DNA of 64,000 nucleotides from an uncultured Clostridia bacterium (lineage in GTDB: Bacteria > Bacillota > Clostridia > UBA1381). Positions 1 through 64,000 of this stretch are shown here, in pieces. The notes beneath the pieces are model-generated. The model was not told the DNA's origin, searched no databases, and saw only the letters and a list, made by a program, of their open reading frames with translations. A program made the position numbers and the translations under genes. The stretch's first letter is position 1. The number at the start of each line of letters is the position of its first letter. The DNA lies in assembly GCA_947627795.1 (NCBI GenBank), contig CANQXJ010000003.1, positions 1 through 64,000 on the forward strand, read 5' to 3'.

Positions 1-2
1 AT

Positions 3-152
3 GTGTCGGGCGCGGCCGATCCGATGTTTACGGCTAATGAGATGATAAAATACACGAGCCGCGAGGAATACGAGGCGGCGCAACCGGCAAGTCAGGCGGA
101 GTATCAGCTTGACTTGGACTACAGATTATCAAAATTGGAATTGGGGATATAA
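3..152 (+). CDS. Partial phage-type small protein, C-terminal part
   Basis: An open frame enters from the left edge and ends in TAA at 150-152, giving about 49 residues rich in Glu and Tyr and ending in LSKLELGI. No start is visible. It lies 12 bp upstream of the XkdX-like gene with a shared AGGAGG between them, so the two are probably co-transcribed. I do not recognise the family. Its position just before an XkdX-like protein suggests a tail-region gene of a prophage whose body lies left of the window, which is inference. Confidence 0.5.
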   Translation: MSGAADPMFTANEMIKYTSREEYEAAQPASQAEYQLDLDYRLSKLELGI

Positions 153-164
153 GGAGGAGTTATC

Positions 165-311
165 ATGACGTATACATATTGTAAATCAATAATCGAGCGC
201 GGGAAGTTCGATGCGCAGGAGATGAAGGACAAGCTGGATGTGTTTTTGCTCAACGACAGAATTTCACAGGAGCAGTACGGAGAGCTTGTGAAGATGATTG
301 ACGCGGAGTAA
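165..311 (+). CDS. XkdX-like small phage tail-region protein
   Basis: A 48-residue protein starting at ATG 165 behind AAGGAGGAG. It has the layout of short XkdX-type proteins of Gram-positive prophages: an N-terminal YCKSIIERGKF segment, then KLDVFLLNDRIS and a C-terminal EQYGELVKMI helix. XkdX proteins lie at the end of the tail-fibre module, and their function is not established. It is followed directly by a strong terminator, which marks the end of a transcription unit. The identification rests on size, pattern and position, and I could not run a profile search. Confidence 0.55.
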   Translation: MTYTYCKSIIERGKFDAQEMKDKLDVFLLNDRISQEQYGELVKMIDAE

Positions 312-320
312 AGATACAGG

Positions 321-356
321 GCGGGGATTTCGGGACAGAAATCCCCGCTCTTTTTA
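321..356 (+). terminator. Rho-independent terminator after the XkdX-like gene
   Basis: A perfect 10-bp stem, GCGGGGATTT (321-330) with AAATCCCCGC (339-348), has an 8-nt loop and is followed by TCTTTTT. It ends the phage-type unit. Confidence 0.9.
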
Positions 357-357
357 A

Positions 358-549
358 TTAAAAAAGCGAAATGTTCGGCGGCGCGGGGCTTTTGTTATCA
401 GTCATGCACAGCGCCGTGATAAAGACTGTCTTGAAAATATCAGAGTATATCTGACTTCCTGCGGACAGGATGTAGTTGATAAGGCAATGACCGTAAAATG
501 CACTAAAGCTGAGATTATATGGGTATTTTCGGATGTTGAGGCGGTTTAA
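358..549 (+). pseudogene. Interrupted host gene, segment 1 of 4 (N-terminal side, start missing)
   Basis: A frame open from 358, with no ATG, GTG or TTG carrying a ribosome site, encodes RRDKDCLENIRVYLTSCGQ, then DKAMTVKCTKAEIIWVFSDV, and stops at TAA 547-549 just past the element 1 junction (core CGGATGTTGA, 530-539). Joined at that core to segment 2, the frame continues VFSDVEPVPFNRGFY. The family looks like a conserved clostridial cysteine-containing protein of unknown function that I know only as 'hypothetical'; that resemblance is recalled, not searched. The part matching the family seems to begin near codon 415-418. The true N-terminus is therefore not here, and the residues upstream are probably not native. 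Confidence 0.8.
530..539 (+). repeat. attL core of element 1
   Basis: CGGATGTTGA, identical to 6438-6447. In the host frame it spans codons S-D-V-E. The element-side arm GTTGAGGCG (535-543) is the inverted copy of CGCCTCAAC at 6430-6438. Confidence 0.85.
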
Positions 550-572
550 ACCAAATATTTATTACGAAATTC

Positions 573-601
573 TTGACAATTAAATAATGAGAGTATACAA
601 T
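573..601 (+). promoter_or_regulatory. Sigma-A type promoter for sbcDC
   Basis: TTGACA (573-578), a 17-bp spacer and TACAAT (596-601), 102 bp upstream of the sbcD start and inside the left end of element 1. The leader contains a 9-bp hairpin, ATGAAGCTG/CAGCTTCAT (643-669). It is not followed by a clean U-run, and its role is unknown. Confidence 0.75.
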
Positions 602-702
602 AAAATTATCAATGGTGTAATTGATATAAATCTGCGGGTTTTATGAAGCTGTTTTTTTGACAGCTTCATTTCCGTATAATGCAAACGGAAAGGGATGTCA
701 AA

Positions 703-1839
703 TTGAAATTCATACATTTATCCGATCTTCATATCGGCAAGCGTGTAAACGAATATTCCATGCTTGAGGATCAGGAGTACATACTGAAAAAAATTATAAA
801 CATCATAGACGAGGAAAAGCCCGACGGCGTCTTTATCGCGGGTGACGTATATGATAAATCCATACCGTCGGCGGAGGCGGTGCAATTGTTTGACAATTTT
901 CTTACGCGTCTTGCAAAGCGAAAAACATCCGTGTTTATCATAAGCGGCAACCACGACTCGCCCGAGCGCGTATCATTCGGCAGACGGCTTATGAACGGCA
1001 GCGGTATATACATATCGCCCGTTTACGACGGAAAAATAGAGCCCGTCGCTATGGAGGACGAATATGGCAAGATAAATATCTATATGCTGCCGTATATAAA
1101 GCCCGTCCACGTGCGGACGGTTTTCGGGGATGACAGCGCTATCAGCTCTTACACTGACGCTCTGCGCAGGGCGATAGACGAGCTTCATGTAAACACGGAC
1201 GAGCGTAATATAATGATTACGCATCAATTCGTAACCGGAGCGGAAAGAACGGAATCGGAGGAAATATCGGTCGGCGGAACGGACAACGTGGATGTTTCGG
1301 TTTTCGATTGCTTTGACTACACGGCTCTCGGACATATTCACCGCCCGCAGAACTGTAAAAGCGAAAGGGTTCGTTACTGCGGAACTCCGCTTAAATATTC
1401 GTTTTCGGAGGCGAAGGATAAAAAATCCGTCACGGTTGTCGAGCTGACGGATAGACTGAATGTAAGAACAATTCCGCTCGAACCGCTCAGGGATATGAAG
1501 GAGATTAAAGGATTATATAACGATATTATGTCAAAGAATTTTTACGACGGAAAAACATATGAAAATGATTATATTCATATTACGCTCACAGATGAGAATG
1601 ATATACCTGACGCAATCGGGAAATTGAGAACCGTCTACCATAATCTGATGAAGCTCGATTACGACAATAAGCGGACGCGTTCGAATACGGCTGTCGGAGA
1701 GGCGGAAATAGTTAAGAACAAGCAGCCCGGCGAATATTTCGCGGAATTTTACGAGCTGCAGAATAATCAGCCTATGAGCGATATACAGCGCGAGTTTATA
1801 GACGGGCTGATTGAACGGATAAAGGAGGAAAGCCTGTGA
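703..1839 (+). CDS. sbcD: Exonuclease SbcD, nuclease subunit
   Basis: A 378-residue Mre11-type metallophosphoesterase, the nuclease partner of SbcC. The complex cleaves DNA hairpins and protein-blocked ends. The start is TTG 703 behind GGAAAGGG (687-694), giving MKFIHLSDLHIGKRV, the usual SbcD N-terminus; the upstream in-frame ATG 679 lacks a ribosome site. Metal-binding motifs are visible in order: DLH near residue 8, GDVYD near 47, GNHDSPER near 84 and GHIHRPQ near 210. The TGA stop overlaps the GTG start of sbcC, so the two are translationally coupled. It sits inside element 1 as cargo, whereas sbcDC is normally an ordinary chromosomal pair. Confidence 0.95.
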   Translation: MKFIHLSDLHIGKRVNEYSMLEDQEYILKKIINIIDEEKPDGVFIAGDVYDKSIPSAEAVQLFDNFLTRLAKRKTSVFIISGNHDSPERVSFGRRLMNGSGIYISPVYDGKIEPVAMEDEYGKINIYMLPYIKPVHVRTVFGDDSAISSYTDALRRAIDELHVNTDERNIMITHQFVTGAERTESEEISVGGTDNVDVSVFDCFDYTALGHIHRPQNCKSERVRYCGTPLKYSFSEAKDKKSVTVVELTDRLNVRTIPLEPLRDMKEIKGLYNDIMSKNFYDGKTYENDYIHITLTDENDIPDAIGKLRTVYHNLMKLDYDNKRTRSNTAVGEAEIVKNKQPGEYFAEFYELQNNQPMSDIQREFIDGLIERIKEESL

Positions 1840-4616
1840 AGCCCACTAAATTGATTATATCCGCGTTCGGACCGTACGCGGGAAAAACGGAAATTAATCT
1901 TGATATGCTCGGCGGAAGCGGACTGTACCTTATAACGGGCGATACGGGAGCGGGAAAAACTACCATTTTCGATGCGATAACCTTCGCACTGTACGGCGAG
2001 CCGAGCGGCGACAGCCGCGAAACGTCAATGCTGCGCTCAAAATACGCCGCGCCGGAAACGCCTACCGAGGTTGAAATGTATTTTACATACGGTTCGAAAA
2101 AATATTATATAAAAAGAAATCCCGAGTATGAGCGTCCCGCAAAACGCGGAGGCGGTTTTACGACCGAACGGGCGGGCGCGGAGCTTCATTATCTTGATGA
2201 CAGCGGCGTCGACCTCAGACCGCCCGTAACGAAGCCGAAGGAGGTCAACGCATCAGTAGTGGAAATTATGGGAATTGACAGAAATCAGTTTTCACAGATA
2301 GCAATGATTGCGCAGGGCGATTTCCGTAAGCTGCTGTTCGCGTCGACGGACGATCGGAAAAAGATTTTTCAGAAGATTTTTAATACGCGGATCTATTCCG
2401 CGCTGCAGGAGGAACTGAAAGCGGAATCGGGTAATTTAAAAAAGGAATACGACGAGCTTTCAAGCAGCATAAAGCAGTACATAAGCGGTATTTCCTGTGA
2501 CGATGACGATATACTCTTTATGCGGGTATCAAAGGCAAGAAACGGTGAAATTTCAATGGCTGACACGATGCTTTTGATAGACGAGATTATTGAAAAAGAC
2601 CAAACCGCCAAAGAAAAATTTCGGAATACTATAAGTAAAATCGACGGCGAGCTTGAAGCAATAACAAAGGAGCTTACAAAAGCGGAAACGCTTTTACGCG
2701 CGAAAATTTCTCTCGCCGAGGCGGAAAAAGAGCTTGTCGGCTTATCAAGAAGAAAAGCGGAATTCGCGGACGTTCTCAATAAAGCTGAAGAGAAACAGCC
2801 GGAAGCGGCGGAGCTTGCAAATAAAATAGCGGTGATTGCCGAGCATCTTGACGAATACGACGAAAGAGACGAAAAGATACAGAATTTGAATAAAATCGCT
2901 GATTTAATTGAGAGGGACGGTGAAACGCTTCAGCTGAAAAAGATTGAAAGCGATGGCACGCAAAAGAAAATTTCCGCTCTTGAAGCGGAATTAAAATCAT
3001 TGGAAGATATAGGAGCGGACGAGGAAAAGCTGAAATCCGAGAAGGAAAAAACCGATAATAAAAAAGCTGAAATAAGCAGTCTTTCACTTGATATAAACGA
3101 GCTGGAAAATCTAAAAAAGAAGCTGGAAAAAGCGCAGAAGGACTATGCGGACAAGTCGGAAAAAGCGTCCGCGTCAAAGGAAAAATACGAGATTCTGAAT
3201 AAGCGGTATTTGGACGAGCAGGCGGGGATAATGGCTCAAAACCTCGCCGATGGAGAGCCGTGTCCCGTATGCGGCTCCGTTTCGCATCCGAAGCTTGCCG
3301 ATATGACGGAGGGCGCGCCCGACAAGGCGGATGTTAAGAAAAGCAAAGCCGCGGCGGAGCTTGCTGCGTCAGCCGCGGCGAAGGCAAGCGAAAAAGCCGG
3401 CAAGATTAGAGGTCAGTACGAGGAAAAGGAAAAGCAGACACGTGATAGAGCAAAGCGTCTTTTCGGCGATTATACCGAGCTTTCAGAAGCGATAGAATCA
3501 ACCGAAAATGAACTTGCCGCGCATGAAAAAATAATTGAGGAGCAGCTTGAAAAAATCAATAAATCCAAAGCCCGCAAGAAAAATTTGGGAAAAAATATTC
3601 CAAAAGAGAAAGAAAAGCTTCAGAAAACGGAAAATGAAATATCATTTTTGAAAGAGAATATCACTAAAAACGAAGCTGACAAAAAACATATTTCGGAACG
3701 CGTGGAGGCACTCGGCAAAAAACTGGAATATGAAAGCAAAAATCTCGCGGAAAACGCGAAAGAAAGCTACGAAACAAAAAAAGCCGATATAGAAAACGAA
3801 ATAAAGCGGGCGCGCGATGACTATGATAAGATAAAGCAAAGCATAACGGCGGCAAAGAGCAAAAAAGAGGAAAACGAAAAGCTGCTTGCCGGAGCGGAGG
3901 AAATTGACGCCGATGCGCTTCGGGACAGACAGGATGAATTGAAACAGCAAAAAGAAGCCGCGGAAAACATCGAAAAGGAAATTCATTCGCGGATTGACGC
4001 CAATGATAAAATCAGGAAAAATATCATCGGGCAATCCGAAAAAATCAAAGCTGCGGAAGAAAAATGGACATGGGTGAAATCGCTGTCAGACACCGCTAAC
4101 GGCACTATCAGCGGTAAGGAAAAAATCATGCTTGAAACCTATATTCAAATGACGTATTTTGACCATATCATAAACCGCGCCAACACCCGCCTTCTGATAA
4201 TGACAAACGGACAGTATGAGATGATACGCTGCAAGGAAGCGGCGAACAACCGCAGTCAAAGCGGATTGGAGCTGGACGTTATCGACCACTATAACGGAAC
4301 TGAGAGAAGCGTAAAATCCTTATCGGGCGGCGAGGCGTTTAAGGCGTCGCTGTCGCTCGCGCTGGGACTGTCGGACGAGATACAGGCGTCGGCGGGCGGT
4401 ATAAAGCTCGATACCATGTTTGTCGACGAGGGCTTCGGCTCTCTCGACAGCGACTCTCTCGCGCAGGCGATGGCGGCGCTGTCCACGCTTGCGGAGGGTG
4501 ACAGGCTCGTCGGGATTATTTCGCATGTAAGCGAGCTTAAGGAAAAGATTGACAGACAAATTATAGTGACGAAGGGAAAAAGCGGCGGCAGCAGCGTCGC
4601 TGTACAAGCCGGATAA
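1836..4616 (+). CDS. sbcC: Exonuclease SbcC, SMC-like ATPase subunit
   Basis: A 926-residue Rad50-type ATPase. The Walker A motif GDTGAGKTT lies at residues 35-43, and the Q-loop region IAQGDFRKLL near 162. Two long Lys/Glu-rich coiled coils flank a zinc hook CPVCG at 476-480. The ABC signature LSGGE is at 829-833 and Walker B with catalytic Glu (MFVDEG) at 861-866. All key residues are present, so the SbcCD complex should be active. The GTG start overlaps the sbcD stop. The length is within the 850-1,050 residues usual for Gram-positive SbcC. It is element 1 cargo; ATP-driven hairpin or end processing may or may not be connected with the element's own DNA transactions. Confidence 0.95.
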   Translation: MKPTKLIISAFGPYAGKTEINLDMLGGSGLYLITGDTGAGKTTIFDAITFALYGEPSGDSRETSMLRSKYAAPETPTEVEMYFTYGSKKYYIKRNPEYERPAKRGGGFTTERAGAELHYLDDSGVDLRPPVTKPKEVNASVVEIMGIDRNQFSQIAMIAQGDFRKLLFASTDDRKKIFQKIFNTRIYSALQEELKAESGNLKKEYDELSSSIKQYISGISCDDDDILFMRVSKARNGEISMADTMLLIDEIIEKDQTAKEKFRNTISKIDGELEAITKELTKAETLLRAKISLAEAEKELVGLSRRKAEFADVLNKAEEKQPEAAELANKIAVIAEHLDEYDERDEKIQNLNKIADLIERDGETLQLKKIESDGTQKKISALEAELKSLEDIGADEEKLKSEKEKTDNKKAEISSLSLDINELENLKKKLEKAQKDYADKSEKASASKEKYEILNKRYLDEQAGIMAQNLADGEPCPVCGSVSHPKLADMTEGAPDKADVKKSKAAAELAASAAAKASEKAGKIRGQYEEKEKQTRDRAKRLFGDYTELSEAIESTENELAAHEKIIEEQLEKINKSKARKKNLGKNIPKEKEKLQKTENEISFLKENITKNEADKKHISERVEALGKKLEYESKNLAENAKESYETKKADIENEIKRARDDYDKIKQSITAAKSKKEENEKLLAGAEEIDADALRDRQDELKQQKEAAENIEKEIHSRIDANDKIRKNIIGQSEKIKAAEEKWTWVKSLSDTANGTISGKEKIMLETYIQMTYFDHIINRANTRLLIMTNGQYEMIRCKEAANNRSQSGLELDVIDHYNGTERSVKSLSGGEAFKASLSLALGLSDEIQASAGGIKLDTMFVDEGFGSLDSDSLAQAMAALSTLAEGDRLVGIISHVSELKEKIDRQIIVTKGKSGGSSVAVQAG

Positions 4617-4678
4617 GAAAATATACGCAATCATAGTACAACCCGTAAGATTCATAAAGTCTATAGAGGTGACTTAAA

Positions 4679-4810
4679 ATGAAGGATAAAGAATTTGAAA
4701 CGGTTCATTGTAATCGGAACGGGGAACGGATTGATATATTGTCGGAAGAAAATAAAAAAAGGATAGAAAAGACTGTAGCGGAAATAATTCGTAAAAATAT
4801 AGGAGGGTAA
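4679..4810 (+). CDS. Tiny ORF before recombinase 1 (43 aa)
   Basis: ATG 4679 follows GAGGTGAC. The product MKDKEFETVHCNRNGERIDI continues as a Lys/Glu-rich predicted helix ending IRKNIGG. Its final codons contain AGGAGGG, which is the ribosome site of the recombinase that starts 8 nt after its stop, so expression of the two is linked. No family is recognised. Its place directly upstream of a large serine recombinase, repeated in elements 2 and 3 by unrelated tiny ORFs, makes it a candidate recombination directionality factor or regulator. That is inference. Confidence 0.6.
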   Translation: MKDKEFETVHCNRNGERIDILSEENKKRIEKTVAEIIRKNIGG

Positions 4811-4817
4811 GCCGGCG

Positions 4818-6413
4818 TTGACTGATAGGGACAGTATGAGTGACAGAGCGGCCGTTTATGTGCGTTTGTCGAAGGAAGATATTGACAGCGGCGAGCGCGA
4901 GAGCCAATCAATACAAAATCAGAAATCCATGCTGCTTAACTATGCTTTAAAAATGCAGTGGCAGGTGGCGGATATTTACTGTGACGAGGACTACAGCGGC
5001 GCGTATGCGGGTGAGGACAATAAGAGACCGCAGTTTAACAGGATGATAAGGGATGCGGAAAGCGGCAGGTTCAACATAGTTTTATGCAAAAGCCAGTCGC
5101 GCTTCAGCCGCAATATGGAGGTTATAGAGCAGTATATTCACGGACGGTTTATTGAATGGGGAATTCGTTTTGTAGGGCTTGTTGATAATGCGGACACTGA
5201 AGTGCGCTCGAATAAGAAGGCGCGGCAGATCAACGGTCTGATAAACGAGTGGTATCTGGAGGACTTGTCGGATAATATCAAGGCGGTGTTTAAGGATAAA
5301 ATGCTGCGGGGCGAATTCCTTGCATCATTTCCGCCGTACGGATATTCAAAGGACAAGGAGCGCAAAAATCATCTTGTTGTAAATCCGCGTACAGCGCCTG
5401 TGGTAAAACAGATATTTGAGTGGCACGAAAACGGATACGGAACGGCTAAAATCGCGCGTATGCTTAATGAACGCGGTATACCTAATCCGCGCAAACAGCA
5501 GGAGCTGGACGGGCTGCGTAAGAAATATATGTACGCTCCGGACGAAACAGGGGTATGGAGAACGACTACGGTGGGCGATATACTTAATAACCGGGTATAC
5601 TGCGGCGACGTTGAGCAGCATATTCATGAGAAAGCGAGCTACAAGTCAACCGTGCTGCGAAGGGTTACTCCCGACGAGCGCATAGTTGTCCGCAATATGC
5701 ACGAACCCTTAATAAGCCGTGAACGGTTTGAGAAAACACGTGAAAGGCTTAGAAGCCGCAGACGCGCGGACGGCACGGGGACGGCTCATATTTTATCCGG
5801 TAAGGTTTTTTGCCATTGCTGCGGCAAGCCTATGCAGAAAACTCATACCAAAAGCGCGAGGGGCGTTATAGAGTATCTTCGCTGCCGTGAAAAATATTCG
5901 TACGTTTCGGATAAAAGGTGCTCCACTCCCAACGTGAGGCTTGACAGGATTTTATACGCGCTCCAAATGAATATGATAAATGAATTTAAGAACGCGGCGA
6001 TATGCGGATTGGACGGAGGTAAAATAAAAAGAACGCTTGCGGACGAAATCGGCGGCGAAGGGCCTTTGATATCCGAAGCCGCAAGATTAAAAGAAGAGAA
6101 GAAAATAAAGGAAACGGGACTTGAAACTATGTATTCCGACAGGTTAAACGGAATTATTACTCCCGAGCAGTATAAGCGTTACAGCGTGAGCTTTAATAAA
6201 CGTGTAGAAGAAATAAACGCGCGCTTGGAAGAAATAGATAAAGACCTGGCGGCGGACAGCTCGGACGAAATTAAAGACCGGATAAAGAAATTGCTTGAAG
6301 CAAAGCTTATAGACAGACAAATTATACAACGCCTTGCAGACAGAATAGAATTCGGGGAGATAAATCCCGAAACGGGCAAGCCGATATTAAAAATATTTTG
6401 GGCGTGGGACTGA
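4818..6413 (+). CDS. Large serine recombinase 1 (integrase/excisionase of element 1)
   Basis: A 531-residue site-specific recombinase of the resolvase/invertase superfamily. The start is TTG 4818, 10 nt after AGGAGGG; ATG 4836 is an alternative. The N-terminal resolvase domain has the catalytic Ser in YVRLSKED (Ser18) and the SQSRFSRN arginine motif near residue 97. A Recombinase domain follows (GYSKDKERKNHLVV, residue 175 on), then a zinc ribbon (FCHCCGKPMQ...YLRC, near 331-355) and a C-terminal coiled coil. It ends 24 bp before the attR core, so it should catalyse integration and excision of element 1 by a 2-bp staggered, phosphoserine-linked exchange. It is clearly related to recombinase 3 and more distantly to recombinase 2. 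Confidence 0.93.
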   Translation: MTDRDSMSDRAAVYVRLSKEDIDSGERESQSIQNQKSMLLNYALKMQWQVADIYCDEDYSGAYAGEDNKRPQFNRMIRDAESGRFNIVLCKSQSRFSRNMEVIEQYIHGRFIEWGIRFVGLVDNADTEVRSNKKARQINGLINEWYLEDLSDNIKAVFKDKMLRGEFLASFPPYGYSKDKERKNHLVVNPRTAPVVKQIFEWHENGYGTAKIARMLNERGIPNPRKQQELDGLRKKYMYAPDETGVWRTTTVGDILNNRVYCGDVEQHIHEKASYKSTVLRRVTPDERIVVRNMHEPLISRERFEKTRERLRSRRRADGTGTAHILSGKVFCHCCGKPMQKTHTKSARGVIEYLRCREKYSYVSDKRCSTPNVRLDRILYALQMNMINEFKNAAICGLDGGKIKRTLADEIGGEGPLISEAARLKEEKKIKETGLETMYSDRLNGIITPEQYKRYSVSFNKRVEEINARLEEIDKDLAADSSDEIKDRIKKLLEAKLIDRQIIQRLADRIEFGEINPETGKPILKIFWAWD

Positions 6414-6429
6414 TATATTGTACATGGAA

Positions 6430-6447
6430 CGCCTCAACGGATGTTGA
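6430..6447 (+). repeat. attR of element 1
   Basis: Element arm CGCCTCAAC (6430-6438) overlaps the core CGGATGTTGA (6438-6447). The host gene resumes at the core as D-V-E-P-V-P-F-N-R. Confidence 0.85.
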
Positions 6448-6688
6448 ACCGGTGCCGTTTAACCGCGGATTTTATTCGATCGACCTGAAATATTTCTTCA
6501 GAATCACATTATCCGTTTACACCGGCGTAGGCCGTCCCACGGAGGTTGAAGGTCTCGCTACGTTTGATAAAAAGGTTATACTCTTCGGCTCGGAGGGCAA
6601 CGCGAAAATATTCAAGTCCAAGTATAAAGAGGACGCGTTTGACCCGCAGCTTTGGCGCAAGACGAATATGCCCAGCGCAGTAGTAGAG
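6438..6688 (+). pseudogene. Interrupted host gene, segment 2 of 4
   Basis: From the core the frame (codons at 6440, 6443 and so on) encodes DVEPVPFNRGFYSIDLKYFF, later GVGRPTEVEGLATFDKKVIL, FGSEGNAKIFKSKYK and FDPQLWRKTNMPSAVVE, 80 codons after the join. There is no start codon with a ribosome site. The same frame runs on unrelated into element 2 and stops at 6965-6967. Joining GAGG (6686-6689) to GAGG (12428-12431) continues SAVVE-VVEPITLGAKLVD. The base composition matches neighbouring genes and there is no internal stop or frameshift, so this segment is under coding constraint or was until recently. Confidence 0.85.
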
Positions 6689-6697
6689 GCGGGAGAA

Positions 6698-6709
6698 TAC
6701 AAAAGGAAA
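6698..6709 (+). repeat. Left inverted repeat of element 2
   Basis: TACAAAAGGAAA is the perfect inverted copy of TTTCCTTTTGTA at 12406-12417. It is probably the recombinase zinc-ribbon half-site. It overlaps the base of the peptidase terminator. Confidence 0.8.
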
Positions 6710-6735
6710 ATCCCGAGGAAAATCCTCGGGATTTT
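6707..6735 (-). terminator. Terminator of the C11 peptidase gene
   Basis: A 13-bp stem, AAAATCCCGAGGA (6707-6719) with TCCTCGGGATTTT (6723-6735), has a 3-nt loop. Read on the minus strand it is followed by a T-rich run into the element's left repeat. It stops minus-strand transcription before it enters host segment 2. Confidence 0.8.
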
Positions 6736-6763
6736 AACGTTTTGTTTTACAGCTTTATTTGTT

Positions 6764-9397
6764 TTACGGCATCGGAGGCGTCCAGTACTGTTTGTTGTAA
6801 ATATCCGTGATCCTGTATGTAGCCTTTGTTTTGCCGCCCACATCGGTGTTGCTGATTTCCATGTTGTCCGTAACCGTCATAGGCTCGCCGAGGTAGTAGC
6901 TGTCCTGATATTCGCCGTCGTAGCTGTAGTAATCGCACAGGAATTCGAGCTTGTCGCCCGCCTTTAATTCCGTAAGACCTCTCGCTACGGTTTCGGTCGT
7001 TTCCTCGTCGTAGTCTGTTCTCGCGCCCAGTATTCTGCCGTTTGGATTTGCGCTGTCGAACGAGAGGATAAGGTCAACTCTCACGCCGTTTAGCATAGCG
7101 GGGACGCGTCCGAGTATCGTGTAGCTTTCGCCGTCGTCGATGTCGCTCATGAAGTAATACGCCACGGGCTGACCGTTTATCGAAAGCCATGTATTGTCGT
7201 TTTCGCCAAGAAGATTGCCGTCGTCGTCAAACTCGTATACGTTGTCAAGACCTAAATCGATGAAGCCCTCGCCGTCATCGTAGAACATATTAAGCTCCAA
7301 ATTCTGAATGAGGTCCCATTCCTTTGACGAAAGATTTAATACGGTCTGACTTTCATCATTTTCGCTCCATACGAGATTATTCTCGTTGATCATATTGCTT
7401 TCGAGATACTCGACCGTATCGTCAATAGAGCGTCCTCCGCCGAGAAGCTCGGAAAGGAAATTGGTGTTGGAGCTTGTAAGACCGGAAACGCCGCCGTAAT
7501 TGCCGCCGGAAAGACCGCTCAAAATTTGTGTGATGGTGTCCGCGTCAATGCCGCCGGAGCTTGTGCCGAGAGTTCCGAGGAGCGAACCGAGAGGCGAGCC
7601 TGTGCCGCCCGATACCGCCTGACCGCTTACAGCCATACCCGCGAACTGGCTTATGCAGCGCGCATAATCCTCATCCATGCCTATTTTCTCATATGTTTGA
7701 AGCATCGTATCGACCTTCGATGTTCTCTTGTACGGGAAGTAAATCGAAAGTCCGTACGCGTGAGTCATATTCGACGATGTGAGATTATATTTAACCGCGC
7801 TTGTGAGCGTTTTTGAAAGCTTTTTACTCTCCACTGTTCCGATATTGTCCGCGAGATTTATAAGATCCACCTGGTCGATGCTCTGCGACTGCGCGAATTC
7901 TCTCGTTTGGCTTCTCGCATTAGATACCAGTTTGTAGTTTTTGCCTTGAATAAGCTTGCTCGTCGATTCGGAGAAGTCGGAGAGCATATCCGGAACTGTG
8001 GTTTCAAGCTCCGCGAGATCGACTACGGATAATGTCGTCTGCTGACCGGGGCATTTCTGCGCGCAAACGTTGACAAAATCGTCCGTTATCTGCTTGCCTA
8101 TTTCAAGCGTCGGCATAGACGTGTTCTGTGAAAGAGCCGTAAGCCAGTTTGTGTAGTACCAGCCCACGCCCGGCTCGGTTTCCTCGGACGCTATCATGTA
8201 GTCCGCGTATTTGCTCAGCATCAGCGCGTTTTCGAGCGTCGCCATAAGGCACGCGTCAAAACCGATAAAGTCAAATTCCACACCCGCGTTTGAAAGCGCG
8301 GTGTTTATACCCGCGAGCGTCATAGAGCCGCTGTTCGGGTGCTTTTCGTCATAGCCGTAGCCGCTTATCGAGCCGCCGCCGTGATCCCAAAAGATAAGTT
8401 CGTTCCTGTCAGCCGGGAAATTCGACGCGCACCAGCGTATGTAGTTGGAGAGCGTTTCGGGGTTGGTCATGGTGTTGTTTCCGGCGTTTTGATTAAGACA
8501 GGTCAAGCCTCCGTCCTTTATCCGGTAAATTTGGTTGACCTGATTGCTTACGATATTGTTTTTCCATCTTTTGCAGCCGCCGGTGAACACTATCAAATTG
8601 ACGTTATCCGAAATCGAGGCCGCAGCCATTTCCTGCAAGTCCGACGTAGCCATACCGCCGTTCGATTCGAGGTCGGTTCCGCACATATAAACCATGATAG
8701 TGACGGTGTCCTGACCGTTGCCGCGTATCACGGTGCGCTTCGCGCGCGAACCGTTCGCTACGGAGTAATTAAGCGTGCCGGTGTTGCCGCCGTCCCACGG
8801 GCTTGACGAGTAGCTGCTCGTGTCAACGCCGCCGAGAAGCTGACCGAGTAAATCACTCATGCCGCCGCTCGTCTGCTCGGTGTATCCGCCGCCGGTCGAA
8901 TAGCCGGCGTAATTTCCCGAGCCGCCGTAGTAGCCTCCGTAAAGGGGAGATGAGCTTGGAACGCCCGAACCCATCATAGAGAACATATTCGTAAGCATAC
9001 TTCCGCCGCCCAAGAATAGGAACAAAACAATAATGATAAGTATCAGACAGCCGCATCCGCAGCCGCTGTTTCTGCGGCGGTTGGGGCTTGTCGTAAACGG
9101 AGTGAAAATATTTCCGGGACCTCCGCCCATGCCGCCGAACTGATTGGGATTTATATTTCCAGGCGGCGCTCCTCCAAAGCTCTGTTGTCCGCCGCCGAGC
9201 GCCGAGCCCAATATGCTGCCTAAAATTCCTTTATTGCCGGAGCCGCCGTCCTGCGCTCCGCCCTGAGGCTTCCTGCCCGCGTAGCCGCCCTGATTGCCGA
9301 CAGGTCCGCCGCCTAATCCGTCGCCGCGCTTATGTATTCCCGCTCCTCCGCCTGTAACGTTCTTTTCGCGTCCGCGCGGTCTGTTTGTTTTATCCAT
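6764..9397 (-). CDS. Membrane-anchored C11 family (clostripain-type) cysteine peptidase
   Basis: An 877-residue protein starting at ATG 9397 behind GGGAGGGG. A Gly-rich, low-complexity N-terminal 110 residues precedes CGCGC and one hydrophobic segment (about 117-130), then a Gly/Ser linker. The peptidase C11 domain follows (TVTIMVYMCGTDLESNGG, from about residue 228) with His339 in WDHGGGS and Cys383 in FDACLMAT, the family dyad. A Gly-rich spacer and a beta-rich C-terminal region of about 200 residues follow. There is no cleavable signal. The likely topology is cytoplasmic Gly-rich tail and extracellular catalytic domain. C11 enzymes cut after Arg or Lys. It is element 2 cargo, tail-to-tail with host segment 2; substrate unknown. 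Confidence 0.88.
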   Translation of the reverse strand: MDKTNRPRGREKNVTGGGAGIHKRGDGLGGGPVGNQGGYAGRKPQGGAQDGGSGNKGILGSILGSALGGGQQSFGGAPPGNINPNQFGGMGGGPGNIFTPFTTSPNRRRNSGCGCGCLILIIIVLFLFLGGGSMLTNMFSMMGSGVPSSSPLYGGYYGGSGNYAGYSTGGGYTEQTSGGMSDLLGQLLGGVDTSSYSSSPWDGGNTGTLNYSVANGSRAKRTVIRGNGQDTVTIMVYMCGTDLESNGGMATSDLQEMAAASISDNVNLIVFTGGCKRWKNNIVSNQVNQIYRIKDGGLTCLNQNAGNNTMTNPETLSNYIRWCASNFPADRNELIFWDHGGGSISGYGYDEKHPNSGSMTLAGINTALSNAGVEFDFIGFDACLMATLENALMLSKYADYMIASEETEPGVGWYYTNWLTALSQNTSMPTLEIGKQITDDFVNVCAQKCPGQQTTLSVVDLAELETTVPDMLSDFSESTSKLIQGKNYKLVSNARSQTREFAQSQSIDQVDLINLADNIGTVESKKLSKTLTSAVKYNLTSSNMTHAYGLSIYFPYKRTSKVDTMLQTYEKIGMDEDYARCISQFAGMAVSGQAVSGGTGSPLGSLLGTLGTSSGGIDADTITQILSGLSGGNYGGVSGLTSSNTNFLSELLGGGRSIDDTVEYLESNMINENNLVWSENDESQTVLNLSSKEWDLIQNLELNMFYDDGEGFIDLGLDNVYEFDDDGNLLGENDNTWLSINGQPVAYYFMSDIDDGESYTILGRVPAMLNGVRVDLILSFDSANPNGRILGARTDYDEETTETVARGLTELKAGDKLEFLCDYYSYDGEYQDSYYLGEPMTVTDNMEISNTDVGGKTKATYRITDIYNKQYWTPPMP

Positions 9398-9431
9398 GTT
9401 ATACCCCTCCCGTATAAATTTTCATTCTTCC

Positions 9432-9459
9432 TATATATTTAATATATCATAAACGTCAA
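9432..9459 (-). promoter_or_regulatory. Possible promoter of the C11 peptidase gene
   Basis: On the minus strand, TTGACG (9459-9454), a 16-bp spacer and TATATA (9437-9432), 35 bp upstream of the start codon. The consensus match is moderate. Confidence 0.45.
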
Positions 9460-9484
9460 AAAATTACAAGATATGTAAAAGAAT

Positions 9485-10828
9485 TTATACTACACGTTTT
9501 TGCCATTTACCGCTGAGATAATATATCGTGCAGATTATAATCGCGCTTATGGTTCCCGTCGGCGTTGAAACCGCGACTCCTGCGAGCCCGAGACCGAGCG
9601 TCCGCGCGCAGAATATTGCGACCGGAACTCGCGCTATTACGGATGAGAATATCGACGGAAGCATTGTAAACAGCGTATGTCCCGAACCGTTGCAAAGACC
9701 GTTAAGCGGGAAAATCAACGCAACCAGGAGATAGTCGCACGCGGTGATGCGAAGATAGGGCAGGGCTGTTTCGATTACCGCCGCGTCGTCGACGAGCAGA
9801 CACATGAGACGGGCGGGGAAAAGCTGGACTATCGTAAACATCGCTATGCCTATGCACATTGCCGCCGCGATCCCGCTTTTCAGCGTGTTCCTTGCCCTGT
9901 CGAATTTCTCCGCGCCGACGTTCTGACCGACCATCGAAGATACCGACATGCCTATGGCGTTGGCGGGCATCTGTGCGAAGTTGTTGATCTTCGCCGCGAC
10001 AGCGACACCCGAGGCGGCGTTTACTCCGAGACTGTTCGTGATTGACGACACGATAAGAAATCCGCCGGAAACGATTGCACTTTGTATAGCCCCCGGCAGC
10101 CCAAGCTTTAATATTTCAGCCGCTTTTTTCGGGATAATTCTGAAATTTGCCGCTTTGAACTCGAATATGAACGATTTGCCTTTGAGGTAAATCACGCATC
10201 CCGCGAGCGCGGCGGCTTGTGAAATGATCGTAGCGAGAGCCGCTCCCTTCGCGTCAAGACCGAGAATGCCGACAAATATCAGGTCGAGGACTATATTCAT
10301 AATACACGAGCCTATTCCGAAATACATCGGCGTTTTCGAGTCGCCCAAGCCTCTGAGAACCGAGCTTATTGAGTTATATCCGAAAATAAACACCGAGCCC
10401 GCCATGCACACGGAAAAATACTCCTTTGTCTGAGCGAACGCCTCCGGAGGGGTGTTGAGCAGGTTAAGTATATTATCCGATAAAATCAGCGTGAGAGCTG
10501 TGAAAATTACCGAAAGTATCAGCATTATGGAAAACGTTGTGCCGATAGTTTCCTTTATGTCCTTCTCGCTTTTCATTCCGGCGTACTGAGCCGTCATGAT
10601 CGCGCCGCCGTTGCACAAGCCTATAATTGTAAATGTGACGGTGTTCGTCACGCTTCCGCCTATGGACGCGCCCGCCACTCCGGTCGTGCCGCAGAAGCGG
10701 CTTATTACCATAATATCCGCTATATTGTAAAGCGACTGTATAAGATTGGTCAGAAAAAACGGAAGCGAGAAGCGCAGCAGCGTTTTGGGAATGCTTCCCG
10801 TTGTGAAATCGTTTATGCTTTTGTTCAA
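9485..10828 (-). CDS. MATE family efflux transporter
   Basis: A 447-residue, very hydrophobic protein with about 12 predicted membrane segments. The N-terminus is typical of clostridial MATE proteins (FTTGSIPKTLLRFSLPFFLT), with NLIQSLYNIADIMVISRFCG in helix 1-2. The family exports organic cations or drugs against Na+ or H+. The start is TTG (10828-10826) behind AGAGAGG; an upstream ATG is out of frame and closed by a stop. It has its own promoter and is co-directional with, and 87 bp before, the peptidase gene, so some read-through transcription is possible. Substrate not predictable. Confidence 0.92.
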   Translation of the reverse strand: MNKSINDFTTGSIPKTLLRFSLPFFLTNLIQSLYNIADIMVISRFCGTTGVAGASIGGSVTNTVTFTIIGLCNGGAIMTAQYAGMKSEKDIKETIGTTFSIMLILSVIFTALTLILSDNILNLLNTPPEAFAQTKEYFSVCMAGSVFIFGYNSISSVLRGLGDSKTPMYFGIGSCIMNIVLDLIFVGILGLDAKGAALATIISQAAALAGCVIYLKGKSFIFEFKAANFRIIPKKAAEILKLGLPGAIQSAIVSGGFLIVSSITNSLGVNAASGVAVAAKINNFAQMPANAIGMSVSSMVGQNVGAEKFDRARNTLKSGIAAAMCIGIAMFTIVQLFPARLMCLLVDDAAVIETALPYLRITACDYLLVALIFPLNGLCNGSGHTLFTMLPSIFSSVIARVPVAIFCARTLGLGLAGVAVSTPTGTISAIIICTIYYLSGKWQKRVV

Positions 10829-10858
10829 ATTATGTCATCCTCTCTGTAATTCGTGGTT

Positions 10859-10887
10859 ATTATACCACAGCCGCGCGCCGCGGTCAA
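10859..10887 (-). promoter_or_regulatory. Sigma-A promoter of the MATE gene
   Basis: On the minus strand, TTGACC (10887-10882), a 17-bp spacer and TATAAT (10864-10859). It lies in the divergent region shared with the recombinase 2 unit. Confidence 0.75.
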
Positions 10888-10939
10888 CGGAATATACGCA
10901 GTTTTTTCGTATATATTAGATTCAGAAAGGGGGAATTTC

Positions 10940-11029
10940 ATGAAAATAAAAGTAAATCCGCCGTCGGATAAGCGGCGGTTCGAGGAAGCTCTCGCACGCG
11001 TATTATCGCGGAGGAGGGCGGAGAAGTGA
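10940..11029 (+). CDS. Tiny ORF before recombinase 2 (29 aa)
   Basis: ATG 10940 follows AAAGGGGGA. The product is a very basic 29-residue peptide (MKIKVNPPSDKRRFEEALAR and a further RRRAEK end). Its TGA (11027-11029) overlaps the GTG start of the recombinase, so the two are translationally coupled. No family is recognised. It occupies the same slot as the tiny ORFs of elements 1 and 3 but shows no obvious sequence similarity to them. It could be a directionality factor or simply a leader peptide. Confidence 0.55.
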   Translation: MKIKVNPPSDKRRFEEALARVLSRRRAEK

Positions 11030-12405
11030 ATTTAAGAATGGCTTCGTATTGCAGAGTTTCCACCGACAGGGAGGAGCAGCTGTCGTCATTGGAAAACCAG
11101 CGCGAGTTTTTCACCCGATACGCGGAAAAACAGGGCGACACGCTCGTGAGGCTGTACGCGGATGAGGGTATAAGCGGAAAAAGCATGAAAAACCGCGCCG
11201 AGTTTTTGAGGATGCTCGCGGACTCCGAAAGCGGTTTGTTTGATTATGTCGCCGTAAAGGACGTGAGCCGCTTCGCCCGCAACACCTCCGACTTCCTCTA
11301 CGGCATCCGCCGCCTGAAGGAAAACGGCGTTGACGTGCGGTTTATTTCGGGCAGTCAGACCGTTATCGGCGAGAGCGAGTTTGTGCTGACGGTTTTCGCG
11401 GCGCTCGCGCAGGAGGAAAGCGCCAACCTTTCGAAGCGCGTTATTTTCGGCAAACGACAGAACGCGAAGAAGGGGAGAGTACCCAACTGCGTCTACGGCT
11501 ACGATAAAACGGGAATGTTTTCGCTTGCAGTTAACGAGGCTGAGAGCGAGATCGTGCGGTTTATTTACAGGCGCTATATCGACGGCGACGGAAGCCGCCT
11601 TATCGCCGAGAGCCTAAACGAGATGGGAGTGCCGACGAAGCGCGGCGCAAAGTGGATACCGTCGACCGTGCGGCGGATACTGCAAAATCCGATTTACACG
11701 GGAAGAATGATAAACAACAAAACCGTCACGAAGGACTTTCTCTCCGGCGAGAGGCGCGCTCTGCCGGAAACGGAATGGTACATTCACGTTCGTCCGGAGC
11801 TTCGCGTAATTTCCGACGGAGATTACGAGCTGGCGCGGGAAAAGCTTGCCGGTCGTCGCGCGAAATCGAGCCGCCATTCCGCAAAGCATGTCTTTTCAAA
11901 TCTCATAATATGCGGCGAATGCGGTAAAAATTATACGGCAAAAGCTTACCGCGGAACTGTTCGCTATCGCTGCGGCGCGCATCTTCGCGGCGAGTGCCCA
12001 AACAGCGCCTCGGTTGACGAGCGTGAGCTTTTAAACGAAGTAAAGCGGGCTGCGGTTTCGCTTGTTTCGGATGAGAAGGAATTCGCGGCGCGCCTGTCCG
12101 GCTGTCCGCGCGGGGAGGATCTCGAGGCGCTAAAAAGAATGCGCGGCAATCTCATTCGCCGAAGGGCGCGCTTTACCGAGCTTTACGCGCAGGGATTGAT
12201 GGAAATAACCGAGCTTAAAAAGGAATACGCGCGAATAGACGCGGGGATAGAGCGGGCGGAAACCGGACTGAATACCGCGCCCGCCGACTGCAAAAATGTC
12301 GACGAGATGATAATGAATGCCGCCTTCACTAACGCGGATATGCGCGCGCTGATTGAAAAAGCGGTTGTTTATCCCGACAAAACAGCCGAGGTGTTCTTGA
12401 AATAG
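11026..12405 (+). CDS. Large serine recombinase 2 (element 2)
   Basis: A 459-residue resolvase-superfamily recombinase. The catalytic Ser is in YCRVSTDRE (Ser12), SRFARNTSD lies near residue 83, and EESANLSKRV is the E-helix region. The Recombinase domain covers about 160-265, with INKNPIYTGR-like sequence (LQNPIYTGRM). A zinc ribbon (ICGECGKNYTA...YRCGAHLRGEC, about 298-326) and a C-terminal helical tail follow. The GTG start is coupled to the tiny ORF stop. The stop codon abuts the right inverted repeat, and the core is 22 bp further. It is the more diverged of the three recombinases, consistent with a different att core (GAGG). Confidence 0.92.
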   Translation: MNLRMASYCRVSTDREEQLSSLENQREFFTRYAEKQGDTLVRLYADEGISGKSMKNRAEFLRMLADSESGLFDYVAVKDVSRFARNTSDFLYGIRRLKENGVDVRFISGSQTVIGESEFVLTVFAALAQEESANLSKRVIFGKRQNAKKGRVPNCVYGYDKTGMFSLAVNEAESEIVRFIYRRYIDGDGSRLIAESLNEMGVPTKRGAKWIPSTVRRILQNPIYTGRMINNKTVTKDFLSGERRALPETEWYIHVRPELRVISDGDYELAREKLAGRRAKSSRHSAKHVFSNLIICGECGKNYTAKAYRGTVRYRCGAHLRGECPNSASVDERELLNEVKRAAVSLVSDEKEFAARLSGCPRGEDLEALKRMRGNLIRRRARFTELYAQGLMEITELKKEYARIDAGIERAETGLNTAPADCKNVDEMIMNAAFTNADMRALIEKAVVYPDKTAEVFLK

Positions 12406-12431
12406 TTTCCTTTTGTAACCTTTCGCGGAGG
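12406..12431 (+). repeat. attR of element 2
   Basis: The right inverted repeat TTTCCTTTTGTA (12406-12417) begins one base after the recombinase stop, followed by 10 bp and the core GAGG (12428-12431). Host coding resumes with G-TG GTT GAA. Confidence 0.8.
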
Positions 12432-12693
12432 TGGTTGAACCCATCACGCTCGGCGCGAAGCTCGTCGACGTGCGCGACCGCAAAAACTGCTGCTGCGACG
12501 ACGATTTCGACGTAGCGTCCATACCCGAGTCGGTATGCCGCGTATTCGAGGACAGCTTCATTGTCGGAGGCGAGCAGAAGCGCGTGTTCGTGTCGATAGG
12601 TATTTTCTCGATTATTAAGCTCGAGCGCAAGGTACAGCTTCTTATCCCGTCGTACGACTTCTGCCTGCCGCAGAAGGAATGTGTCGGCGCAAC
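12428..12693 (+). pseudogene. Interrupted host gene, segment 3 of 4
   Basis: The frame from 12431 encodes VVEPITLGAKLVDVRDRKNC, then CCDDDFDVASIPESVCRVFE, IVGGEQKRVFVSIGIFSIIK, LERKVQLLIPSYDF and CLPQKECVGAT: 87 codons up to the GCAAC core (12689-12693). Beyond the core the frame reads into element 3 and stops at 12788-12790. Clustered cysteines (CCCDDDFD, CLPQKEC) are the most distinctive part of the protein. Joined at GCAAC to 30306-30310 it continues ECVGATDDNPCDLFDRIDF. Confidence 0.85.
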
Positions 12694-12699
12694 TGCACC

Positions 12700-12716
12700 T
12701 ACCCCATATAGACCGC
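12700..12716 (+). repeat. Left inverted repeat of element 3
   Basis: TACCCCATATAGACCGC, the perfect inverted copy of 30286-30302, starts 7 bp inside the core. Confidence 0.9.
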
Positions 12717-12836
12717 AGACAGCTCTCGGGCTGCTTTTTTTGTGCAGTATACACAAAAAATGCGGGGGGGGGTACATTTTTAGCAAATAGATACAAAAAC
12801 AAGTCGGATTTTTGAACAAAATCAAATATAATAATA

Positions 12837-12865
12837 TTGACTTTGAGACGAGCAAATAGTAAAAT
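12837..12865 (+). promoter_or_regulatory. Promoter of the giant surface-protein gene
   Basis: TTGACT (12837-12842), a 17-bp spacer and TAAAAT (12860-12865). A second TATAAT at 12870-12875 lies in an AT-rich stretch. The start codon is about 68 bp downstream. Confidence 0.55.
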
Positions 12866-12933
12866 AGTATATAATATAATAGTATTTTTATGCGATTTTC
12901 AGTAAAATTCTACAAGAAAGGGAAGTGGATTTA

Positions 12934-15900
12934 ATGAAACACAGGAAAAGAAGAATTACCGCATTGATTTTAGCGGCGGCAATGAGTGTGAGCTTATTGC
13001 CCAATTTGAGCGTAGCTTTCGCCGCGCCGACCGAGGTGACGAGCGAAGCCGCGCCGCGCGCGGGCGAGCCGCAGGTGGGCGTGCCGTTTACGCTGTCATC
13101 GGAACAGAGTGACGCTAAAAGAACGGATAAAGAATCTGAGGAAGATATTTCTCAGTTTTTTACCGTGACGCTGAATGAAGATAATACATGCTCTATTACC
13201 GAGTTCAATAGAAACAGTAAGGTAACAGGGCTGAAATTACCCTCATATGTTCAGATAAATGATACAAAATACGTTGTAACCTCAATTGGAGAGAGCGCGT
13301 TGGCGGGCTGTAATCTTAACAGCATAGAATTTCAGCAGTATAGCGGAGATGGTTCCGCTACTGACATGATTACATCAATCGGCTCGAACGCGTTTTCTTC
13401 GAACGGAATCAGCGAAATAAAACTTCCTTCGACAGTTACGGAGATAGGCTCGGGCGCATTCAACGGAAATTCGTCTTTGGCAACAGTCAACTGGGATGAA
13501 TTGATGGCGCTTACATCAATCGGCTCGAATGCGTTCGCAAACTGTGGAAGTCTTAAAGAGATTGATATATCAAGTTGCAGTGCGTTGACGCAAATCGGTT
13601 ATCAGGCGTTTTATAATGACAGCAAGCTTCAGTATGTGAAGCTGCCCTCGAGCATTACATCAATAGGGTCACAGACTTTTTCAAGCGTTGCCAATAGCTG
13701 TTTTGTCGACTGCTCGGCTGTGACGCTCGGAACGCTGACAGGAGCGCCGTGGGGCGGAATTGACACTGTTATATACTGGGGTAAGGAGCAAGGTTATAAT
13801 AACAATTCCCCGTACATATTCGATCCTGATACAGGTCTTATTTACGGTCTTAAAATAGGCTCGGCGAAGTATGAGGAAGAAAAATATCAAATTGACAGTG
13901 AGACCGCAGAAAGTAACATAAATTACTGGTATTACGCTACCGGTAAGTTTAACGGAAAACAATCAAACGGAAATTATGAAGGTTTTACAGTTTATAACGA
14001 TGACGGAGGTGAAGAAAATGATACAGGGGATAATAAACCAGTGACACCCAAAGGTGCGCCTGCGGCTGTAAATCTCGTAAAAATTGTATTGCCGAAAAAG
14101 ATAAAGGTCGGCACATGGACTGACGAAAATACCTTTGACGATGAAAACTCTAAGGAATATACTGTAAAGGGTATCGCGGACGGCGCGTTCGGCAGCCGTC
14201 CGGGAAACATCGCGCTCACGAGCATTAACTTTATAAATCTTGCCGACAGCGGAATGGACAAAATTCCCGATTCGGCATTTTGGAGCAATTCCAGCAATCT
14301 TACCGAAGTTCTTAATATACCGGACAGCGTTACGACAATCGAAAGATACGCTTTCCGCAAAGATAATAAAATTAAAAGCATTGAATTACCGAGCAAGCTT
14401 ACAGAAATCGGCTATTGGGCGTTCAGAGAGTGTACGGCTTTGACGAAGGTTGATGTAAAAACTTATAATGAACCGGAGGAGGAAGATAATCCTGTCAGCG
14501 ACCTGACAAACGTTGATTCGGGTGCTTTTTCGAAATGTACAGCTTTAACCGAAATAAATATGCCGGGCGTGAATAAGGATACAGAAGATACAATTTACGT
14601 TCACGGCTGCAAGGACGATACGGTTAATATTGACGAGACAGAAGAGGCGTCCGCTCCGTTCGGCGCGTATTATGCAACCATTAAATATAAAAATGAAGAC
14701 GAGTTTACTCCGTATACCGTTCAGGCGGTAGATGCGGAAGGAAAAGAGTTGCCGTGGACATTTAACCGTATCACGGGCGATGTAGTTGGATATGATAACA
14801 AAGCAGAAGATAATTATAACAAAGATAGTAATAAAGATGTATTAAAAGACAAAGTCATCGAAATACCGTCAGAGCTCAGATATAAAATCGGAGGTGAAGA
14901 CGGTGCAGTATCAGATCCGATAACGATTACCGGCGTAGCGCAGTATGACGAAAATACGCCTTTATTTAAGGCGTATAATTCGGGCAAGGTAGAAATAAAG
15001 AATGTGACAATACCGTCTACAGTAACGCGTATCAACAACTCGGCGTTTTTCAATACAATAATTGTTGAAAAAAGCGTGAAAATACCGGATTCGGTTACAA
15101 CCATAGAATACCGCGCATTCGCCAACTGCGGACTTAAATCGCTTACACTGCCTGCAGAACTGGAAACGATGGGACAGTATGCGTTCGGAAATTATAATAA
15201 AGATGGCAACCCGAATGATATTACAGGAACTGTCATAATACCCAGAAAGGCGATGAGTATAAGCGCCAACGCTTTTGGCGGGAATAGTGCCGATGCCCCC
15301 GGAAACAAAAATATTGAGAAATTTCATATACAACAGTATAGGTATCTTGAGACGGATGCAGGATTCCCGGACAGGCATGATACATTTAAAAAAGCCGAAC
15401 CGGCAATCTATAATAACGCCCCATTTGGAGCGCAAAATAGCGACAAACCTTCTGAAATAGAATATGAGGATAAATTTGTTCCGGTACTTTCGGACTATGA
15501 TGAGGATTCTGACCCAAGAAATCCGAGCGGAAAAATAGACGGAAAGCCGGATAAAAAAACCGCTGAAGGTACGGTATACGGCGGAACAGCTAAAATCAAT
15601 CTCGGTCTTATTATGGGCGATAACGCATTCACCATTACCGATGTAAGAATACCGGATGATAACAAAGCCAATCCGTATATGAAGGATGCAGAGCTGAATG
15701 TTCAGCGAAGGCAAGGTGAGGATGGTTCGTACAAAGGCGATATTAGCTATAATGTAGACATAACGGGAATTACGGGTAATGGCACCTTTATTATAGAGTA
15801 TGATTATGGAGACGCGGAAGGTCACAAGCAGGGGACAGCAACTGCAGAAATTACCATTGACTGCTTCCATACCGCGTACTACCACGACAATGACGCGGAT

Positions 15901-18900
15901 TCGGGCGTTGCGCCGCAGCTCGGCACGGACGACGGTAACGGCGATGCTCATTACTATGTCGAGGGCTTTAATGTGCCCGTAAAGGAGAACAACGGCAACG
16001 GCAAACCCGGCAATATTCTTAAAAAAGACAAAGCCGTGTTCATGGGCTGGTACGTGAGCGACAGCGCGGAAACTCCGGAAAAGGTACGAATCGAAGAAGG
16101 TCAAAAGGGTATTGATTTGCATACACTTGAGGGCGACCTGCATTACATACCCGAAAAAATGCCGACGGATATAGTGTTGGCATCGCTTGAGGGCACACCA
16201 ACCGCAGAAATGGGTGAAACCGACCTCCATTTCCACGCCGTTTGGGCGGCGGACGCGGACGGCGACGGTATTCCCGAAACGAGCATAACCGGTGTCAATA
16301 CGGTTGATTTGACATACGATTTTAACAGCGGTAAAGACAAGGATAGCAACGAACGGTATGTTGCAAGCGGTGTTGAAAAGGCGACAAACTGGTCTATCGC
16401 GAAAACCGAGCCGACGGGTGATGATGTCCCGAAATTAGAGGGCGCGACTCTTGTCGGCTGGAGTACAGAGGAAAATAGTACAGGCACAACTCCTGCAGCC
16501 ACAAAGGCGGCAGTAGACGCTTTGGTTGCAACAGAGGTGAACACCACAAGCGGTGATACAACCGTTTATGCCGTATGGGCGGCGGATGAGTACCCCGGCA
16601 GCAACGGTGACGATCCCGCGGGCGACGGTATTCCGGATTATTTCCAGGTGAAGTACGAAGCCGGCGAAGGCGTGACGGACGTGGCAATGCCTGTGGACAA
16701 TAATCGCTATGAGAAGGATGATGACGTAAAGGTTAAGCCGACCGATTACGGCGAGAAGGAGCCGACACGAGCAGGCTGGAAGTTTGACGGCTGGACGCTG
16801 AAGGACGATACGTCAGGAAATGTTTACAAGTCGGACGGTGACAAACAAACATTTAAAAAGAACGACAAGCTTGATATACTCGTGGCAAAGTGGACGCCCG
16901 AGGGCTATGCCGTTGTTTACCATGGCAACGGTAATACCGGCGGTACTGTACCGGCGGATCAGTCTGTTGCCGCAAACACTGACGGCAGTGTGTCCACAGG
17001 CGATATAACGGTTGCAGACGATGAACCCACGCGCGATTACGCGGTATTCCTCGGCTGGACGACCGAACAAAAAGGTCTGATTACACAAACGACAGATGTG
17101 CCTACTCCATTGTACAAGAAAGACGGTACAACAGAAACATTCAAATTTGAGGATGCAGACGGTGACCGTGTTATGGATCTCTACGCCGTTTGGGCTGTGG
17201 ATATGCTCGGCGGCACGAGCAGTGACAAGCCCGGCGACGACAAACCCGACTATAAGCAGGTGTTCTATGACGCAAACGTGGGTGGTCAGGAAATAGACGA
17301 GGTTAATAGTATGCCCGACGGCGCTGAAAACGGCGTTGAACATGATTTAACTGAAACGGTAAATATATCCAATAGTGTGCCTACGCGCACGGGTTATGTA
17401 TTCAAAGGCTGGGCTGACATTCCGACGGGTCCCGCAAAATATAAGGGCGCGAGTGATAGTGGGGCTGACAGAGACACATTAACAGCTACATCGTTTAGTA
17501 TGAATACATATCCCAACGGCGTTACCCTTTACGCGATTTGGGAGGCAGACAGCACCGAGAATTTCGTGGTAATCTACCGCCAGAATCACGCGACAAGCGG
17601 CAGCGTGCCGACTGATTCACAGATATATAAAAGATCCGATTCGCCGAGAATCAATGTTATGGCTAATAAAGCGCGAACACAGGGCGATACAGGTCATACC
17701 ACTGAAACTCCGGCACTTAGCCGTGACGGCGCGATATTCCTCGGCTGGACGCTGCATCCGAATGTGGATTTGATTACAAGCAGCGATGCTAAAGAAGCTG
17801 CCGAAATTATTGGAAACAGCGGTACGGCAACCAGTGATACGGAGGTTACACTGGAGTATGCAAAATATCAAGGCAATATCTACAATAATGTCCTTAACAT
17901 TTTCGCGGTTTGGGCGGAAGATGCAAATAAGAACGACACGCCCGACTATGAGGAGAACAAATATATTGTCCAATACAATCTGAACGGCGGCAAACAAAAC
18001 CCCGGCGGCAGCACAGATGCTCTTACGGATGATAACGAAGGCAAAAAATATCTCGCAGGTATTCCCGCTGAAGTTAAATATCACAGCAAAGATGTTAAGC
18101 ATGATCCGGATGGCGACAACAATGTGGTATTTGTCGGCTGGGTTACGGAGGATGAATACACAAGTCCTGATAAACAACTGAGTAAGGTGCTCGGTGCGAA
18201 GGTAGACGCTAAAAATCAGCCGACGCTTATCGGTGACGAGATAACTATACCGAGCGCTGTGCCGAGCGCGGACGAAACAGCAGTAAATGTATACGCCGTA
18301 TGGGCGGTTGACGCGAACGATGACGGCAAAGCCGATTACCTCGCGGATAAAGTAAAGCTGACGTATAATTATAATAACGGAACAAAAGCAGGTGATGGCA
18401 GCTATAGCGGTGATACGGAGAGGGTTGCTTATTATGATAAAGGTAGCCGCGAACTGCACCCGAACCCGAATTATAAGCCTGATTCTCGTACGGGAAAGAA
18501 TGAAGTATTTGTCGGCTGGACTGAGGGCGTAAGAATCGAGGACGCAATCACAGTCAAACCGAATGCCGATGGTAATATCTCATACGACGGCAGTAAGACA
18601 GCCAAGTTGCTGACGACGGACAAAACATTTATGATTAATGACACAGATATTACTCTTTACGCGGTTTACGCGGTAGATGAAAAGGGTGATCCTACCGACC
18701 GTAACGGTAAAGGCAACGGCAACCCGGACTATAATGACCATAGCGTAAACTTTGACGACGGCGACGAAAGCGCAGAGCATGAACCTATGCCAAGCGATAT
18801 ACCATTTGCTGCTCCGGGCGAGGTTATAACTATTGACGATAAGACCCCCGAGCGCGAGGGCTATACCTTCAAGGGCTGGAAAGACCCGACGAATGAGAGC

Positions 18901-21900
18901 GGCGCGCTGCTTCTTCCGGGTGGTACGTTTGTAATGCCGGATAAGGACGTAACGGTTACGGCGCAGTGGGAGGAAAAGAAGGGAACGGTTGTTTATAATA
19001 AGAACCATACCGCTCTTGGACTTACCGCAGATTCAGGCATTACCGGTGAAGTTCCGACGGATAGTAAGAAGTACGCTTCGGGTGAAACGGTGAAGATAGG
19101 AGCAATCGCGGGTGACGGCAAGCTGACGTATTCCAAGCCTACAGAGCAGGTCGCAGCGGCAGCGGGCGCGGTATTCCTTGGTTGGTCGCATGATCAGCGC
19201 ACACTGCTTACAAGTGCGCCTGCGGATGGCAGCGTATTAAAGGCGAACGATGAAACTCCGTTCGCGGCGAACACGGACGGCGACATAATGACGCTTTATG
19301 CGGTATGGGCGCTTGACTCGGATAATAATGGTACGGCTGATTATGAGGATCCTAATTATACAATCACATTCGATGACGGCATAACAGAGGAGGATACAAC
19401 ACTCAGAAATATGCCGGACAACAGTATCGTATTGCCAAATCAGTCATATACAATTCCGGATATATATCCGTCAAGAAAAGGCTGGGTATTCACAGGTTGG
19501 ACAACAAAGGATTTAACTGGGTATAGTGGCACAACACCTATTAAGCCCGGCACGACTATTGAGGCAGTATGTATAACTAAAAATATAACCTTTACTGCAG
19601 CTTGGGATGAAGGATATGGCGTAGTTTATAGAGAAAACTATGGTACGGGAACGGTGCCTGAACATGAAGCCAGATATGCCAAGGACGGAGAGGGAACAGT
19701 AACGCTTGACAATCCGGGTGGACTTTCACGTGACGGATATACCTTCCTCGGCTGGACAGCGCATTATGCGGCTGATCCCGTAACTACTAAGGAAGCAGAA
19801 GCAAAGCTGCTTGCGGGAACAGGTGAACCTGATAAGCCGGAAAATATTAAGATGTATAAGGTTGGAGACAGCGAAACAAAGCCGACGTTCCGGCTCAGCC
19901 CCGATAACGACACGTATATGATTTTCTACGCGGTATGGGCGGTTGATGTGAATAATAACAATAAGCCGGATTATGACGAGGACTTCAAGCTGACATATCA
20001 TCTTAACGGCGGTAAGATGGGCAGCGAAACGGCTGATGTGACAGTCGGCGGATATATGGCGGGCTATACGGAGAATAATCTCCGCAGAAACGTAACGCAT
20101 GACGCGGTTGCCGATGGCGATGTTATCTTCATCGGTTGGTCGGCAAGCAGCTCCGTTAAATCGCCTTATTACACGCTTGAGGATAAGGACAGCGTACCTG
20201 CAGAGATTACATCTGTAACATTCGGAACAAACAGCTCAGGCGCGGATCAAAATATATACGCTATGTGGGCGCTCGACCGCGACAAGAACGGCGTGCCCGA
20301 TTATCAGGAAGGCAGAGTAAGACTTATCTATGACCTTAACGGCGGTAAGCTCGGCGACAGCGGCGATCAGGTAATAATTTATTACGATTCAACTACCGTA
20401 GCGCACAGTGTTACGCTCAACAATTCGCGCGTACCGAAGCGTGAAAAGATAGATGATAAGAATATAATCTTCGTTGGCTGGACAACAACAAAGCCGAATG
20501 AGGATGGTTTTGTAACTCCGTTTACCGGTGAAAAAGCGAATAAGGAAAAAGTTCAATCATTAAAGAAGAACAGCGTAGAACTGAGCAATACCGACGTAAC
20601 GGTTTATGCGATGTATGCTGTGGACGTGTGGGGCAACAGCTCAGATGGCAATTATAATGAGCCGAACGGCGTTCCCGACTATAATAAGTATACGGTTACG
20701 TATGAGTTGGGTACAACTCCGGACGGTAAAGCTGTAACAGGTATAGATGTACCGACCGATATACATACAGGCGGTCACGAGCCGGGCGATTTGGTTGACT
20801 TGGCGGACGCACTTACGTACACGGGATTCACCTTCGTTGGCTGGAAGGATGTTGACGGCGACGGCTCGGTATATATGCCGGACAATGAGCATAACAGCAA
20901 GTATACCATGCCGGAGCGCAACGTTAAGTTTGTGGCGCAGTGGATAGCGAATGACCGCTACATGGTAAGATACCATTTGAACGGCGGTAAGGGAACCGTG
21001 CCGACGGATAATAATCTTTATGCTAAGAGTACCGAGCCGGGTGAAGATAATGTATATTATCTTGTGAATGCGGACGGCAGCATTAGCGCGACAACGAATG
21101 TTACGCTGGCCAAGGCAGACGAGATGACGCGCGACAACGCCGTATTCCTCGGCTGGTCGGTAAATGAGCCCAAGGCTTTGGTTACGACTAATGAAGCGGA
21201 TAAGGATTACAGCAAAGCCGGAGATACAATCGACTACGCACCCGAGACAGACGGCGTAATAATGAATCTGTACGCTGTTTGGGCAATAAACGAGAACGGC
21301 TCCGCTGGCGACACAATGCCGGACTATAAGGAAACACCGTTCAAGATAACGTATGCGGACGGCGTAAAAGACGATGATGCGGCTGATTCAAAGACGGTTA
21401 ATAATATGCCGTCCAATGCTCAGGTGCTTAAGGGATTAGACTATACTATCCCGAATATCACTCCGTCGAGAACGGGCTACACATTCGTTAACTGGCGTGA
21501 CAGTGACGACAAGACATATAATCCGGGCGGCACAATAGAAAATGTCAGCGCGGACATAACGCTTACGGCAAAGTGGGAAGCGGCGTATCACGTATCGTAC
21601 AACGCGAACGGCGGCACGGGCGCTCCGACGGTTGATAAAAGCAAGACATTCAAGATTGACGATGAAGTAACTATTGATAATACCATACCGACAAGAGTCG
21701 GTTATGCGTTCCTCGGCTGGACGGCGCATACGGCGCAGGATCCCGTTACGACGAAGGAAAAGAAAGAGGAGTTAAACAGTAATATCCTTGTGGGCGGAAG
21801 AAATATTCCGTTTGCGCTCAGCCCCGATAATGAAATGTATATGATTTTCTACGCCGTATGGGCGGTTGACGCAAATAAGAACGGTACGGCGGATTATGAC

Positions 21901-24900
21901 GAGCAGTGGCATATCATTTACAACCATAACGGTGGTACGTTCGACGCTCATCAGGACAGCGAAGACTACACAATAAGCGCGCTTACGTATCCGTCAAGTC
22001 CCAACACGGGTGACGGTGACATGGTATTCTTAAACAACGCCGTTAAACCGACACATACAGCTATAGGCGGCGTTCCCGTAACATTCGCGGGCTGGACAAC
22101 TGAAAAATCATACGCAGAAGAAACTGCGGCGACGCCTGTTAAGGCGGCGCTCAACGCGGATGAAGAGAGTACGCTGGCAGAGAAGCTTGTGGATTATGTC
22201 AGAATGCCGAAGGTGGCGGATTGGAACGAGTATCAGCATGATGGCAACGGAGGTTACTATCCTGTTTATGCGGTTTGGGCGACAGATAACGACAGAGACG
22301 GCGTTCCCGATTATCAGGAAGGCAAGATGCGTCTTATCTATAACCTCGACGGCGGCGAATTTGGCGGCGGTACAGCTGATATTATAAGATACCTCGAAAG
22401 ACCGACAAAGGACGGCACGATTACTCTTAACGAGACATTTAAGCCGGCGAGAGGCGAAAAAGAGGTATTCGTAGGCTGGACTAAAATAAAGCCGACAGGC
22501 AGCCCGAATAATGCGGTGACGACAGATCCGACAGATACAGACGGATTCTGCAAGAATAATACAGTAAGCGTAACCGCAAATCAAGCGGAGCTTACCGTTT
22601 ACGCGGTATACGCGAAAGACGAGTGGGGTTATGATCCTGATAATACCGAAGATCCATATGGAAAGCCGAACGGCGTTCCCGACTATAATAAGTATACGGT
22701 TACGTATGAGTTAGGTACAACTCCGGACGGTAAAGCTGTAACAGGTATAGATGTACCGACCGATATACATACAGGCGGTCACGAGCCGGGCGACATGGTC
22801 GACTTGGCGGACGCGCTTACGTACACGGGATTCAGCTTTGTCGGCTGGAAGGATGTTGACGGCGACGGCTCGGTATATATGCCGGACAGTGAGCATAACA
22901 GCAAGTACACCATGCCGGAACGAGACGTTAAGTTCGTGGCGCAGTGGATCGACAGCGACCGCTACATGGTAAGATACCATTTGAACGGCGGTACGGGAAC
23001 AGTTCCTAATGATGAAAATCGTTATGCTAAGAGCACTGTTGAGGGTGAAACAGATGTATATTATCTTGTGAACGAGGACGACAGCGTTAGCACAACAAAG
23101 ACTGTTACGCTTAAGGAAGCTGGCACAATAATGTCGCGCGACAACGCCGTATTCCTCGGCTGGTCGGTAAATGAGCCCAAGGCTTTGGTTACGACGAAGG
23201 ACGTGGATACGGGTTATAGCAAAGCCGAAGCTACAATCGCTTATGAGCCTGAAAAGGGCGGCGTTATCATGAACCTATACGCTGTTTGGGCTGAGGATTT
23301 GAACGGCGATAGTACTGCGGATTACGAGGATGGTCAGCATATCACGGTAACATTTGAAGCGAATGACAGCGCACCGGCAGGTACGGCGGTACAGCCGGAC
23401 ACTATGCCGGATAATACGACTGCTCTCAAGGGTGTTGACTATGATATTCCGGGACGAGAGCCGTCAAGAAACGGTTATGTGTTCCGCGGCTGGAAGATTC
23501 AAGGCGGCGATGATACAATCTATAAGTACGGCGGCGATAACGCGTCCGTTCCCAAGGATAAGATGAACGCGAATATTACGCTTGTCGCTCAGTGGGGAGC
23601 GGATTACGGCGTAGTTTACCACGCGAACGGCGGTACGGGCGATGTTCCGGCGGACGAAGGTAAATATGAAATCGGCGCAGAAGTGACGGTTAAGTTTGAT
23701 AAGATACCGACAAGAGCAGGTTATATCTTCCTCGGCTGGTCAAAGAACAAGCAGTATGAACCGCTGACAGAAGCACCGAGCGGAGACGATAAATTATCGC
23801 AGACAGTGCCGGGAACCGGAGTGAAGACGGCGTTCGCGGTAGAGGAAAACAGCACGGTTATGAATTTATACGCGCTGTGGACAGCGGATGCGAATAATAA
23901 CGGTACACCGGACTATGACGAGCAGTGGCATATCGTATACAACCACAACGGTGGTACGTTTGACGCCAGCCAGGATCATAATGATTATACCGTAAGCGCG
24001 CAGACATATAATTCAAGCACGGATACTGAAACGGTACGCGCGTTCCTTAACGGCTCCGTTAGGCCGACACATGCAAAGCAGGGCGATACCGCAGTCGTAT
24101 TCGTAGGATGGACACTGAGCAAAATAGAAAATGTACTCGAGTCGAATGTTCCAAGTGAGAATCAGCCTGAGCTTATCACAAACGTTACCATGCCGAAGTA
24201 CAGCGAGTGGGAGGCAAATGACGGTAATGTAACCGTTTACGCCGTATGGGCGCTCGACGTGGACGGCAATGATGTTGCTGATTATCTTGAAGGCAAGGTA
24301 AGACTGATTTACAATGCGAACGGCGGTAAATTCGGTACGGGCGATGATGCGAGTACGGCTGACGTAATCGTATACTACGACGCCGCCACTGATAGAACGG
24401 TGACGCTGAACGAGTCGCGCGAGCTTTCGAGAAACGACGGAGAAATATTCGTAGGCTGGAGCACCGTTCAGCCGACGGGAGATAAGAATCCGATTACGGT
24501 AGGAGATGCAAACAGAAAGGCTGAAATAGACGAGTACCTTGAGAAAGAGGTAAGCCTAACAACTACGGATGTAACCGTTTACGCGGTTTACGCGGTTGAT
24601 AAGGATGAAAAAGGCACGCCGGGTTACGGCAAGCCGGACTATGATTTCTATACCGTTACATATGCGCTGAACGGCGGAGCATTGGAGCCTGCCCCGGTTG
24701 ACAGCAACAAGTACGAGCCGGGAGAAATCGTGACGATATACGAAGAAGAGCCGACGCTTGCGAACAGTGCGTTCGACGGCTGGAAGAGCAGTGACGAATC
24801 GGATACGACTAAGTACAGAGCCAACGACAGCTTCGTAATGCCGTCACAGAATATAACGCTTACGGCGCAGTGGATAAAGAAGACCGGTCAAGTTGTATAT

Positions 24901-27900
24901 AATCTGAACGGCGGCAGCGGTACGGCACCAACTGACAGCACAAACTATAACGCGGGCGATACCGTAACGATTAAGGAAGCATCGGATATTACGCGTGAAA
25001 ACGCTGTATTTCTCGGCTGGTCGCATGATCGGCGCAGCACTCCGCTGACGGAGACGCCCGAGGCGGACAGCATATTGAACGCAGATGGCAATACCGGCGC
25101 TGTTGGCGGCAATGTCGCGGCGCTCAAAGAAACCACATTCGCGCCGGACGAGGTAGACGGACATACGATGACGTTCTACGCCGTATGGGCAGCTGACGAG
25201 AACGGCAACGGCGCTGCGGATTACACGGAAAACCGCTGGCATATAGTATATGACCATAACGGCGGTAAGTATAATGATGAGGATGTGACGACAAGCAGCA
25301 CGGATTATCTCCCGGGAACGACGGTCGCGCTCCATGCCGACATACTGCCGACGCGTGAACCTTCAACCGGTGTAAACTCATATCATTTCATAGGCTGGAC
25401 AACGGATAAGAGAAAAGTTCTTGTACAGAACGATCCCGCTCCGAACGAGAACGATTTGATAACGCATGTAACAATTCCGACGGAAAGCGCCGGTGATAAT
25501 ACTGTTACAGTATATGCTCTGTGGGCGATAGACACGATGGGCGACGGTACGCCGGACTATCAAGACGGTAAGGTAAAGCTTATTTATAACTTTGACGGCG
25601 GCACGTTCAGCGGAAGATCGGAAATCGACCGTTATCTCGACGCAAGCGAGGAGGACAGAACGGTTACGCTTAACGACACCTTCAAGCCCGTAAGAGGTGA
25701 TAAGGAAGTATTTATAGGCTGGACGAATACGGTTCCGCCGACCGAACACAGGGCCGCGGCAACCGAAGAGCCTGACGATCTTCTTAAGGACGGTCTTGAG
25801 ATAAAGAGCACTGATACGATTGTTATAGTTTACGCCGTATACGCGGTTGACGAGTGGGGCAACGGAGATGAGGACGGCTCTTATGATAAGCCTAACGGTG
25901 TGCCCGACTATAACAAACATACGGTTACGTATGATTTAGGCTACTATCCGGCATACCAGGATGTTCCTATACCGGGAACAGCGCCGACAGACGTGCATAA
26001 CGCGACGGGCGGTCACGAGCCGGGTGATTTCGTAGACTTGCAGATGCCCCCGACGGTAGACGGAGTAACATTCGAAGGCTGGAAGGATATTGACGGCGAC
26101 AATTCGATATATATGCCGGGCAATGCGGACAGTAAGTATACAATGCCTGACAGAAATGTGGATTTTGTGGCGCAGTGGATAAAGGGCGACAGATATGCCG
26201 TAAAATATAACGCCAACGACGCGACAAGCGGCGATGTTCCGACTGACGATACGGAGTATATCCTTGAGGAAACAACGCAGACGCCCGAGCTGACGAGATA
26301 CTTCTACTTTATCGGATCCGGCGAGAATGCGGGAACGCGTTATTACAACGTAAACGTCAAGGATGAGGGAACGCTCAGGAAGGATAACGCGGTATTCGTG
26401 GGCTGGACGCTCACTCCGTATGATCCGCTTAAGCTCAATCCAGATAGCGAGGAGTCAAAGATAACCTATTATACCGATAAGACGACAGATTTGGCTTACG
26501 CGCCTGAGGAGGGCGGCAAGATTATGAATCTGTACGCTCTGTGGGCCGAGGATCTTGACAGCAGCGGTACGGCGGATTATCTTGAAGGAACATATCATGT
26601 GACGTATGACGACGGTGTGAAGATAGAAGACCCGGATTATAACGAGGAAAATTCACCGGTAACAAATATGCCGGAGCCGGGAGAGGTGCTTCCGAACGAG
26701 GATTACAAAATTCCGCCTTACACACCGACAAGAGAAGGCTACACTTTCGAGGGTTGGATTAATCCGAACGATTTAGACGGCGAAATGTTACAGCCCGGCG
26801 ATGTAATTGCAAAAGAAGATATAATTGGCGATTTGAAGCTTGAAGCTAAATGGGCGCCCGATAACACGGTAAGATATCATGCGAACGGCGGCGAGGGCGA
26901 CGCGCCTGTTGATACGACCAAGTACGTTGACGGCGTTGAAGTGACACTTGCAAGCGGGGACGGTCTTACAAGACAGGGATTTGTATTCGTAGGCTGGACG
27001 CTTCACGAGTCATACTCGGCGTTGATTGAAGCTCCCACAATGACGTATTATACGGCGGGAGCGGTCATCCCGTACGAGCGTGACGGAAACGATAAGGTAA
27101 TGAACGTGTTCGCTCTGTGGGCGGTTGACGCTAACCATAACGGAAATGCCGATTATGCTGATCTCGGCGTGACATTCGCTGACGGAGTTAATGAGGATGA
27201 CGTAGATTACAGTCCGGAAAAATCGCCTGTGAGCGGTATGCCTGAAATTACCGAGAGATTCAAACCGGGCGAGACTGTTACCATTCCTGCTGGCATACCG
27301 AGAAGAAGCCGCCACACATTCGAGGGCTGGATTAATTCAGCCGATCCGACAGGGGCGCTGCTCAGACCGGGAGAAACCTTTACAATGCCTGACGCTGAGG
27401 TGACGCTGACGGCGAAATGGAAAGATTCAAATAACGGCAACGGCGGATTTAGCGGTGGCGGCGGCTCCGGCGGCGGAACAACCGCGAAGTATACTCTAAA
27501 GTATAACACAAACGGCGGCAGCACGATTGACGATGAGAAGTATGATAGGAATACCGAGGTAACTCTTGATAAGACGCCGACACGCGAAGGTTATGTATTT
27601 GACGGATGGTATTCGGATGCAGAACTTACGAACAAGATAACATCCGTTAAGATGACAGGAAATACTACGGTTTACGCTAAGTGGACGGAAACAGCTCCGA
27701 GCGAGACCTCAGAACCGAACGGCGGAAACGGAAGCGGAGATGGAAACGGAAGCGAAACGGAACCGACACAGGCTCCGTCAACTCCGGACATACTCAACAC
27801 CGACGACCACTTCGCTTACATAGTGGGTTATGAGGACAGCACGGTACGTCCGAACAACAACATTACGAGAGCCGAAACAGTGACGATATTCTATCGCTTG

Positions 27901-28455
27901 CTCAAGGCTGACGTGCGTAACGGCAATATGTCGTCAACAAATGGATTTGATGATGTAAGCTCTGACAAGTGGTATAACGTACCTGTTTCGACAATGGCGA
28001 ATGTCGGCATTGTATCGGGACGTTCGGATACGGAGTTCGCCCCGGATGCGCCTATAACGAGAGCTGAGTTCGCAGCAATATGCGCGCGCTTTGACAACAG
28101 CGAAAACATTGAGCCGAGCGGCTTCAATGATATAAGCGGTCACTGGGCTGAGCCGGAAATTGAACGAGCGGCGACGCTCGGATGGGTTTCGGGATACGAG
28201 GACGGTACGTTCAGGCCGGACAGATTTATAACAAGAGCCGAGGCGATGACGATGATTAACAGAGTTCTCGGCAGAATACCCGAAAGCGTTGATGATTTGA
28301 GCGAGGGAATGACTGTATGGTCGGATAACTCGGACAGCAGCGCATGGTTCTATCTCGCGGTACAGGAGGCTACAAACGGTCACTATGCGGAGAAGAAGAA
28401 CGACACATATGAAAAGTGGATAAAGGTTGATCAAAGCGTGACATGGGATAAGTAA
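12934..28455 (+). CDS. Giant secreted surface protein: LRR_5 + about 36 InlB B-repeats + SLH domains
   Basis: A 5,173-residue protein (roughly 550 kDa) starting at ATG 12934 behind AGAAAGGGAAG. It has a signal peptide (KHRKRR, then a hydrophobic core, cleavage after AFA near 31). Residues about 45-870 are BspA-type leucine-rich repeats (ITSIGSNAF, LPSTVTEIG). From about 980 to 4,915 there are about 36 Listeria-Bacteroides type repeats (Flg_new/InlB B), each ending in an AVWA/AQW-like strand. Many are separated by acidic DANKNGTADYDE-type segments resembling calcium-binding loops. A Gly-rich then Pro/Thr linker leads to SLH motifs (IVGYEDSTVRPNNNITRAE, VSGYEDGTFRPDRFITRAE; about 4,955-5,125), which bind pyruvylated wall polymer. 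The probable role is adhesin or surface fibre. It has no transposase or sortase signal. It is the sole cargo of element 3. Confidence 0.93.
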   Translation: MKHRKRRITALILAAAMSVSLLPNLSVAFAAPTEVTSEAAPRAGEPQVGVPFTLSSEQSDAKRTDKESEEDISQFFTVTLNEDNTCSITEFNRNSKVTGLKLPSYVQINDTKYVVTSIGESALAGCNLNSIEFQQYSGDGSATDMITSIGSNAFSSNGISEIKLPSTVTEIGSGAFNGNSSLATVNWDELMALTSIGSNAFANCGSLKEIDISSCSALTQIGYQAFYNDSKLQYVKLPSSITSIGSQTFSSVANSCFVDCSAVTLGTLTGAPWGGIDTVIYWGKEQGYNNNSPYIFDPDTGLIYGLKIGSAKYEEEKYQIDSETAESNINYWYYATGKFNGKQSNGNYEGFTVYNDDGGEENDTGDNKPVTPKGAPAAVNLVKIVLPKKIKVGTWTDENTFDDENSKEYTVKGIADGAFGSRPGNIALTSINFINLADSGMDKIPDSAFWSNSSNLTEVLNIPDSVTTIERYAFRKDNKIKSIELPSKLTEIGYWAFRECTALTKVDVKTYNEPEEEDNPVSDLTNVDSGAFSKCTALTEINMPGVNKDTEDTIYVHGCKDDTVNIDETEEASAPFGAYYATIKYKNEDEFTPYTVQAVDAEGKELPWTFNRITGDVVGYDNKAEDNYNKDSNKDVLKDKVIEIPSELRYKIGGEDGAVSDPITITGVAQYDENTPLFKAYNSGKVEIKNVTIPSTVTRINNSAFFNTIIVEKSVKIPDSVTTIEYRAFANCGLKSLTLPAELETMGQYAFGNYNKDGNPNDITGTVIIPRKAMSISANAFGGNSADAPGNKNIEKFHIQQYRYLETDAGFPDRHDTFKKAEPAIYNNAPFGAQNSDKPSEIEYEDKFVPVLSDYDEDSDPRNPSGKIDGKPDKKTAEGTVYGGTAKINLGLIMGDNAFTITDVRIPDDNKANPYMKDAELNVQRRQGEDGSYKGDISYNVDITGITGNGTFIIEYDYGDAEGHKQGTATAEITIDCFHTAYYHDNDADSGVAPQLGTDDGNGDAHYYVEGFNVPVKENNGNGKPGNILKKDKAVFMGWYVSDSAETPEKVRIEEGQKGIDLHTLEGDLHYIPEKMPTDIVLASLEGTPTAEMGETDLHFHAVWAADADGDGIPETSITGVNTVDLTYDFNSGKDKDSNERYVASGVEKATNWSIAKTEPTGDDVPKLEGATLVGWSTEENSTGTTPAATKAAVDALVATEVNTTSGDTTVYAVWAADEYPGSNGDDPAGDGIPDYFQVKYEAGEGVTDVAMPVDNNRYEKDDDVKVKPTDYGEKEPTRAGWKFDGWTLKDDTSGNVYKSDGDKQTFKKNDKLDILVAKWTPEGYAVVYHGNGNTGGTVPADQSVAANTDGSVSTGDITVADDEPTRDYAVFLGWTTEQKGLITQTTDVPTPLYKKDGTTETFKFEDADGDRVMDLYAVWAVDMLGGTSSDKPGDDKPDYKQVFYDANVGGQEIDEVNSMPDGAENGVEHDLTETVNISNSVPTRTGYVFKGWADIPTGPAKYKGASDSGADRDTLTATSFSMNTYPNGVTLYAIWEADSTENFVVIYRQNHATSGSVPTDSQIYKRSDSPRINVMANKARTQGDTGHTTETPALSRDGAIFLGWTLHPNVDLITSSDAKEAAEIIGNSGTATSDTEVTLEYAKYQGNIYNNVLNIFAVWAEDANKNDTPDYEENKYIVQYNLNGGKQNPGGSTDALTDDNEGKKYLAGIPAEVKYHSKDVKHDPDGDNNVVFVGWVTEDEYTSPDKQLSKVLGAKVDAKNQPTLIGDEITIPSAVPSADETAVNVYAVWAVDANDDGKADYLADKVKLTYNYNNGTKAGDGSYSGDTERVAYYDKGSRELHPNPNYKPDSRTGKNEVFVGWTEGVRIEDAITVKPNADGNISYDGSKTAKLLTTDKTFMINDTDITLYAVYAVDEKGDPTDRNGKGNGNPDYNDHSVNFDDGDESAEHEPMPSDIPFAAPGEVITIDDKTPEREGYTFKGWKDPTNESGALLLPGGTFVMPDKDVTVTAQWEEKKGTVVYNKNHTALGLTADSGITGEVPTDSKKYASGETVKIGAIAGDGKLTYSKPTEQVAAAAGAVFLGWSHDQRTLLTSAPADGSVLKANDETPFAANTDGDIMTLYAVWALDSDNNGTADYEDPNYTITFDDGITEEDTTLRNMPDNSIVLPNQSYTIPDIYPSRKGWVFTGWTTKDLTGYSGTTPIKPGTTIEAVCITKNITFTAAWDEGYGVVYRENYGTGTVPEHEARYAKDGEGTVTLDNPGGLSRDGYTFLGWTAHYAADPVTTKEAEAKLLAGTGEPDKPENIKMYKVGDSETKPTFRLSPDNDTYMIFYAVWAVDVNNNNKPDYDEDFKLTYHLNGGKMGSETADVTVGGYMAGYTENNLRRNVTHDAVADGDVIFIGWSASSSVKSPYYTLEDKDSVPAEITSVTFGTNSSGADQNIYAMWALDRDKNGVPDYQEGRVRLIYDLNGGKLGDSGDQVIIYYDSTTVAHSVTLNNSRVPKREKIDDKNIIFVGWTTTKPNEDGFVTPFTGEKANKEKVQSLKKNSVELSNTDVTVYAMYAVDVWGNSSDGNYNEPNGVPDYNKYTVTYELGTTPDGKAVTGIDVPTDIHTGGHEPGDLVDLADALTYTGFTFVGWKDVDGDGSVYMPDNEHNSKYTMPERNVKFVAQWIANDRYMVRYHLNGGKGTVPTDNNLYAKSTEPGEDNVYYLVNADGSISATTNVTLAKADEMTRDNAVFLGWSVNEPKALVTTNEADKDYSKAGDTIDYAPETDGVIMNLYAVWAINENGSAGDTMPDYKETPFKITYADGVKDDDAADSKTVNNMPSNAQVLKGLDYTIPNITPSRTGYTFVNWRDSDDKTYNPGGTIENVSADITLTAKWEAAYHVSYNANGGTGAPTVDKSKTFKIDDEVTIDNTIPTRVGYAFLGWTAHTAQDPVTTKEKKEELNSNILVGGRNIPFALSPDNEMYMIFYAVWAVDANKNGTADYDEQWHIIYNHNGGTFDAHQDSEDYTISALTYPSSPNTGDGDMVFLNNAVKPTHTAIGGVPVTFAGWTTEKSYAEETAATPVKAALNADEESTLAEKLVDYVRMPKVADWNEYQHDGNGGYYPVYAVWATDNDRDGVPDYQEGKMRLIYNLDGGEFGGGTADIIRYLERPTKDGTITLNETFKPARGEKEVFVGWTKIKPTGSPNNAVTTDPTDTDGFCKNNTVSVTANQAELTVYAVYAKDEWGYDPDNTEDPYGKPNGVPDYNKYTVTYELGTTPDGKAVTGIDVPTDIHTGGHEPGDMVDLADALTYTGFSFVGWKDVDGDGSVYMPDSEHNSKYTMPERDVKFVAQWIDSDRYMVRYHLNGGTGTVPNDENRYAKSTVEGETDVYYLVNEDDSVSTTKTVTLKEAGTIMSRDNAVFLGWSVNEPKALVTTKDVDTGYSKAEATIAYEPEKGGVIMNLYAVWAEDLNGDSTADYEDGQHITVTFEANDSAPAGTAVQPDTMPDNTTALKGVDYDIPGREPSRNGYVFRGWKIQGGDDTIYKYGGDNASVPKDKMNANITLVAQWGADYGVVYHANGGTGDVPADEGKYEIGAEVTVKFDKIPTRAGYIFLGWSKNKQYEPLTEAPSGDDKLSQTVPGTGVKTAFAVEENSTVMNLYALWTADANNNGTPDYDEQWHIVYNHNGGTFDASQDHNDYTVSAQTYNSSTDTETVRAFLNGSVRPTHAKQGDTAVVFVGWTLSKIENVLESNVPSENQPELITNVTMPKYSEWEANDGNVTVYAVWALDVDGNDVADYLEGKVRLIYNANGGKFGTGDDASTADVIVYYDAATDRTVTLNESRELSRNDGEIFVGWSTVQPTGDKNPITVGDANRKAEIDEYLEKEVSLTTTDVTVYAVYAVDKDEKGTPGYGKPDYDFYTVTYALNGGALEPAPVDSNKYEPGEIVTIYEEEPTLANSAFDGWKSSDESDTTKYRANDSFVMPSQNITLTAQWIKKTGQVVYNLNGGSGTAPTDSTNYNAGDTVTIKEASDITRENAVFLGWSHDRRSTPLTETPEADSILNADGNTGAVGGNVAALKETTFAPDEVDGHTMTFYAVWAADENGNGAADYTENRWHIVYDHNGGKYNDEDVTTSSTDYLPGTTVALHADILPTREPSTGVNSYHFIGWTTDKRKVLVQNDPAPNENDLITHVTIPTESAGDNTVTVYALWAIDTMGDGTPDYQDGKVKLIYNFDGGTFSGRSEIDRYLDASEEDRTVTLNDTFKPVRGDKEVFIGWTNTVPPTEHRAAATEEPDDLLKDGLEIKSTDTIVIVYAVYAVDEWGNGDEDGSYDKPNGVPDYNKHTVTYDLGYYPAYQDVPIPGTAPTDVHNATGGHEPGDFVDLQMPPTVDGVTFEGWKDIDGDNSIYMPGNADSKYTMPDRNVDFVAQWIKGDRYAVKYNANDATSGDVPTDDTEYILEETTQTPELTRYFYFIGSGENAGTRYYNVNVKDEGTLRKDNAVFVGWTLTPYDPLKLNPDSEESKITYYTDKTTDLAYAPEEGGKIMNLYALWAEDLDSSGTADYLEGTYHVTYDDGVKIEDPDYNEENSPVTNMPEPGEVLPNEDYKIPPYTPTREGYTFEGWINPNDLDGEMLQPGDVIAKEDIIGDLKLEAKWAPDNTVRYHANGGEGDAPVDTTKYVDGVEVTLASGDGLTRQGFVFVGWTLHESYSALIEAPTMTYYTAGAVIPYERDGNDKVMNVFALWAVDANHNGNADYADLGVTFADGVNEDDVDYSPEKSPVSGMPEITERFKPGETVTIPAGIPRRSRHTFEGWINSADPTGALLRPGETFTMPDAEVTLTAKWKDSNNGNGGFSGGGGSGGGTTAKYTLKYNTNGGSTIDDEKYDRNTEVTLDKTPTREGYVFDGWYSDAELTNKITSVKMTGNTTVYAKWTETAPSETSEPNGGNGSGDGNGSETEPTQAPSTPDILNTDDHFAYIVGYEDSTVRPNNNITRAETVTIFYRLLKADVRNGNMSSTNGFDDVSSDKWYNVPVSTMANVGIVSGRSDTEFAPDAPITRAEFAAICARFDNSENIEPSGFNDISGHWAEPEIERAATLGWVSGYEDGTFRPDRFITRAEAMTMINRVLGRIPESVDDLSEGMTVWSDNSDSSAWFYLAVQEATNGHYAEKKNDTYEKWIKVDQSVTWDK
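20641..20980 (+). repeat. Duplicated module within the giant gene, copy A
   Basis: The block encoding PNGVPDYNKYTVTYELGTTP through KDVDGDGSVYMPD and MVRYHLNGG is almost identical in DNA to 22,669-22,985; for about 130 bp from GAACGGCGTTCCCGACTATA I see only one difference. A third, diverged copy is near 25,890-26,200. Confidence 0.8.
22669..22985 (+). repeat. Duplicated module within the giant gene, copy B
   Basis: Near-identical DNA copy of 20641-20980, much closer than other pairs of repeats in this gene. This points to recent duplication or gene conversion. Confidence 0.8.
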
Positions 28456-28486
28456 ACGATTTTGATTGACATCGTAAAGTTAAGTC

Positions 28487-28524
28487 AAACGGTTCGGTTT
28501 CGAAAGAAACCGAACCGTTTTTTG
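28487..28524 (+). terminator. Terminator of the giant gene
   Basis: A perfect 14-bp stem, AAACGGTTCGGTTT (28487-28500) with AAACCGAACCGTTT (28507-28520), has loop CGAAAG and is followed by TTT. It separates the surface gene from the recombinase unit. Confidence 0.92.
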
Positions 28525-28573
28525 TCTGTAATTATAAATGCTTGCATATATATTATGGAAAGGATGTGTTGAA

Positions 28574-28711
28574 ATGAAGGCTTCAAATTCTAAGTACAAC
28601 GTAACGGTTAACTATAAAACAGACGGCGAAAGGGAGCGGACGCTTATAGTAAGCAGAAAACTCGCGGGAATAATAAGCCGCGCGGAAAGCACCGCCGCGA
28701 TGCGCGCGTAA
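28574..28711 (+). CDS. Tiny ORF before recombinase 3 (45 aa)
   Basis: ATG 28574 follows GAAAGGATG. The product begins MKASNSKYNVTVNYKTDGER and ends in a basic helix, ISRAESTAAMRA. It stops 15 bp before the recombinase start, with AAGGAGA between. No family is recognised. The position matches that of the tiny ORFs in elements 1 and 2, so a role in controlling recombination direction is possible but unproven. Confidence 0.6.
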   Translation: MKASNSKYNVTVNYKTDGERERTLIVSRKLAGIISRAESTAAMRA

Positions 28712-28726
28712 ATAAGGAGACGGATT

Positions 28727-30286
28727 GTGGACAGCGCGGCAATATACATACGATTAAGCCGTGAGGATAACGACAAAACAGGCGAGGAGAGCGAGAGCAT
28801 CCAAAATCAGCGCTTGATTTTGGACGCGTACGCGGAAAAGAATAATTGGAAAGTGTACGATTATTACGTTGACGAGGATTGGTCGGGGAGCAACCGGTCA
28901 CGACCTGAATTTCACCGCATGATACGCGACGCCGCGGCAGGAAGGTTTAATATAGTGCTTGTCAAGACGCAGAGCCGATTTGCGCGCGACAGTAAGTATA
29001 TAGAGGATTATATACACAACTTTTTCCCTGACCGAGGTATACGATTTGTTTCCGTTGTTGACAATATTGACACCTGCAAGACCGGCTCAAAGCTCAGCAG
29101 CCGCGTCCACGCGATATTTGATGAGGAGCAGCTCGATTTGCTTTCGGCGAATATACGGCGCAGCTTTGAGGAAAAGGCGAAGCAGGGACAATTTTTCGGC
29201 TCAATGCCGCCGTACGGTTACAAAAAAGACACGGAAAATAAAAATCATCTTGTTATAGACACCGAGGCGGCGGCCGTTGTGCGGCTGATATTTGAAATGA
29301 CCGCCGATGGCTGCACATACATGACAATCGCAAAGTATTTAAACGAGCGCGGATATCTTATTCCGTCGGAGTACAAGAAGCGTCAGGGGTACAAGGTTGA
29401 CGGAATGTATGACCGTCGTATGAAAATAGGCAAATGGACACGCGACATGGTGCGCTCCTTTTTGAAAAACGAGGTGTATCGCGGTACTGTTGTAAACCAC
29501 AAAAGCACCGTGGTGAACTTCAGAACAAAGAAAAAACGCAATCTTCCCAAGGAGAGTCATGTAAAATGCGAGCATATGCACGAGGCGATTATTGACGACG
29601 AACTGTGGAACGCTGTTCAGGAGCTGCGTAAAACGCGTCGGAGGGCGGGAGGCGAAAACGGGGTAAAGCATCCGTTGTCCGGCAAGGTTTTCTGCGAAAA
29701 ATGCGGCTCAAAAATGTATAAATGTAAATCAGGCGGTATCGCGTATTTCCGATGCTATGCAGCGTCCGCAGCGGGGGAATGCGATAATCATAAGCGTATA
29801 CGTCTTGATGAGCTTGAGGCGCTCGTTATCGAAAGAATTAACGATGTCCTTAAAAAATATGTAAACGGAAAGTATTTATCCGAAAACGTGCATCTTTCCG
29901 ACAAGCTGAGGGAGCGTATAAACGAATGCGAAAGCCGCAGACAGGCAATCGAAAAAGAGCTTGAAAAGAGCCGCGAGACGCTTAAAAAGCTGCTTGAGGC
30001 ATATATGAACGGCAAAATAGAGGAAAGCGTTTACATTGAGGTACAGGAGGATTACATACGAAAACGAGGCGAATGCGAACGGCGCCTCTCAGCGGCGGAC
30101 GAGGAAATACGCGAACTGAACCGTTCCGCGGCAGCGCTCGGGGACAAGGAAAGTATTCTGAAAAAATATCGTAAAATTGACACGCTCACCATCCCGATAG
30201 TGCAGGAATTCATCGAAAGCATAGTGATAGGCGAGGCAAATGAAACCGTAGGAAGCAGGAATATTACAATCAATATGGAGGTATAG
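28727..30286 (+). CDS. Large serine recombinase 3 (element 3)
   Basis: A 519-residue recombinase starting at GTG 28727 behind AAGGAGAC. The resolvase domain has the catalytic Ser in YIRLSREDN (Ser11) and the arginine motif TQSRFARDS near residue 87. The Recombinase domain begins at GYKKDTENKNHLVI (about 164). A zinc ribbon, FCEKCGSKMYK...YFRCYAASAAGEC (about 323-350), precedes a long charged coiled coil (390-480). It shares many blocks with recombinase 1 (RFNIVL.K.QSRF, GIRFV..VDN.DT). The last base of its TAG stop is the first base of the right inverted repeat, so the gene ends inside its own att site. Confidence 0.93.
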   Translation: MDSAAIYIRLSREDNDKTGEESESIQNQRLILDAYAEKNNWKVYDYYVDEDWSGSNRSRPEFHRMIRDAAAGRFNIVLVKTQSRFARDSKYIEDYIHNFFPDRGIRFVSVVDNIDTCKTGSKLSSRVHAIFDEEQLDLLSANIRRSFEEKAKQGQFFGSMPPYGYKKDTENKNHLVIDTEAAAVVRLIFEMTADGCTYMTIAKYLNERGYLIPSEYKKRQGYKVDGMYDRRMKIGKWTRDMVRSFLKNEVYRGTVVNHKSTVVNFRTKKKRNLPKESHVKCEHMHEAIIDDELWNAVQELRKTRRRAGGENGVKHPLSGKVFCEKCGSKMYKCKSGGIAYFRCYAASAAGECDNHKRIRLDELEALVIERINDVLKKYVNGKYLSENVHLSDKLRERINECESRRQAIEKELEKSRETLKKLLEAYMNGKIEESVYIEVQEDYIRKRGECERRLSAADEEIRELNRSAAALGDKESILKKYRKIDTLTIPIVQEFIESIVIGEANETVGSRNITINMEV

Positions 30287-30310
30287 CGGTCTATATGGGG
30301 TATCGGCAAC
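30286..30310 (+). repeat. attR of element 3
   Basis: Right inverted repeat GCGGTCTATATGGGGTA (30286-30302), then TCG and core GCAAC (30306-30310). Host coding resumes with AC-C GAC GAT AAC. Confidence 0.9.
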
Positions 30311-30443
30311 CGACGATAACCCCTGCGATTTATTTGACCGCATAGATTTCCCGGTTGACGAGTTTTTCCCGCCGGAGAGATGCGAATTTCTTGAGAACGG
30401 TCAGCAGGACCCGTCCGTTCCGGATAATAACTGCGGCTGCTGA
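30306..30443 (+). pseudogene. Interrupted host gene, segment 4 of 4 (C-terminus)
   Basis: The frame 30309-30440 encodes TDDNPCDLFDRIDFPVDEFF, PPERCEFLENGQQDPSV and an NNCGC end, with stop TGA 30441-30443, 44 codons. It has no start of its own. With the other segments it completes an intact ORF of at least 252 codons (41+80+87+44). The terminal CGC and the earlier cysteine clusters give the protein a metal-binding or cross-linking look. Function unknown; a spore-coat-type role would fit the interruption pattern but is inference. Confidence 0.85.
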
Positions 30444-30460
30444 AGCGGCTTGCCGAGCGA

Positions 30461-30490
30461 AAAGGTACGGCTTTTTGCCGTACCTTTTTT
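30461..30490. terminator. Bidirectional terminator between the split gene and the tyrosine recombinase
   Basis: An 11-bp stem, AAAGGTACGGC (30461-30471) with GCCGTACCTTT (30477-30487), has a T5 loop and T-run, with A-rich sequence on the other side. It serves the host gene on + and the recombinase gene on -. Confidence 0.88.
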
Positions 30491-31546
30491 CTAATCATCC
30501 TGTTTTCCCATAATGTCAAACTGACGCATAACGCGCTTGCGCTCCTGCACCGCGTACTGCGTGTAATATCTATGCGTGACCTCGATGTTTTTGTGCCCCA
30601 TCAACTCCGCGACCATTTTTATGTCAACCCCATCCGCAATCATGTTGCAGGCGAAAGTTCGCCTGAGCGCGTGGGGGCGCGTTTTGTCCGGGTCGGTAAT
30701 GCCGGCGGCGGCGCAGTATTTTTTGAGCGTTTTTTCAACGCTCTGCGCCGTCATGCGAGTTCCGAGGCGGCTTAAAAACAGCGCCTTTTTATCCTTAGCG
30801 TTCTCGTTTTTGAGCCGTTCTTCCATGTACGCGAAAAGCTCGTTTTCGACTTGGACCGGCATAAAAATTTCTTGCTCGTCGCCGCCCTTGCGCGTCACTA
30901 TAAACGAAGATGTATCGAACGACACGTCATTTATATCAAGGTTTACAAGCTCGCTCACGCGGCAGCCCGTACCGAGATACGCCGTAAACAGCGCTATATC
31001 GCGCTGCTTGTGGTTTTTATATTCGGCGAGATCGCGTCCCGTGAAATAGCTTTCGCCCTCGTATATAACGTTTATAAGCTCCACCGTTTCCTGCGCCGAT
31101 AGCGGACGCTTCATTTTCTGATGAATTTTCTTGAAATCCACTTTATCGGTTATGTTCTGCGTGATTAAATCGTTTTTGTAAAGATACCCGAAAAGACCGC
31201 GTATTCCCGACATTTTACGGTTTATTCCGTAAGGCGAGTTGCGGCGCACGCGCTTTATATGCTGACCGTTTATATTTATCTCGTCCGTTTCATATTCGCG
31301 CAGATACGCCTGAAACGCGTTCAAATCGCGCAGTGTCACCTGCTCCATATGCGCGGGCGTAAACTGCTCGTTCGACGTTATATCCTTAAATTTAAACTGC
31401 CTCAGAAAATTCAGAAAAATTTTTATATCAATGCTGTACCCGATTTGCGTATTGACGCTCTCGCCGTTATAGGCAAGCTCTATGTAATCGAACACAAAAT
31501 CCGGCAGCTGCGACAAAAAATTTGTCAGCTTTGTATATTTGCTCAT
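30491..31546 (-). CDS. Tyrosine recombinase, XerC/XerD-like
   Basis: A 351-residue phage-integrase family protein starting at ATG 31546 behind GGGAGAT. An N-terminal SAM-like core-binding domain (TNFLSQLPDFVFDYIELAYN) is followed by the catalytic domain, with Arg in GTGCRVSEL, the TRKGG hairpin Lys, HALRRTFACN and LMGHKNIEVTHRYY (nucleophile Tyr near the C-terminus). It is longer than XerC/XerD (about 300 residues) but of the same type found as a chromosomal gene in many Clostridia. It converges on the split gene. Whether it does dimer resolution or serves a mobile element cannot be told from the sequence. No att-like repeats are seen around it. Confidence 0.88.
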   Translation of the reverse strand: MSKYTKLTNFLSQLPDFVFDYIELAYNGESVNTQIGYSIDIKIFLNFLRQFKFKDITSNEQFTPAHMEQVTLRDLNAFQAYLREYETDEININGQHIKRVRRNSPYGINRKMSGIRGLFGYLYKNDLITQNITDKVDFKKIHQKMKRPLSAQETVELINVIYEGESYFTGRDLAEYKNHKQRDIALFTAYLGTGCRVSELVNLDINDVSFDTSSFIVTRKGGDEQEIFMPVQVENELFAYMEERLKNENAKDKKALFLSRLGTRMTAQSVEKTLKKYCAAAGITDPDKTRPHALRRTFACNMIADGVDIKMVAELMGHKNIEVTHRYYTQYAVQERKRVMRQFDIMGKQDD

Positions 31547-31630
31547 GGTATGATCTCCCGTGATTTACAGATTTATATTAATATTATAAGGATTTATAAA
31601 AAAATTTTCAAGAGAATTTGTAAAAAATGA

Positions 31631-31659
31631 TGGACTAAAACGGAAAAATATAGTACAAT
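31631..31659 (+). promoter_or_regulatory. Promoter of the asp23-yloV-recG operon
   Basis: TGGACT (31631-31636), a 17-bp spacer and TACAAT (31654-31659), 40 bp before the first gene. Confidence 0.6.
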
Positions 31660-31698
31660 AATATAAAAGAATACAAATCATGAGAAAGGATGAAGAAA

Positions 31699-32055
31699 AT
31701 GGTATTGAAAACTGACAGCTCTCTCGGGGACGTTTTTGTGTCGAATAACGTGATCGCCGAAATCGCGGGCGCGGTTGCGGGCAAGTGTTATGGCGTGGTC
31801 GGCATGGCTTCGAGAAGTAAAAAGGACGGTATCGTAAATCTTTTAAAGCCCGACAGCGTGACGAAAGGCATAAATGTTGACGTTAAAGAGGACGGGATCT
31901 CCGTTTATCTGCATATCATTGTCGAGTACGGAATCAATATCAACTCGATATGCAAAAGTATCGTGAACCGCGTACGTTATACCATAGAAAACGCGGTGGG
32001 ACTGAAGGTAAGCAGCGTGAATGTGCGCGTTGAAGGCGTAAGGGTAGACGAATAG
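31699..32055 (+). CDS. Asp23/Gls24 (YloU) family protein
   Basis: A 118-residue Asp23 domain protein (GDVFVSNNVIAEIAGAVAGK, GVVGMASR, VYLHIIVEYGININSICKSI). ATG 31699 is preferred over the in-frame ATG 31690, because AGAAAGGA (31683-31690) lies 8 nt before it. Asp23-family proteins form membrane-associated or envelope-stress-related assemblies in Firmicutes, but the biochemical role is not settled. The gene is followed after 2 bp by yloV/fakA, the conserved YloU-YloV pair. The window encodes a second Asp23-like domain at 62408-63223. Confidence 0.92.
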   Translation: MVLKTDSSLGDVFVSNNVIAEIAGAVAGKCYGVVGMASRSKKDGIVNLLKPDSVTKGINVDVKEDGISVYLHIIVEYGININSICKSIVNRVRYTIENAVGLKVSSVNVRVEGVRVDE

Positions 32056-32057
32056 GG

Positions 32058-33788
32058 GTGATTACTATAAACAGGTTAAACGGAACGGATTTCGCGCGGA
32101 TGATAATTTCGGGCGCGAATAATCTGTATAACAATAGACAGGCGGTGGACGCCCTTAACGTGTTCCCTGTGCCGGACGGCGATACAGGTACGAATATGTC
32201 GCTTACCGTGGCGGCTATGGCGAAGGAGCTTGAGGAAAAGCCTACGGAATCGCTCACAAAGGCGGCGGACATGATGTCGTTTGCGACGCTTCGCGGAGCG
32301 CGCGGCAACTCGGGCGTAATTTTGTCGCAGTTTTTCCGCGGTATTTCAAAAAGTCTGAAGGGAAAAACGGAATGTACCGCGAAAGAATTTGCCGAGGCTC
32401 TTTCGGTAGGCTCGGCGGCGGCGTACAAGGCGGTAATGAAGCCGACAGAGGGCACGATTTTGACCGTTTCGCGCGAGGTTTGCGCCGGAGCGGCAAAGGC
32501 GGCGGAGGAAACGGACGATATCGCCTCAGTCATAACTGCGGCGGTGGAGCGCGGAAACGACGCTCTTTCAAAAACTCCGGAAATGCTGCCGGTCTTGAAG
32601 CAGGCGGGCGTTGTTGACGCGGGCGGACAGGGCTGGATGTATGTGCTCGAGGGCGCGCTATACTATCTCACGAGCGGAAATATTATTGAAAGCACGCAGG
32701 AGATTGAACCGACCGCTCCCGCGCAGCCGAAAAAGGCTCAGGAGAGCATCAGCACCGACGATATAAAATTCAAATACTGCACGGAATTTCTCATAGAAAA
32801 ATACGAGCGCGGCACGGAGGTCGACTCATTCCGCGAGGCGATCGCGCCGAAGGGCGACTGTATGCTCGTGATAGACGATGATGAAATCGTCAAGGTACAT
32901 ATCCACACAAACAATCCCGGCTTTGTGCTTGAAGAGGCGGTAAAGCTCGGCGAGATGATAAACCTTAAAATCGACAACATGAAGCATCAGCACCGCTCGA
33001 TCATAAAGGAAGCGGAGAGCGTACCCGACAACAATCCCGACAGCGAGCCGAAGGCGCAGGTAAAGCCAAAAAAAGCGCCTAAGACGAAGGCTCCGAAGCA
33101 GCCGAAAAAGGAGCCTGAAATAAAGGAATACGGCTTTGTCGCGGTGTGCGCGGGAAAGGGTATGACGGGAATTTTGAAGGATCTCGGAGTTGACCGCGTA
33201 ATCGAGGGCGGACAAACCATGAATCCGTCCACCGACGATATTTTAAAGGCTGTAAAGCGTATCAAGGCAAAGACGGTATTCGTGTTCCCGAACAACAAAA
33301 ACATAATCATGGCGGCAAATCAGGCGGCGGAGCTTGTCGAGGACAAGAAAATGGTCGTAATTCCGTCGAGAAGCGTTCCTCAGTGCGTGAGCGCGATGAT
33401 AGCGTTTAACGCCGAAAAGGACGCGGAAGCAAACGAAAAAGCCATGAACAAGGCGATTAAAAACGTCGGCACCGGTCAAATCACGTTCGCGGTGCGCGAT
33501 ACCGAAATCGAGGACGTGCAGATCAAAAAGGGCGACATACTCGGCATGGTCGAGGGCGATATAACGGCGGTCGGCAAGGAAATCGACGACGTGCTTGAAG
33601 AAATAATAAGCCGGCTCGTGGACGAGGACACGGAGATGCTCACGATTTACTACGGCAAGGACGTGCGCGACAAAAAAGCGGCTGCTATGGCGGCGAAATT
33701 TGAGGAAAAGTACGCGGACGACGAAATAGAGGTGTCGCTGAAGCGCGGCGGTCAGCCTTTGTACTACTACATCGTGAGCGCGGAGTGA
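32058..33788 (+). CDS. DAK2-domain protein YloV/FakA-like, fatty acid kinase ATP-binding subunit
   Basis: A 576-residue protein with GTG start 32058. The N-terminal DAK2 kinase domain has the Mg-binding signature NVFPVPDGDTGTNM near residue 34 and GARGNSGVILSQ near 82. The middle domain is followed by a Pro/Lys-rich linker (about 325-352) and a C-terminal FakA-type domain (GFVAVCAGKGM, PSTDDIL, VFPNNKNI). In staphylococci FakA phosphorylates fatty acids delivered by FakB (DegV) proteins for phospholipid synthesis. No DegV gene is in this window. The position between asp23 and recG is the standard Firmicutes order. Confidence 0.93.
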   Translation: MITINRLNGTDFARMIISGANNLYNNRQAVDALNVFPVPDGDTGTNMSLTVAAMAKELEEKPTESLTKAADMMSFATLRGARGNSGVILSQFFRGISKSLKGKTECTAKEFAEALSVGSAAAYKAVMKPTEGTILTVSREVCAGAAKAAEETDDIASVITAAVERGNDALSKTPEMLPVLKQAGVVDAGGQGWMYVLEGALYYLTSGNIIESTQEIEPTAPAQPKKAQESISTDDIKFKYCTEFLIEKYERGTEVDSFREAIAPKGDCMLVIDDDEIVKVHIHTNNPGFVLEEAVKLGEMINLKIDNMKHQHRSIIKEAESVPDNNPDSEPKAQVKPKKAPKTKAPKQPKKEPEIKEYGFVAVCAGKGMTGILKDLGVDRVIEGGQTMNPSTDDILKAVKRIKAKTVFVFPNNKNIIMAANQAAELVEDKKMVVIPSRSVPQCVSAMIAFNAEKDAEANEKAMNKAIKNVGTGQITFAVRDTEIEDVQIKKGDILGMVEGDITAVGKEIDDVLEEIISRLVDEDTEMLTIYYGKDVRDKKAAAMAAKFEEKYADDEIEVSLKRGGQPLYYYIVSAE

Positions 33789-33789
33789 T

Positions 33790-35829
33790 ATGGAAAATAA
33801 AAGCATAAGATATTTAAAGGGCGTGGGCGAGGCGAGAGCGGAGCTGTTCGCGAAAAAGGGAATAAAAACAATAGAGGATATGCTCTACTTTTTCCCGCGC
33901 GCGCACGAGGACAGATCACAAACAAAGAAAATAGCGGACTGTGAAATCGGGGAAACGGTGTGCGTGAGCGCAACCGTTTTTTCGCCTGTCCGAGAAACTC
34001 GCATACGGAAGAATATGACGATTTACTCAATGACCGTCTGCGATGATACGGGAGCACTCAGCGTAATTTGGTACAATAACCGCTTCGTAAAGGGACAGTT
34101 CCATACGAACGACGAGTATATACTGTTCGGCAAAATCACAAAGAACCGCTACGGCAAAACGGAAATGATAAATCCGGTCTACGAAAAGGCGGGAGCGGAG
34201 CGTTACACCGGTAAAATCGTGCCTATATATCCGCTCACGGGCGGACTTACGCAGAAGATAGTCCAGCGCACAATGGAGCTTGCGCTTAAGGAAGCGGGGC
34301 GGCTGGAGGAGTATATTCCCGATTATATACGCGAAAAGTACAAGCTGGCTGAGATAAATTACGCGATGAGAAATATCCATTTTCCCGACGATTTCCAAAG
34401 CTACAACATCGCGCGCGAGCGGTTTGTGTTCGAGGAACTGCTTATCCTGCAGCTCGCGCTTTTGAACCGCAAGGGCGAGAACACCCAAGCCGAGGGAATA
34501 GTTTTCGAGGATACACGCTGTACCGACGATTTTGTAAAAACGCTGCCGTTCCCGCTCACAAACGCGCAAAAGCGCACTCTCGATGAAATTTTAAAGGATA
34601 TGAACAGCGGCAAAATGATGAACCGTCTCGTGCAGGGCGATGTAGGCTCGGGTAAAACCGCCGTAGCGGCGGCTGCGATTTACGCGGCTGTAAAGAACGG
34701 CACTCAGGCGGCGATGATGGCTCCTACGGAAATACTCGCGTCGCAGCATCTTGACACTCTGACGGAGTTTTTCAAAGGCATGGATATAAACGTCGTGCTT
34801 CTCACGGGCGGCATGAAGGCGAAGGATAGGCGGCTCGCGTACGATATGATTTCAACCGGCGCGGCTGACGTTGTCGTCGGCACTCACGCGATAATTCAGG
34901 AGCAGGTGGAATTTTACAATCTCGGGCTTGTTGTCGCGGACGAGCAGCACCGTTTTGGCGTGGAGCAGCGTGCGAAATTAGCCGCGAAGGGGCATAATCC
35001 GCATATGCTTATCATGTCGGCTACGCCCATACCGCGAACACTGGCGCTCATTCTCTACGGCGACCTCGATATTTCAATAATCGACGAGCTGCCGCCGGGC
35101 AGAAAAACCGTAAAAACGTACGCGGTCGGCGAAAAAATGCGAAAGCGCGTGTACGCGTTTTTGCAGAAAAATATCGGCGCGGGGATGCAGGCGTACGTAG
35201 TTTGCCCGCTTATCGAGGAGGCGGAAAACACCGATTTGCAAAACGCCGCCGAATTGGCTGAAAAAATTCAGAAGGTTTTTCCGATGTTCAAGGTCGGGCT
35301 TATGCACGGCAAAATGCGCCCGAAAATGAAGGATGAAATTATGAACGGCTTTGTAAAAGGCGAAATACAAATTCTCGTTTCGACCACCGTGATTGAGGTC
35401 GGCGTGAACGTCCCCAACGCCGGACTTATGATAATCGAGAACGCGGAGCGCTTCGGCTTGTCACAGCTGCATCAGCTAAGGGGCAGAGTGGGACGCGGGA
35501 CGGAGCAGGCGTACTGCATACTGTTCGCCCACGGCAATAACGAGATCACGAAAAAGCGCATGGAAACGATGTGTATGTCAAACGACGGATTTTATATAAG
35601 CGAGCAGGACCTGGAGCTTCGCGGACCTGGCGACTTTTTCGGCACGCGCCAGCACGGACTGCCCGAAATGAAAATTGCGAATTTATTCGAGGACAGGGAT
35701 ATTTTGAAGCAGTCGCAGGAAGCGGCGGCTATGGTTCTTGAACACGATCCCGAGCTCGAAGCGCCGGAAAACCGTGCGCTGAAGCAAAGATGCGATAGAC
35801 TTATCGCGGATGAGATTGTGATGAATTAA
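33790..35829 (+). CDS. recG: ATP-dependent DNA helicase RecG
   Basis: A 679-residue protein starting 1 nt after the yloV stop. An N-terminal wedge/OB domain (VGEARAELFAKKGIKT, then CVSATVFSP) precedes helicase motif I GDVGSGKTAVA near residue 286, DEQHRFG (DEAH-type box) near 385, MSATPIPRT near 411 and motif VI QLRGRVGRG near 563. It drives fork reversal and branch migration of stalled forks and recombination intermediates. The length matches the family. It is the last gene of the asp23 operon. Confidence 0.97.
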   Translation: MENKSIRYLKGVGEARAELFAKKGIKTIEDMLYFFPRAHEDRSQTKKIADCEIGETVCVSATVFSPVRETRIRKNMTIYSMTVCDDTGALSVIWYNNRFVKGQFHTNDEYILFGKITKNRYGKTEMINPVYEKAGAERYTGKIVPIYPLTGGLTQKIVQRTMELALKEAGRLEEYIPDYIREKYKLAEINYAMRNIHFPDDFQSYNIARERFVFEELLILQLALLNRKGENTQAEGIVFEDTRCTDDFVKTLPFPLTNAQKRTLDEILKDMNSGKMMNRLVQGDVGSGKTAVAAAAIYAAVKNGTQAAMMAPTEILASQHLDTLTEFFKGMDINVVLLTGGMKAKDRRLAYDMISTGAADVVVGTHAIIQEQVEFYNLGLVVADEQHRFGVEQRAKLAAKGHNPHMLIMSATPIPRTLALILYGDLDISIIDELPPGRKTVKTYAVGEKMRKRVYAFLQKNIGAGMQAYVVCPLIEEAENTDLQNAAELAEKIQKVFPMFKVGLMHGKMRPKMKDEIMNGFVKGEIQILVSTTVIEVGVNVPNAGLMIIENAERFGLSQLHQLRGRVGRGTEQAYCILFAHGNNEITKKRMETMCMSNDGFYISEQDLELRGPGDFFGTRQHGLPEMKIANLFEDRDILKQSQEAAAMVLEHDPELEAPENRALKQRCDRLIADEIVMN

Positions 35830-35917
35830 TTAAATCGGAAAAATTTACAGGCTATAATTTTACGAAATCCGCACAGGATAAGCATAGATTATCTTAAGCG
35901 GCAAGGAGGGAATATAG

Positions 35918-36088
35918 TTGAAAAAGAGCAAAAACGAAGTCATGGAACGCATAAAGCAGGAAACGGCGCGTGATATGGGACTTTCGCTCGGTAAGGACGG
36001 AAGCACGATGACAGCAAAGGAAGCAGGCGCGCTCGGCGGGCGGATGGTTAAAAAAATGATAGAGGAATACGCGAAAACGGCGCGGTAA
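35918..36088 (+). CDS. Alpha/beta-type small acid-soluble spore protein
   Basis: A 56-residue protein starting at TTG 35918 behind AAGGAGGG (35903-35910). The family signature is complete: RIKQETARDMGLSLGKD, then TAKEAGALGGRMVKKMIEEY. These proteins saturate and protect spore DNA and supply amino acids at germination. The family is made only in endospore formers, so the gene is direct evidence that the host lineage sporulates. It would be expected to be transcribed in the forespore under sigma-G; I did not find an unambiguous sigma-G promoter. Confidence 0.9.
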   Translation: MKKSKNEVMERIKQETARDMGLSLGKDGSTMTAKEAGALGGRMVKKMIEEYAKTAR

Positions 36089-36091
36089 ATC

Positions 36092-36126
36092 AAATCCGGG
36101 GAGAACATCCTCGGATTTATTTTTTG
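36092..36126 (+). terminator. Terminator after the SASP gene
   Basis: AAATCCGGGGA pairs with TCCTCGGATTT with one mismatch and loop GAACA. It is followed by ATTTTTT. Confidence 0.8.
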
Positions 36127-36215
36127 GATTATGTCAAATCCTGTAACATTGTGAAAAATATCACAAAAATATACAAAAAATTACTAAAAATTCATGAAAT
36201 TATACAAAAATCCGC

Positions 36216-36244
36216 TTGACATTAAAAGTTAGTTATGGTAAAAT
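36216..36244 (+). promoter_or_regulatory. Sigma-A promoter of the sigH-like gene
   Basis: TTGACA (36216-36221), a 17-bp spacer and TAAAAT (36239-36244), 40 bp before the start codon. Confidence 0.8.
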
Positions 36245-36283
36245 AATAAAAATACTCAATGACTTAATTAAGGGGTTTCTTTG

Positions 36284-36922
36284 GTGACAGAGTTGAAAAA
36301 CGAAAATAATAATCTTTCCTGTATGTCTGACGAGCTGCTCGCCGCGCTGGCGCAGTCGGGCGACGGCGACGCGCTTGAGGCGATAATATTGCGTTATAAG
36401 GGATTGGTTTATTCCAAGTCCAAAACGTATTTTCTTGCCGGCGCGGATAAAGACGATATTATTCAGGAGGGTTTTATAGGACTCTACAAGGCGGTAAAGG
36501 ATTTCGACATCAAAAAATCCGCGCACTTTAAAACGTTCGCGGGCGTTTGCGTGTCGAGACAGATTATTTCGGCTGTTAAAGCGGCTTCAAGGAAAAAGCA
36601 CATACCTCTCAATTCCTATGTGTCGCTCGATAACAGCGCCTTTGATGACGAAAATGACACAAATCTGCTTGAGTTTGTCACCGCCGGCGAGGTGCTCAAT
36701 CCCGAGGAAATCCTTATCGACCGTGAAAATGCGGACGGCATTGAGTATAAAATAAATAAGGCTTTAAGTAAGTTTGAATCCGGCGTGCTGCTTCATTATC
36801 TTGAGGGAATGAGTTATCAGGAAATTGCCGCGAAAGAGCGGCGGGACGTTAAAGCCGTTGACAACGCCATTCAGCGCATCAAGAAAAAGCTGGCAGCAGC
36901 GCTCGGGTTTGAAAAGAAATAG
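36284..36922 (+). CDS. sigH: RNA polymerase sigma-70 family factor, SigH/Spo0H type
   Basis: A 212-residue sigma factor. GTG 36284 is 8 nt after AAGGGG; the in-frame TTG 36281 is an alternative. Region 2 is visible as ILRYKGLVYSKSKTYFLAGA and DIIQEGFIGLYKAVKDFD, and region 4 as LHYLEGMSYQEIAAKERRDV followed by KAVDNAIQRIKKKL. Length and sequence fit the stationary-phase/sporulation sigma-H of Firmicutes, which drives early sporulation genes. SigH and stress-type sigma factors can look alike, so the symbol is likely rather than certain. Confidence 0.88.
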   Translation: MTELKNENNNLSCMSDELLAALAQSGDGDALEAIILRYKGLVYSKSKTYFLAGADKDDIIQEGFIGLYKAVKDFDIKKSAHFKTFAGVCVSRQIISAVKAASRKKHIPLNSYVSLDNSAFDDENDTNLLEFVTAGEVLNPEEILIDRENADGIEYKINKALSKFESGVLLHYLEGMSYQEIAAKERRDVKAVDNAIQRIKKKLAAALGFEKK

Positions 36923-36956
36923 GCATATACAAAATAAAAAATGAGAGGGGAAAGAC

Positions 36957-37232
36957 ATGTACGAGGACAAGGTATTAGTTTGTAAGGATTGCGGACAGGA
37001 GTTTACGTTCACAGCCGGAGAACAGGAGTTTTATGCCGAAAGGGGCTTTAACAACGAGCCTCTGCGCTGCCAGGATTGCCGCAAGGCGAGGAAGAACAGC
37101 ATCAAGCAGAACAGAACCATGTACGAAATTGTCTGCGCCGATTGCGGAGCGGTAGCGAAGGTGCCGTTCGAGCCGCGCCATGACAGACCCGTATATTGCA
37201 GCGAGTGCTTTGAAAAACACCGCAACGGCTGA
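36957..37232 (+). CDS. Zinc-ribbon domain protein
   Basis: A 91-residue protein with four CXXC pairs: CKDCG, CQDCRK, CADCG and CSECFEK. They make two zinc ribbons, the first of the 'probable zinc-ribbon' type followed by EQEFYAERGFNNEPLRC. The start is ATG 36957 behind GAGGGGAAAG. It is common in Clostridia, sometimes mislabelled cytochrome c551; no function is established. It follows sigH by 34 bp with no terminator between, so it may be co-transcribed. Confidence 0.85.
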   Translation: MYEDKVLVCKDCGQEFTFTAGEQEFYAERGFNNEPLRCQDCRKARKNSIKQNRTMYEIVCADCGAVAKVPFEPRHDRPVYCSECFEKHRNG

Positions 37233-37246
37233 TATAAAAACAAAAT

Positions 37247-37275
37247 CGGGATTGCCGAGAGGCAGTCCCGTTTTA
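37247..37275. terminator. Bidirectional terminator between the zinc-ribbon and HPr genes
   Basis: CGGGATTGCC pairs with GGCAGTCCCG (one G-U) across GAGA, followed by TTTTAG on + and preceded by AAAAACAAAAT. It lies between convergent genes. Confidence 0.75.
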
Positions 37276-37286
37276 GTTTGTGTAAG

Positions 37287-37544
37287 CTATAAATTTGCTC
37301 TGAAAAAACTTTCAATCGCGGACGCGGCTTCGTTTTCGTCCGGGCCTTCTATTTTAAGCGACACGCTTTCACCCGCTTTAACGCCCATTCCCATTAGCGA
37401 GAAAAGACGTTTTACGTCAGCGCTTTTGCCGTCCTTTTCGAGCGTAACAGAGGACGCGAAACGCTCCGCTTCTTTTACAAGTATTCCCGCCGGACGCGCG
37501 TGTATGCCGAGCGCGTCGGTTATTGTATAATTAAATTCCCTCAT
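37287..37544 (-). CDS. ptsH: HPr family phosphocarrier protein
   Basis: An 85-residue HPr. It has phospho-acceptor His15 in LGIHARPAG and the regulatory serine region KRLFSLMGMGV (Ser48 or thereabouts). The start is ATG 37544 behind GGAGAA. In the PTS, HPr carries phosphate from enzyme I to the sugar-specific enzymes II; Ser-phosphorylated HPr with CcpA governs catabolite repression. No ptsI or enzyme II lies nearby, so it is a solo gene, as in many Clostridia. Both regulatory residues are present, so it is not a Crh-type protein lacking His15. Confidence 0.92.
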   Translation of the reverse strand: MREFNYTITDALGIHARPAGILVKEAERFASSVTLEKDGKSADVKRLFSLMGMGVKAGESVSLKIEGPDENEAASAIESFFRANL

Positions 37545-37605
37545 TCGGTATTCTCCTTAACGCCGAGTTTTATTTTATTTTGCCCGAACGGCGCGGCGTT
37601 ATGCG

Positions 37606-38640
37606 TCAGTTTTCGCCGCGCGCCGATTTTGTGAGAGAAATCATAAGCGCGAGAGTGCGCGCAAATCCGAGCCGCACGAGAGTAAAGTAAATCTTGTGCG
37701 CGAAAGGCATGGATTTTATCGAAATTCTGCCGATTATTCCGCGTTCCTTCGCCGACTTTATTATGGCTTGTATTGATTTTATTTTCTCGGAATACGATGC
37801 TGTATTATCAGGTCTCAGCTCGTTGGAGATTGCTATTTTGGTCATATACGCAAAATAATAGTCGAGCTGTTCCGGATATTTTTCCGCAATTTCGGAGGCT
37901 TTAAAAATGCTGTAAAGCGATGAAATCTGCTCCGGCAGCCCCTGACAGAAACGCACCGTCATCTGAGACCCGTGGCGGCGGTAGCGGTACAGCGCGCTGC
38001 CCTTGAGATAATACATACTCGAGCACCGAACGAGACACGGATAAAGAATAGCCGCGTCCTCGCCTATTTTAATATACGGAAGCTCTTTGCCGTAGTGCGG
38101 AGCAATAAGCTCGCGGCGGAAAATTTTGTTACACAGAGAGGGAATTATTCCGAATTTAAAAAAAACTCCGCTGTACATCATTTTCGGAAAAACGTCTCTT
38201 TGCAAATCGTCAAGGGAATAGTAACCCTCGCGAAGCCCCTCCGCGCCGTTCATTATATACGGATTTACGCCGTCGTCGGAAAGCATATCGCATATGACCG
38301 CGTCGCAGTTATAGTTTATGGCGCAGTCCGCCATTTTTTTGTACATATCAAGCTCGGGCAGGTCGTCGCTGTCGATAAAGCCGACATACTGCCCCGAAGC
38401 CGCGAGAACTCCCGTCTTGCGGGCTAAAAGCAAGCCTTCGTTTTGTTTGTGTATAACCTTTATTCTGTAATCCTTTTCCGCAAAGCGGTCGCATATATCG
38501 CCGCTTTCGTCGGTCGAACCGTCGTCAACGAGGATGATCTCAAGATTGGTAAATGTTTGCTCCGTAATATTTTCCAGGCATTTTACAAGATATTCCGCGC
38601 GGTTATATACGGGTACGATAACGCTCAAAAACGGCTGCAT
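37606..38640 (-). CDS. Family 2 glycosyltransferase
   Basis: A 344-residue GT-A fold enzyme starting at ATG 38640 behind GGAGGTGGG; the open frame extends further upstream but without a ribosome site. The motifs are LSVIVPVYNRAEYLVKCLEN at the N-terminus, LVDDGSTDESG near 40 and the DXD-type FIDSDDLPE near 90. It transfers a sugar from a nucleotide donor. It is divergent from a second GT2 gene at 38759, and with that gene and the pyruvyl transferase it forms a small wall- or exopolysaccharide locus. Substrate unknown. Confidence 0.88.
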   Translation of the reverse strand: MQPFLSVIVPVYNRAEYLVKCLENITEQTFTNLEIILVDDGSTDESGDICDRFAEKDYRIKVIHKQNEGLLLARKTGVLAASGQYVGFIDSDDLPELDMYKKMADCAINYNCDAVICDMLSDDGVNPYIMNGAEGLREGYYSLDDLQRDVFPKMMYSGVFFKFGIIPSLCNKIFRRELIAPHYGKELPYIKIGEDAAILYPCLVRCSSMYYLKGSALYRYRRHGSQMTVRFCQGLPEQISSLYSIFKASEIAEKYPEQLDYYFAYMTKIAISNELRPDNTASYSEKIKSIQAIIKSAKERGIIGRISIKSMPFAHKIYFTLVRLGFARTLALMISLTKSARGEN

Positions 38641-38758
38641 AAAACCCACCTCCATGCTGTTATAATAGCATAAATCCCGTTTAAAGTCAATTATTATATT
38701 TACAAGCGGAGCAAGATATGATAAAATAAATATATTAAATCCGAAGGAGGGAAGGACT

Positions 38759-39730
38759 ATGGCTCGCGTGTCGGTGATAGTGCCGGCGTATAACAGAGAA
38801 AGGACGGTTATGCGCTGCATTGAAAGTCTGCTTGCTCAGACGCTTTCGGATATAGAAATAATTGTCGTGAACGACGGCTCGACGGACAGTACGCTTGAAC
38901 TGCTCAGCGCCGTAAAGGACGACAGGCTGACCGTTATATCTCAGCCTAACAGAGGGCAGGGCGAGGCGCGAAACGCCGGAATGAGGCTCGCGACGGGCAA
39001 GTATATAGGATTTACCGACGATGACGACATCGTCGATAAAAGAATGTACGAAGCTATGTACGAAGCCGCCGAGAAAACCGGCGCGGACATGGTCCAGTGC
39101 GGTCTGCGAAACGTGTTCCCCGACGGCAGCGAGTATATACAGGAGGAATGTAAGCTGAACAGAACCGTTACGATAACGGACAGAGCGGACTATATAGATA
39201 AATATTTTACTCCGTGCATTCATTGCCGCGTAATCGCGAATAAAATATTCAGACGCGGTTTTATAGTTGAAAACGATATAAAATTCGGCAGCAACAAGCG
39301 TTTCTTCGCGGAGGATTTGTTTTTCAACATGGAGGCTCTCAAGGTGCTGAAAAAGGTTTGTTTCATTTCCGAGCCGTACTACAGCTATACGTATATGACG
39401 GATAATCACAGCAGAACGCACAAAAACGACCTCGAAAGGCTCGTTAAAATAAACGACCTTTTCCGCTATGAAATATCCTCCGCGCCGGAGGGCATAAAGG
39501 AAGCGTTTATGTACACGGCGGCACTGATAAGCGTTTACAATATGGGGGCGTGCGAGGGCGCCGACAAAGACCGCGCGAGGGAGCTTTTAAAAAGCGCAGA
39601 GTACAGAAAATGGCTGAAAACAGCGTTGAAACGCAAATGCACTCCGAAGCATCGGCTGATTTTGTCGGCAATGCTTCTCGCTCCGACGGACGCGGCTATG
39701 AAAGCGGCGAAGCAGTTGTTTTTGAGGTAG
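38759..39730 (+). CDS. Family 2 glycosyltransferase
   Basis: A 323-residue protein starting at ATG 38759 behind GAAGGAGGGAAGG. VSVIVPAYNRERTVMRCIES begins the GT2 domain, VVNDGSTDST lies near 36 and the DXD-type GFTDDDDIVDK near 86. It is followed after 5 bp by the pyruvyl transferase gene, so the two form an operon, probably for a pyruvylated surface polysaccharide. Confidence 0.9.
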   Translation: MARVSVIVPAYNRERTVMRCIESLLAQTLSDIEIIVVNDGSTDSTLELLSAVKDDRLTVISQPNRGQGEARNAGMRLATGKYIGFTDDDDIVDKRMYEAMYEAAEKTGADMVQCGLRNVFPDGSEYIQEECKLNRTVTITDRADYIDKYFTPCIHCRVIANKIFRRGFIVENDIKFGSNKRFFAEDLFFNMEALKVLKKVCFISEPYYSYTYMTDNHSRTHKNDLERLVKINDLFRYEISSAPEGIKEAFMYTAALISVYNMGACEGADKDRARELLKSAEYRKWLKTALKRKCTPKHRLILSAMLLAPTDAAMKAAKQLFLR

Positions 39731-39735
39731 AGAAA

Positions 39736-40737
39736 ATGAATATTCTGTTAAGAGGCTATATCGACAGGAATTTCGGAGACGATTTGATGCTTCGCCTCGC
39801 GGCGGACGGATTAAAAAATCATACCGCGCAGCTTGACGTGCCGAAGGATATGGCGGAGCATTACAAAAAGCTTGGCTTTAATATATACGGCGGCGGAGAC
39901 TATAACGCCGAATGTACCGTCGCGGGCTCGTGGTTCGTGATACGGAGCAAAACGGGACTTCTGTACAGAACGAAGGAAATAATCTCTCAGAAGCGCCGCA
40001 GAACAAAAAAAGCGATTCTCGGCTGCAATATAAGCGATTTCACCGTCCCGGGCGCGGAGACGCTTATACGGCGTCATATAGCGGCGTACGATTTCATAAC
40101 CGTGCGCGACAGCTTCTCATACGATTATATCAAAAAAAATATCCCATCGGTCAAATGCGAATATTATCCCGATATAGCTTTTTCGCTCCCCGACAGCATG
40201 ATTTACGATACGCCGCGCGAGGGGGCGCTCGGCATAACGGCATATTGCGGACTTGGCGGCGGTAACGAAGCGGTGTATGAAAAGCTCGCTTACGTTACCG
40301 ACCGTTTTATTGAAAAAACAGGCAAAAAGGTACTGCTTTTCGCGTTTGATTTGGGGCTTGAAAATGACCTTAAAGCGGCAGAAAACATAGCTTTATTGTG
40401 CAAAAATAAGGAACAAACGGAGATAATTACAAACACAGGGGACGATATTTTAAAAAATCTGCCGAGGTGCGCGAGGCTTATAGCGGTGCGTCTGCACGGC
40501 GTAATTCTCGCTTTGCGTATGGGAATACCGGTAATTCCCGCCGCGTACTCGAACAAAATAAACAGGGTTCTGAACGATTTGAATTATGACGGACCTATTC
40601 TCGATTTGCGCGGCTTCAGAGCGGAGGAAGCGGCGGAGCTTGCGGTTTCGTTCAATTCCGTGTACGCGCTTCCGGTGGACGTGCCGGAGCTGGCGGCGAT
40701 GCACATGAAAAGATTTTTGCAGGAATTGGCGGATTAG
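39736..40737 (+). CDS. Polysaccharide pyruvyl transferase family protein (CsaB-like)
   Basis: A 333-residue protein. Its start at ATG 39736 lies 5 nt after the preceding stop; the open frame extends back inside the GT gene but this start gives the usual N-terminus MNILLRGYIDRNFGDDLMLR. PF04230-type motifs are IYGGGDYNAE near 52, the TVRDSFSYDYI segment near 120 and ARLIAVRLHGVILALRMGIP near 246. Family members add ketal pyruvate to wall polysaccharides. CsaB does this to the polymer that SLH domains bind, so this gene could make the receptor for the giant SLH protein of element 3. That link is inference. Confidence 0.8.
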   Translation: MNILLRGYIDRNFGDDLMLRLAADGLKNHTAQLDVPKDMAEHYKKLGFNIYGGGDYNAECTVAGSWFVIRSKTGLLYRTKEIISQKRRRTKKAILGCNISDFTVPGAETLIRRHIAAYDFITVRDSFSYDYIKKNIPSVKCEYYPDIAFSLPDSMIYDTPREGALGITAYCGLGGGNEAVYEKLAYVTDRFIEKTGKKVLLFAFDLGLENDLKAAENIALLCKNKEQTEIITNTGDDILKNLPRCARLIAVRLHGVILALRMGIPVIPAAYSNKINRVLNDLNYDGPILDLRGFRAEEAAELAVSFNSVYALPVDVPELAAMHMKRFLQELAD

Positions 40738-40765
40738 AAAAAGTATTGTCGGTTTTGGTATTTCA

Positions 40766-40792
40766 GGCGGCTGCGAACAGAACCGCCCTTTT
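40766..40792 (+). terminator. Weak terminator after the polysaccharide operon
   Basis: GGCGGCT pairs imperfectly with AACCGCC, followed by CTTTT. It is a short stem. Confidence 0.4.
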
Positions 40793-40851
40793 CAGTCATA
40801 AGTTTTTTTTATTACAATACGGTAACAAATGTGGAGTTTTTGAAGAAATTA

Positions 40852-40860
40852 TGATATAAT
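40852..40860 (+). promoter_or_regulatory. Extended -10 promoter of ftsK
   Basis: TGATATAAT (40852-40860) is an extended -10 element, and no good -35 is seen. It lies 52 bp upstream of the start. Confidence 0.5.
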
Positions 40861-40911
40861 TAAACGGTATGACAAGCATTCAAGTTCATTTTATATAAGG
40901 AGGGTTGTCCG

Positions 40912-43374
40912 ATGGCGGCAACTAAAAAGAGCGCTGTGAAAGGCAAAAACGGCGCTGCCGCGCCCAAGAAAAAGGCAGCGGCGAAAAAACAGGAAGAACG
41001 CGAAATAAAAAATTCCGCTCCGACCTACGCGGCTGTGATGGCTGTTATCGCGGTGCTGCTCGGGGTGTTCATGTTTGTGGACACGGGAAACGGAGGCGTG
41101 GTGAGCGGATTTGTAAAATCAGTGCTTTGCGGAGCGTTCGGCGTTATGGCGTATTTTCTCCCGGCGATCGCGGCGGGGCTTTCGGTGTATCTGATACGGT
41201 ACAGAAATACCGGTAGATTTTGGGTGAAGCTTATTCTGATTATGCTGGCGGTGGTTAATATATGCGCGTTTATCTCGCTCTCCGGCGATATTCCGGCGGG
41301 AGCGGCGTATGCGTTCGGCTCGGAATATCATCTCGGCGGCGGATTTTTCGGCGGCTATACGGCGGCGTTTATGGAGGAAATGGTACAGAAGGTGGCGGCG
41401 TATATCATATTTTCAATCACGCTGCTTATTTTGCTGAGCTTTATCATAGGCGCGTCGCTTATCAGAATGGGAGTTAATTATTCGCGCAAGGTGGCTGCGG
41501 AGATGTACGAAACGCACGCTGCTCTCGCGGAGGAAAGACGTGAACGCGCGGAACAAAGACGCGCGGAGCAATTCGAGCCGAAAAAAATGACAGGAACAGA
41601 CATCGGCATACTCGAAGCGGCGAACGACTTCGCTCATGATTTGCCGAACAAAAAAATGAAATCCGGAACGCGGAAGGTGATTGAGGAAGAACCTGTCGCG
41701 AGCGAGGAAATATTCTCCGACGGCATAGCCGAGGTTTTCGGCGATTTGCCGCCGTTAAAGCAGGAGACTGACGCGAAACCCGACCAGTCCGTTATTGAGG
41801 ACAAGCTGCAGGAAAAGGGCGTAAATGAAAAACCCGCCGAGGAAAAGGCGGAAAAAATAACGGAAACTGAAAAGCAGGAGTTCCACAAGGAATTAAACGA
41901 CGCGATAGAAAAGCAGCACATAGAATACAAATACCCGCCGATAACGCTTCTAAACAAAGCAAAACCGGTATCTGGCGACCAGCGCGAGGAAATGCGAAGA
42001 ACAGCCGAAAAGCTCATCGCCATACTCTCCACATTCGGAGTAAAGGCAAAGCTTTTGCAGGTGACGCAGGGACCGACCGTAACGCGCTACGAGATACAGC
42101 CCGACGCGGGAATAAAATTATCAAAAATAGTAGGACTTGCCGACGACATAGCGCTAAACTTAGCCGTAACAACGGTGCTTATAGCGCCCGTCCCGGGCAA
42201 GGCTGCCGTAGGCGTTGAGATACCGAACAAAAAAGTTGCGAGCGTTTCGATACGCGAGATGATAGCGTCGGACGAGTTCAAGAAGGCGAAGTCAAAACTG
42301 ACCGTCGCGCTCGGCAAGGACATCGGCGGCAACGTTGTGATAGGCGACATAGCAAAAATGCCGCACGTGCTTATCGCGGGCGCTACGGGTTCGGGTAAGA
42401 GCGTGTGCATAAACACGATTATAACGAGCATTTTATTCAAAGCCTCTCCGGAGGACGTGCGCCTTATCATGGTTGACCCGAAGGTGGTTGAGTTGGGCGT
42501 TTACAACGGCATACCGCATCTGCTCATTCCGGTCGTAACGGATCCCAAAAAGGCGGCGGGCGCTCTTAACTGGGCTGTCGCCGAGATGATGCGCCGCTAT
42601 GAACTGTTTAAGGAAACGGGCGTGAGAAAGTTGGAATCATATAACAAGCTCATGGAAAGCGAGGGCGGCGACAAAGTGCCGCAAATCGTAATAATCATAG
42701 ACGAGCTTGCCGACTTGATGATGGTAGCGGCGAAGGAGGTCGAGGACTATATCGTGCGCCTGACTCAGCTTGCGAGAGCCGCCGGAATACACCTAATCAT
42801 CGCCACGCAAAGACCGTCCGTTGACGTTATAACCGGTCTTATCAAGGCGAACGTGCCGTCGAGAATAGCGTTCGCGGTATCGAGCCAGGTTGACAGCCGC
42901 ACGATTATCGACAAGGGCGGCGCGGAAAAACTGCTCGGTATGGGCGATATGCTCTATTTCCCGATGGGCGCGAGAGCCGCGACGCGCGTACAGGGCGCGT
43001 TTGTGTCCGATCCCGAAATTGAAAGTATACTCGAATTTATAAAGGAAAATTCAGGCGAGAACCACTACAGCGAGGACTTAGCCGAGCATATAGAGCGCGT
43101 CGCGACAGGCGAAAACGGCGTAACGCCCGACACCGAGGAGGACGGCGATCCGCTTTTGCAGGACGCTATACAGCTCGCGGTGGAGCTCGGCAAAATTTCC
43201 ACGTCAATGGTACAGCGCCGCTTAGGCGTGGGCTATTCGCGCGCGGGACGAATTATCGACCAGATGGAAGCGCGCGGAATTATATCGGGCGCGAACGGCT
43301 CAAAGCCGAGGGACGTGCTCGTGAGCCACGCCGATTTCCCGTCGGGGGATTACTATGATGACAGCGAAGAATAA
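40912..43374 (+). CDS. DNA translocase FtsK/SpoIIIE
   Basis: An 820-residue protein starting at ATG 40912 behind AAGGAGGG. A basic Lys/Ala-rich N-terminus is followed by about four membrane segments (residues 38-185), an acidic linker and the RecA-like motor: Walker [11 protein letters not shown] near 490 and Walker [12 protein letters not shown] near 596. A C-terminal gamma winged helix ([20 protein letters not shown]) completes the architecture. It pumps chromosomal DNA through the division or sporulation septum. FtsK and SpoIIIE cannot be told apart here. The last 20 bp overlap the next gene. Confidence 0.95.
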
Positions 43375-45313
43375 ATTTTTACCGGTATCGCGCGCTGACA
43401 TGGACGCGCGCTGCTGGGACGAGCTTGATTTTCTCTATATTGTCGGCGACGCGTATGTAGACCACCCGAGCTTCGGTCACGCGATAATTTCCCGAGTGCT
43501 CGAAAGTCACGGATATAAGGTCGGAATAATCGCTTTGCCCGACTGGCGAAGCGCAGATGATTTCAAAAAAATGGGCAGACCGAGACTGGCGGTGCTCGTT
43601 TCTGCGGGCAATATCGACAGCATGGTAAATCACTACACAGTAAGCAAAAAACGCCGAACAGACGACGCGTACGCGCCCGGCAACAAAGCCGGACAGCGCC
43701 CCGACAGAGCAACGATAGTCTACTGCAACCGAATAAAAGAAGCGTTCGGGAACATACCCGTGCTTATCGGCGGCGTTGAAGCGAGCCTGCGCCGTTTCGC
43801 GCACTATGACTACTGGGACGATAAGATCCGCCGCTCGATTTTATTCGACAGCCGCGCGGATTTGCTGATGTACGGCATGGGCGAGAAGCAAATCGTCGAA
43901 ATCGCGGACAAGTTAAACGCGGGAATACCAGTAAACGAGATAACCGACGTCGCGGGAACGTGCTATATATCGCGCGAATGTGACGAAAACGCGGTAATAC
44001 TGCCGAGCTTCGAGGACTGCGTAAGCGACAAGCGCGCATACGCGGATTCATGCAGGATACAGTATTACGAGCAGAACCCTTTCACCGGAAAAACGCTCGC
44101 CCAAAAGCACGGCGACAGATATTTGATACAGAACCGACCGATGGTACCGCTCGACACGGCGGAGCTCGACGCGGTTTACGAGCTGCCCTACATGAAAACG
44201 TACCACCCTATGTACGAAAAGGACGGCGGCATAGAAGCGATAAAAGAGGTAAAATTCTCGCTCACGGCGAACCGCGGCTGCTTCGGAAGCTGCAATTTCT
44301 GTGCGCTCGCGTTCCATCAGGGACGGATCGTCACCTCGAGAAGCGACGAGTCGCTCATAAAGGAAGCTACGGAAATGATGAAATATCCCGATTTCAAGGG
44401 ATATATCCACGACGTCGGCGGACCGACCGCGAATTTCAGAGGTCCGGCGTGTAAAAAGCAGATGAGATCGGGCGCGTGCAAGGACAGACAGTGCCTGTTC
44501 CCGAAGCCCTGTCCCAATATGGAAATAACGCATAAATCGTATTTGAATTTACTGAGGAAGCTCAGGAAAATAGACGGCGTAAAAAAGGTGTTTATCCGCT
44601 CGGGAATACGTTTTGACTATCTGATAAACGACAAAGACGACTCGTTTTTCAGAGAATTATGTCAATACCACGTCAGCGGACAATTAAAGGTCGCGCCGGA
44701 GCACGTCAGCGATAACGTCTTAAAATACATGGGCAAGCCCGAAAACGCGATTTTCAATAAATTTTCGGAAAAATTTTATAAGATAAACGAGCAAATAGGT
44801 AAAAAGCAATACCTCGTGCCATACCTGATGTCGAGCCACCCGGGCAGCACGCTTCGGGACGCGGTAGCTCTCGCGGTGTACCTCAAGGAGCACAACATAA
44901 ATCCGCAGCAGGTGCAGGATTTTTACCCGACTCCCGGCACGATTTCGACGTGTATGTTCTACACCGGACTTGATCCGTTCACGATGAAAAAGGTGTACGT
45001 GCCGAAATCGGGCAAAGAAAAGGCAATGCAGCGCGCGCTTCTGCAATTCAGAAATCCCGAAAACTACGCGCTCGTATACGAAGCGCTCACGAAAACGGGG
45101 CGCACGGATTTGATAGGCTATCAGCAAAGATGTCTGATAAAACCGCCGCAGGGCGATATAGTTGACAAACAAAATCACAGGAGGAATCAAAATGGCAAAG
45201 CTGTTAATGGGAAAGGAAGTTTCGGCAAGAATAAAGGCGGAGCTTGCGGAGGAGGTCAAAAACCTCAAAAAAGAAGGAATAAATCCGGGGCTCGCGGTAA
45301 TAATCGTGGGTGA
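43355..45313 (+). CDS. YgiQ family radical SAM protein
   Basis: A 652-residue protein. The start ATG 43355 overlaps the ftsK end by 20 bp. The N-terminal UPF0313-type domain is followed by the radical SAM cluster motif [10 protein letters not shown] (near residue 309), and [19 protein letters not shown] lies in the C-terminal part. The family carries a 4Fe-4S cluster and generates an adenosyl radical; the substrate is unknown. The C-terminal tail is Lys/Arg/Gly/Asn-rich, usual for the family, and its last 41 codons overlap the start of folD in another frame (122 bp). Confidence 0.92.
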
Positions 45314-46043
45314 GGATCCCGCAAGCCAGGTCTACGTGCGCAACAAGGAGCGCGCCTGCGAGGAATGTGGAATATATTCCGAAAAGTACGCTCTCCCCGA
45401 GGAAACGACGCAGGACGAGCTGCTCACGCTTATTGACAAATTAAACAAACAGGAAAATATTTCGGGCATACTCGTGCAGCTCCCCGTACCGGCGCATATC
45501 GACGAAAAAACGGTGATAAACGCGATAGATCCGAAAAAGGACGTGGACGCGTTCCATCCGGTAAACGTCGGCAAAATCATGGTCGGAAACTACGATTTCG
45601 TGCCGTGCACGCCCGCCGGAGTTATGGAGATGATAAAGGAGTCGGGAATCGACGTGACCGGCAAGGAGTGCGTGGTTGTCGGCAGGAGCAACATAGTAGG
45701 CAAGCCGCAGGCGATGCTTCTTTTGCACAGCAACGGCACAGTCACGATCTGCCATTCCAAAACGAAGAATTTAACGGAGAAAACAAAGGCGGCGGATATA
45801 CTCGTCGCGGCGGTCGGAATACCGAATTTCATAAAAGGCGACATGATCAAGGAAGGCGCGGTTGTTATTGATGTTGGAATCAACCGCCTTGAAAACAAAA
45901 AGCTCTGCGGCGATGTGGAATTTGAATCAGCCGAAAAAGTCGCGGGAGCGATAACGCCCGTCCCCGGCGGCGTAGGACCGATGACGGTAGCGATGCTGAT
46001 GAAAAACACCGTCAGAGCGGCGGTTGTAAATGAGACAAAATAA
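45192..46043 (+). CDS. folD: Bifunctional methylenetetrahydrofolate dehydrogenase/cyclohydrolase FolD
   Basis: A 283-residue protein. The start ATG 45192 follows AGGAGGAATCA, inside the ygiQ tail. Motifs are [17 protein letters not shown] (catalytic Lys), [34 protein letters not shown] (NADP site) and [16 protein letters not shown]. It interconverts 5,10-methylene- and 10-formyl-tetrahydrofolate, feeding purine synthesis (purL lies 2.7 kb downstream). An upstream in-frame start at 45162 lacks a ribosome site. Confidence 0.96.
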
Positions 46044-46057
46044 CGGAGAAAACAATC

Positions 46058-46780
46058 ATGGGAGAAATTGTACGTTTGCAGAAATATATCGCCATGAGCG
46101 GCGCGGCTTCGCGGCGCGCGGCGGAGGTTATGATCTCCGACGGGCGCGTCAGCGTCAACGGCGAAACAGTCACGGAACAGGGCGTTAAGGTCGAGATAGG
46201 AAACGATAAGGTCACTCTTGACGGCAAGCTCTTGAGAGTGACCGAGAAAAAATACTATATCGCTCTCAATAAGCCGATAGGCTATGTTTCAAGCGTAAAA
46301 GACCAGTTTGACAGACCGACCGTGGTTGACATAATCAAACAGGATATAGACGCGCGCATATTTCCGGTAGGCAGACTCGACTACGACACGGAGGGACTGC
46401 TTCTGCTGACCAACGACGGCGATTTTACTTACCGCGTCACACACCCTAAATTCGTCATGGACAAGACATATTGGGTAAAAGTAAAGGGCTCAATGACGAT
46501 AGGCGCGATGAACGCTCTGCGAAACGGCGTCGATATAGGCGATTTCGTAACGTCTCCGGCGGAGGCGGAAATACTCGACGCGGCGAACGGTTACTCGCTT
46601 ATCGAGATAACTATCCACGAGGGCAAAAACAGGCAGGTAAGGCGGATGTTTGAGGCGATCGGCTACGAGGTCGAGGGATTGAAGCGCACGAGAATAGGCG
46701 TGGTGGAGCTCGGCAACCTGCCGCTCGGACGCTGGCGCTATCTCACGGCGCACGAGATAAACTGCCTTATGGGAAAATAA
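46058..46780 (+). CDS. Pseudouridine synthase, RluB/RsuA family
   Basis: A 240-residue protein starting at ATG 46058 behind GGAGAA. The N-terminal S4 RNA-binding domain (RLQKYIAMSGAASRRAAEVM) is followed by the catalytic motif GRLDYDTEGLLLLTNDGD (Asp near 107) and the C-terminal EGKNRQVRRMFEAIGYEV. It isomerises a uridine in ribosomal RNA; RluB acts on 23S rRNA. The distinction from RsuA or RluE is not possible by eye. Confidence 0.93.
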   Translation: MGEIVRLQKYIAMSGAASRRAAEVMISDGRVSVNGETVTEQGVKVEIGNDKVTLDGKLLRVTEKKYYIALNKPIGYVSSVKDQFDRPTVVDIIKQDIDARIFPVGRLDYDTEGLLLLTNDGDFTYRVTHPKFVMDKTYWVKVKGSMTIGAMNALRNGVDIGDFVTSPAEAEILDAANGYSLIEITIHEGKNRQVRRMFEAIGYEVEGLKRTRIGVVELGNLPLGRWRYLTAHEINCLMGK

Positions 46781-46831
46781 AAACGGTTTCGGGCAGGACA
46801 CATGAATTAGGAACGATAATGCAGGTATTAG

Positions 46832-46878
46832 GCGGCATATGGCTTTTATTGCCATATGCCGCTTCGGGTATATTTTTT
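46832..46878 (+). terminator. Terminator after the pseudouridine synthase gene
   Basis: A 12-bp perfect stem, GCGGCATATGGC (46832-46843) with GCCATATGCCGC (46851-46862), is followed at some distance by a T6 run. Confidence 0.55.
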
Positions 46879-46932
46879 ATGCGTGATATAATCGCGAACA
46901 GGCTTTGAAAAAATTTTATTTCGTTTTTTATA

Positions 46933-46961
46933 TTGAAAACGCTGCGGTGTTATGTTATAAT
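46933..46961 (+). promoter_or_regulatory. Sigma-A promoter of azlCD
   Basis: TTGAAA (46933-46938), a 17-bp spacer and TATAAT (46956-46961), 32 bp before azlC. Confidence 0.75.
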
Positions 46962-46993
46962 AATTTGGTTATTTTAAAGAAAAGAGTGAAAGT

Positions 46994-47704
46994 ATGAACA
47001 AGGTTACGGTAAAAGCCGCATTTAAAGCGTCGCTGCCGATTATGGCGGGATACATAGTTCTCGGCATGGGCTTCGGAGTGCTTCTTGCGGCGAAGGGATA
47101 TTCGTTTTGGTGGGCGATTTTGATGTGCGTCACGGTCTTTTCGGGCACGATGCAGTACGTCGGCGTAAACCTCCTGGGCGCGGGCGCGTCAGTCGTATCG
47201 ACGGCGATTATGACGCTGATGGTGAACGCGCGCCATCTCTTTTACGGAATATCCATGCTCGAACGCTACAAGGACATGGGCTGGCGCAAGTGGTACGCGT
47301 TTTTTGGGCTTACGGACGAAACGTACTCGCTGATATGCCTTGAACCGAGGCTGCCAAAGGGCGCGGACAGGCGCGATTTTAACTTTTTGCTCACGCTAAT
47401 GAACCAAATATACTGGATTATCGGCGGCTTCCTCGGCGCGTTTTTGGCGAGCTTGATACCGTTTAACTCAGCCGGTCTTGATTTCTCGATGACAGCTCTG
47501 TTTGTGATAATTTTTGTGGAGCAGTGGGAGTTAACGCACTGTCGTATCCCAATCTATTTGGGGCTCGGCGTGTCGCTCGTGTGCCTGTTCATATTCGGCG
47601 CGGACAACTTCCTGATTCCGTCGATGATAGGCATAAGCGCAGGGCTGTTCATTTTCAGGAAGCGTATCGAAAACGCGGAAAGGGAGGCGCAGAAGCATGA
47701 TTGA
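46994..47704 (+). CDS. azlC: AzlC family branched-chain amino acid exporter, large subunit
   Basis: A 236-residue membrane protein starting at ATG 46994 behind AAAGAGTGA. AzlC signatures are ASLPIMAGYIVLGMGFGVLL-like sequence at the N-terminus, MTLMVNARHLFYGISML near 75 and a GLTDETYSL motif near 104. With AzlD it exports branched-chain amino acids and analogues. azlD overlaps its last 8 bp. Confidence 0.92.
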   Translation: MNKVTVKAAFKASLPIMAGYIVLGMGFGVLLAAKGYSFWWAILMCVTVFSGTMQYVGVNLLGAGASVVSTAIMTLMVNARHLFYGISMLERYKDMGWRKWYAFFGLTDETYSLICLEPRLPKGADRRDFNFLLTLMNQIYWIIGGFLGAFLASLIPFNSAGLDFSMTALFVIIFVEQWELTHCRIPIYLGLGVSLVCLFIFGADNFLIPSMIGISAGLFIFRKRIENAEREAQKHD

Positions 47705-48023
47705 CGCGAAGCACTCGCTGATTTTGATCGCGGTCATGGCGGGAGTTACGATACTTTTGCGGTTCCTGCCGTATTTCGTTTTCTCAAAGCACACGCCCAA
47801 GGCTGTGCTGTTTCTCGGAAGCGTGCTGCCGTATTCGCTTGTGGCGATGCTTTTGGTGTATTGTCTGAAGGACACGGATTTTACGTCGCAAAGCCACGGC
47901 ATACCCGAGATAGCGGCGGTGGCGTTCGTTGCGCTGCTGCATAAATGGAAGCACAACACGCTTTTGTCGGTGCTGTGCGGAACGATTTTTTATATGATTA
48001 TGCTACAGTTCGTTTTCGCGTAA
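47697..48023 (+). CDS. azlD: AzlD family branched-chain amino acid exporter, small subunit
   Basis: A 108-residue membrane protein with four predicted helices. The ATG 47697 start overlaps the azlC end. VMAGVTILLRFLPYFVF and GSVLPYSLVAMLLVYCLKD are typical AzlD blocks. It acts with AzlC. Confidence 0.9.
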   Translation: MIDAKHSLILIAVMAGVTILLRFLPYFVFSKHTPKAVLFLGSVLPYSLVAMLLVYCLKDTDFTSQSHGIPEIAAVAFVALLHKWKHNTLLSVLCGTIFYMIMLQFVFA

Positions 48024-48040
48024 AATTTGTTAAATAATGA

Positions 48041-48069
48041 TTGAAAAACGGACATTGTTGTGATACAAT
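48041..48069 (+). promoter_or_regulatory. Promoter of the histidine phosphatase-purL unit
   Basis: TTGAAA (48041-48046), a 17-bp spacer and TACAAT (48064-48069). The start codon is at 48102. Confidence 0.7.
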
Positions 48070-48101
48070 ATTTAGTATGAAACACGGGGGAGGGAAAGCC
48101 T

Positions 48102-48692
48102 TTGACTACATTATACATAGTCCGCCACGGCGAAACGGACTCAAACGTCGCGCATACCTGCCTCGGACATAAGGACGTGCCGCTCAACGCCGCGGGAGTG
48201 GAGCAGGCGAGGGAGCTCGCCGAGAAATACCGCGGTATACCGATCGACGCTGTTTATTCAAGCCCGCTTAAGCGCGCGGTCGATACGGCGGAGGGCGTAG
48301 CCGAGATAAAAAGCCTTAAAATCAAGCTGAACTACGGCTTGATCGAACGCGATTTCGGCGGTTGGGACGATATGACGTTTGCGGAGATCGAATCGAAATA
48401 TCCGCATGAGTATGCCGAATGGCAGGAAAATTGGACAGGCTTTAAAATTCCCGGCGGCGAAAGCTCGGACGAGGCGCAGAAGCGTATTTCCGACGCTACG
48501 GACAGAATTATAGCGGCTAATGCCGGTAAAAGCGTGCTGATAGTTACGCATCTCGGCACGGCGCGCCACATCATTTCACATGTACTTGGACTCACCACCG
48601 AACAGAGCTGGCGTTTCACGCTGGACAATGCGAAAACGGCAAGAATAGTAGTTAACGAAAACGAACGGATATTAACGGGACTTAACATATGA
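48102..48692 (+). CDS. Histidine phosphatase family protein (phosphoglycerate mutase-like)
   Basis: A 196-residue protein starting at TTG 48102 behind GGGGGAGGGAAAG. It has the RHG motif YIVRHGETDSN with the phospho-acceptor His10 or thereabouts, SSPLKRAVDTAE, LIERDFGGWDDMTF and the second His in VTHLGTARHI. The fold serves phosphatases of small metabolites, including alpha-ribazole phosphatase (CobC). No cobalamin genes are adjacent, so the substrate is open. It is followed after 10 bp by purL, probably co-transcribed. Confidence 0.9.
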   Translation: MTTLYIVRHGETDSNVAHTCLGHKDVPLNAAGVEQARELAEKYRGIPIDAVYSSPLKRAVDTAEGVAEIKSLKIKLNYGLIERDFGGWDDMTFAEIESKYPHEYAEWQENWTGFKIPGGESSDEAQKRISDATDRIIAANAGKSVLIVTHLGTARHIISHVLGLTTEQSWRFTLDNAKTARIVVNENERILTGLNI

Positions 48693-48702
48693 GGAGGATT
48701 TT

Positions 48703-51700
48703 ATGGAACAGGTAAGAAGAATTTACGTTGAAAAAAAGAACGGCTTCGACGTTGAAGCGAAGGGTATTTTTGAGGATCTGCGCGAAAACCTCGAAATGAC
48801 GGGTTTAACCAACGTGCGCCTTATAAACCGCTACGACGTGGAGGGCATCACAGACGATGAATACGTGGCGGCGCGCGGATTGATTTTTTCCGAGCCGCCC
48901 GTGGACGACGCGTATGACGAAAATATTCCGATAGAGAGCGGAAAGGTTTTCGCGGTCGAGTATCTTCCGGGACAGTTCGACCAGCGCGCGGCTTCGGCTG
49001 AGGAGTGTATTTCGATTCTCACGCAGAAGGAGCGCCCGAGGGTAAGAAGCGCGAAGGTGTACGTGCTCGAAGGCGACGTTTCCGACGAGGACGTTGAGCG
49101 CGTAAAGAAGTACGTTATCAATCCCGTAGAGGCTCGCGAGGCAAGTTTGGACAAGCCTGCGTCGCTCGATATGGAGCATATCGTACCCGACGACGTTGCC
49201 GTGGTTGACGGTTTTATCGGCATGGACGAAGCGGTTATGAACGAATTTTTAGCCAAAATGGGCTTCGCAATGGATCTGGACGATTTGAAATTCTGCCAGG
49301 ACTATTTCAAAAACACCGAGCACCGCGATCCGACCGTTACGGAGCTTCGCATGATAGACACATACTGGTCCGACCACTGCCGCCACACCACGTTTTCGAC
49401 GCGCATAAACAACGTCACGATCAGCGACGGCAAATACGCGGATATTATCCGCGATTCCTATGAGGAATACAAAAAAGCAAAGACAGAATTATACGCGCCC
49501 GACAGGGATATTTGTCTTATGAATATGGCGACGATCATCGTCAAGCAGCTTAAAAAACGCGGACTTTTAAAGGAAATAGACGAGTCCGAGGAAATAAACG
49601 CCTGCTCGATAGTCGTTCCCGTTGACGTGGACGGCGTTGACGAGGACTGGCTTATCATGTTTAAGAACGAAACGCACAACCACCCGACAGAAATCGAGCC
49701 TTTCGGCGGCGCGGCTACGTGCCTCGGCGGAGCGATCCGCGATCCGCTGTCGGGACGTTCGTACGTGTACCAGGCGATGCGCGTAACGGGAAGCGGCGAT
49801 CCGCGCACTTCACTTAAAGACACGCTTCAGGGCAAGCTTATGCAAAGGAAAATCACGCGCGGCGCGGCTGCGGGCTACAGCTCGTACGGCAACCAGATAG
49901 GTCTTGCGACGGGACAGGTACAGGAAATTTACGACGAGGGCTATGTTGCGAAGCGCATGGAGATAGGCGCTGTTATCGGCGCGGCTCCGAAGAAGAACGT
50001 TATCCGCGAAGTGCCGTCGGAGGGCGATGTTATCATACTTTTGGGCGGCAGAACGGGACGCGACGGCATAGGCGGCGCTACAGGCTCGTCTAAGGCTCAT
50101 ACGGAGCAGAGCGTCCTCACCTGCGGCAGCGAGGTTCAGAAGGGTAATCCGCCCGTTGAGCGCAAAATTCAGCGCCTTTTCAGAAATGAAAAGGTCACGA
50201 CGCTTATAAAACGCTGCAACGACTTCGGCGCGGGCGGCGTGTCCGTGGCGATAGGTGAGCTTGCGGACGGTCTTACGATCAACCTCGACAAAGTGCCGAA
50301 AAAGTACGAGGGACTTGACGGCACGGAACTTGCGATAAGCGAGTCGCAGGAGAGAATGGCTGTTGTTGTGAGAAAGTCCGACGCGGAAAAGTTTATAGAA
50401 TACGCGCATGAGGAAAACTTAGAAGCGACAGAGGTTGCCGTTGTGACAAGCGCGAACAGGCTCGTGATGAACTGGCGCGGCAAAACGGTATGCGACATCT
50501 CGCGCGATTTCCTCAACACAAACGGCGCGGTGAAGAACACCGACGTGGAAGTGGAGCTTCCCGACAGTGAAAACGGATATTTCAAAGAGAAGAAAATTAC
50601 GGATATAAAGAAGGAATGGCTGGGTGTCTTGTCGGATTTGAACGTATGCTCACAGAAGGGACTTTGCGAGCGGTTCGATTCGACCATCGGCGCGAATTCC
50701 GTACTTATGCCGTTCGGCGGCAAGTATCAGCTTACGCCGTCCGACGGAATGGCTGCGAAAGTGCCGGTGCAGGGCGGCAAGACTAACACGGCTACCGTTA
50801 TGACGTTCGGCTACAATCCCACGCTTTCAAAGTGGAGCCCGTACCACGGCGCGGCATACGCGGTCGTTGAGTCTGTTTCAAAGGCTGTCGCTCTCGGAGC
50901 GGATTATAAGAAGATTTATCTGACTTTCCAGGAATATTTTGAGCGTCTCGGCACAGATCCGAAGCGCTGGGGTAAGCCGTTCGCGGCGTTGATGGGCGCG
51001 TACAGAGCGCAGTTAGAACTCGGTATCGCGGCGATAGGCGGCAAGGACTCGATGAGCGGCTCGTTTAACGACCTTGACGTACCGCCAACGCTTACGTCGT
51101 TCGCGGTCGCTTCCGTAAAGGCGGACAAGGTCAAGTCGCAGGAGTTTAAAAAGGCGGGTTCGACCGTAATCATGCTCAAAGCCGAGCGTGATGAAAACGA
51201 TATGCCCGATTTTGATAAGCTGAAAAATATGTACGATTTGGTGCGTTTCCTTGACACGCCTCAGGAAACGGTTGAAATAAAGGGCAAGCAGATCAAAGCG
51301 GGCGCAAAAATCCTTTCAGCGAGCGTCGTAAAGGGCTTCGGTCTTGCAGAAACGATTTCAAAAATGGCGTTCGGAAATAAGATAGGATTTAAGTTTAATG
51401 AAAATATAAGCTCTGAGGATATTTGGGGCGCGCCGATAGGCTCTATAGTTTTGGAAGTTGAGGATATGACGGCGCTGTTTACAACAGACGATAATATGCC
51501 CGAAATTGTGGAGCTTGGCGAAACGACCGGCGCGGCGGAGATCGACGTATGCGGCATAAAGATCTCGCTTGACGAGGCGATCGACGCGTGGACGAAACCG
51601 CTTGAAAAGGTATTCCCGACAAAGGCGGGCAAATTCGCGTCAGAGCCGGAAACGTACACATACGACAAGCGCGGTATCACGGTCGCATCGGAGAAATTCG

Positions 51701-52503
51701 CAAAGCCGAGAATATTCATTCCCGTATTCCCGGGCACAAACTGCGAGTACGACACGGCTCGCTGCTTCGAGGACGCGGGCGGCGCTGCGGATGTGTTCGT
51801 TATCAGAAATTTAAGCGGCAGCGACGTAGAGTATTCGATGCGCGAGATGGAAAAGCGTATCAACAATTCGCAGATAGTGATGATCCCGGGCGGCTTCTCG
51901 GGCGGCGACGAGCCGGAGGGCAGCGGTAAGTTTATCGCGACGGCGTTCCGCAATCCGCTTGTGAAGGACGCTGTTATGAATATGCTAAAAAACCGCGACG
52001 GGCTTATGCTTGGCATCTGCAACGGCTTCCAGGCGCTTATCAAGCTCGGACTTGTGCCGTACGGCGAAATACTCGACCTTGACGGCAGCTCGCCGACGCT
52101 TACGTTTAACACGATAGGCAGGCACGTTTCTTGCATGGTACAAACAAGAATCGCGTCAAACAAATCACCGTGGTTCGCGAACGTGAATGCGGGAGATATC
52201 CACACAATCGCGGTATCGCACGGCGAGGGACGCTTTATAGCGTCGCCCGAGCAGGTCGCGGAACTGGCGGCAAACGGACAAATTGCGACGCAATATGTAA
52301 ACCTTGACGGCAAGGCAACGTATGACATAGCATGGAACCCTAACGGCTCCGTATCGTCGATCGAGGGCATAACAAGCCCCGACGGACGCGTGCTCGGCAA
52401 AATGGGACACAGCGAGAGATCTACGCTTGACAATACGGCGGTTAATGTGCCGGGAAATAAAAACCAAAAGCTCTTTGAGGCGGGCGTTGGATATTTTAGA
52501 TGA
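48703..52503 (+). CDS. purL: Phosphoribosylformylglycinamidine synthase, single-chain PurL
   Basis: A 1,266-residue FGAM synthase starting at ATG 48703 behind GAGGAGG. It is the long single-chain form with fused glutaminase. The linker and two PurM-like ATP domains show TYWSDHCRHTTF near 225, MFKNETHNHPTEIEPFGGAA near 322 and a GGKDSMSG motif near 783. The C-terminal class I glutamine amidotransferase has the nucleophile Cys1106 in GICNGFQALI and starts at VFPGTNCEYDTARCF. It converts FGAR, glutamine and ATP to FGAM in purine synthesis. No PurS/PurQ is needed. No other pur genes are adjacent, and I saw no purine riboswitch upstream. Confidence 0.97.
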   Translation: MEQVRRIYVEKKNGFDVEAKGIFEDLRENLEMTGLTNVRLINRYDVEGITDDEYVAARGLIFSEPPVDDAYDENIPIESGKVFAVEYLPGQFDQRAASAEECISILTQKERPRVRSAKVYVLEGDVSDEDVERVKKYVINPVEAREASLDKPASLDMEHIVPDDVAVVDGFIGMDEAVMNEFLAKMGFAMDLDDLKFCQDYFKNTEHRDPTVTELRMIDTYWSDHCRHTTFSTRINNVTISDGKYADIIRDSYEEYKKAKTELYAPDRDICLMNMATIIVKQLKKRGLLKEIDESEEINACSIVVPVDVDGVDEDWLIMFKNETHNHPTEIEPFGGAATCLGGAIRDPLSGRSYVYQAMRVTGSGDPRTSLKDTLQGKLMQRKITRGAAAGYSSYGNQIGLATGQVQEIYDEGYVAKRMEIGAVIGAAPKKNVIREVPSEGDVIILLGGRTGRDGIGGATGSSKAHTEQSVLTCGSEVQKGNPPVERKIQRLFRNEKVTTLIKRCNDFGAGGVSVAIGELADGLTINLDKVPKKYEGLDGTELAISESQERMAVVVRKSDAEKFIEYAHEENLEATEVAVVTSANRLVMNWRGKTVCDISRDFLNTNGAVKNTDVEVELPDSENGYFKEKKITDIKKEWLGVLSDLNVCSQKGLCERFDSTIGANSVLMPFGGKYQLTPSDGMAAKVPVQGGKTNTATVMTFGYNPTLSKWSPYHGAAYAVVESVSKAVALGADYKKIYLTFQEYFERLGTDPKRWGKPFAALMGAYRAQLELGIAAIGGKDSMSGSFNDLDVPPTLTSFAVASVKADKVKSQEFKKAGSTVIMLKAERDENDMPDFDKLKNMYDLVRFLDTPQETVEIKGKQIKAGAKILSASVVKGFGLAETISKMAFGNKIGFKFNENISSEDIWGAPIGSIVLEVEDMTALFTTDDNMPEIVELGETTGAAEIDVCGIKISLDEAIDAWTKPLEKVFPTKAGKFASEPETYTYDKRGITVASEKFAKPRIFIPVFPGTNCEYDTARCFEDAGGAADVFVIRNLSGSDVEYSMREMEKRINNSQIVMIPGGFSGGDEPEGSGKFIATAFRNPLVKDAVMNMLKNRDGLMLGICNGFQALIKLGLVPYGEILDLDGSSPTLTFNTIGRHVSCMVQTRIASNKSPWFANVNAGDIHTIAVSHGEGRFIASPEQVAELAANGQIATQYVNLDGKATYDIAWNPNGSVSSIEGITSPDGRVLGKMGHSERSTLDNTAVNVPGNKNQKLFEAGVGYFR

Positions 52504-52504
52504 T

Positions 52505-52757
52505 GGGATAAATTATGATTTATGTACGTATCGGCGGCGTAGGCGTAGGGGCGGTCAGCGGCCGCCCGTTCCCAATGCAGCGCGGCGGGCGGCCAATGAC
52601 CGCCCCTACGAGAGGCCCCCTTGTCAAAGGGGGCTGTCAGCGTAGCTGACTGGGGGATTCTTTCGCTAACTTAAAAAATGAATCCCTCCACCGCTACGCG
52701 GTCCCCCTCCCTTTGACAAGGGAGGCTTATACCGCTAAATCATAATTTATATTTATC
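52505..52757. repeat. Palindromic intergenic repeat element (MITE- or REP-like)
   Basis: About 250 bp between purL and polC are built of nested inverted repeats. Outer arms ATAAATTATGATTTA (52508-52522) and TAAATCATAATTTAT (52736-52750) are perfect 15-bp copies. GTAGGGGCGGTCA (52545-52557) pairs with TGACCGCCCCTAC (52597-52609). GCCCCCTTGTCAAAGGGGGC and CCTCCCTTTGACAAGGGAGG are hairpins related to each other. No ORF. It resembles short palindromic repeats dispersed in gut Firmicutes genomes (recalled, not searched). Confidence 0.8.
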
Positions 52758-52788
52758 CCCGCATAATTACAGAAAGGATTGAAACGGT

Positions 52789-55700
52789 TTGAAACCGAAA
52801 CTCGGAACGGTTATTCCTGCCATTACGGACGAGGAATTGGCTAATCTTGCTATTGAAAAAATAATGTTGTCGAAATCGAAACGCCAAATGAAGCTTATAC
52901 TTCAAAGCGGCGTTTCTCGTTATGCCATGGACAGAGCGGGCGAAGCTGTTAAAAAAGCCTGCAACCTGCAAAAGGTTATTGTGACGGCGGCGGAAGTGCA
53001 TGACAACGCGGCTAAGAATACTATGGTTTATGAAATCACGCAAAGCCGCGGACAGGAGGCTCCGCGCGCGGCAAGACAAACGCTCGGTCACGCGGATGTG
53101 AGAGATATGCTCTACGGAAGACCTATAAAGGACAGCACCGTGCCGATTTCGTCAATAGGCGAAAACTCCGGCCGGGTGACGTTTTCGGGCAAGGTTTTTT
53201 TTGTTGACGAGAGGGAGATTACGTCCAAGAAAACAAGCAAGGAATACCATCTTTTAACTATGGACATAACCGACAACACCGACTCAATTTCGGGAAAGAT
53301 GTTTATTACGAAAAAAGATGACGACGGACCGTTTAAAAAATTGTACTCCACTCTCAAATCCGGCGTGAAGGGCGGCGGAATTTATGTAGTTTGCCGAGGT
53401 AAGGCGCAGTATGATGAATACGCGCATGAGGCGGTTGTTATGATTAACGATATAGCCGAGATAGAAGCGCCTCCGGTGCGTATGGATGACGCGGAGGAAA
53501 AACGCGTCGAGCTGCATCTGCACACGCAGATGTCGGCTATGGACGGAGTTTCCGAGGCTAAGGCGCTTATTTCCCGCGCTATAGACTGGGGACATAAGGC
53601 AATCGCGATTACCGACCACGGCGTGGTGCAGTCGTATCCGGACGCGATGAAAGCGTCGGATTTGAACGAGAAAATAAAGGTTCTCTACGGCGTGGAGGGC
53701 TATATGGTTGACGACGGCGCGAAAATAGTTTACGGCACGAAGAACGAAACATTAGACTCGCCGTTTGTCGTGTTCGATATAGAAACTACCGGACTTGACA
53801 AAAGGAAAAACGCGATAACCGAAATCGGCGCGGTGAAGGTTGTAAACGGAAAAATCACCGATAGGTGGTCAACTTTCGTAAACCCCTGTCAGCCGATACC
53901 GCAGAATATCGAGCATCTTACGGGAATAAGTAACGAAATGGTAAAGGACGCGCCGAAGATAGGCGAAATACTCAGCGGTTTTTTCGAGTTTGCGAAGGAC
54001 TGCGTTCTCGTCGCACATAACGCCGCGTTCGATACCGGATTTATCAAAATAGCGGCTGAGCGGAACGGACTTCCGTATGATTTCTGCGTGCTCGACACGC
54101 TTATTCTCGCACGCTGCATGTACCCGGAATGGAACAATCACCGTCTTGACACGCTTGCGAAAAACCTGAATGTTATTCTCGATAACCATCACCGCGCGGT
54201 AGACGACGCGAAGGCTACGGCGGACGCATTTGTAAAAATGCTTGCCGAGCTGAAACTGCGGGGAATTAACGAAATATCAAAGCTTAACGACCACTTTGAC
54301 CTGCGCGGCGCGGCGAAGAAAAACAGGGCTTATCATATTATAATTTTAGCGAAGAATCAGATAGGACTGAGACACATATACGAGATGATATCCGCGTCGC
54401 ATCTGAACTATTTCTACAGAACACCGAGAATACCGCGCAGTCTTCTCGTTGAAAAGCGCGAGGGGCTTATTTTAGGCTCTGCATGCGAGGCGGGCGAGCT
54501 TTTCCGCGCGGTAGTTGACGGAAAAACAGACGAGGAATTAAAGAATATGGTTGAATTTTACGACTATCTTGAAATTCAGCCGATTGGAAATAATGCGTAT
54601 ATGAAATATTCCGACGATTTCCCGCAAGTCATATCCGACGAGCAGCTTATGGATTTTAACCGCCGTATAGTAAAGCTCGGCGAGAAATACAACAAGCCTG
54701 TATGCGCAACCTGCGACGTGCATTTTCTTGATCCCGAAGGCGCGGATTACAGAAAGATACTTATGAATTACAAGGGTTTCAAGGACGCGGATAACCAAGC
54801 GCCCCTGTATCTGCGTACGACGAAGGAAATGCTTGAGGAATTCGAGTATCTCGGAAAAGAAAAGGCATATGAGGTTGTTGTCACAAACACAAACAAAATC
54901 GCGGATATGATAGAAAACGTGCGCCCGATCCCGAAGGAAAAATGCCCTCCGGTCGTAGAAGGCGCGGAAGAGGGAATAGTAAACGATTCCATGAAAAAGG
55001 CGAAGGAAATATACGGCGATCCGCTGCCGAAAATCGTGCAGGAGCGGCTTGATAAGGAGCTTCACTCAATCACGACATACGGCTTTTCGGTAATGTACAG
55101 AATAGCGCAGGAGCTTGTAAGGCACTCGCTTCAGGACGGCTACCTCGTCGGCTCGAGAGGCTCGGTAGGCTCGTCGTTCGTGGCGTTTTTGTCGGACATA
55201 ACGGAGGTAAATTCACTTCCGCCGCACTATATCTGCCCGAACTGCAAAAATTCGGAATTTGTCGAGGACAGCGCCGGCATTTCAGGCTGCGACCTGCCCG
55301 ACAAGATATGTCCCAAATGCGGCACGCCGTATAACAAGGACGGACATGATATACCGTTTGAAACATTTCTCGGCTTCAAGGGCGACAAGGAGCCGGACAT
55401 TGACCTGAATTTTTCCGGCGAGTATCAGCCGATTATCCATAAATATACGGAAACCTTTTTCGGCGAGGGCTTTGTTTTCCGCGCCGGAACGATCGGTACG
55501 GTTGCGGAAAAGACCGCGTTCGGTTATGTAAAGCGTTACTGCGAGGACAGAGGGATCACAATGCGAAACGCGGAAATGAACCGTCTCGCGCAGGGCTGCG
55601 TCGGAGTAAAACGCACGTCCGGGCAGCACCCGGGAGGTATAATCGTCGTGCCGTATACTAACAATATCCACGAATTTTGCCCTGTTCAGCATCCCGCGGA

Positions 55701-56820
55701 TGATCCGAATTCAACAATAATAACAACGCATTTCGATTACCACTCAATCGACCAAAACCTGCTTAAGCTCGACGAGCTGGGACACGATGATCCCACGGTA
55801 ATACGAATGCTTATGGATATAACGGGAGTTGACGCGCAGAAGATACGGCTTGACGACAAGGAAACGCTGAGTCTTTTCACCTCGAATAAGGCGCTCAAGC
55901 TCAAGGATGACATCGGCACAAACTTAGGCACATACGGCGTGCCGGAGTTCGGCACAAAATTCGTTCGTCAGATGCTTGAGGACACAAAGCCGACAAAATT
56001 TTCGGAGCTTGTGAGAATTTCGGGACTTTCCCACGGCACGGACGTGTGGCTCAACAATGCGCAGGATTATATAAAACAGGGCGTCACGACGCTTTCCGAA
56101 TCCATTTGCTGCCGCGACGATATTATGATTTATCTGATTTCAAAAGGCGTAGAAGCCGGACACTCGTTCAGAATCATGGAGGCGGTAAGAAAGGGCAAGG
56201 GCTTAAAGCCCGAGGACGAGGAAGCAATGCGCGCTGCGGGCGTACCGGAGTGGTATCTCGACTCGTGCAAAAAGATAAAATACATGTTCCCGAAGGCGCA
56301 CGCGGTAGCATACGTAACAATGGCGTTCAGGATAGCGTATTTCAAGGTGCACTACCCCGAAGCGTTTTATATGGCGACATTCTCGGTAAGAGCTGATTTA
56401 TTTGACGCGTCGATAATGGCGAACGGCATGGATACGGCGCGCGCTGCTCTTAAGGATATACAGAAGAAAAAGAGCGACGGAACGGTAACTCCGAAGGAGG
56501 AGAACCTCGTTCCGATATTGGAGCTTTGCATCGAGATGTACGCGCGCGGAATAAACTTCGTAAAGGTAGATTTATACCAATCGCACGCGACGCATTTTTT
56601 GCAGACCCCGGAGGGTATCAGACCGCCTTTAAACTCGCTCCCCGGCATGAGCGACACAGCCGCGGAGAGTATCATGACAGAGCGCGAAAAGGGCGAATTC
56701 AGGACAGTCGAGGATTTGCGCATAAGAACAGGAATAACGAAGTCGATGCTTGATATCTTGGAGGCAAACGGCTGCTTTGACACTCTGCCAGATGCCGATC
56801 AGGTATCGCTGTTTGATTAG
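52789..56820 (+). CDS. polC: DNA polymerase III alpha subunit, PolC type
   Basis: A 1,343-residue replicative polymerase starting at TTG 52789, 8 nt after AGAAAGGATT. Domains in order: a shortened N-terminal domain, an OB fold (RVTFSGKVFFVDEREI, about 125), PHP (VELHLHTQMSAMDGV, about 238), DEDD 3'-5' exonuclease inserted in PHP (VVFDIETTGLD, about 326), a second PHP part, polymerase (VGSRGSVGSSFVAFL, about 785), a zinc-binding loop CPNCKNS...CPKCG, the palm acidic motif EPDIDLNFSG, and a C-terminal domain. It is the Gram-positive leading-strand enzyme with built-in proofreading. B. subtilis PolC is 1,437 residues; the difference is mainly a shorter N-terminus. Confidence 0.97.
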   Translation: MKPKLGTVIPAITDEELANLAIEKIMLSKSKRQMKLILQSGVSRYAMDRAGEAVKKACNLQKVIVTAAEVHDNAAKNTMVYEITQSRGQEAPRAARQTLGHADVRDMLYGRPIKDSTVPISSIGENSGRVTFSGKVFFVDEREITSKKTSKEYHLLTMDITDNTDSISGKMFITKKDDDGPFKKLYSTLKSGVKGGGIYVVCRGKAQYDEYAHEAVVMINDIAEIEAPPVRMDDAEEKRVELHLHTQMSAMDGVSEAKALISRAIDWGHKAIAITDHGVVQSYPDAMKASDLNEKIKVLYGVEGYMVDDGAKIVYGTKNETLDSPFVVFDIETTGLDKRKNAITEIGAVKVVNGKITDRWSTFVNPCQPIPQNIEHLTGISNEMVKDAPKIGEILSGFFEFAKDCVLVAHNAAFDTGFIKIAAERNGLPYDFCVLDTLILARCMYPEWNNHRLDTLAKNLNVILDNHHRAVDDAKATADAFVKMLAELKLRGINEISKLNDHFDLRGAAKKNRAYHIIILAKNQIGLRHIYEMISASHLNYFYRTPRIPRSLLVEKREGLILGSACEAGELFRAVVDGKTDEELKNMVEFYDYLEIQPIGNNAYMKYSDDFPQVISDEQLMDFNRRIVKLGEKYNKPVCATCDVHFLDPEGADYRKILMNYKGFKDADNQAPLYLRTTKEMLEEFEYLGKEKAYEVVVTNTNKIADMIENVRPIPKEKCPPVVEGAEEGIVNDSMKKAKEIYGDPLPKIVQERLDKELHSITTYGFSVMYRIAQELVRHSLQDGYLVGSRGSVGSSFVAFLSDITEVNSLPPHYICPNCKNSEFVEDSAGISGCDLPDKICPKCGTPYNKDGHDIPFETFLGFKGDKEPDIDLNFSGEYQPIIHKYTETFFGEGFVFRAGTIGTVAEKTAFGYVKRYCEDRGITMRNAEMNRLAQGCVGVKRTSGQHPGGIIVVPYTNNIHEFCPVQHPADDPNSTIITTHFDYHSIDQNLLKLDELGHDDPTVIRMLMDITGVDAQKIRLDDKETLSLFTSNKALKLKDDIGTNLGTYGVPEFGTKFVRQMLEDTKPTKFSELVRISGLSHGTDVWLNNAQDYIKQGVTTLSESICCRDDIMIYLISKGVEAGHSFRIMEAVRKGKGLKPEDEEAMRAAGVPEWYLDSCKKIKYMFPKAHAVAYVTMAFRIAYFKVHYPEAFYMATFSVRADLFDASIMANGMDTARAALKDIQKKKSDGTVTPKEENLVPILELCIEMYARGINFVKVDLYQSHATHFLQTPEGIRPPLNSLPGMSDTAAESIMTEREKGEFRTVEDLRIRTGITKSMLDILEANGCFDTLPDADQVSLFD

Positions 56821-56832
56821 AAGGAGGAGCGT

Positions 56833-57531
56833 ATGGCTCTGTACACAATCGCGGATCTGCATCTGCCGCTCGGAATTGACAAGCCGATGGATATATTCGG
56901 CGCGGCGTGGAGCGGCTATGTGGAGCGGCTTGCGGATAATTGGCAAAGTAAAATAAAGCCCGGCGACACAGTTGTAATGCCGGGCGACTTTTCGTGGGCG
57001 ACTTATCTCGAACAGTCGTATAAGGATTTTGAATTTCTGAATAAATTGAACGGCAGGAAGATTTTATTAAAGGGCAACCATGACTATTGGTGGACGACGC
57101 TGAATAAGCTGCGCACATTCATATCGGACGGCGGTTTTTCCGATATAGACTTTCTGCACAATAATTCCTACAAATATGAAAACATCGCGATATGCGGAAC
57201 GCGCGGCTGGCTCAACCCGTCGTGGGAGAGCTTTTCCGACGATGACAGAAAAATATTCGAAAGGGAAGTGCAGCGGCTGGAGCTTTCAATAAAAACAGCG
57301 GGGGAGTGCGATGAAATAATAGTTTTTACCCACTATCCGCCGTTATCCGTCCAGCGCGAGCCGAACGCGTTTACGGAGATGATGAAAAAATACGGAGTAA
57401 AAAAATGCTTCTACGGACACCTTCACGGTCCGGCGCACAAAAGCGCGGTTGAGGGTGTGGCAGACGGAATAGAATACAGGCTTGTCGCGGCGGATTATCT
57501 GACATTCGAACCGTGGCTGATAACGGAATAA
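56833..57531 (+). CDS. Calcineurin-like metallophosphoesterase
   Basis: A 232-residue protein starting at ATG 56833 behind AAGGAGGAG, 12 bp after polC. Metal-binding motifs: ADLHLPLG (residue 7), GDTVVMPGDFSWA (about 43-55), KGNHDYWW (about 79-86), TAGECDEIIVFTHYPP (His near 171) and CFYGHLHGP (about 194). Substrate unknown. It is convergent with the minus-strand operon that ends at 57571. Confidence 0.92.
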   Translation: MALYTIADLHLPLGIDKPMDIFGAAWSGYVERLADNWQSKIKPGDTVVMPGDFSWATYLEQSYKDFEFLNKLNGRKILLKGNHDYWWTTLNKLRTFISDGGFSDIDFLHNNSYKYENIAICGTRGWLNPSWESFSDDDRKIFEREVQRLELSIKTAGECDEIIVFTHYPPLSVQREPNAFTEMMKKYGVKKCFYGHLHGPAHKSAVEGVADGIEYRLVAADYLTFEPWLITE

Positions 57532-57570
57532 AAATCCGTTGTGATGCTTTCGTATGTTGTCCGCTTATAC

Positions 57571-58341
57571 CTATTTCCAAAACTCTATCAGCTCGCGGTG
57601 GATTTTGCCGTTGGACGCGAGTACGTCCGAATTTTGCAGCGGATTTAGCGTATTGCCGCTGTAGTCGGTTGCCGTTCCGCCCGCTTCGGAGAGGATTAGC
57701 ATTCCGGCGGCGAAATCCCAGGGCTTCAAATTTTGCTCCATATATCCGTCTGTTCTGCCCGCGGCGAGATAGCATAAATCAAGAGCGGCTGAACCGCTGC
57801 GGCGTATGTCGAGCGATAACTTAAAAATATTTTTAAACACCTCAAAATTCCTGTCAGCACGCTCCTTTTCGTACGGCGACGTGCCGATTGAAATAAGACC
57901 TTCCGACACGGAGGCGGCTTGCGAAACATGGATTTTTTCACTGTTCAGGTACGCGCCCTTACTTTTTTCGGCTGTGAACATTTCATCCGTAAATGGATTG
58001 TACACAATACCCATTACGACCTCGCCGCCGGAATACAGCGCGAGTGACACGGCGCTCATTTTATAGTCGTATATCAGGTTTGTTGTGCCGTCAACGGGAT
58101 CGAGTATCCATACCGAGCCGTCTGGATCTATTAAATGCCGCGCGCCTTCCTCGCCAAGAAGCTGTATATTGGGATAAAGTCCGTGAAGCTCGCGCTCGAT
58201 CATTGTCTGAACTTCGGTGTCAACGGCTGTTACAAAATCGGCGCGTCCTTTTTCTTTAATCGAATGAGCGAGCGTCTTGTCAAAAATAATATCCTTCGCG
58301 CGGTAAACGAGCGATTTTACCTGTTCTGTATCTATGTACAT
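57571..58341 (-). CDS. Inositol monophosphatase family protein
   Basis: A 256-residue protein starting at ATG 58341 behind GAGGAGG; an upstream in-frame ATG lacks a ribosome site and lies in the preceding gene. The motifs are LLGEEGARH (metal Glu near 67), WILDPVDGTTN (near 80-90) and LKPWDFAAGMLILSEAGG near 200. It is a Mg-dependent, Li-sensitive type phosphatase; family substrates include inositol-1-phosphate, NADP and PAP. Last gene of the rnr operon. Confidence 0.92.
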   Translation of the reverse strand: MYIDTEQVKSLVYRAKDIIFDKTLAHSIKEKGRADFVTAVDTEVQTMIERELHGLYPNIQLLGEEGARHLIDPDGSVWILDPVDGTTNLIYDYKMSAVSLALYSGGEVVMGIVYNPFTDEMFTAEKSKGAYLNSEKIHVSQAASVSEGLISIGTSPYEKERADRNFEVFKNIFKLSLDIRRSGSAALDLCYLAAGRTDGYMEQNLKPWDFAAGMLILSEAGGTATDYSGNTLNPLQNSDVLASNGKIHRELIEFWK

Positions 58342-58352
58342 AATTTTCCTCC

Positions 58353-59486
58353 TCACATTTTCGGCGGACGTTCGCCGAAATACTGGTATATATTGCATTT
58401 TAGCATACCGTTGTAAATCTTGCGCTTTTTGCTTGCTTTTCTGCCGAATAGGTCCTCAAAATCCTCGCAGGACGTCAGAATATAATACGACCATTTATCG
58501 AGCTTTGAAAAGCTTTTTCCGATTTTTTTATACAATTCGCGGCTCTCCTTTTCCGTGCCGAGCCGCTCTCCGTACGGCGGATTGCATATTATCGTGCCGT
58601 AGGGCTTGTCGGACATAAATTTCACCGCGTCGCCGACGATTGGCTTTACCGCGTCGTCCACTCCGGCAAGACGCGCGTTTTCCTTTGCGATTTCGACGGT
58701 TGACGAGTCGATGTCAATCGCGGTTATGTCGAGCGGAGTGTTTCTTTCAAACGATTTTGCTTCGTCATAAGCGGCTTCGCGCATTGCGCTTGTGATTTGT
58801 TCAAAGCTGTCGCACGCAAAGGAGCGGTTAAGCCCCGGCGCGATATTGCGCTTGAACATTGCCGCTTCAATTGGGATAGTGCCCGAGCCGCAGAACGGAT
58901 CACAGAGCGGATATTCAAATTTCCAATAGCTCATAGTGACCATCGCCGCCGCTATCGTTTCCCGAAGCGGCGCGAGATTTGAAACCCGCCTGTAGCCGCG
59001 CTTATGAAGCGGCTCGCCGGATGTGTCTATCATCAGCGTAACGCGGTCTTTTATGATTGAAAACTGAAGCTGATAAAGCGCGCCGTCCTCCGGCAGCCAC
59101 TCTATGCCGTATTTCTGCGAAAGCCTGTCCGCGACGGCTTTTTTGATTATCGCCTGACAGTCGCGCCCGCTGGCAAGCTGCGATTTTAAACAGTGTCCCT
59201 TTACCGGAAACGCGCAGTCCTTCGGGAGCCACCGCTCCCAATCTACGGCTTTTGTTTTTTCAAAAAGCTCGTCAAAGCTTTTCGCGGTAAATTCAGCCGT
59301 TTTTATAAGCACGCGCTCACCCGTGCGGATATTTATATTCGCGCGGCAGACGTCCCGCCAGCCACCCTTAAAAGTCACGCGCCCGTCCTCGACGGAGGTT
59401 GTTTCAAGCCCGAGCCTGCGTACCTCGCGCGACACGAACGATTCCAAGCCGAACAGCGTCGGCACGATTATTTCAAACTGTTCCAT
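58353..59486 (-). CDS. RlmL-type class I SAM RNA methyltransferase (YpsC family)
   Basis: A 377-residue protein. The start ATG 59486 overlaps the rnr end by 14 bp. An N-terminal ferredoxin-like/THUMP domain (FEIIVPTLFGLESFVSREVR) is followed by a UPF0020 methyltransferase domain with LCDPFCGSGTIPIEAA (about 190) and CNPPYGERLG (about 300), the NPPY amino-N methylation motif. The expected product is N2-methylguanosine in 23S rRNA, by analogy with the RlmL N-terminal half. It lies 11 bp before the phosphatase gene. Confidence 0.92.
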   Translation of the reverse strand: MEQFEIIVPTLFGLESFVSREVRRLGLETTSVEDGRVTFKGGWRDVCRANINIRTGERVLIKTAEFTAKSFDELFEKTKAVDWERWLPKDCAFPVKGHCLKSQLASGRDCQAIIKKAVADRLSQKYGIEWLPEDGALYQLQFSIIKDRVTLMIDTSGEPLHKRGYRRVSNLAPLRETIAAAMVTMSYWKFEYPLCDPFCGSGTIPIEAAMFKRNIAPGLNRSFACDSFEQITSAMREAAYDEAKSFERNTPLDITAIDIDSSTVEIAKENARLAGVDDAVKPIVGDAVKFMSDKPYGTIICNPPYGERLGTEKESRELYKKIGKSFSKLDKWSYYILTSCEDFEDLFGRKASKKRKIYNGMLKCNIYQYFGERPPKM

Positions 59487-61527
59487 TATTTTCCTTATTC
59501 CCTTTACTCTTTTTGCGTTTTCTGTGTTTTACCTTTCTGTGCGCGGCAAGCTTTTTAACGGATTTTTTCGGCTTCTTTATCATTTTCGGCTCGAAATGCT
59601 CCTCCAATACGAAATCGATCTGACGCAAAAGTATGTCCGCCTTTATAAGCGTCACGCGCACCGCGCCGCCGATTTTGTACGATTTGCCGCTCAGTCTGCC
59701 GTGAAGCGAATTTGACCTTTCATCGAACTCATAGTAATCATCTGTCATATTTTCGAGCCTGATTAAACCCTGCACGGTGTTTTCAAGCTCGACAAACATA
59801 CCAAAGCCCGTCACGTTCGCGATTACCGCGTCAAAGCTTTCGCCCAAGAACTTCGCCATATACGCCGTTTTCATCAAATCGTCAACGTCGCGCTCGGTAT
59901 GCTCGGCGGAAATTTCCATATCGGTTGAATTCTGCGCCGCACGCGTCGCGAACGCTTCAAATTGTCCGCTTTTGAGCCTTCCGTTTATAAATTCCTTTAA
60001 GATACGGTGTATTGAGAGATCCGGATAACGGCGGATAGGGGAGGTAAAGTGGCAGTAGTATTTTGCCGCAAGCCCGAAATGACCGAGATTTACGGGCTTA
60101 TATTCTGCCTTCATCATCGAGCGCAGCATAGTCGATGCGACAAGCCTTTCCTCCGGCTTTCCCTTTACCGTGTCAAGTATCTTTTGCAGCTCCTTTGAAT
60201 GAACGGGGTTGTCCTCGTCGATTTTGCCCTTCAGCGTCAAACCGAAGCTCTTTATAAAATCGCCGAACGCCGCGATTTTGTCGATAGAGGGCGGCTCGTG
60301 CGTGCGGTACACGAACGGAAGCTCCGACCAGTACGCGTACTCCGCTATCGTTTCGTTCGCGAGAAGCATGAATTCCTCAATCATTCTGTTTGAAACGCCG
60401 CGTTCCTCCTTTACAATCTCAATCGGCTCACCGTTTTTGTCAACGATAATTTCCGCTTCGGGAAAATCGAAATCCAGCGAGCCGCGCTTTACGCGTTTTT
60501 TGCGCAGCAGAGCGGAGAGCTTTTCCATTTCGAGCAGAGTGGGGAGGATATGGTCGTACCGCTCGCAAAGCGATTTGTCACCGCGCTCGAGCATGGCATT
60601 AACGTTGTTGTACGTCATTCTCTCACACGAGCGGATAACGCTCTCCTCAAGATTGTGCCCGACCGTTTCACCCGACTGCGAAACCTCGATAAACACCGAC
60701 AGCGTAAGCCTGTCCGCGTTCGGATTAAGACTGCATATCCCGTTTGAAAGCCGCTCCGGCAGCATCGGAATGACTCTGTCCGCAAGGTACACGCTCGTGC
60801 CTCGCTCAAACGCTTCGTTATCGAGCTGAGAACCCGATTTTACGTAGTGCGTAACGTCAGCGATATGAACGCCGAGCAGGTAGTTGCCGTTTTCGAGTAT
60901 ATCGAGCGAAACAGCGTCGTCGAAATCGCGCGCGTCGTCGCCGTCTATAGTGAAAATGATCCTGTTCCGCAAATCCGTCCTGCCGGTCAAATCGCGCGGA
61001 CGAATTGTTTCGGGAACTTTATAAGCCGCCGTGAGCGTTTCAACGTCAAAATCGGTCTTTATTTTGTTCTCGATAAGGATTCCTTCCACGCAGCTTTTGA
61101 GCGAATTTTCAGCTCCGAGAACAGACACGACGCGTCCGTATATGCTGCCGTCGGGAGCGTATTCCGTAATTTCAGCCGCGGCGCGCATACCGATTTGAAC
61201 GTCCATTGAGTTCTCAGGGCGTATTTTTATTTTATTGTAGAACTGTCTGCTGTCCGGACGCAGCCTGAGCGTGCCTTCTTTTTTCTTGTAAATCACGCCG
61301 ACGACGGTTTTGTTCCCGCGCTCGAGTACCTTTACAATGTACCCCTCGCGATGGCGCGAACCGTCTGCGGGCTGTTCCTCGCGCGCAAGCACCGTGTCGC
61401 CGTTTAACGCATCGCCAAGTTTTTCACCGGGCACAAATATATCCTCTCCCTCGTCGGGAATGACAAATCCGAAAAATCCTTTCGCGCTGCACGAAAGCTT
61501 ACCTTGTATCATTTCGTTTCTTTCCAT
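59473..61527 (-). CDS. rnr: Ribonuclease R, 3'-5' exoribonuclease
   Basis: A 684-residue RNase II-superfamily protein starting at ATG 61527 behind GGAGA. Cold-shock domains (GKLSCSAKGFFGFVIPDEGE) precede the RNB catalytic core FTIDGDDARDFDDAVSLD (about 195-210, four acidic residues) and the HFTSPIRRYPDL motif near 483. An S1 domain (DAVIANVTGFGMFVELENT) and a basic Lys-rich tail follow. It degrades structured RNA and acts in RNA quality control. First gene of a three-gene minus-strand operon. The usual partners secG and smpB are absent here. Confidence 0.95.
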   Translation of the reverse strand: MERNEMIQGKLSCSAKGFFGFVIPDEGEDIFVPGEKLGDALNGDTVLAREEQPADGSRHREGYIVKVLERGNKTVVGVIYKKKEGTLRLRPDSRQFYNKIKIRPENSMDVQIGMRAAAEITEYAPDGSIYGRVVSVLGAENSLKSCVEGILIENKIKTDFDVETLTAAYKVPETIRPRDLTGRTDLRNRIIFTIDGDDARDFDDAVSLDILENGNYLLGVHIADVTHYVKSGSQLDNEAFERGTSVYLADRVIPMLPERLSNGICSLNPNADRLTLSVFIEVSQSGETVGHNLEESVIRSCERMTYNNVNAMLERGDKSLCERYDHILPTLLEMEKLSALLRKKRVKRGSLDFDFPEAEIIVDKNGEPIEIVKEERGVSNRMIEEFMLLANETIAEYAYWSELPFVYRTHEPPSIDKIAAFGDFIKSFGLTLKGKIDEDNPVHSKELQKILDTVKGKPEERLVASTMLRSMMKAEYKPVNLGHFGLAAKYYCHFTSPIRRYPDLSIHRILKEFINGRLKSGQFEAFATRAAQNSTDMEISAEHTERDVDDLMKTAYMAKFLGESFDAVIANVTGFGMFVELENTVQGLIRLENMTDDYYEFDERSNSLHGRLSGKSYKIGGAVRVTLIKADILLRQIDFVLEEHFEPKMIKKPKKSVKKLAAHRKVKHRKRKKSKGNKENNGTV

Positions 61528-61611
61528 AATTTTCTCCGTAGAATTATTTTAGTAAATTATACCATACCGTCATAATAATTTCAATTAAAATATTTATATT
61601 CATTATTCCTC

Positions 61612-61641
61612 TTGACAAATCAAAATATAATAGTATATAAT
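61612..61641 (+). promoter_or_regulatory. Sigma-A promoter of rex
   Basis: TTGACA (61612-61617), an 18-bp spacer and TATAAT (61636-61641), 110 bp before the start. The region is very AT-rich. I looked for a Rex operator and saw only an irregular TTGTGA/TTACAA pair (61666-61689), not the usual spacing. Confidence 0.75.
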
Positions 61642-61750
61642 AAAAACAGAACAAATTTTCGCGTTTTTGTGATAAAAAAATAATTTACAAAATAGAATTC
61701 ATATGATATAATTACAAAAAATAATTATACTGAAAGGAATTATTTATGGG

Positions 61751-62392
61751 ATGAGTGATTGCGAAAAGAAAGTACCGGAAGTGGTTATAAAGCGGCTGCC
61801 GAGATATTACAGATATTTGGGTGAGCTTCTTAATCAGAATATCACTCGTATCTCGTCGAATGCTCTGAGCGAAAAGATGAACGTCACGGCTTCGCAGATA
61901 CGTCAGGATTTCAACTATTTCGGCGGTTTCGGGCAGCAGGGATACGGCTATAACGTTGAGCATCTTTTCAACGAGATGGGCGAGATCCTCGGGCTTCACG
62001 ACCACGACACTATGATTATCGTAGGCGCGGGAAACTTGGGCAGAGCGCTCGCGAATCACAATGCGTTCGAAAAACGCGGCTTTAAGCTTGTCGGAATGTT
62101 CGACAATGACAAAAAAACAATCGGCTCTACGGTGAACGGCGTAAAGGTTATGCCGGTAGACGAGTTGGAAACGTTTATAAAGGAAAACCGCGTAGATATA
62201 GGCATACTTACCGTGCCGAAATCTGCGGTGCAGGAAACGGCGGAAAGGCTTGCAAAATGCGGTATAAAGGGGCTTCTAAATTTCTCGTATACCGAGCTTG
62301 AGCTGCCCGATGAGGTAACTGTCGAAAACGTGCATTTTTCCGACTCGCTTATGATTTTATCATACAATATACGTCATCGCGGCGAGGAATAA
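61751..62392 (+). CDS. rex: Redox-sensing transcriptional repressor Rex
   Basis: A 213-residue protein starting at ATG 61751, 12 nt after AAAGGA. A second ATG at 61746 opens only a 2-codon frame. The N-terminal winged helix (PRYYRYLGELLNQNITRISS, VTASQIRQDFNYFGGFGQQG) is followed by a Rossmann domain with the NAD(H) motif IVGAGNLGRALANH near 95. It represses fermentation and respiration genes when NAD+/NADH is high. Confidence 0.97.
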   Translation: MSDCEKKVPEVVIKRLPRYYRYLGELLNQNITRISSNALSEKMNVTASQIRQDFNYFGGFGQQGYGYNVEHLFNEMGEILGLHDHDTMIIVGAGNLGRALANHNAFEKRGFKLVGMFDNDKKTIGSTVNGVKVMPVDELETFIKENRVDIGILTVPKSAVQETAERLAKCGIKGLLNFSYTELELPDEVTVENVHFSDSLMILSYNIRHRGEE

Positions 62393-62407
62393 AAGAGAGG
62401 TATATTT

Positions 62408-63223
62408 ATGAAAGTAATAGCGTTTACCGGACCGAGCGGTACGGGTAAAAGCTACAGAAGCGTCATGGTGGCAAGACGCTGCGGCGCGGACGGAATAATA
62501 GACGACGGGCTTCTGATATCCCACGGCAAGGTCATAGCGGGCACGTCGGCAAAAAAAGAGGCGACGAGGATCGCCTCTGTTAAGCATGCTCTTTTTATGA
62601 ACGACGCGTATGCCGCCGAGATCACGAAGGCGCTCAATGAAAGCGGTTTGTCATGCGTAATGATCCTCGGCACGTCCGAGAACATGGCGAAAAAAATAGC
62701 CGCCAAACTGAAGCTGCCGAAGATTTCCGAATTTATACATATAGAGGACGTGGCAAGCGAGGAGGAAATGGAGCTTGCTCATGAGATGCGCACAAATCAA
62801 GGTCAGCACGTAATTCCCGTGCCGACATTTGAGATAAAAAAGGATTTTTCGGGATACTTCCTGCATCCGCTCCGTAGGCTCCAAAGGAACCTCGATTCCG
62901 AAGATCCCACAGAACCCGATAAATCAATAGTCCGCCCCACCTTCAGCTACATGGGCGACTATACAATTTCGGATAAGGTTATAATAGCTATAGCTATCCA
63001 TGAAACGGAGAAGTTTTCGGAGGTAGCGAAAATAGTTAACATAAATCTGAGGAAAACTACCCACGGGGTGCATATAGATATGACTCTCGCGGTTAAATAC
63101 GGCTGCGATATAAACGAAGTTTGCCGTGATATTCAGCGCGCGGTGAGATATAATATAGAGATGTACACGTCGATCAACGCGCGGCGCGTTCATATATTTG
63201 TAAGAAATATTGTAACGGACTGA
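62408..63223 (+). CDS. P-loop ATPase fused to an Asp23-like domain
   Basis: A 271-residue protein starting at ATG 62408 behind AAGAGAGG, 15 bp after rex. The N-terminal half is a P-loop NTPase with Walker A GPSGTGKS (8-15) and a kinase-like layout (IDDGLLISHGKVIAG). The C-terminal 85 residues (SDKVIIAIAIHETEKFSEVA, THGVHIDMTLAVKYG, RAVRYNIEMYTSINARRVHI) look like an Asp23/YloU domain. I know the combination only as a hypothetical clostridial protein. It probably shares an operon with rex and uvrB. Biochemical function unknown. Confidence 0.82.
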   Translation: MKVIAFTGPSGTGKSYRSVMVARRCGADGIIDDGLLISHGKVIAGTSAKKEATRIASVKHALFMNDAYAAEITKALNESGLSCVMILGTSENMAKKIAAKLKLPKISEFIHIEDVASEEEMELAHEMRTNQGQHVIPVPTFEIKKDFSGYFLHPLRRLQRNLDSEDPTEPDKSIVRPTFSYMGDYTISDKVIIAIAIHETEKFSEVAKIVNINLRKTTHGVHIDMTLAVKYGCDINEVCRDIQRAVRYNIEMYTSINARRVHIFVRNIVTD

Positions 63224-63233
63224 GGTGTTATGA

Positions 63234-64000
63234 TTGGACAGATTTGAGCTTGTATCGGATTTCAAGCCGCAGGGCGATCAGCCACAGGCGATAAAAACGC
63301 TTGTTGACGGGATAAGAAACGGCGAAAAATGCCAGACGCTTCTGGGCGTTACGGGCTCTGGCAAGACATTTACGATGGCGAACGTTATCGCCGAGATCAA
63401 CCGCCCGACTATAGTGCTCGCGCATAACAAGACGCTCGCGGCGCAGCTATGCAGCGAGTTTAAGGAATTTTTCCCGAATAACTGCGTCGAGTTTTTTGTG
63501 TCGTATTACGACTACTACCAGCCCGAGGCGTATATTCCGCAGACGGACACGTTCATTGAAAAGGACGCGAGCACCAACGATGAAATAGACAAGCTCCGCC
63601 ACAGCGCGACGTTCGCCCTGTTCGAGCGGCGCGACGTTTTGATCGTGGCGAGCGTTTCATGCATATACGGTTTGGGCGATCCCGAGGACTATAAAAACCT
63701 CATGCTGTCGCTGCGCGTCGGTATGGAGCGAGACAGGGACGAAATTTTAAAAAAGCTCGTGGATATGCAGTACGAGCGCAACGATATAAATTTTGTAAGA
63801 AACAAGTTCCGCGTACGCGGCGACGTTATAGAAATTTTCCCGTCGAACAACGGCGAAAACGCGATACGCGTGGAATTTTTCGGCGACGAGATAGAGCGCA
63901 TATGCGAGGTAAGCGTCGTGACGGGCGAGATCATAGGAGTAAGGCAGCACGCCGTCATAATGCCCGCGTCGCATTACGTCACGACGGGGGACAAAATGAA
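63234..64000 (+). CDS. uvrB: Excinuclease ABC subunit UvrB, N-terminal part (runs off the window)
   Basis: The start is TTG 63234, 6 nt after GAGGTG (63222-63227); the nearby ATG 63230 is out of frame and closes at once. The 255 visible residues contain [20 protein letters not shown], Walker [17 protein letters not shown] (about 37-52), HNKTLAAQL, the beta-hairpin [20 protein letters not shown] and [12 protein letters not shown]. It is the damage-verifying helicase-like subunit of nucleotide excision repair. The gene is open to the last base. Confidence 0.96.

Follow-up and report, generated by a model that had tools for sequence, protein, structure and literature searches.

A protein joining a P-loop domain to an Asp23 half, encoded between rex and uvrB in an uncultured Clostridia bacterium

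The closest described relatives of the protein analysed here belong to the Asp23/Gls24 family, which comprises small stand-alone proteins such as Asp23 of Staphylococcus aureus and YloU and YqhY of Bacillus subtilis. Passages of PMC6954212 report that S. aureus Asp23 forms filaments and that its membrane anchor is AmaP, and call the molecular function of Asp23 unclear. YqhY of B. subtilis is linked to acetyl-CoA carboxylase in passages of PMC5437119. In the titles and abstracts of open-licence papers, no description of a P-loop-Asp23 fusion was found, and passages of PMC12548448 name Asp23 in the reference list alone. Asp23 proteins are abundant and widespread; such a fusion gives biochemistry a way into this poorly understood family. 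Like the family members, the protein described below matches the Asp23 profile PF03780 above cut-off; unlike them, it is a chain of 271 residues with an N-terminal P-loop domain, its Asp23 half lies on a separate tree branch and has no glycine-rich loop, and it occurs as an extra copy, not as a replacement.

Locus and architecture of the fusion protein

The window, i.e. the whole stretch of 64,000 nucleotides that was analysed, contains on its plus strand (62408-63223) an open reading frame encoding a 271-residue protein with the N-terminus MKVIAFTGPSGTGKSYRS. The features are the following:

61751..62392, plus strand: rex, redox-sensing repressor, directly upstream of the fusion gene (Pfam Put_DNA-bind_N and CoA_binding)
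62408..63223, plus strand: P-loop NTPase-Asp23 fusion, 271 residues (open reading frame; Pfam Asp23 match above cut-off; homologues in 38 of 61 genomes)
62429..62452, plus strand: Walker A or P-loop motif GPSGTGKS, residues 8-15 (from sequence; G8, G11, G13, K14 and S15 invariant)
62501..62509, plus strand: DDG motif, residues 32-34 (invariant in 88 of 88 homologues; candidate Mg2+-binding site)
62801..62872, plus strand: residues 132-155, GQHVIPVPTFEIKKDFSGYFLHPL, the stretch of highest conservation (perhaps a lid or a clamp between the domains)
62918..62959, plus strand: second linker motif, residues 171-184, leading into the Asp23 half (69% mean identity)
62960..63220, plus strand: Asp23 half, residues 185-271 (PF03780 at 205-268; structural model; CDF-like predicted fold)
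63234..64000, plus strand: uvrB, directly downstream of the fusion gene and running off the window (Pfam UvrB_inter)
31690..32055, plus strand: stand-alone YloU-type Asp23 protein (PF03780 at 96.5 bits, profile positions 2-108; groups with YloU-type rows)

The initial annotation had placed a GPSGTGKS half and an Asp23-like half in one chain, between rex and uvrB; the 271-residue frame carries both halves, and Pfam identifies both neighbours. The gaps between the three genes are short (15 nt from rex to the fusion gene, 10 nt from the fusion gene to uvrB) and both contain purine-rich, ribosome-binding-like stretches, so that rex, the fusion gene and uvrB likely form one candidate operon. Upstream of rex, a promoter-like site was found at 61684-61712, the region 61500-63400 holding 11 such sites against a shuffled mean of 4.0. 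Against a single operon stands one terminator-like stem on the plus strand (63176-63190), which lies in the last part of the fusion gene and lacks a true run of T. Rfam gave no match in 56000-64000.

The C-terminal half was compared with the Asp23 profile. PF03780 matches residues 205-268 with an E-value of 1.6e-11 and 45 bits, above the Pfam cut-off of 28, which upholds the earlier assignment of this half. The match spans positions 45-107 of the 108 in the profile, the first part of the Asp23 domain not being matched. By eye, GDYTISDKVIIAIA, which precedes the match, looks like the start of YloU/YqhY-type proteins, and the half aligns with the Asp23/Gls24 family around a conserved YG; the glycine-rich loop of the YloU and YqhY types was absent from it in the same kind of sequence comparison. 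Since all 88 members of an alignment of homologues (A3) match PF03780 at E <= 0.1 and G8, G11, G13, K14 and S15 are invariant in the same 88, a chance match is excluded.

Two structural models were predicted, the first from 21 sequences (mean pLDDT 69.2), the second from 88 sequences (mean pLDDT 83.3, pTM 0.56). Residues 137-154 and 159-185 have pLDDT values below 50 in the second model. The Asp23 half is confidently modelled, with pLDDT block means of 83-98 from residue 191 onward, and its predicted secondary structure is helix-strand-strand-helix-strand. Its predicted fold is that of the cytosolic domains of cation diffusion facilitators (CDF; MamM, MamB, CzcD, YiiP; Pfam ZT_dimer), at about 16% identity: the model superimposes on 6hhs_D with a VIA-align Z of 12.2 and an rmsd of 1.9 over 80 residues, and matches 6hao with a Foldseek E-value of 6.3e-5. 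A faint echo is found in the sequence, ZT_dimer scoring 15.2 bits on the window protein (under its cut-off of 26.7) and matching 15 of the 88 A3 members at E <= 0.1. The Pfam text describes ZT_dimer, a related family, as a dimerisation domain. Metal binding by the Asp23 half does not follow from the shared fold; the predicted likeness is a second testable lead, next to the nucleotide site.

Conservation, spread and accompanying Asp23 proteins

Conservation was computed on the 88 rows of A3 as the mean pairwise identity per segment. It amounts to 62% for residues 1-50 and 44% for residues 51-131 (50% for 1-131 together), 75% for residues 132-155, 22% for residues 156-170, 69% for residues 171-184 and 32% for residues 185-268 of the Asp23 half. 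Besides the five Walker A residues, D32, D33, G34, G45, K49, T89, S90, M93, R128, H134, P137, R176, P177 and G183 are invariant in all 88 rows, E142 being kept in 81 and K144 in 82. Among 158 homologues cut from their loci, the strict Walker A pattern is present in 157, the exception being L104 with GTTGTGKS, and DDG in all 158; DDG stands at the end of the strand that follows the P-loop helix (residues 29-32 in the model). Judged from the alignment, selection is strongest on the nucleotide site and the two interdomain segments. A strongly conserved nucleotide site and linkers combined with a looser Asp23 half are typical of a catalytic or switching core to which a module is attached.

The Monoglobus homologue, the sole annotated one found, is listed as 'Asp23/Gls24 family envelope stress response protein', which covers its Asp23 half and nothing else. 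Such a name would suit a diverged ordinary Asp23 paralogue whose P-loop half is a functionless relic, but this explanation is highly improbable, being contradicted by the invariance in 88 of 88 homologues of the Walker A G/K/S residues, DDG, T89-S90, R128, H134 and R176-P177. As the P-loop half is left unnamed, the annotation hides the more conserved half of the protein; a better one is possible, the present name covering the less conserved half only.

Homologues with E-values below 1e-50 were found in 38 of 61 genomes (the window's own and its relatives), the copies of G045 and G060 being incomplete. A scan of GTDB contigs yielded at least 534 confirmed relatives among 579 pattern-matching stretches, the best 80 of which were taken as loci L033-L112. 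Among the named holders are Petroclostridium sp. X23, Acetivibrio straminisolvens, Ruminiclostridium sufflavum and Alkaliphilus pronyensis. A profile of the N-terminal domain (A4, 18 rows) matches 167 of 398 evenly sampled genomes of the phylum at E <= 1e-10; as the weakest match has an E-value of 2.2e-48, holders and non-holders are cleanly split. Each holder genome has one match, with the exception of G213, which has two. The family, sampled within one phylum, is widespread, patchy and nearly always single-copy.

Among the A4 matches listed and the 158 homologues cut from loci, no N-terminal domain was found without room for an Asp23 half. The matches listed all lie in open frames of 269 codons or more, a length which is by itself no proof of an Asp23 half. 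All 158 homologues, near-duplicates included, have at least 264 residues; full-length queries were used to fetch most of their loci, so that this set leans to whole proteins. The longest frames were inspected for extra domains, and these were rejected: in L143 (G243) and L144 (G154), which come from high-GC genomes and encode 363 and 351 residues, the Asp23 half is followed by a low-complexity tail rich in Pro, Ala and Gly, and L145 has an upstream open stretch. A phage or virus origin was also discarded: no match was found in phages and no relative in viral contigs, PHROGs gave weak P-loop matches and PADLOC none.

All proteins matching PF03780 at E <= 1e-5 were then counted in the 61 genomes. 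Of the 38 holders, 33 have two further Asp23 proteins and 5 have one (G000, G015, G035, G045 and G060). The fusion itself is matched at this threshold in 36 of the 38; it is missed in G040 and G049, where both matches are the other Asp23 proteins. The 23 non-holders have one (6 genomes), two (15) or three (2) Asp23 proteins, two of the three matches in the non-holder G052 being partial. Passages of PMC5437119 give a minimum of two Asp23 proteins per genome, a rule to which the six one-copy non-holders form a seeming exception, perhaps arising from assembly gaps. The fusion is thus an additional Asp23 protein, usually found beside two others, and the idea that it replaces a YqhY-type protein was dropped, for the relatives taken together, in view of the counts in holders. 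The view of the initial annotation that Asp23 domains normally occur alone has to be qualified: in its 38 holders among the 61 genomes the fusion typically makes up one of three Asp23 proteins, and the N-terminal domain is matched in 167 of 398 genomes of the phylum. In G026 (C54) and G033 (C127), one of the two further Asp23 proteins is an unusually weak match to PF03780 (58.5 and 56.7 bits; positions 3-107), a diverged copy.

The window genome, which is 79% complete, has a single other Asp23 protein. Its gene is the separate one that had earlier been placed at 31699: the gene is present, but starts at 31690, 31699 being the second in-frame ATG. By the look of the translations, it is adjoined by a YloV-like gene at 32058 and, on the minus strand at 30491-31546, by a tyrosine-recombinase-like open reading frame. 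A yloU-yloV gene pair is described in passages of PMC5437119.

A tree was built from 25 fusion Asp23 halves, 11 YloU-type and 10 YqhY-type proteins, the type labels being assigned by script from the GVVGM motif, not from gene context. A single branch separates the fusion Asp23 halves from both other types (support 95/91; 94% of bootstrap trees). The YloU group is supported at 100/97 and the YqhY group at 76/83. Eleven of the fusion rows sit on long branches and two long pairs come together, which makes the inner order unsure.

Class of the P-loop domain and proposed function

Sequence motifs mark the N-terminal half as a P-loop domain and support nucleotide binding. The label 'ATPase' first given to it goes further than the sequence, which speaks for a nucleotide-binding P-loop domain but does not fix hydrolysis, the nucleotide or the P-loop class. 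Searched with the window protein, Pfam gave no family above its cut-off for the N-terminal half and NCBIfam no model at cut-off. Among the 88 homologues, weak Pfam matches of this half were found with ABC_tran (66), AAA (57) and AAA_33 (47). A single-sequence search of the PDB gave no convincing relative (best E-value 0.069), and profile searches reached 0.0021 with A4 and 0.0083 with A3, on short stretches of P-loop or designed proteins. A Walker B motif with a catalytic residue could not be fixed in the sequence.

The domain was compared using hhalign with our own alignments of APS (17 rows), cytidylate (20 rows) and HPr (20 rows) kinases. Of 18 strong PF01583 loci, all but L167, which has a long fused frame, supplied the APS kinase rows, and the weak P-loop matches L183-L189 were omitted as well; for cytidylate and HPr kinases, all 20 loci of each were used. 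In all three families, proteins were chosen by the nearest Walker A, and three per family were inspected. The resulting probabilities were 92.6% (APS kinase), 92.7% (cytidylate kinase) and 66% (HPr kinase), in matches that start with the domain and end after 34-54 aligned columns. Walker A, the first helix and the second strand align with those of APS and cytidylate kinases, with no detectable match past that region; residues 60-184 alone did not match any of the three families (E-values of 0.22 for APS, 0.15 for cytidylate and 0.076 for HPr kinase).

APS kinases carry an EIKxFTG stretch, with similar letters in L168. An APS kinase identity was considered from the likeness of EIKKDFSG to this stretch and dropped because profile comparison gave no support, hhalign aligning residues 3-37 only. 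PF01583 did not match the window protein at E <= 1 and is absent among the 25 of 59 families listed for the 88 members. HPr kinase/phosphorylase resembles the fusion, by reading, in the DD and strand hairpin that come about 17 residues after the P-loop; despite this spacing the comparison is weak, with hhalign aligning residues 4-38 only and PF07475 matching 1 of the 88 members (E-value 0.0025). Era appeared in the Foldseek list with E-values of 1.4e-4 and 5e-4, but an rmsd of about 20 and a TM-score of at most 0.24; these values and the lack of a visible NKxD motif speak against an Era-like GTPase. The Foldseek list of the full-length model was filled by matches of the Asp23 half and contained no fold for the N-terminal domain, which should not be taken as a sign of a new fold.

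Our tentative reading, to which we give slightly less than an even chance, is that the fusion is a kinase-like P-loop enzyme or a nucleotide-driven switch with the Asp23 half as an assembly module. A nucleotide with Mg2+ would bind at the P-loop and DDG. The linker (R128, H134, E142, K144, R176, P177) might close over it and carry the site of a substrate or partner; such a lid is a guess because most of residues 137-185 have a pLDDT below 50. The Asp23 half would pair with itself or with other Asp23 proteins, and the nucleotide state would in this way be linked to the assembly state, possibly close to the membrane like Staphylococcus Asp23. This reading is favoured by the conservation of the single chain, the invariant Walker A and DDG, the two strongly conserved linker motifs, the tree group formed by the Asp23 halves and their predicted CDF-domain fold, with the related ZT_dimer described as a dimerisation domain. 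It is further favoured by the clean boundary of the N-terminal domain in the phylum sample, the weak Pfam matches of that half to P-loop families, the hhalign probabilities for APS and cytidylate kinases over the P-loop region and the filaments of S. aureus Asp23. Against it, no P-loop class could be assigned, matches ending after 34-54 aligned columns, no Walker B with a catalytic residue was fixed, and the neighbouring genes, which vary between lineages, name no pathway. As the Asp23 half has no YloU/YqhY glycine-rich loop, it may not assemble as those proteins do. The nucleotide site, invariant in a natural fusion, can be assayed: which nucleotide is bound, what product is made and whether the nucleotide state alters Asp23 assembly.

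Alternatively, the P-loop might bind a nucleotide without any substrate and only open or close Asp23 assemblies at the cell envelope. Consistent with this are the polymerisation of S. aureus Asp23 in vitro, reported in passages of PMC6954212, the presence in all 38 holders of at least one other Asp23 protein (two in 33, one in 5) and the predicted fold shared with CDF cytosolic domains, kin to a Pfam dimerisation domain. We consider it somewhat unlikely, as it is the P-loop domain and the linkers that are most conserved, not the Asp23 half, and several of their invariant residues are charged, which looks more like a substrate site than a bare switch. A more encompassing proposal, which we hold to be unlikely, is that assembly is what Asp23 domains do and that in the fusion it is governed by a nucleotide cycle within the one chain; the fusion would then be a nucleotide-dependent regulator or enzyme of the Clostridia Asp23 scaffold, and its P-loop domain would form a separate class.

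Gene neighbourhood in relatives

Neighbouring genes were collected for 97 loci in which the fusion could be placed. Near relatives are over-represented among them, because 80 were selected for matching the window best. In this set, rex lies directly upstream of the fusion in 36 of the 96 loci with at least 300 bases upstream. uvrB follows within 600 bases at 15 of the 97 loci (12 of the 87 with 2.5 kb downstream), a DNA glycosylase gene lies within 2.5 kb in 12 of these 87, and cmk follows after 9-36 bases at 14 of the 97. The queries for cmk and the glycosylase had been named by the look of their translations and not by Pfam. The neighbourhood rex-fusion-glycosylase recurs in L068-L070, L098 and L148 and, by annotation, in Monoglobus, where aconitase, isocitrate dehydrogenase, rex, the fusion and the DNA glycosylase stand in sequence.

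These neighbours would fit a metabolic kinase that is merely tethered by its Asp23 half and acts in redox or nucleotide metabolism or in DNA repair. However, the counts lean to near relatives, and in 16 of 17 distant loci (L143-L162, with flanks of about 3 kb) none of rex, uvrB, glycosylase and cmk was found nearby by tblastn at an E-value of 1e-5, L148 being the sole distant locus with rex and the glycosylase near the fusion. A search with a Rex-type pattern gave 2 matches in the window against a chance mean of 3.4, i.e. not above chance, and none beside the operon. We regard a tethered kinase of this kind as improbable. Neighbouring genes differ between lineages and point to no pathway, and we read the recurring neighbourhood as inherited gene order. 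A link to sporulation was likewise discarded: SpoIVA does not discriminate because it is present in 56 of the 61 genomes.

Elsewhere in the window, a near-palindrome, TTGTGAAAAATATCACAA, lies at 36149-36166, about 115 bases upstream of an open reading frame (36281-36922) that looks sigma-factor-like; the site is Rex- or CRP-like by its look, but the pattern searched for is no more frequent in the window than by chance. Finally, the homologue of Monoglobus pectinilyticus (NZ_OY725741.1, 111638-122438; L250) is carried by a circular record of 285,641 bp filed as plasmid 17, which is a chromid-like element or else a part of the chromosome under a wrong label.
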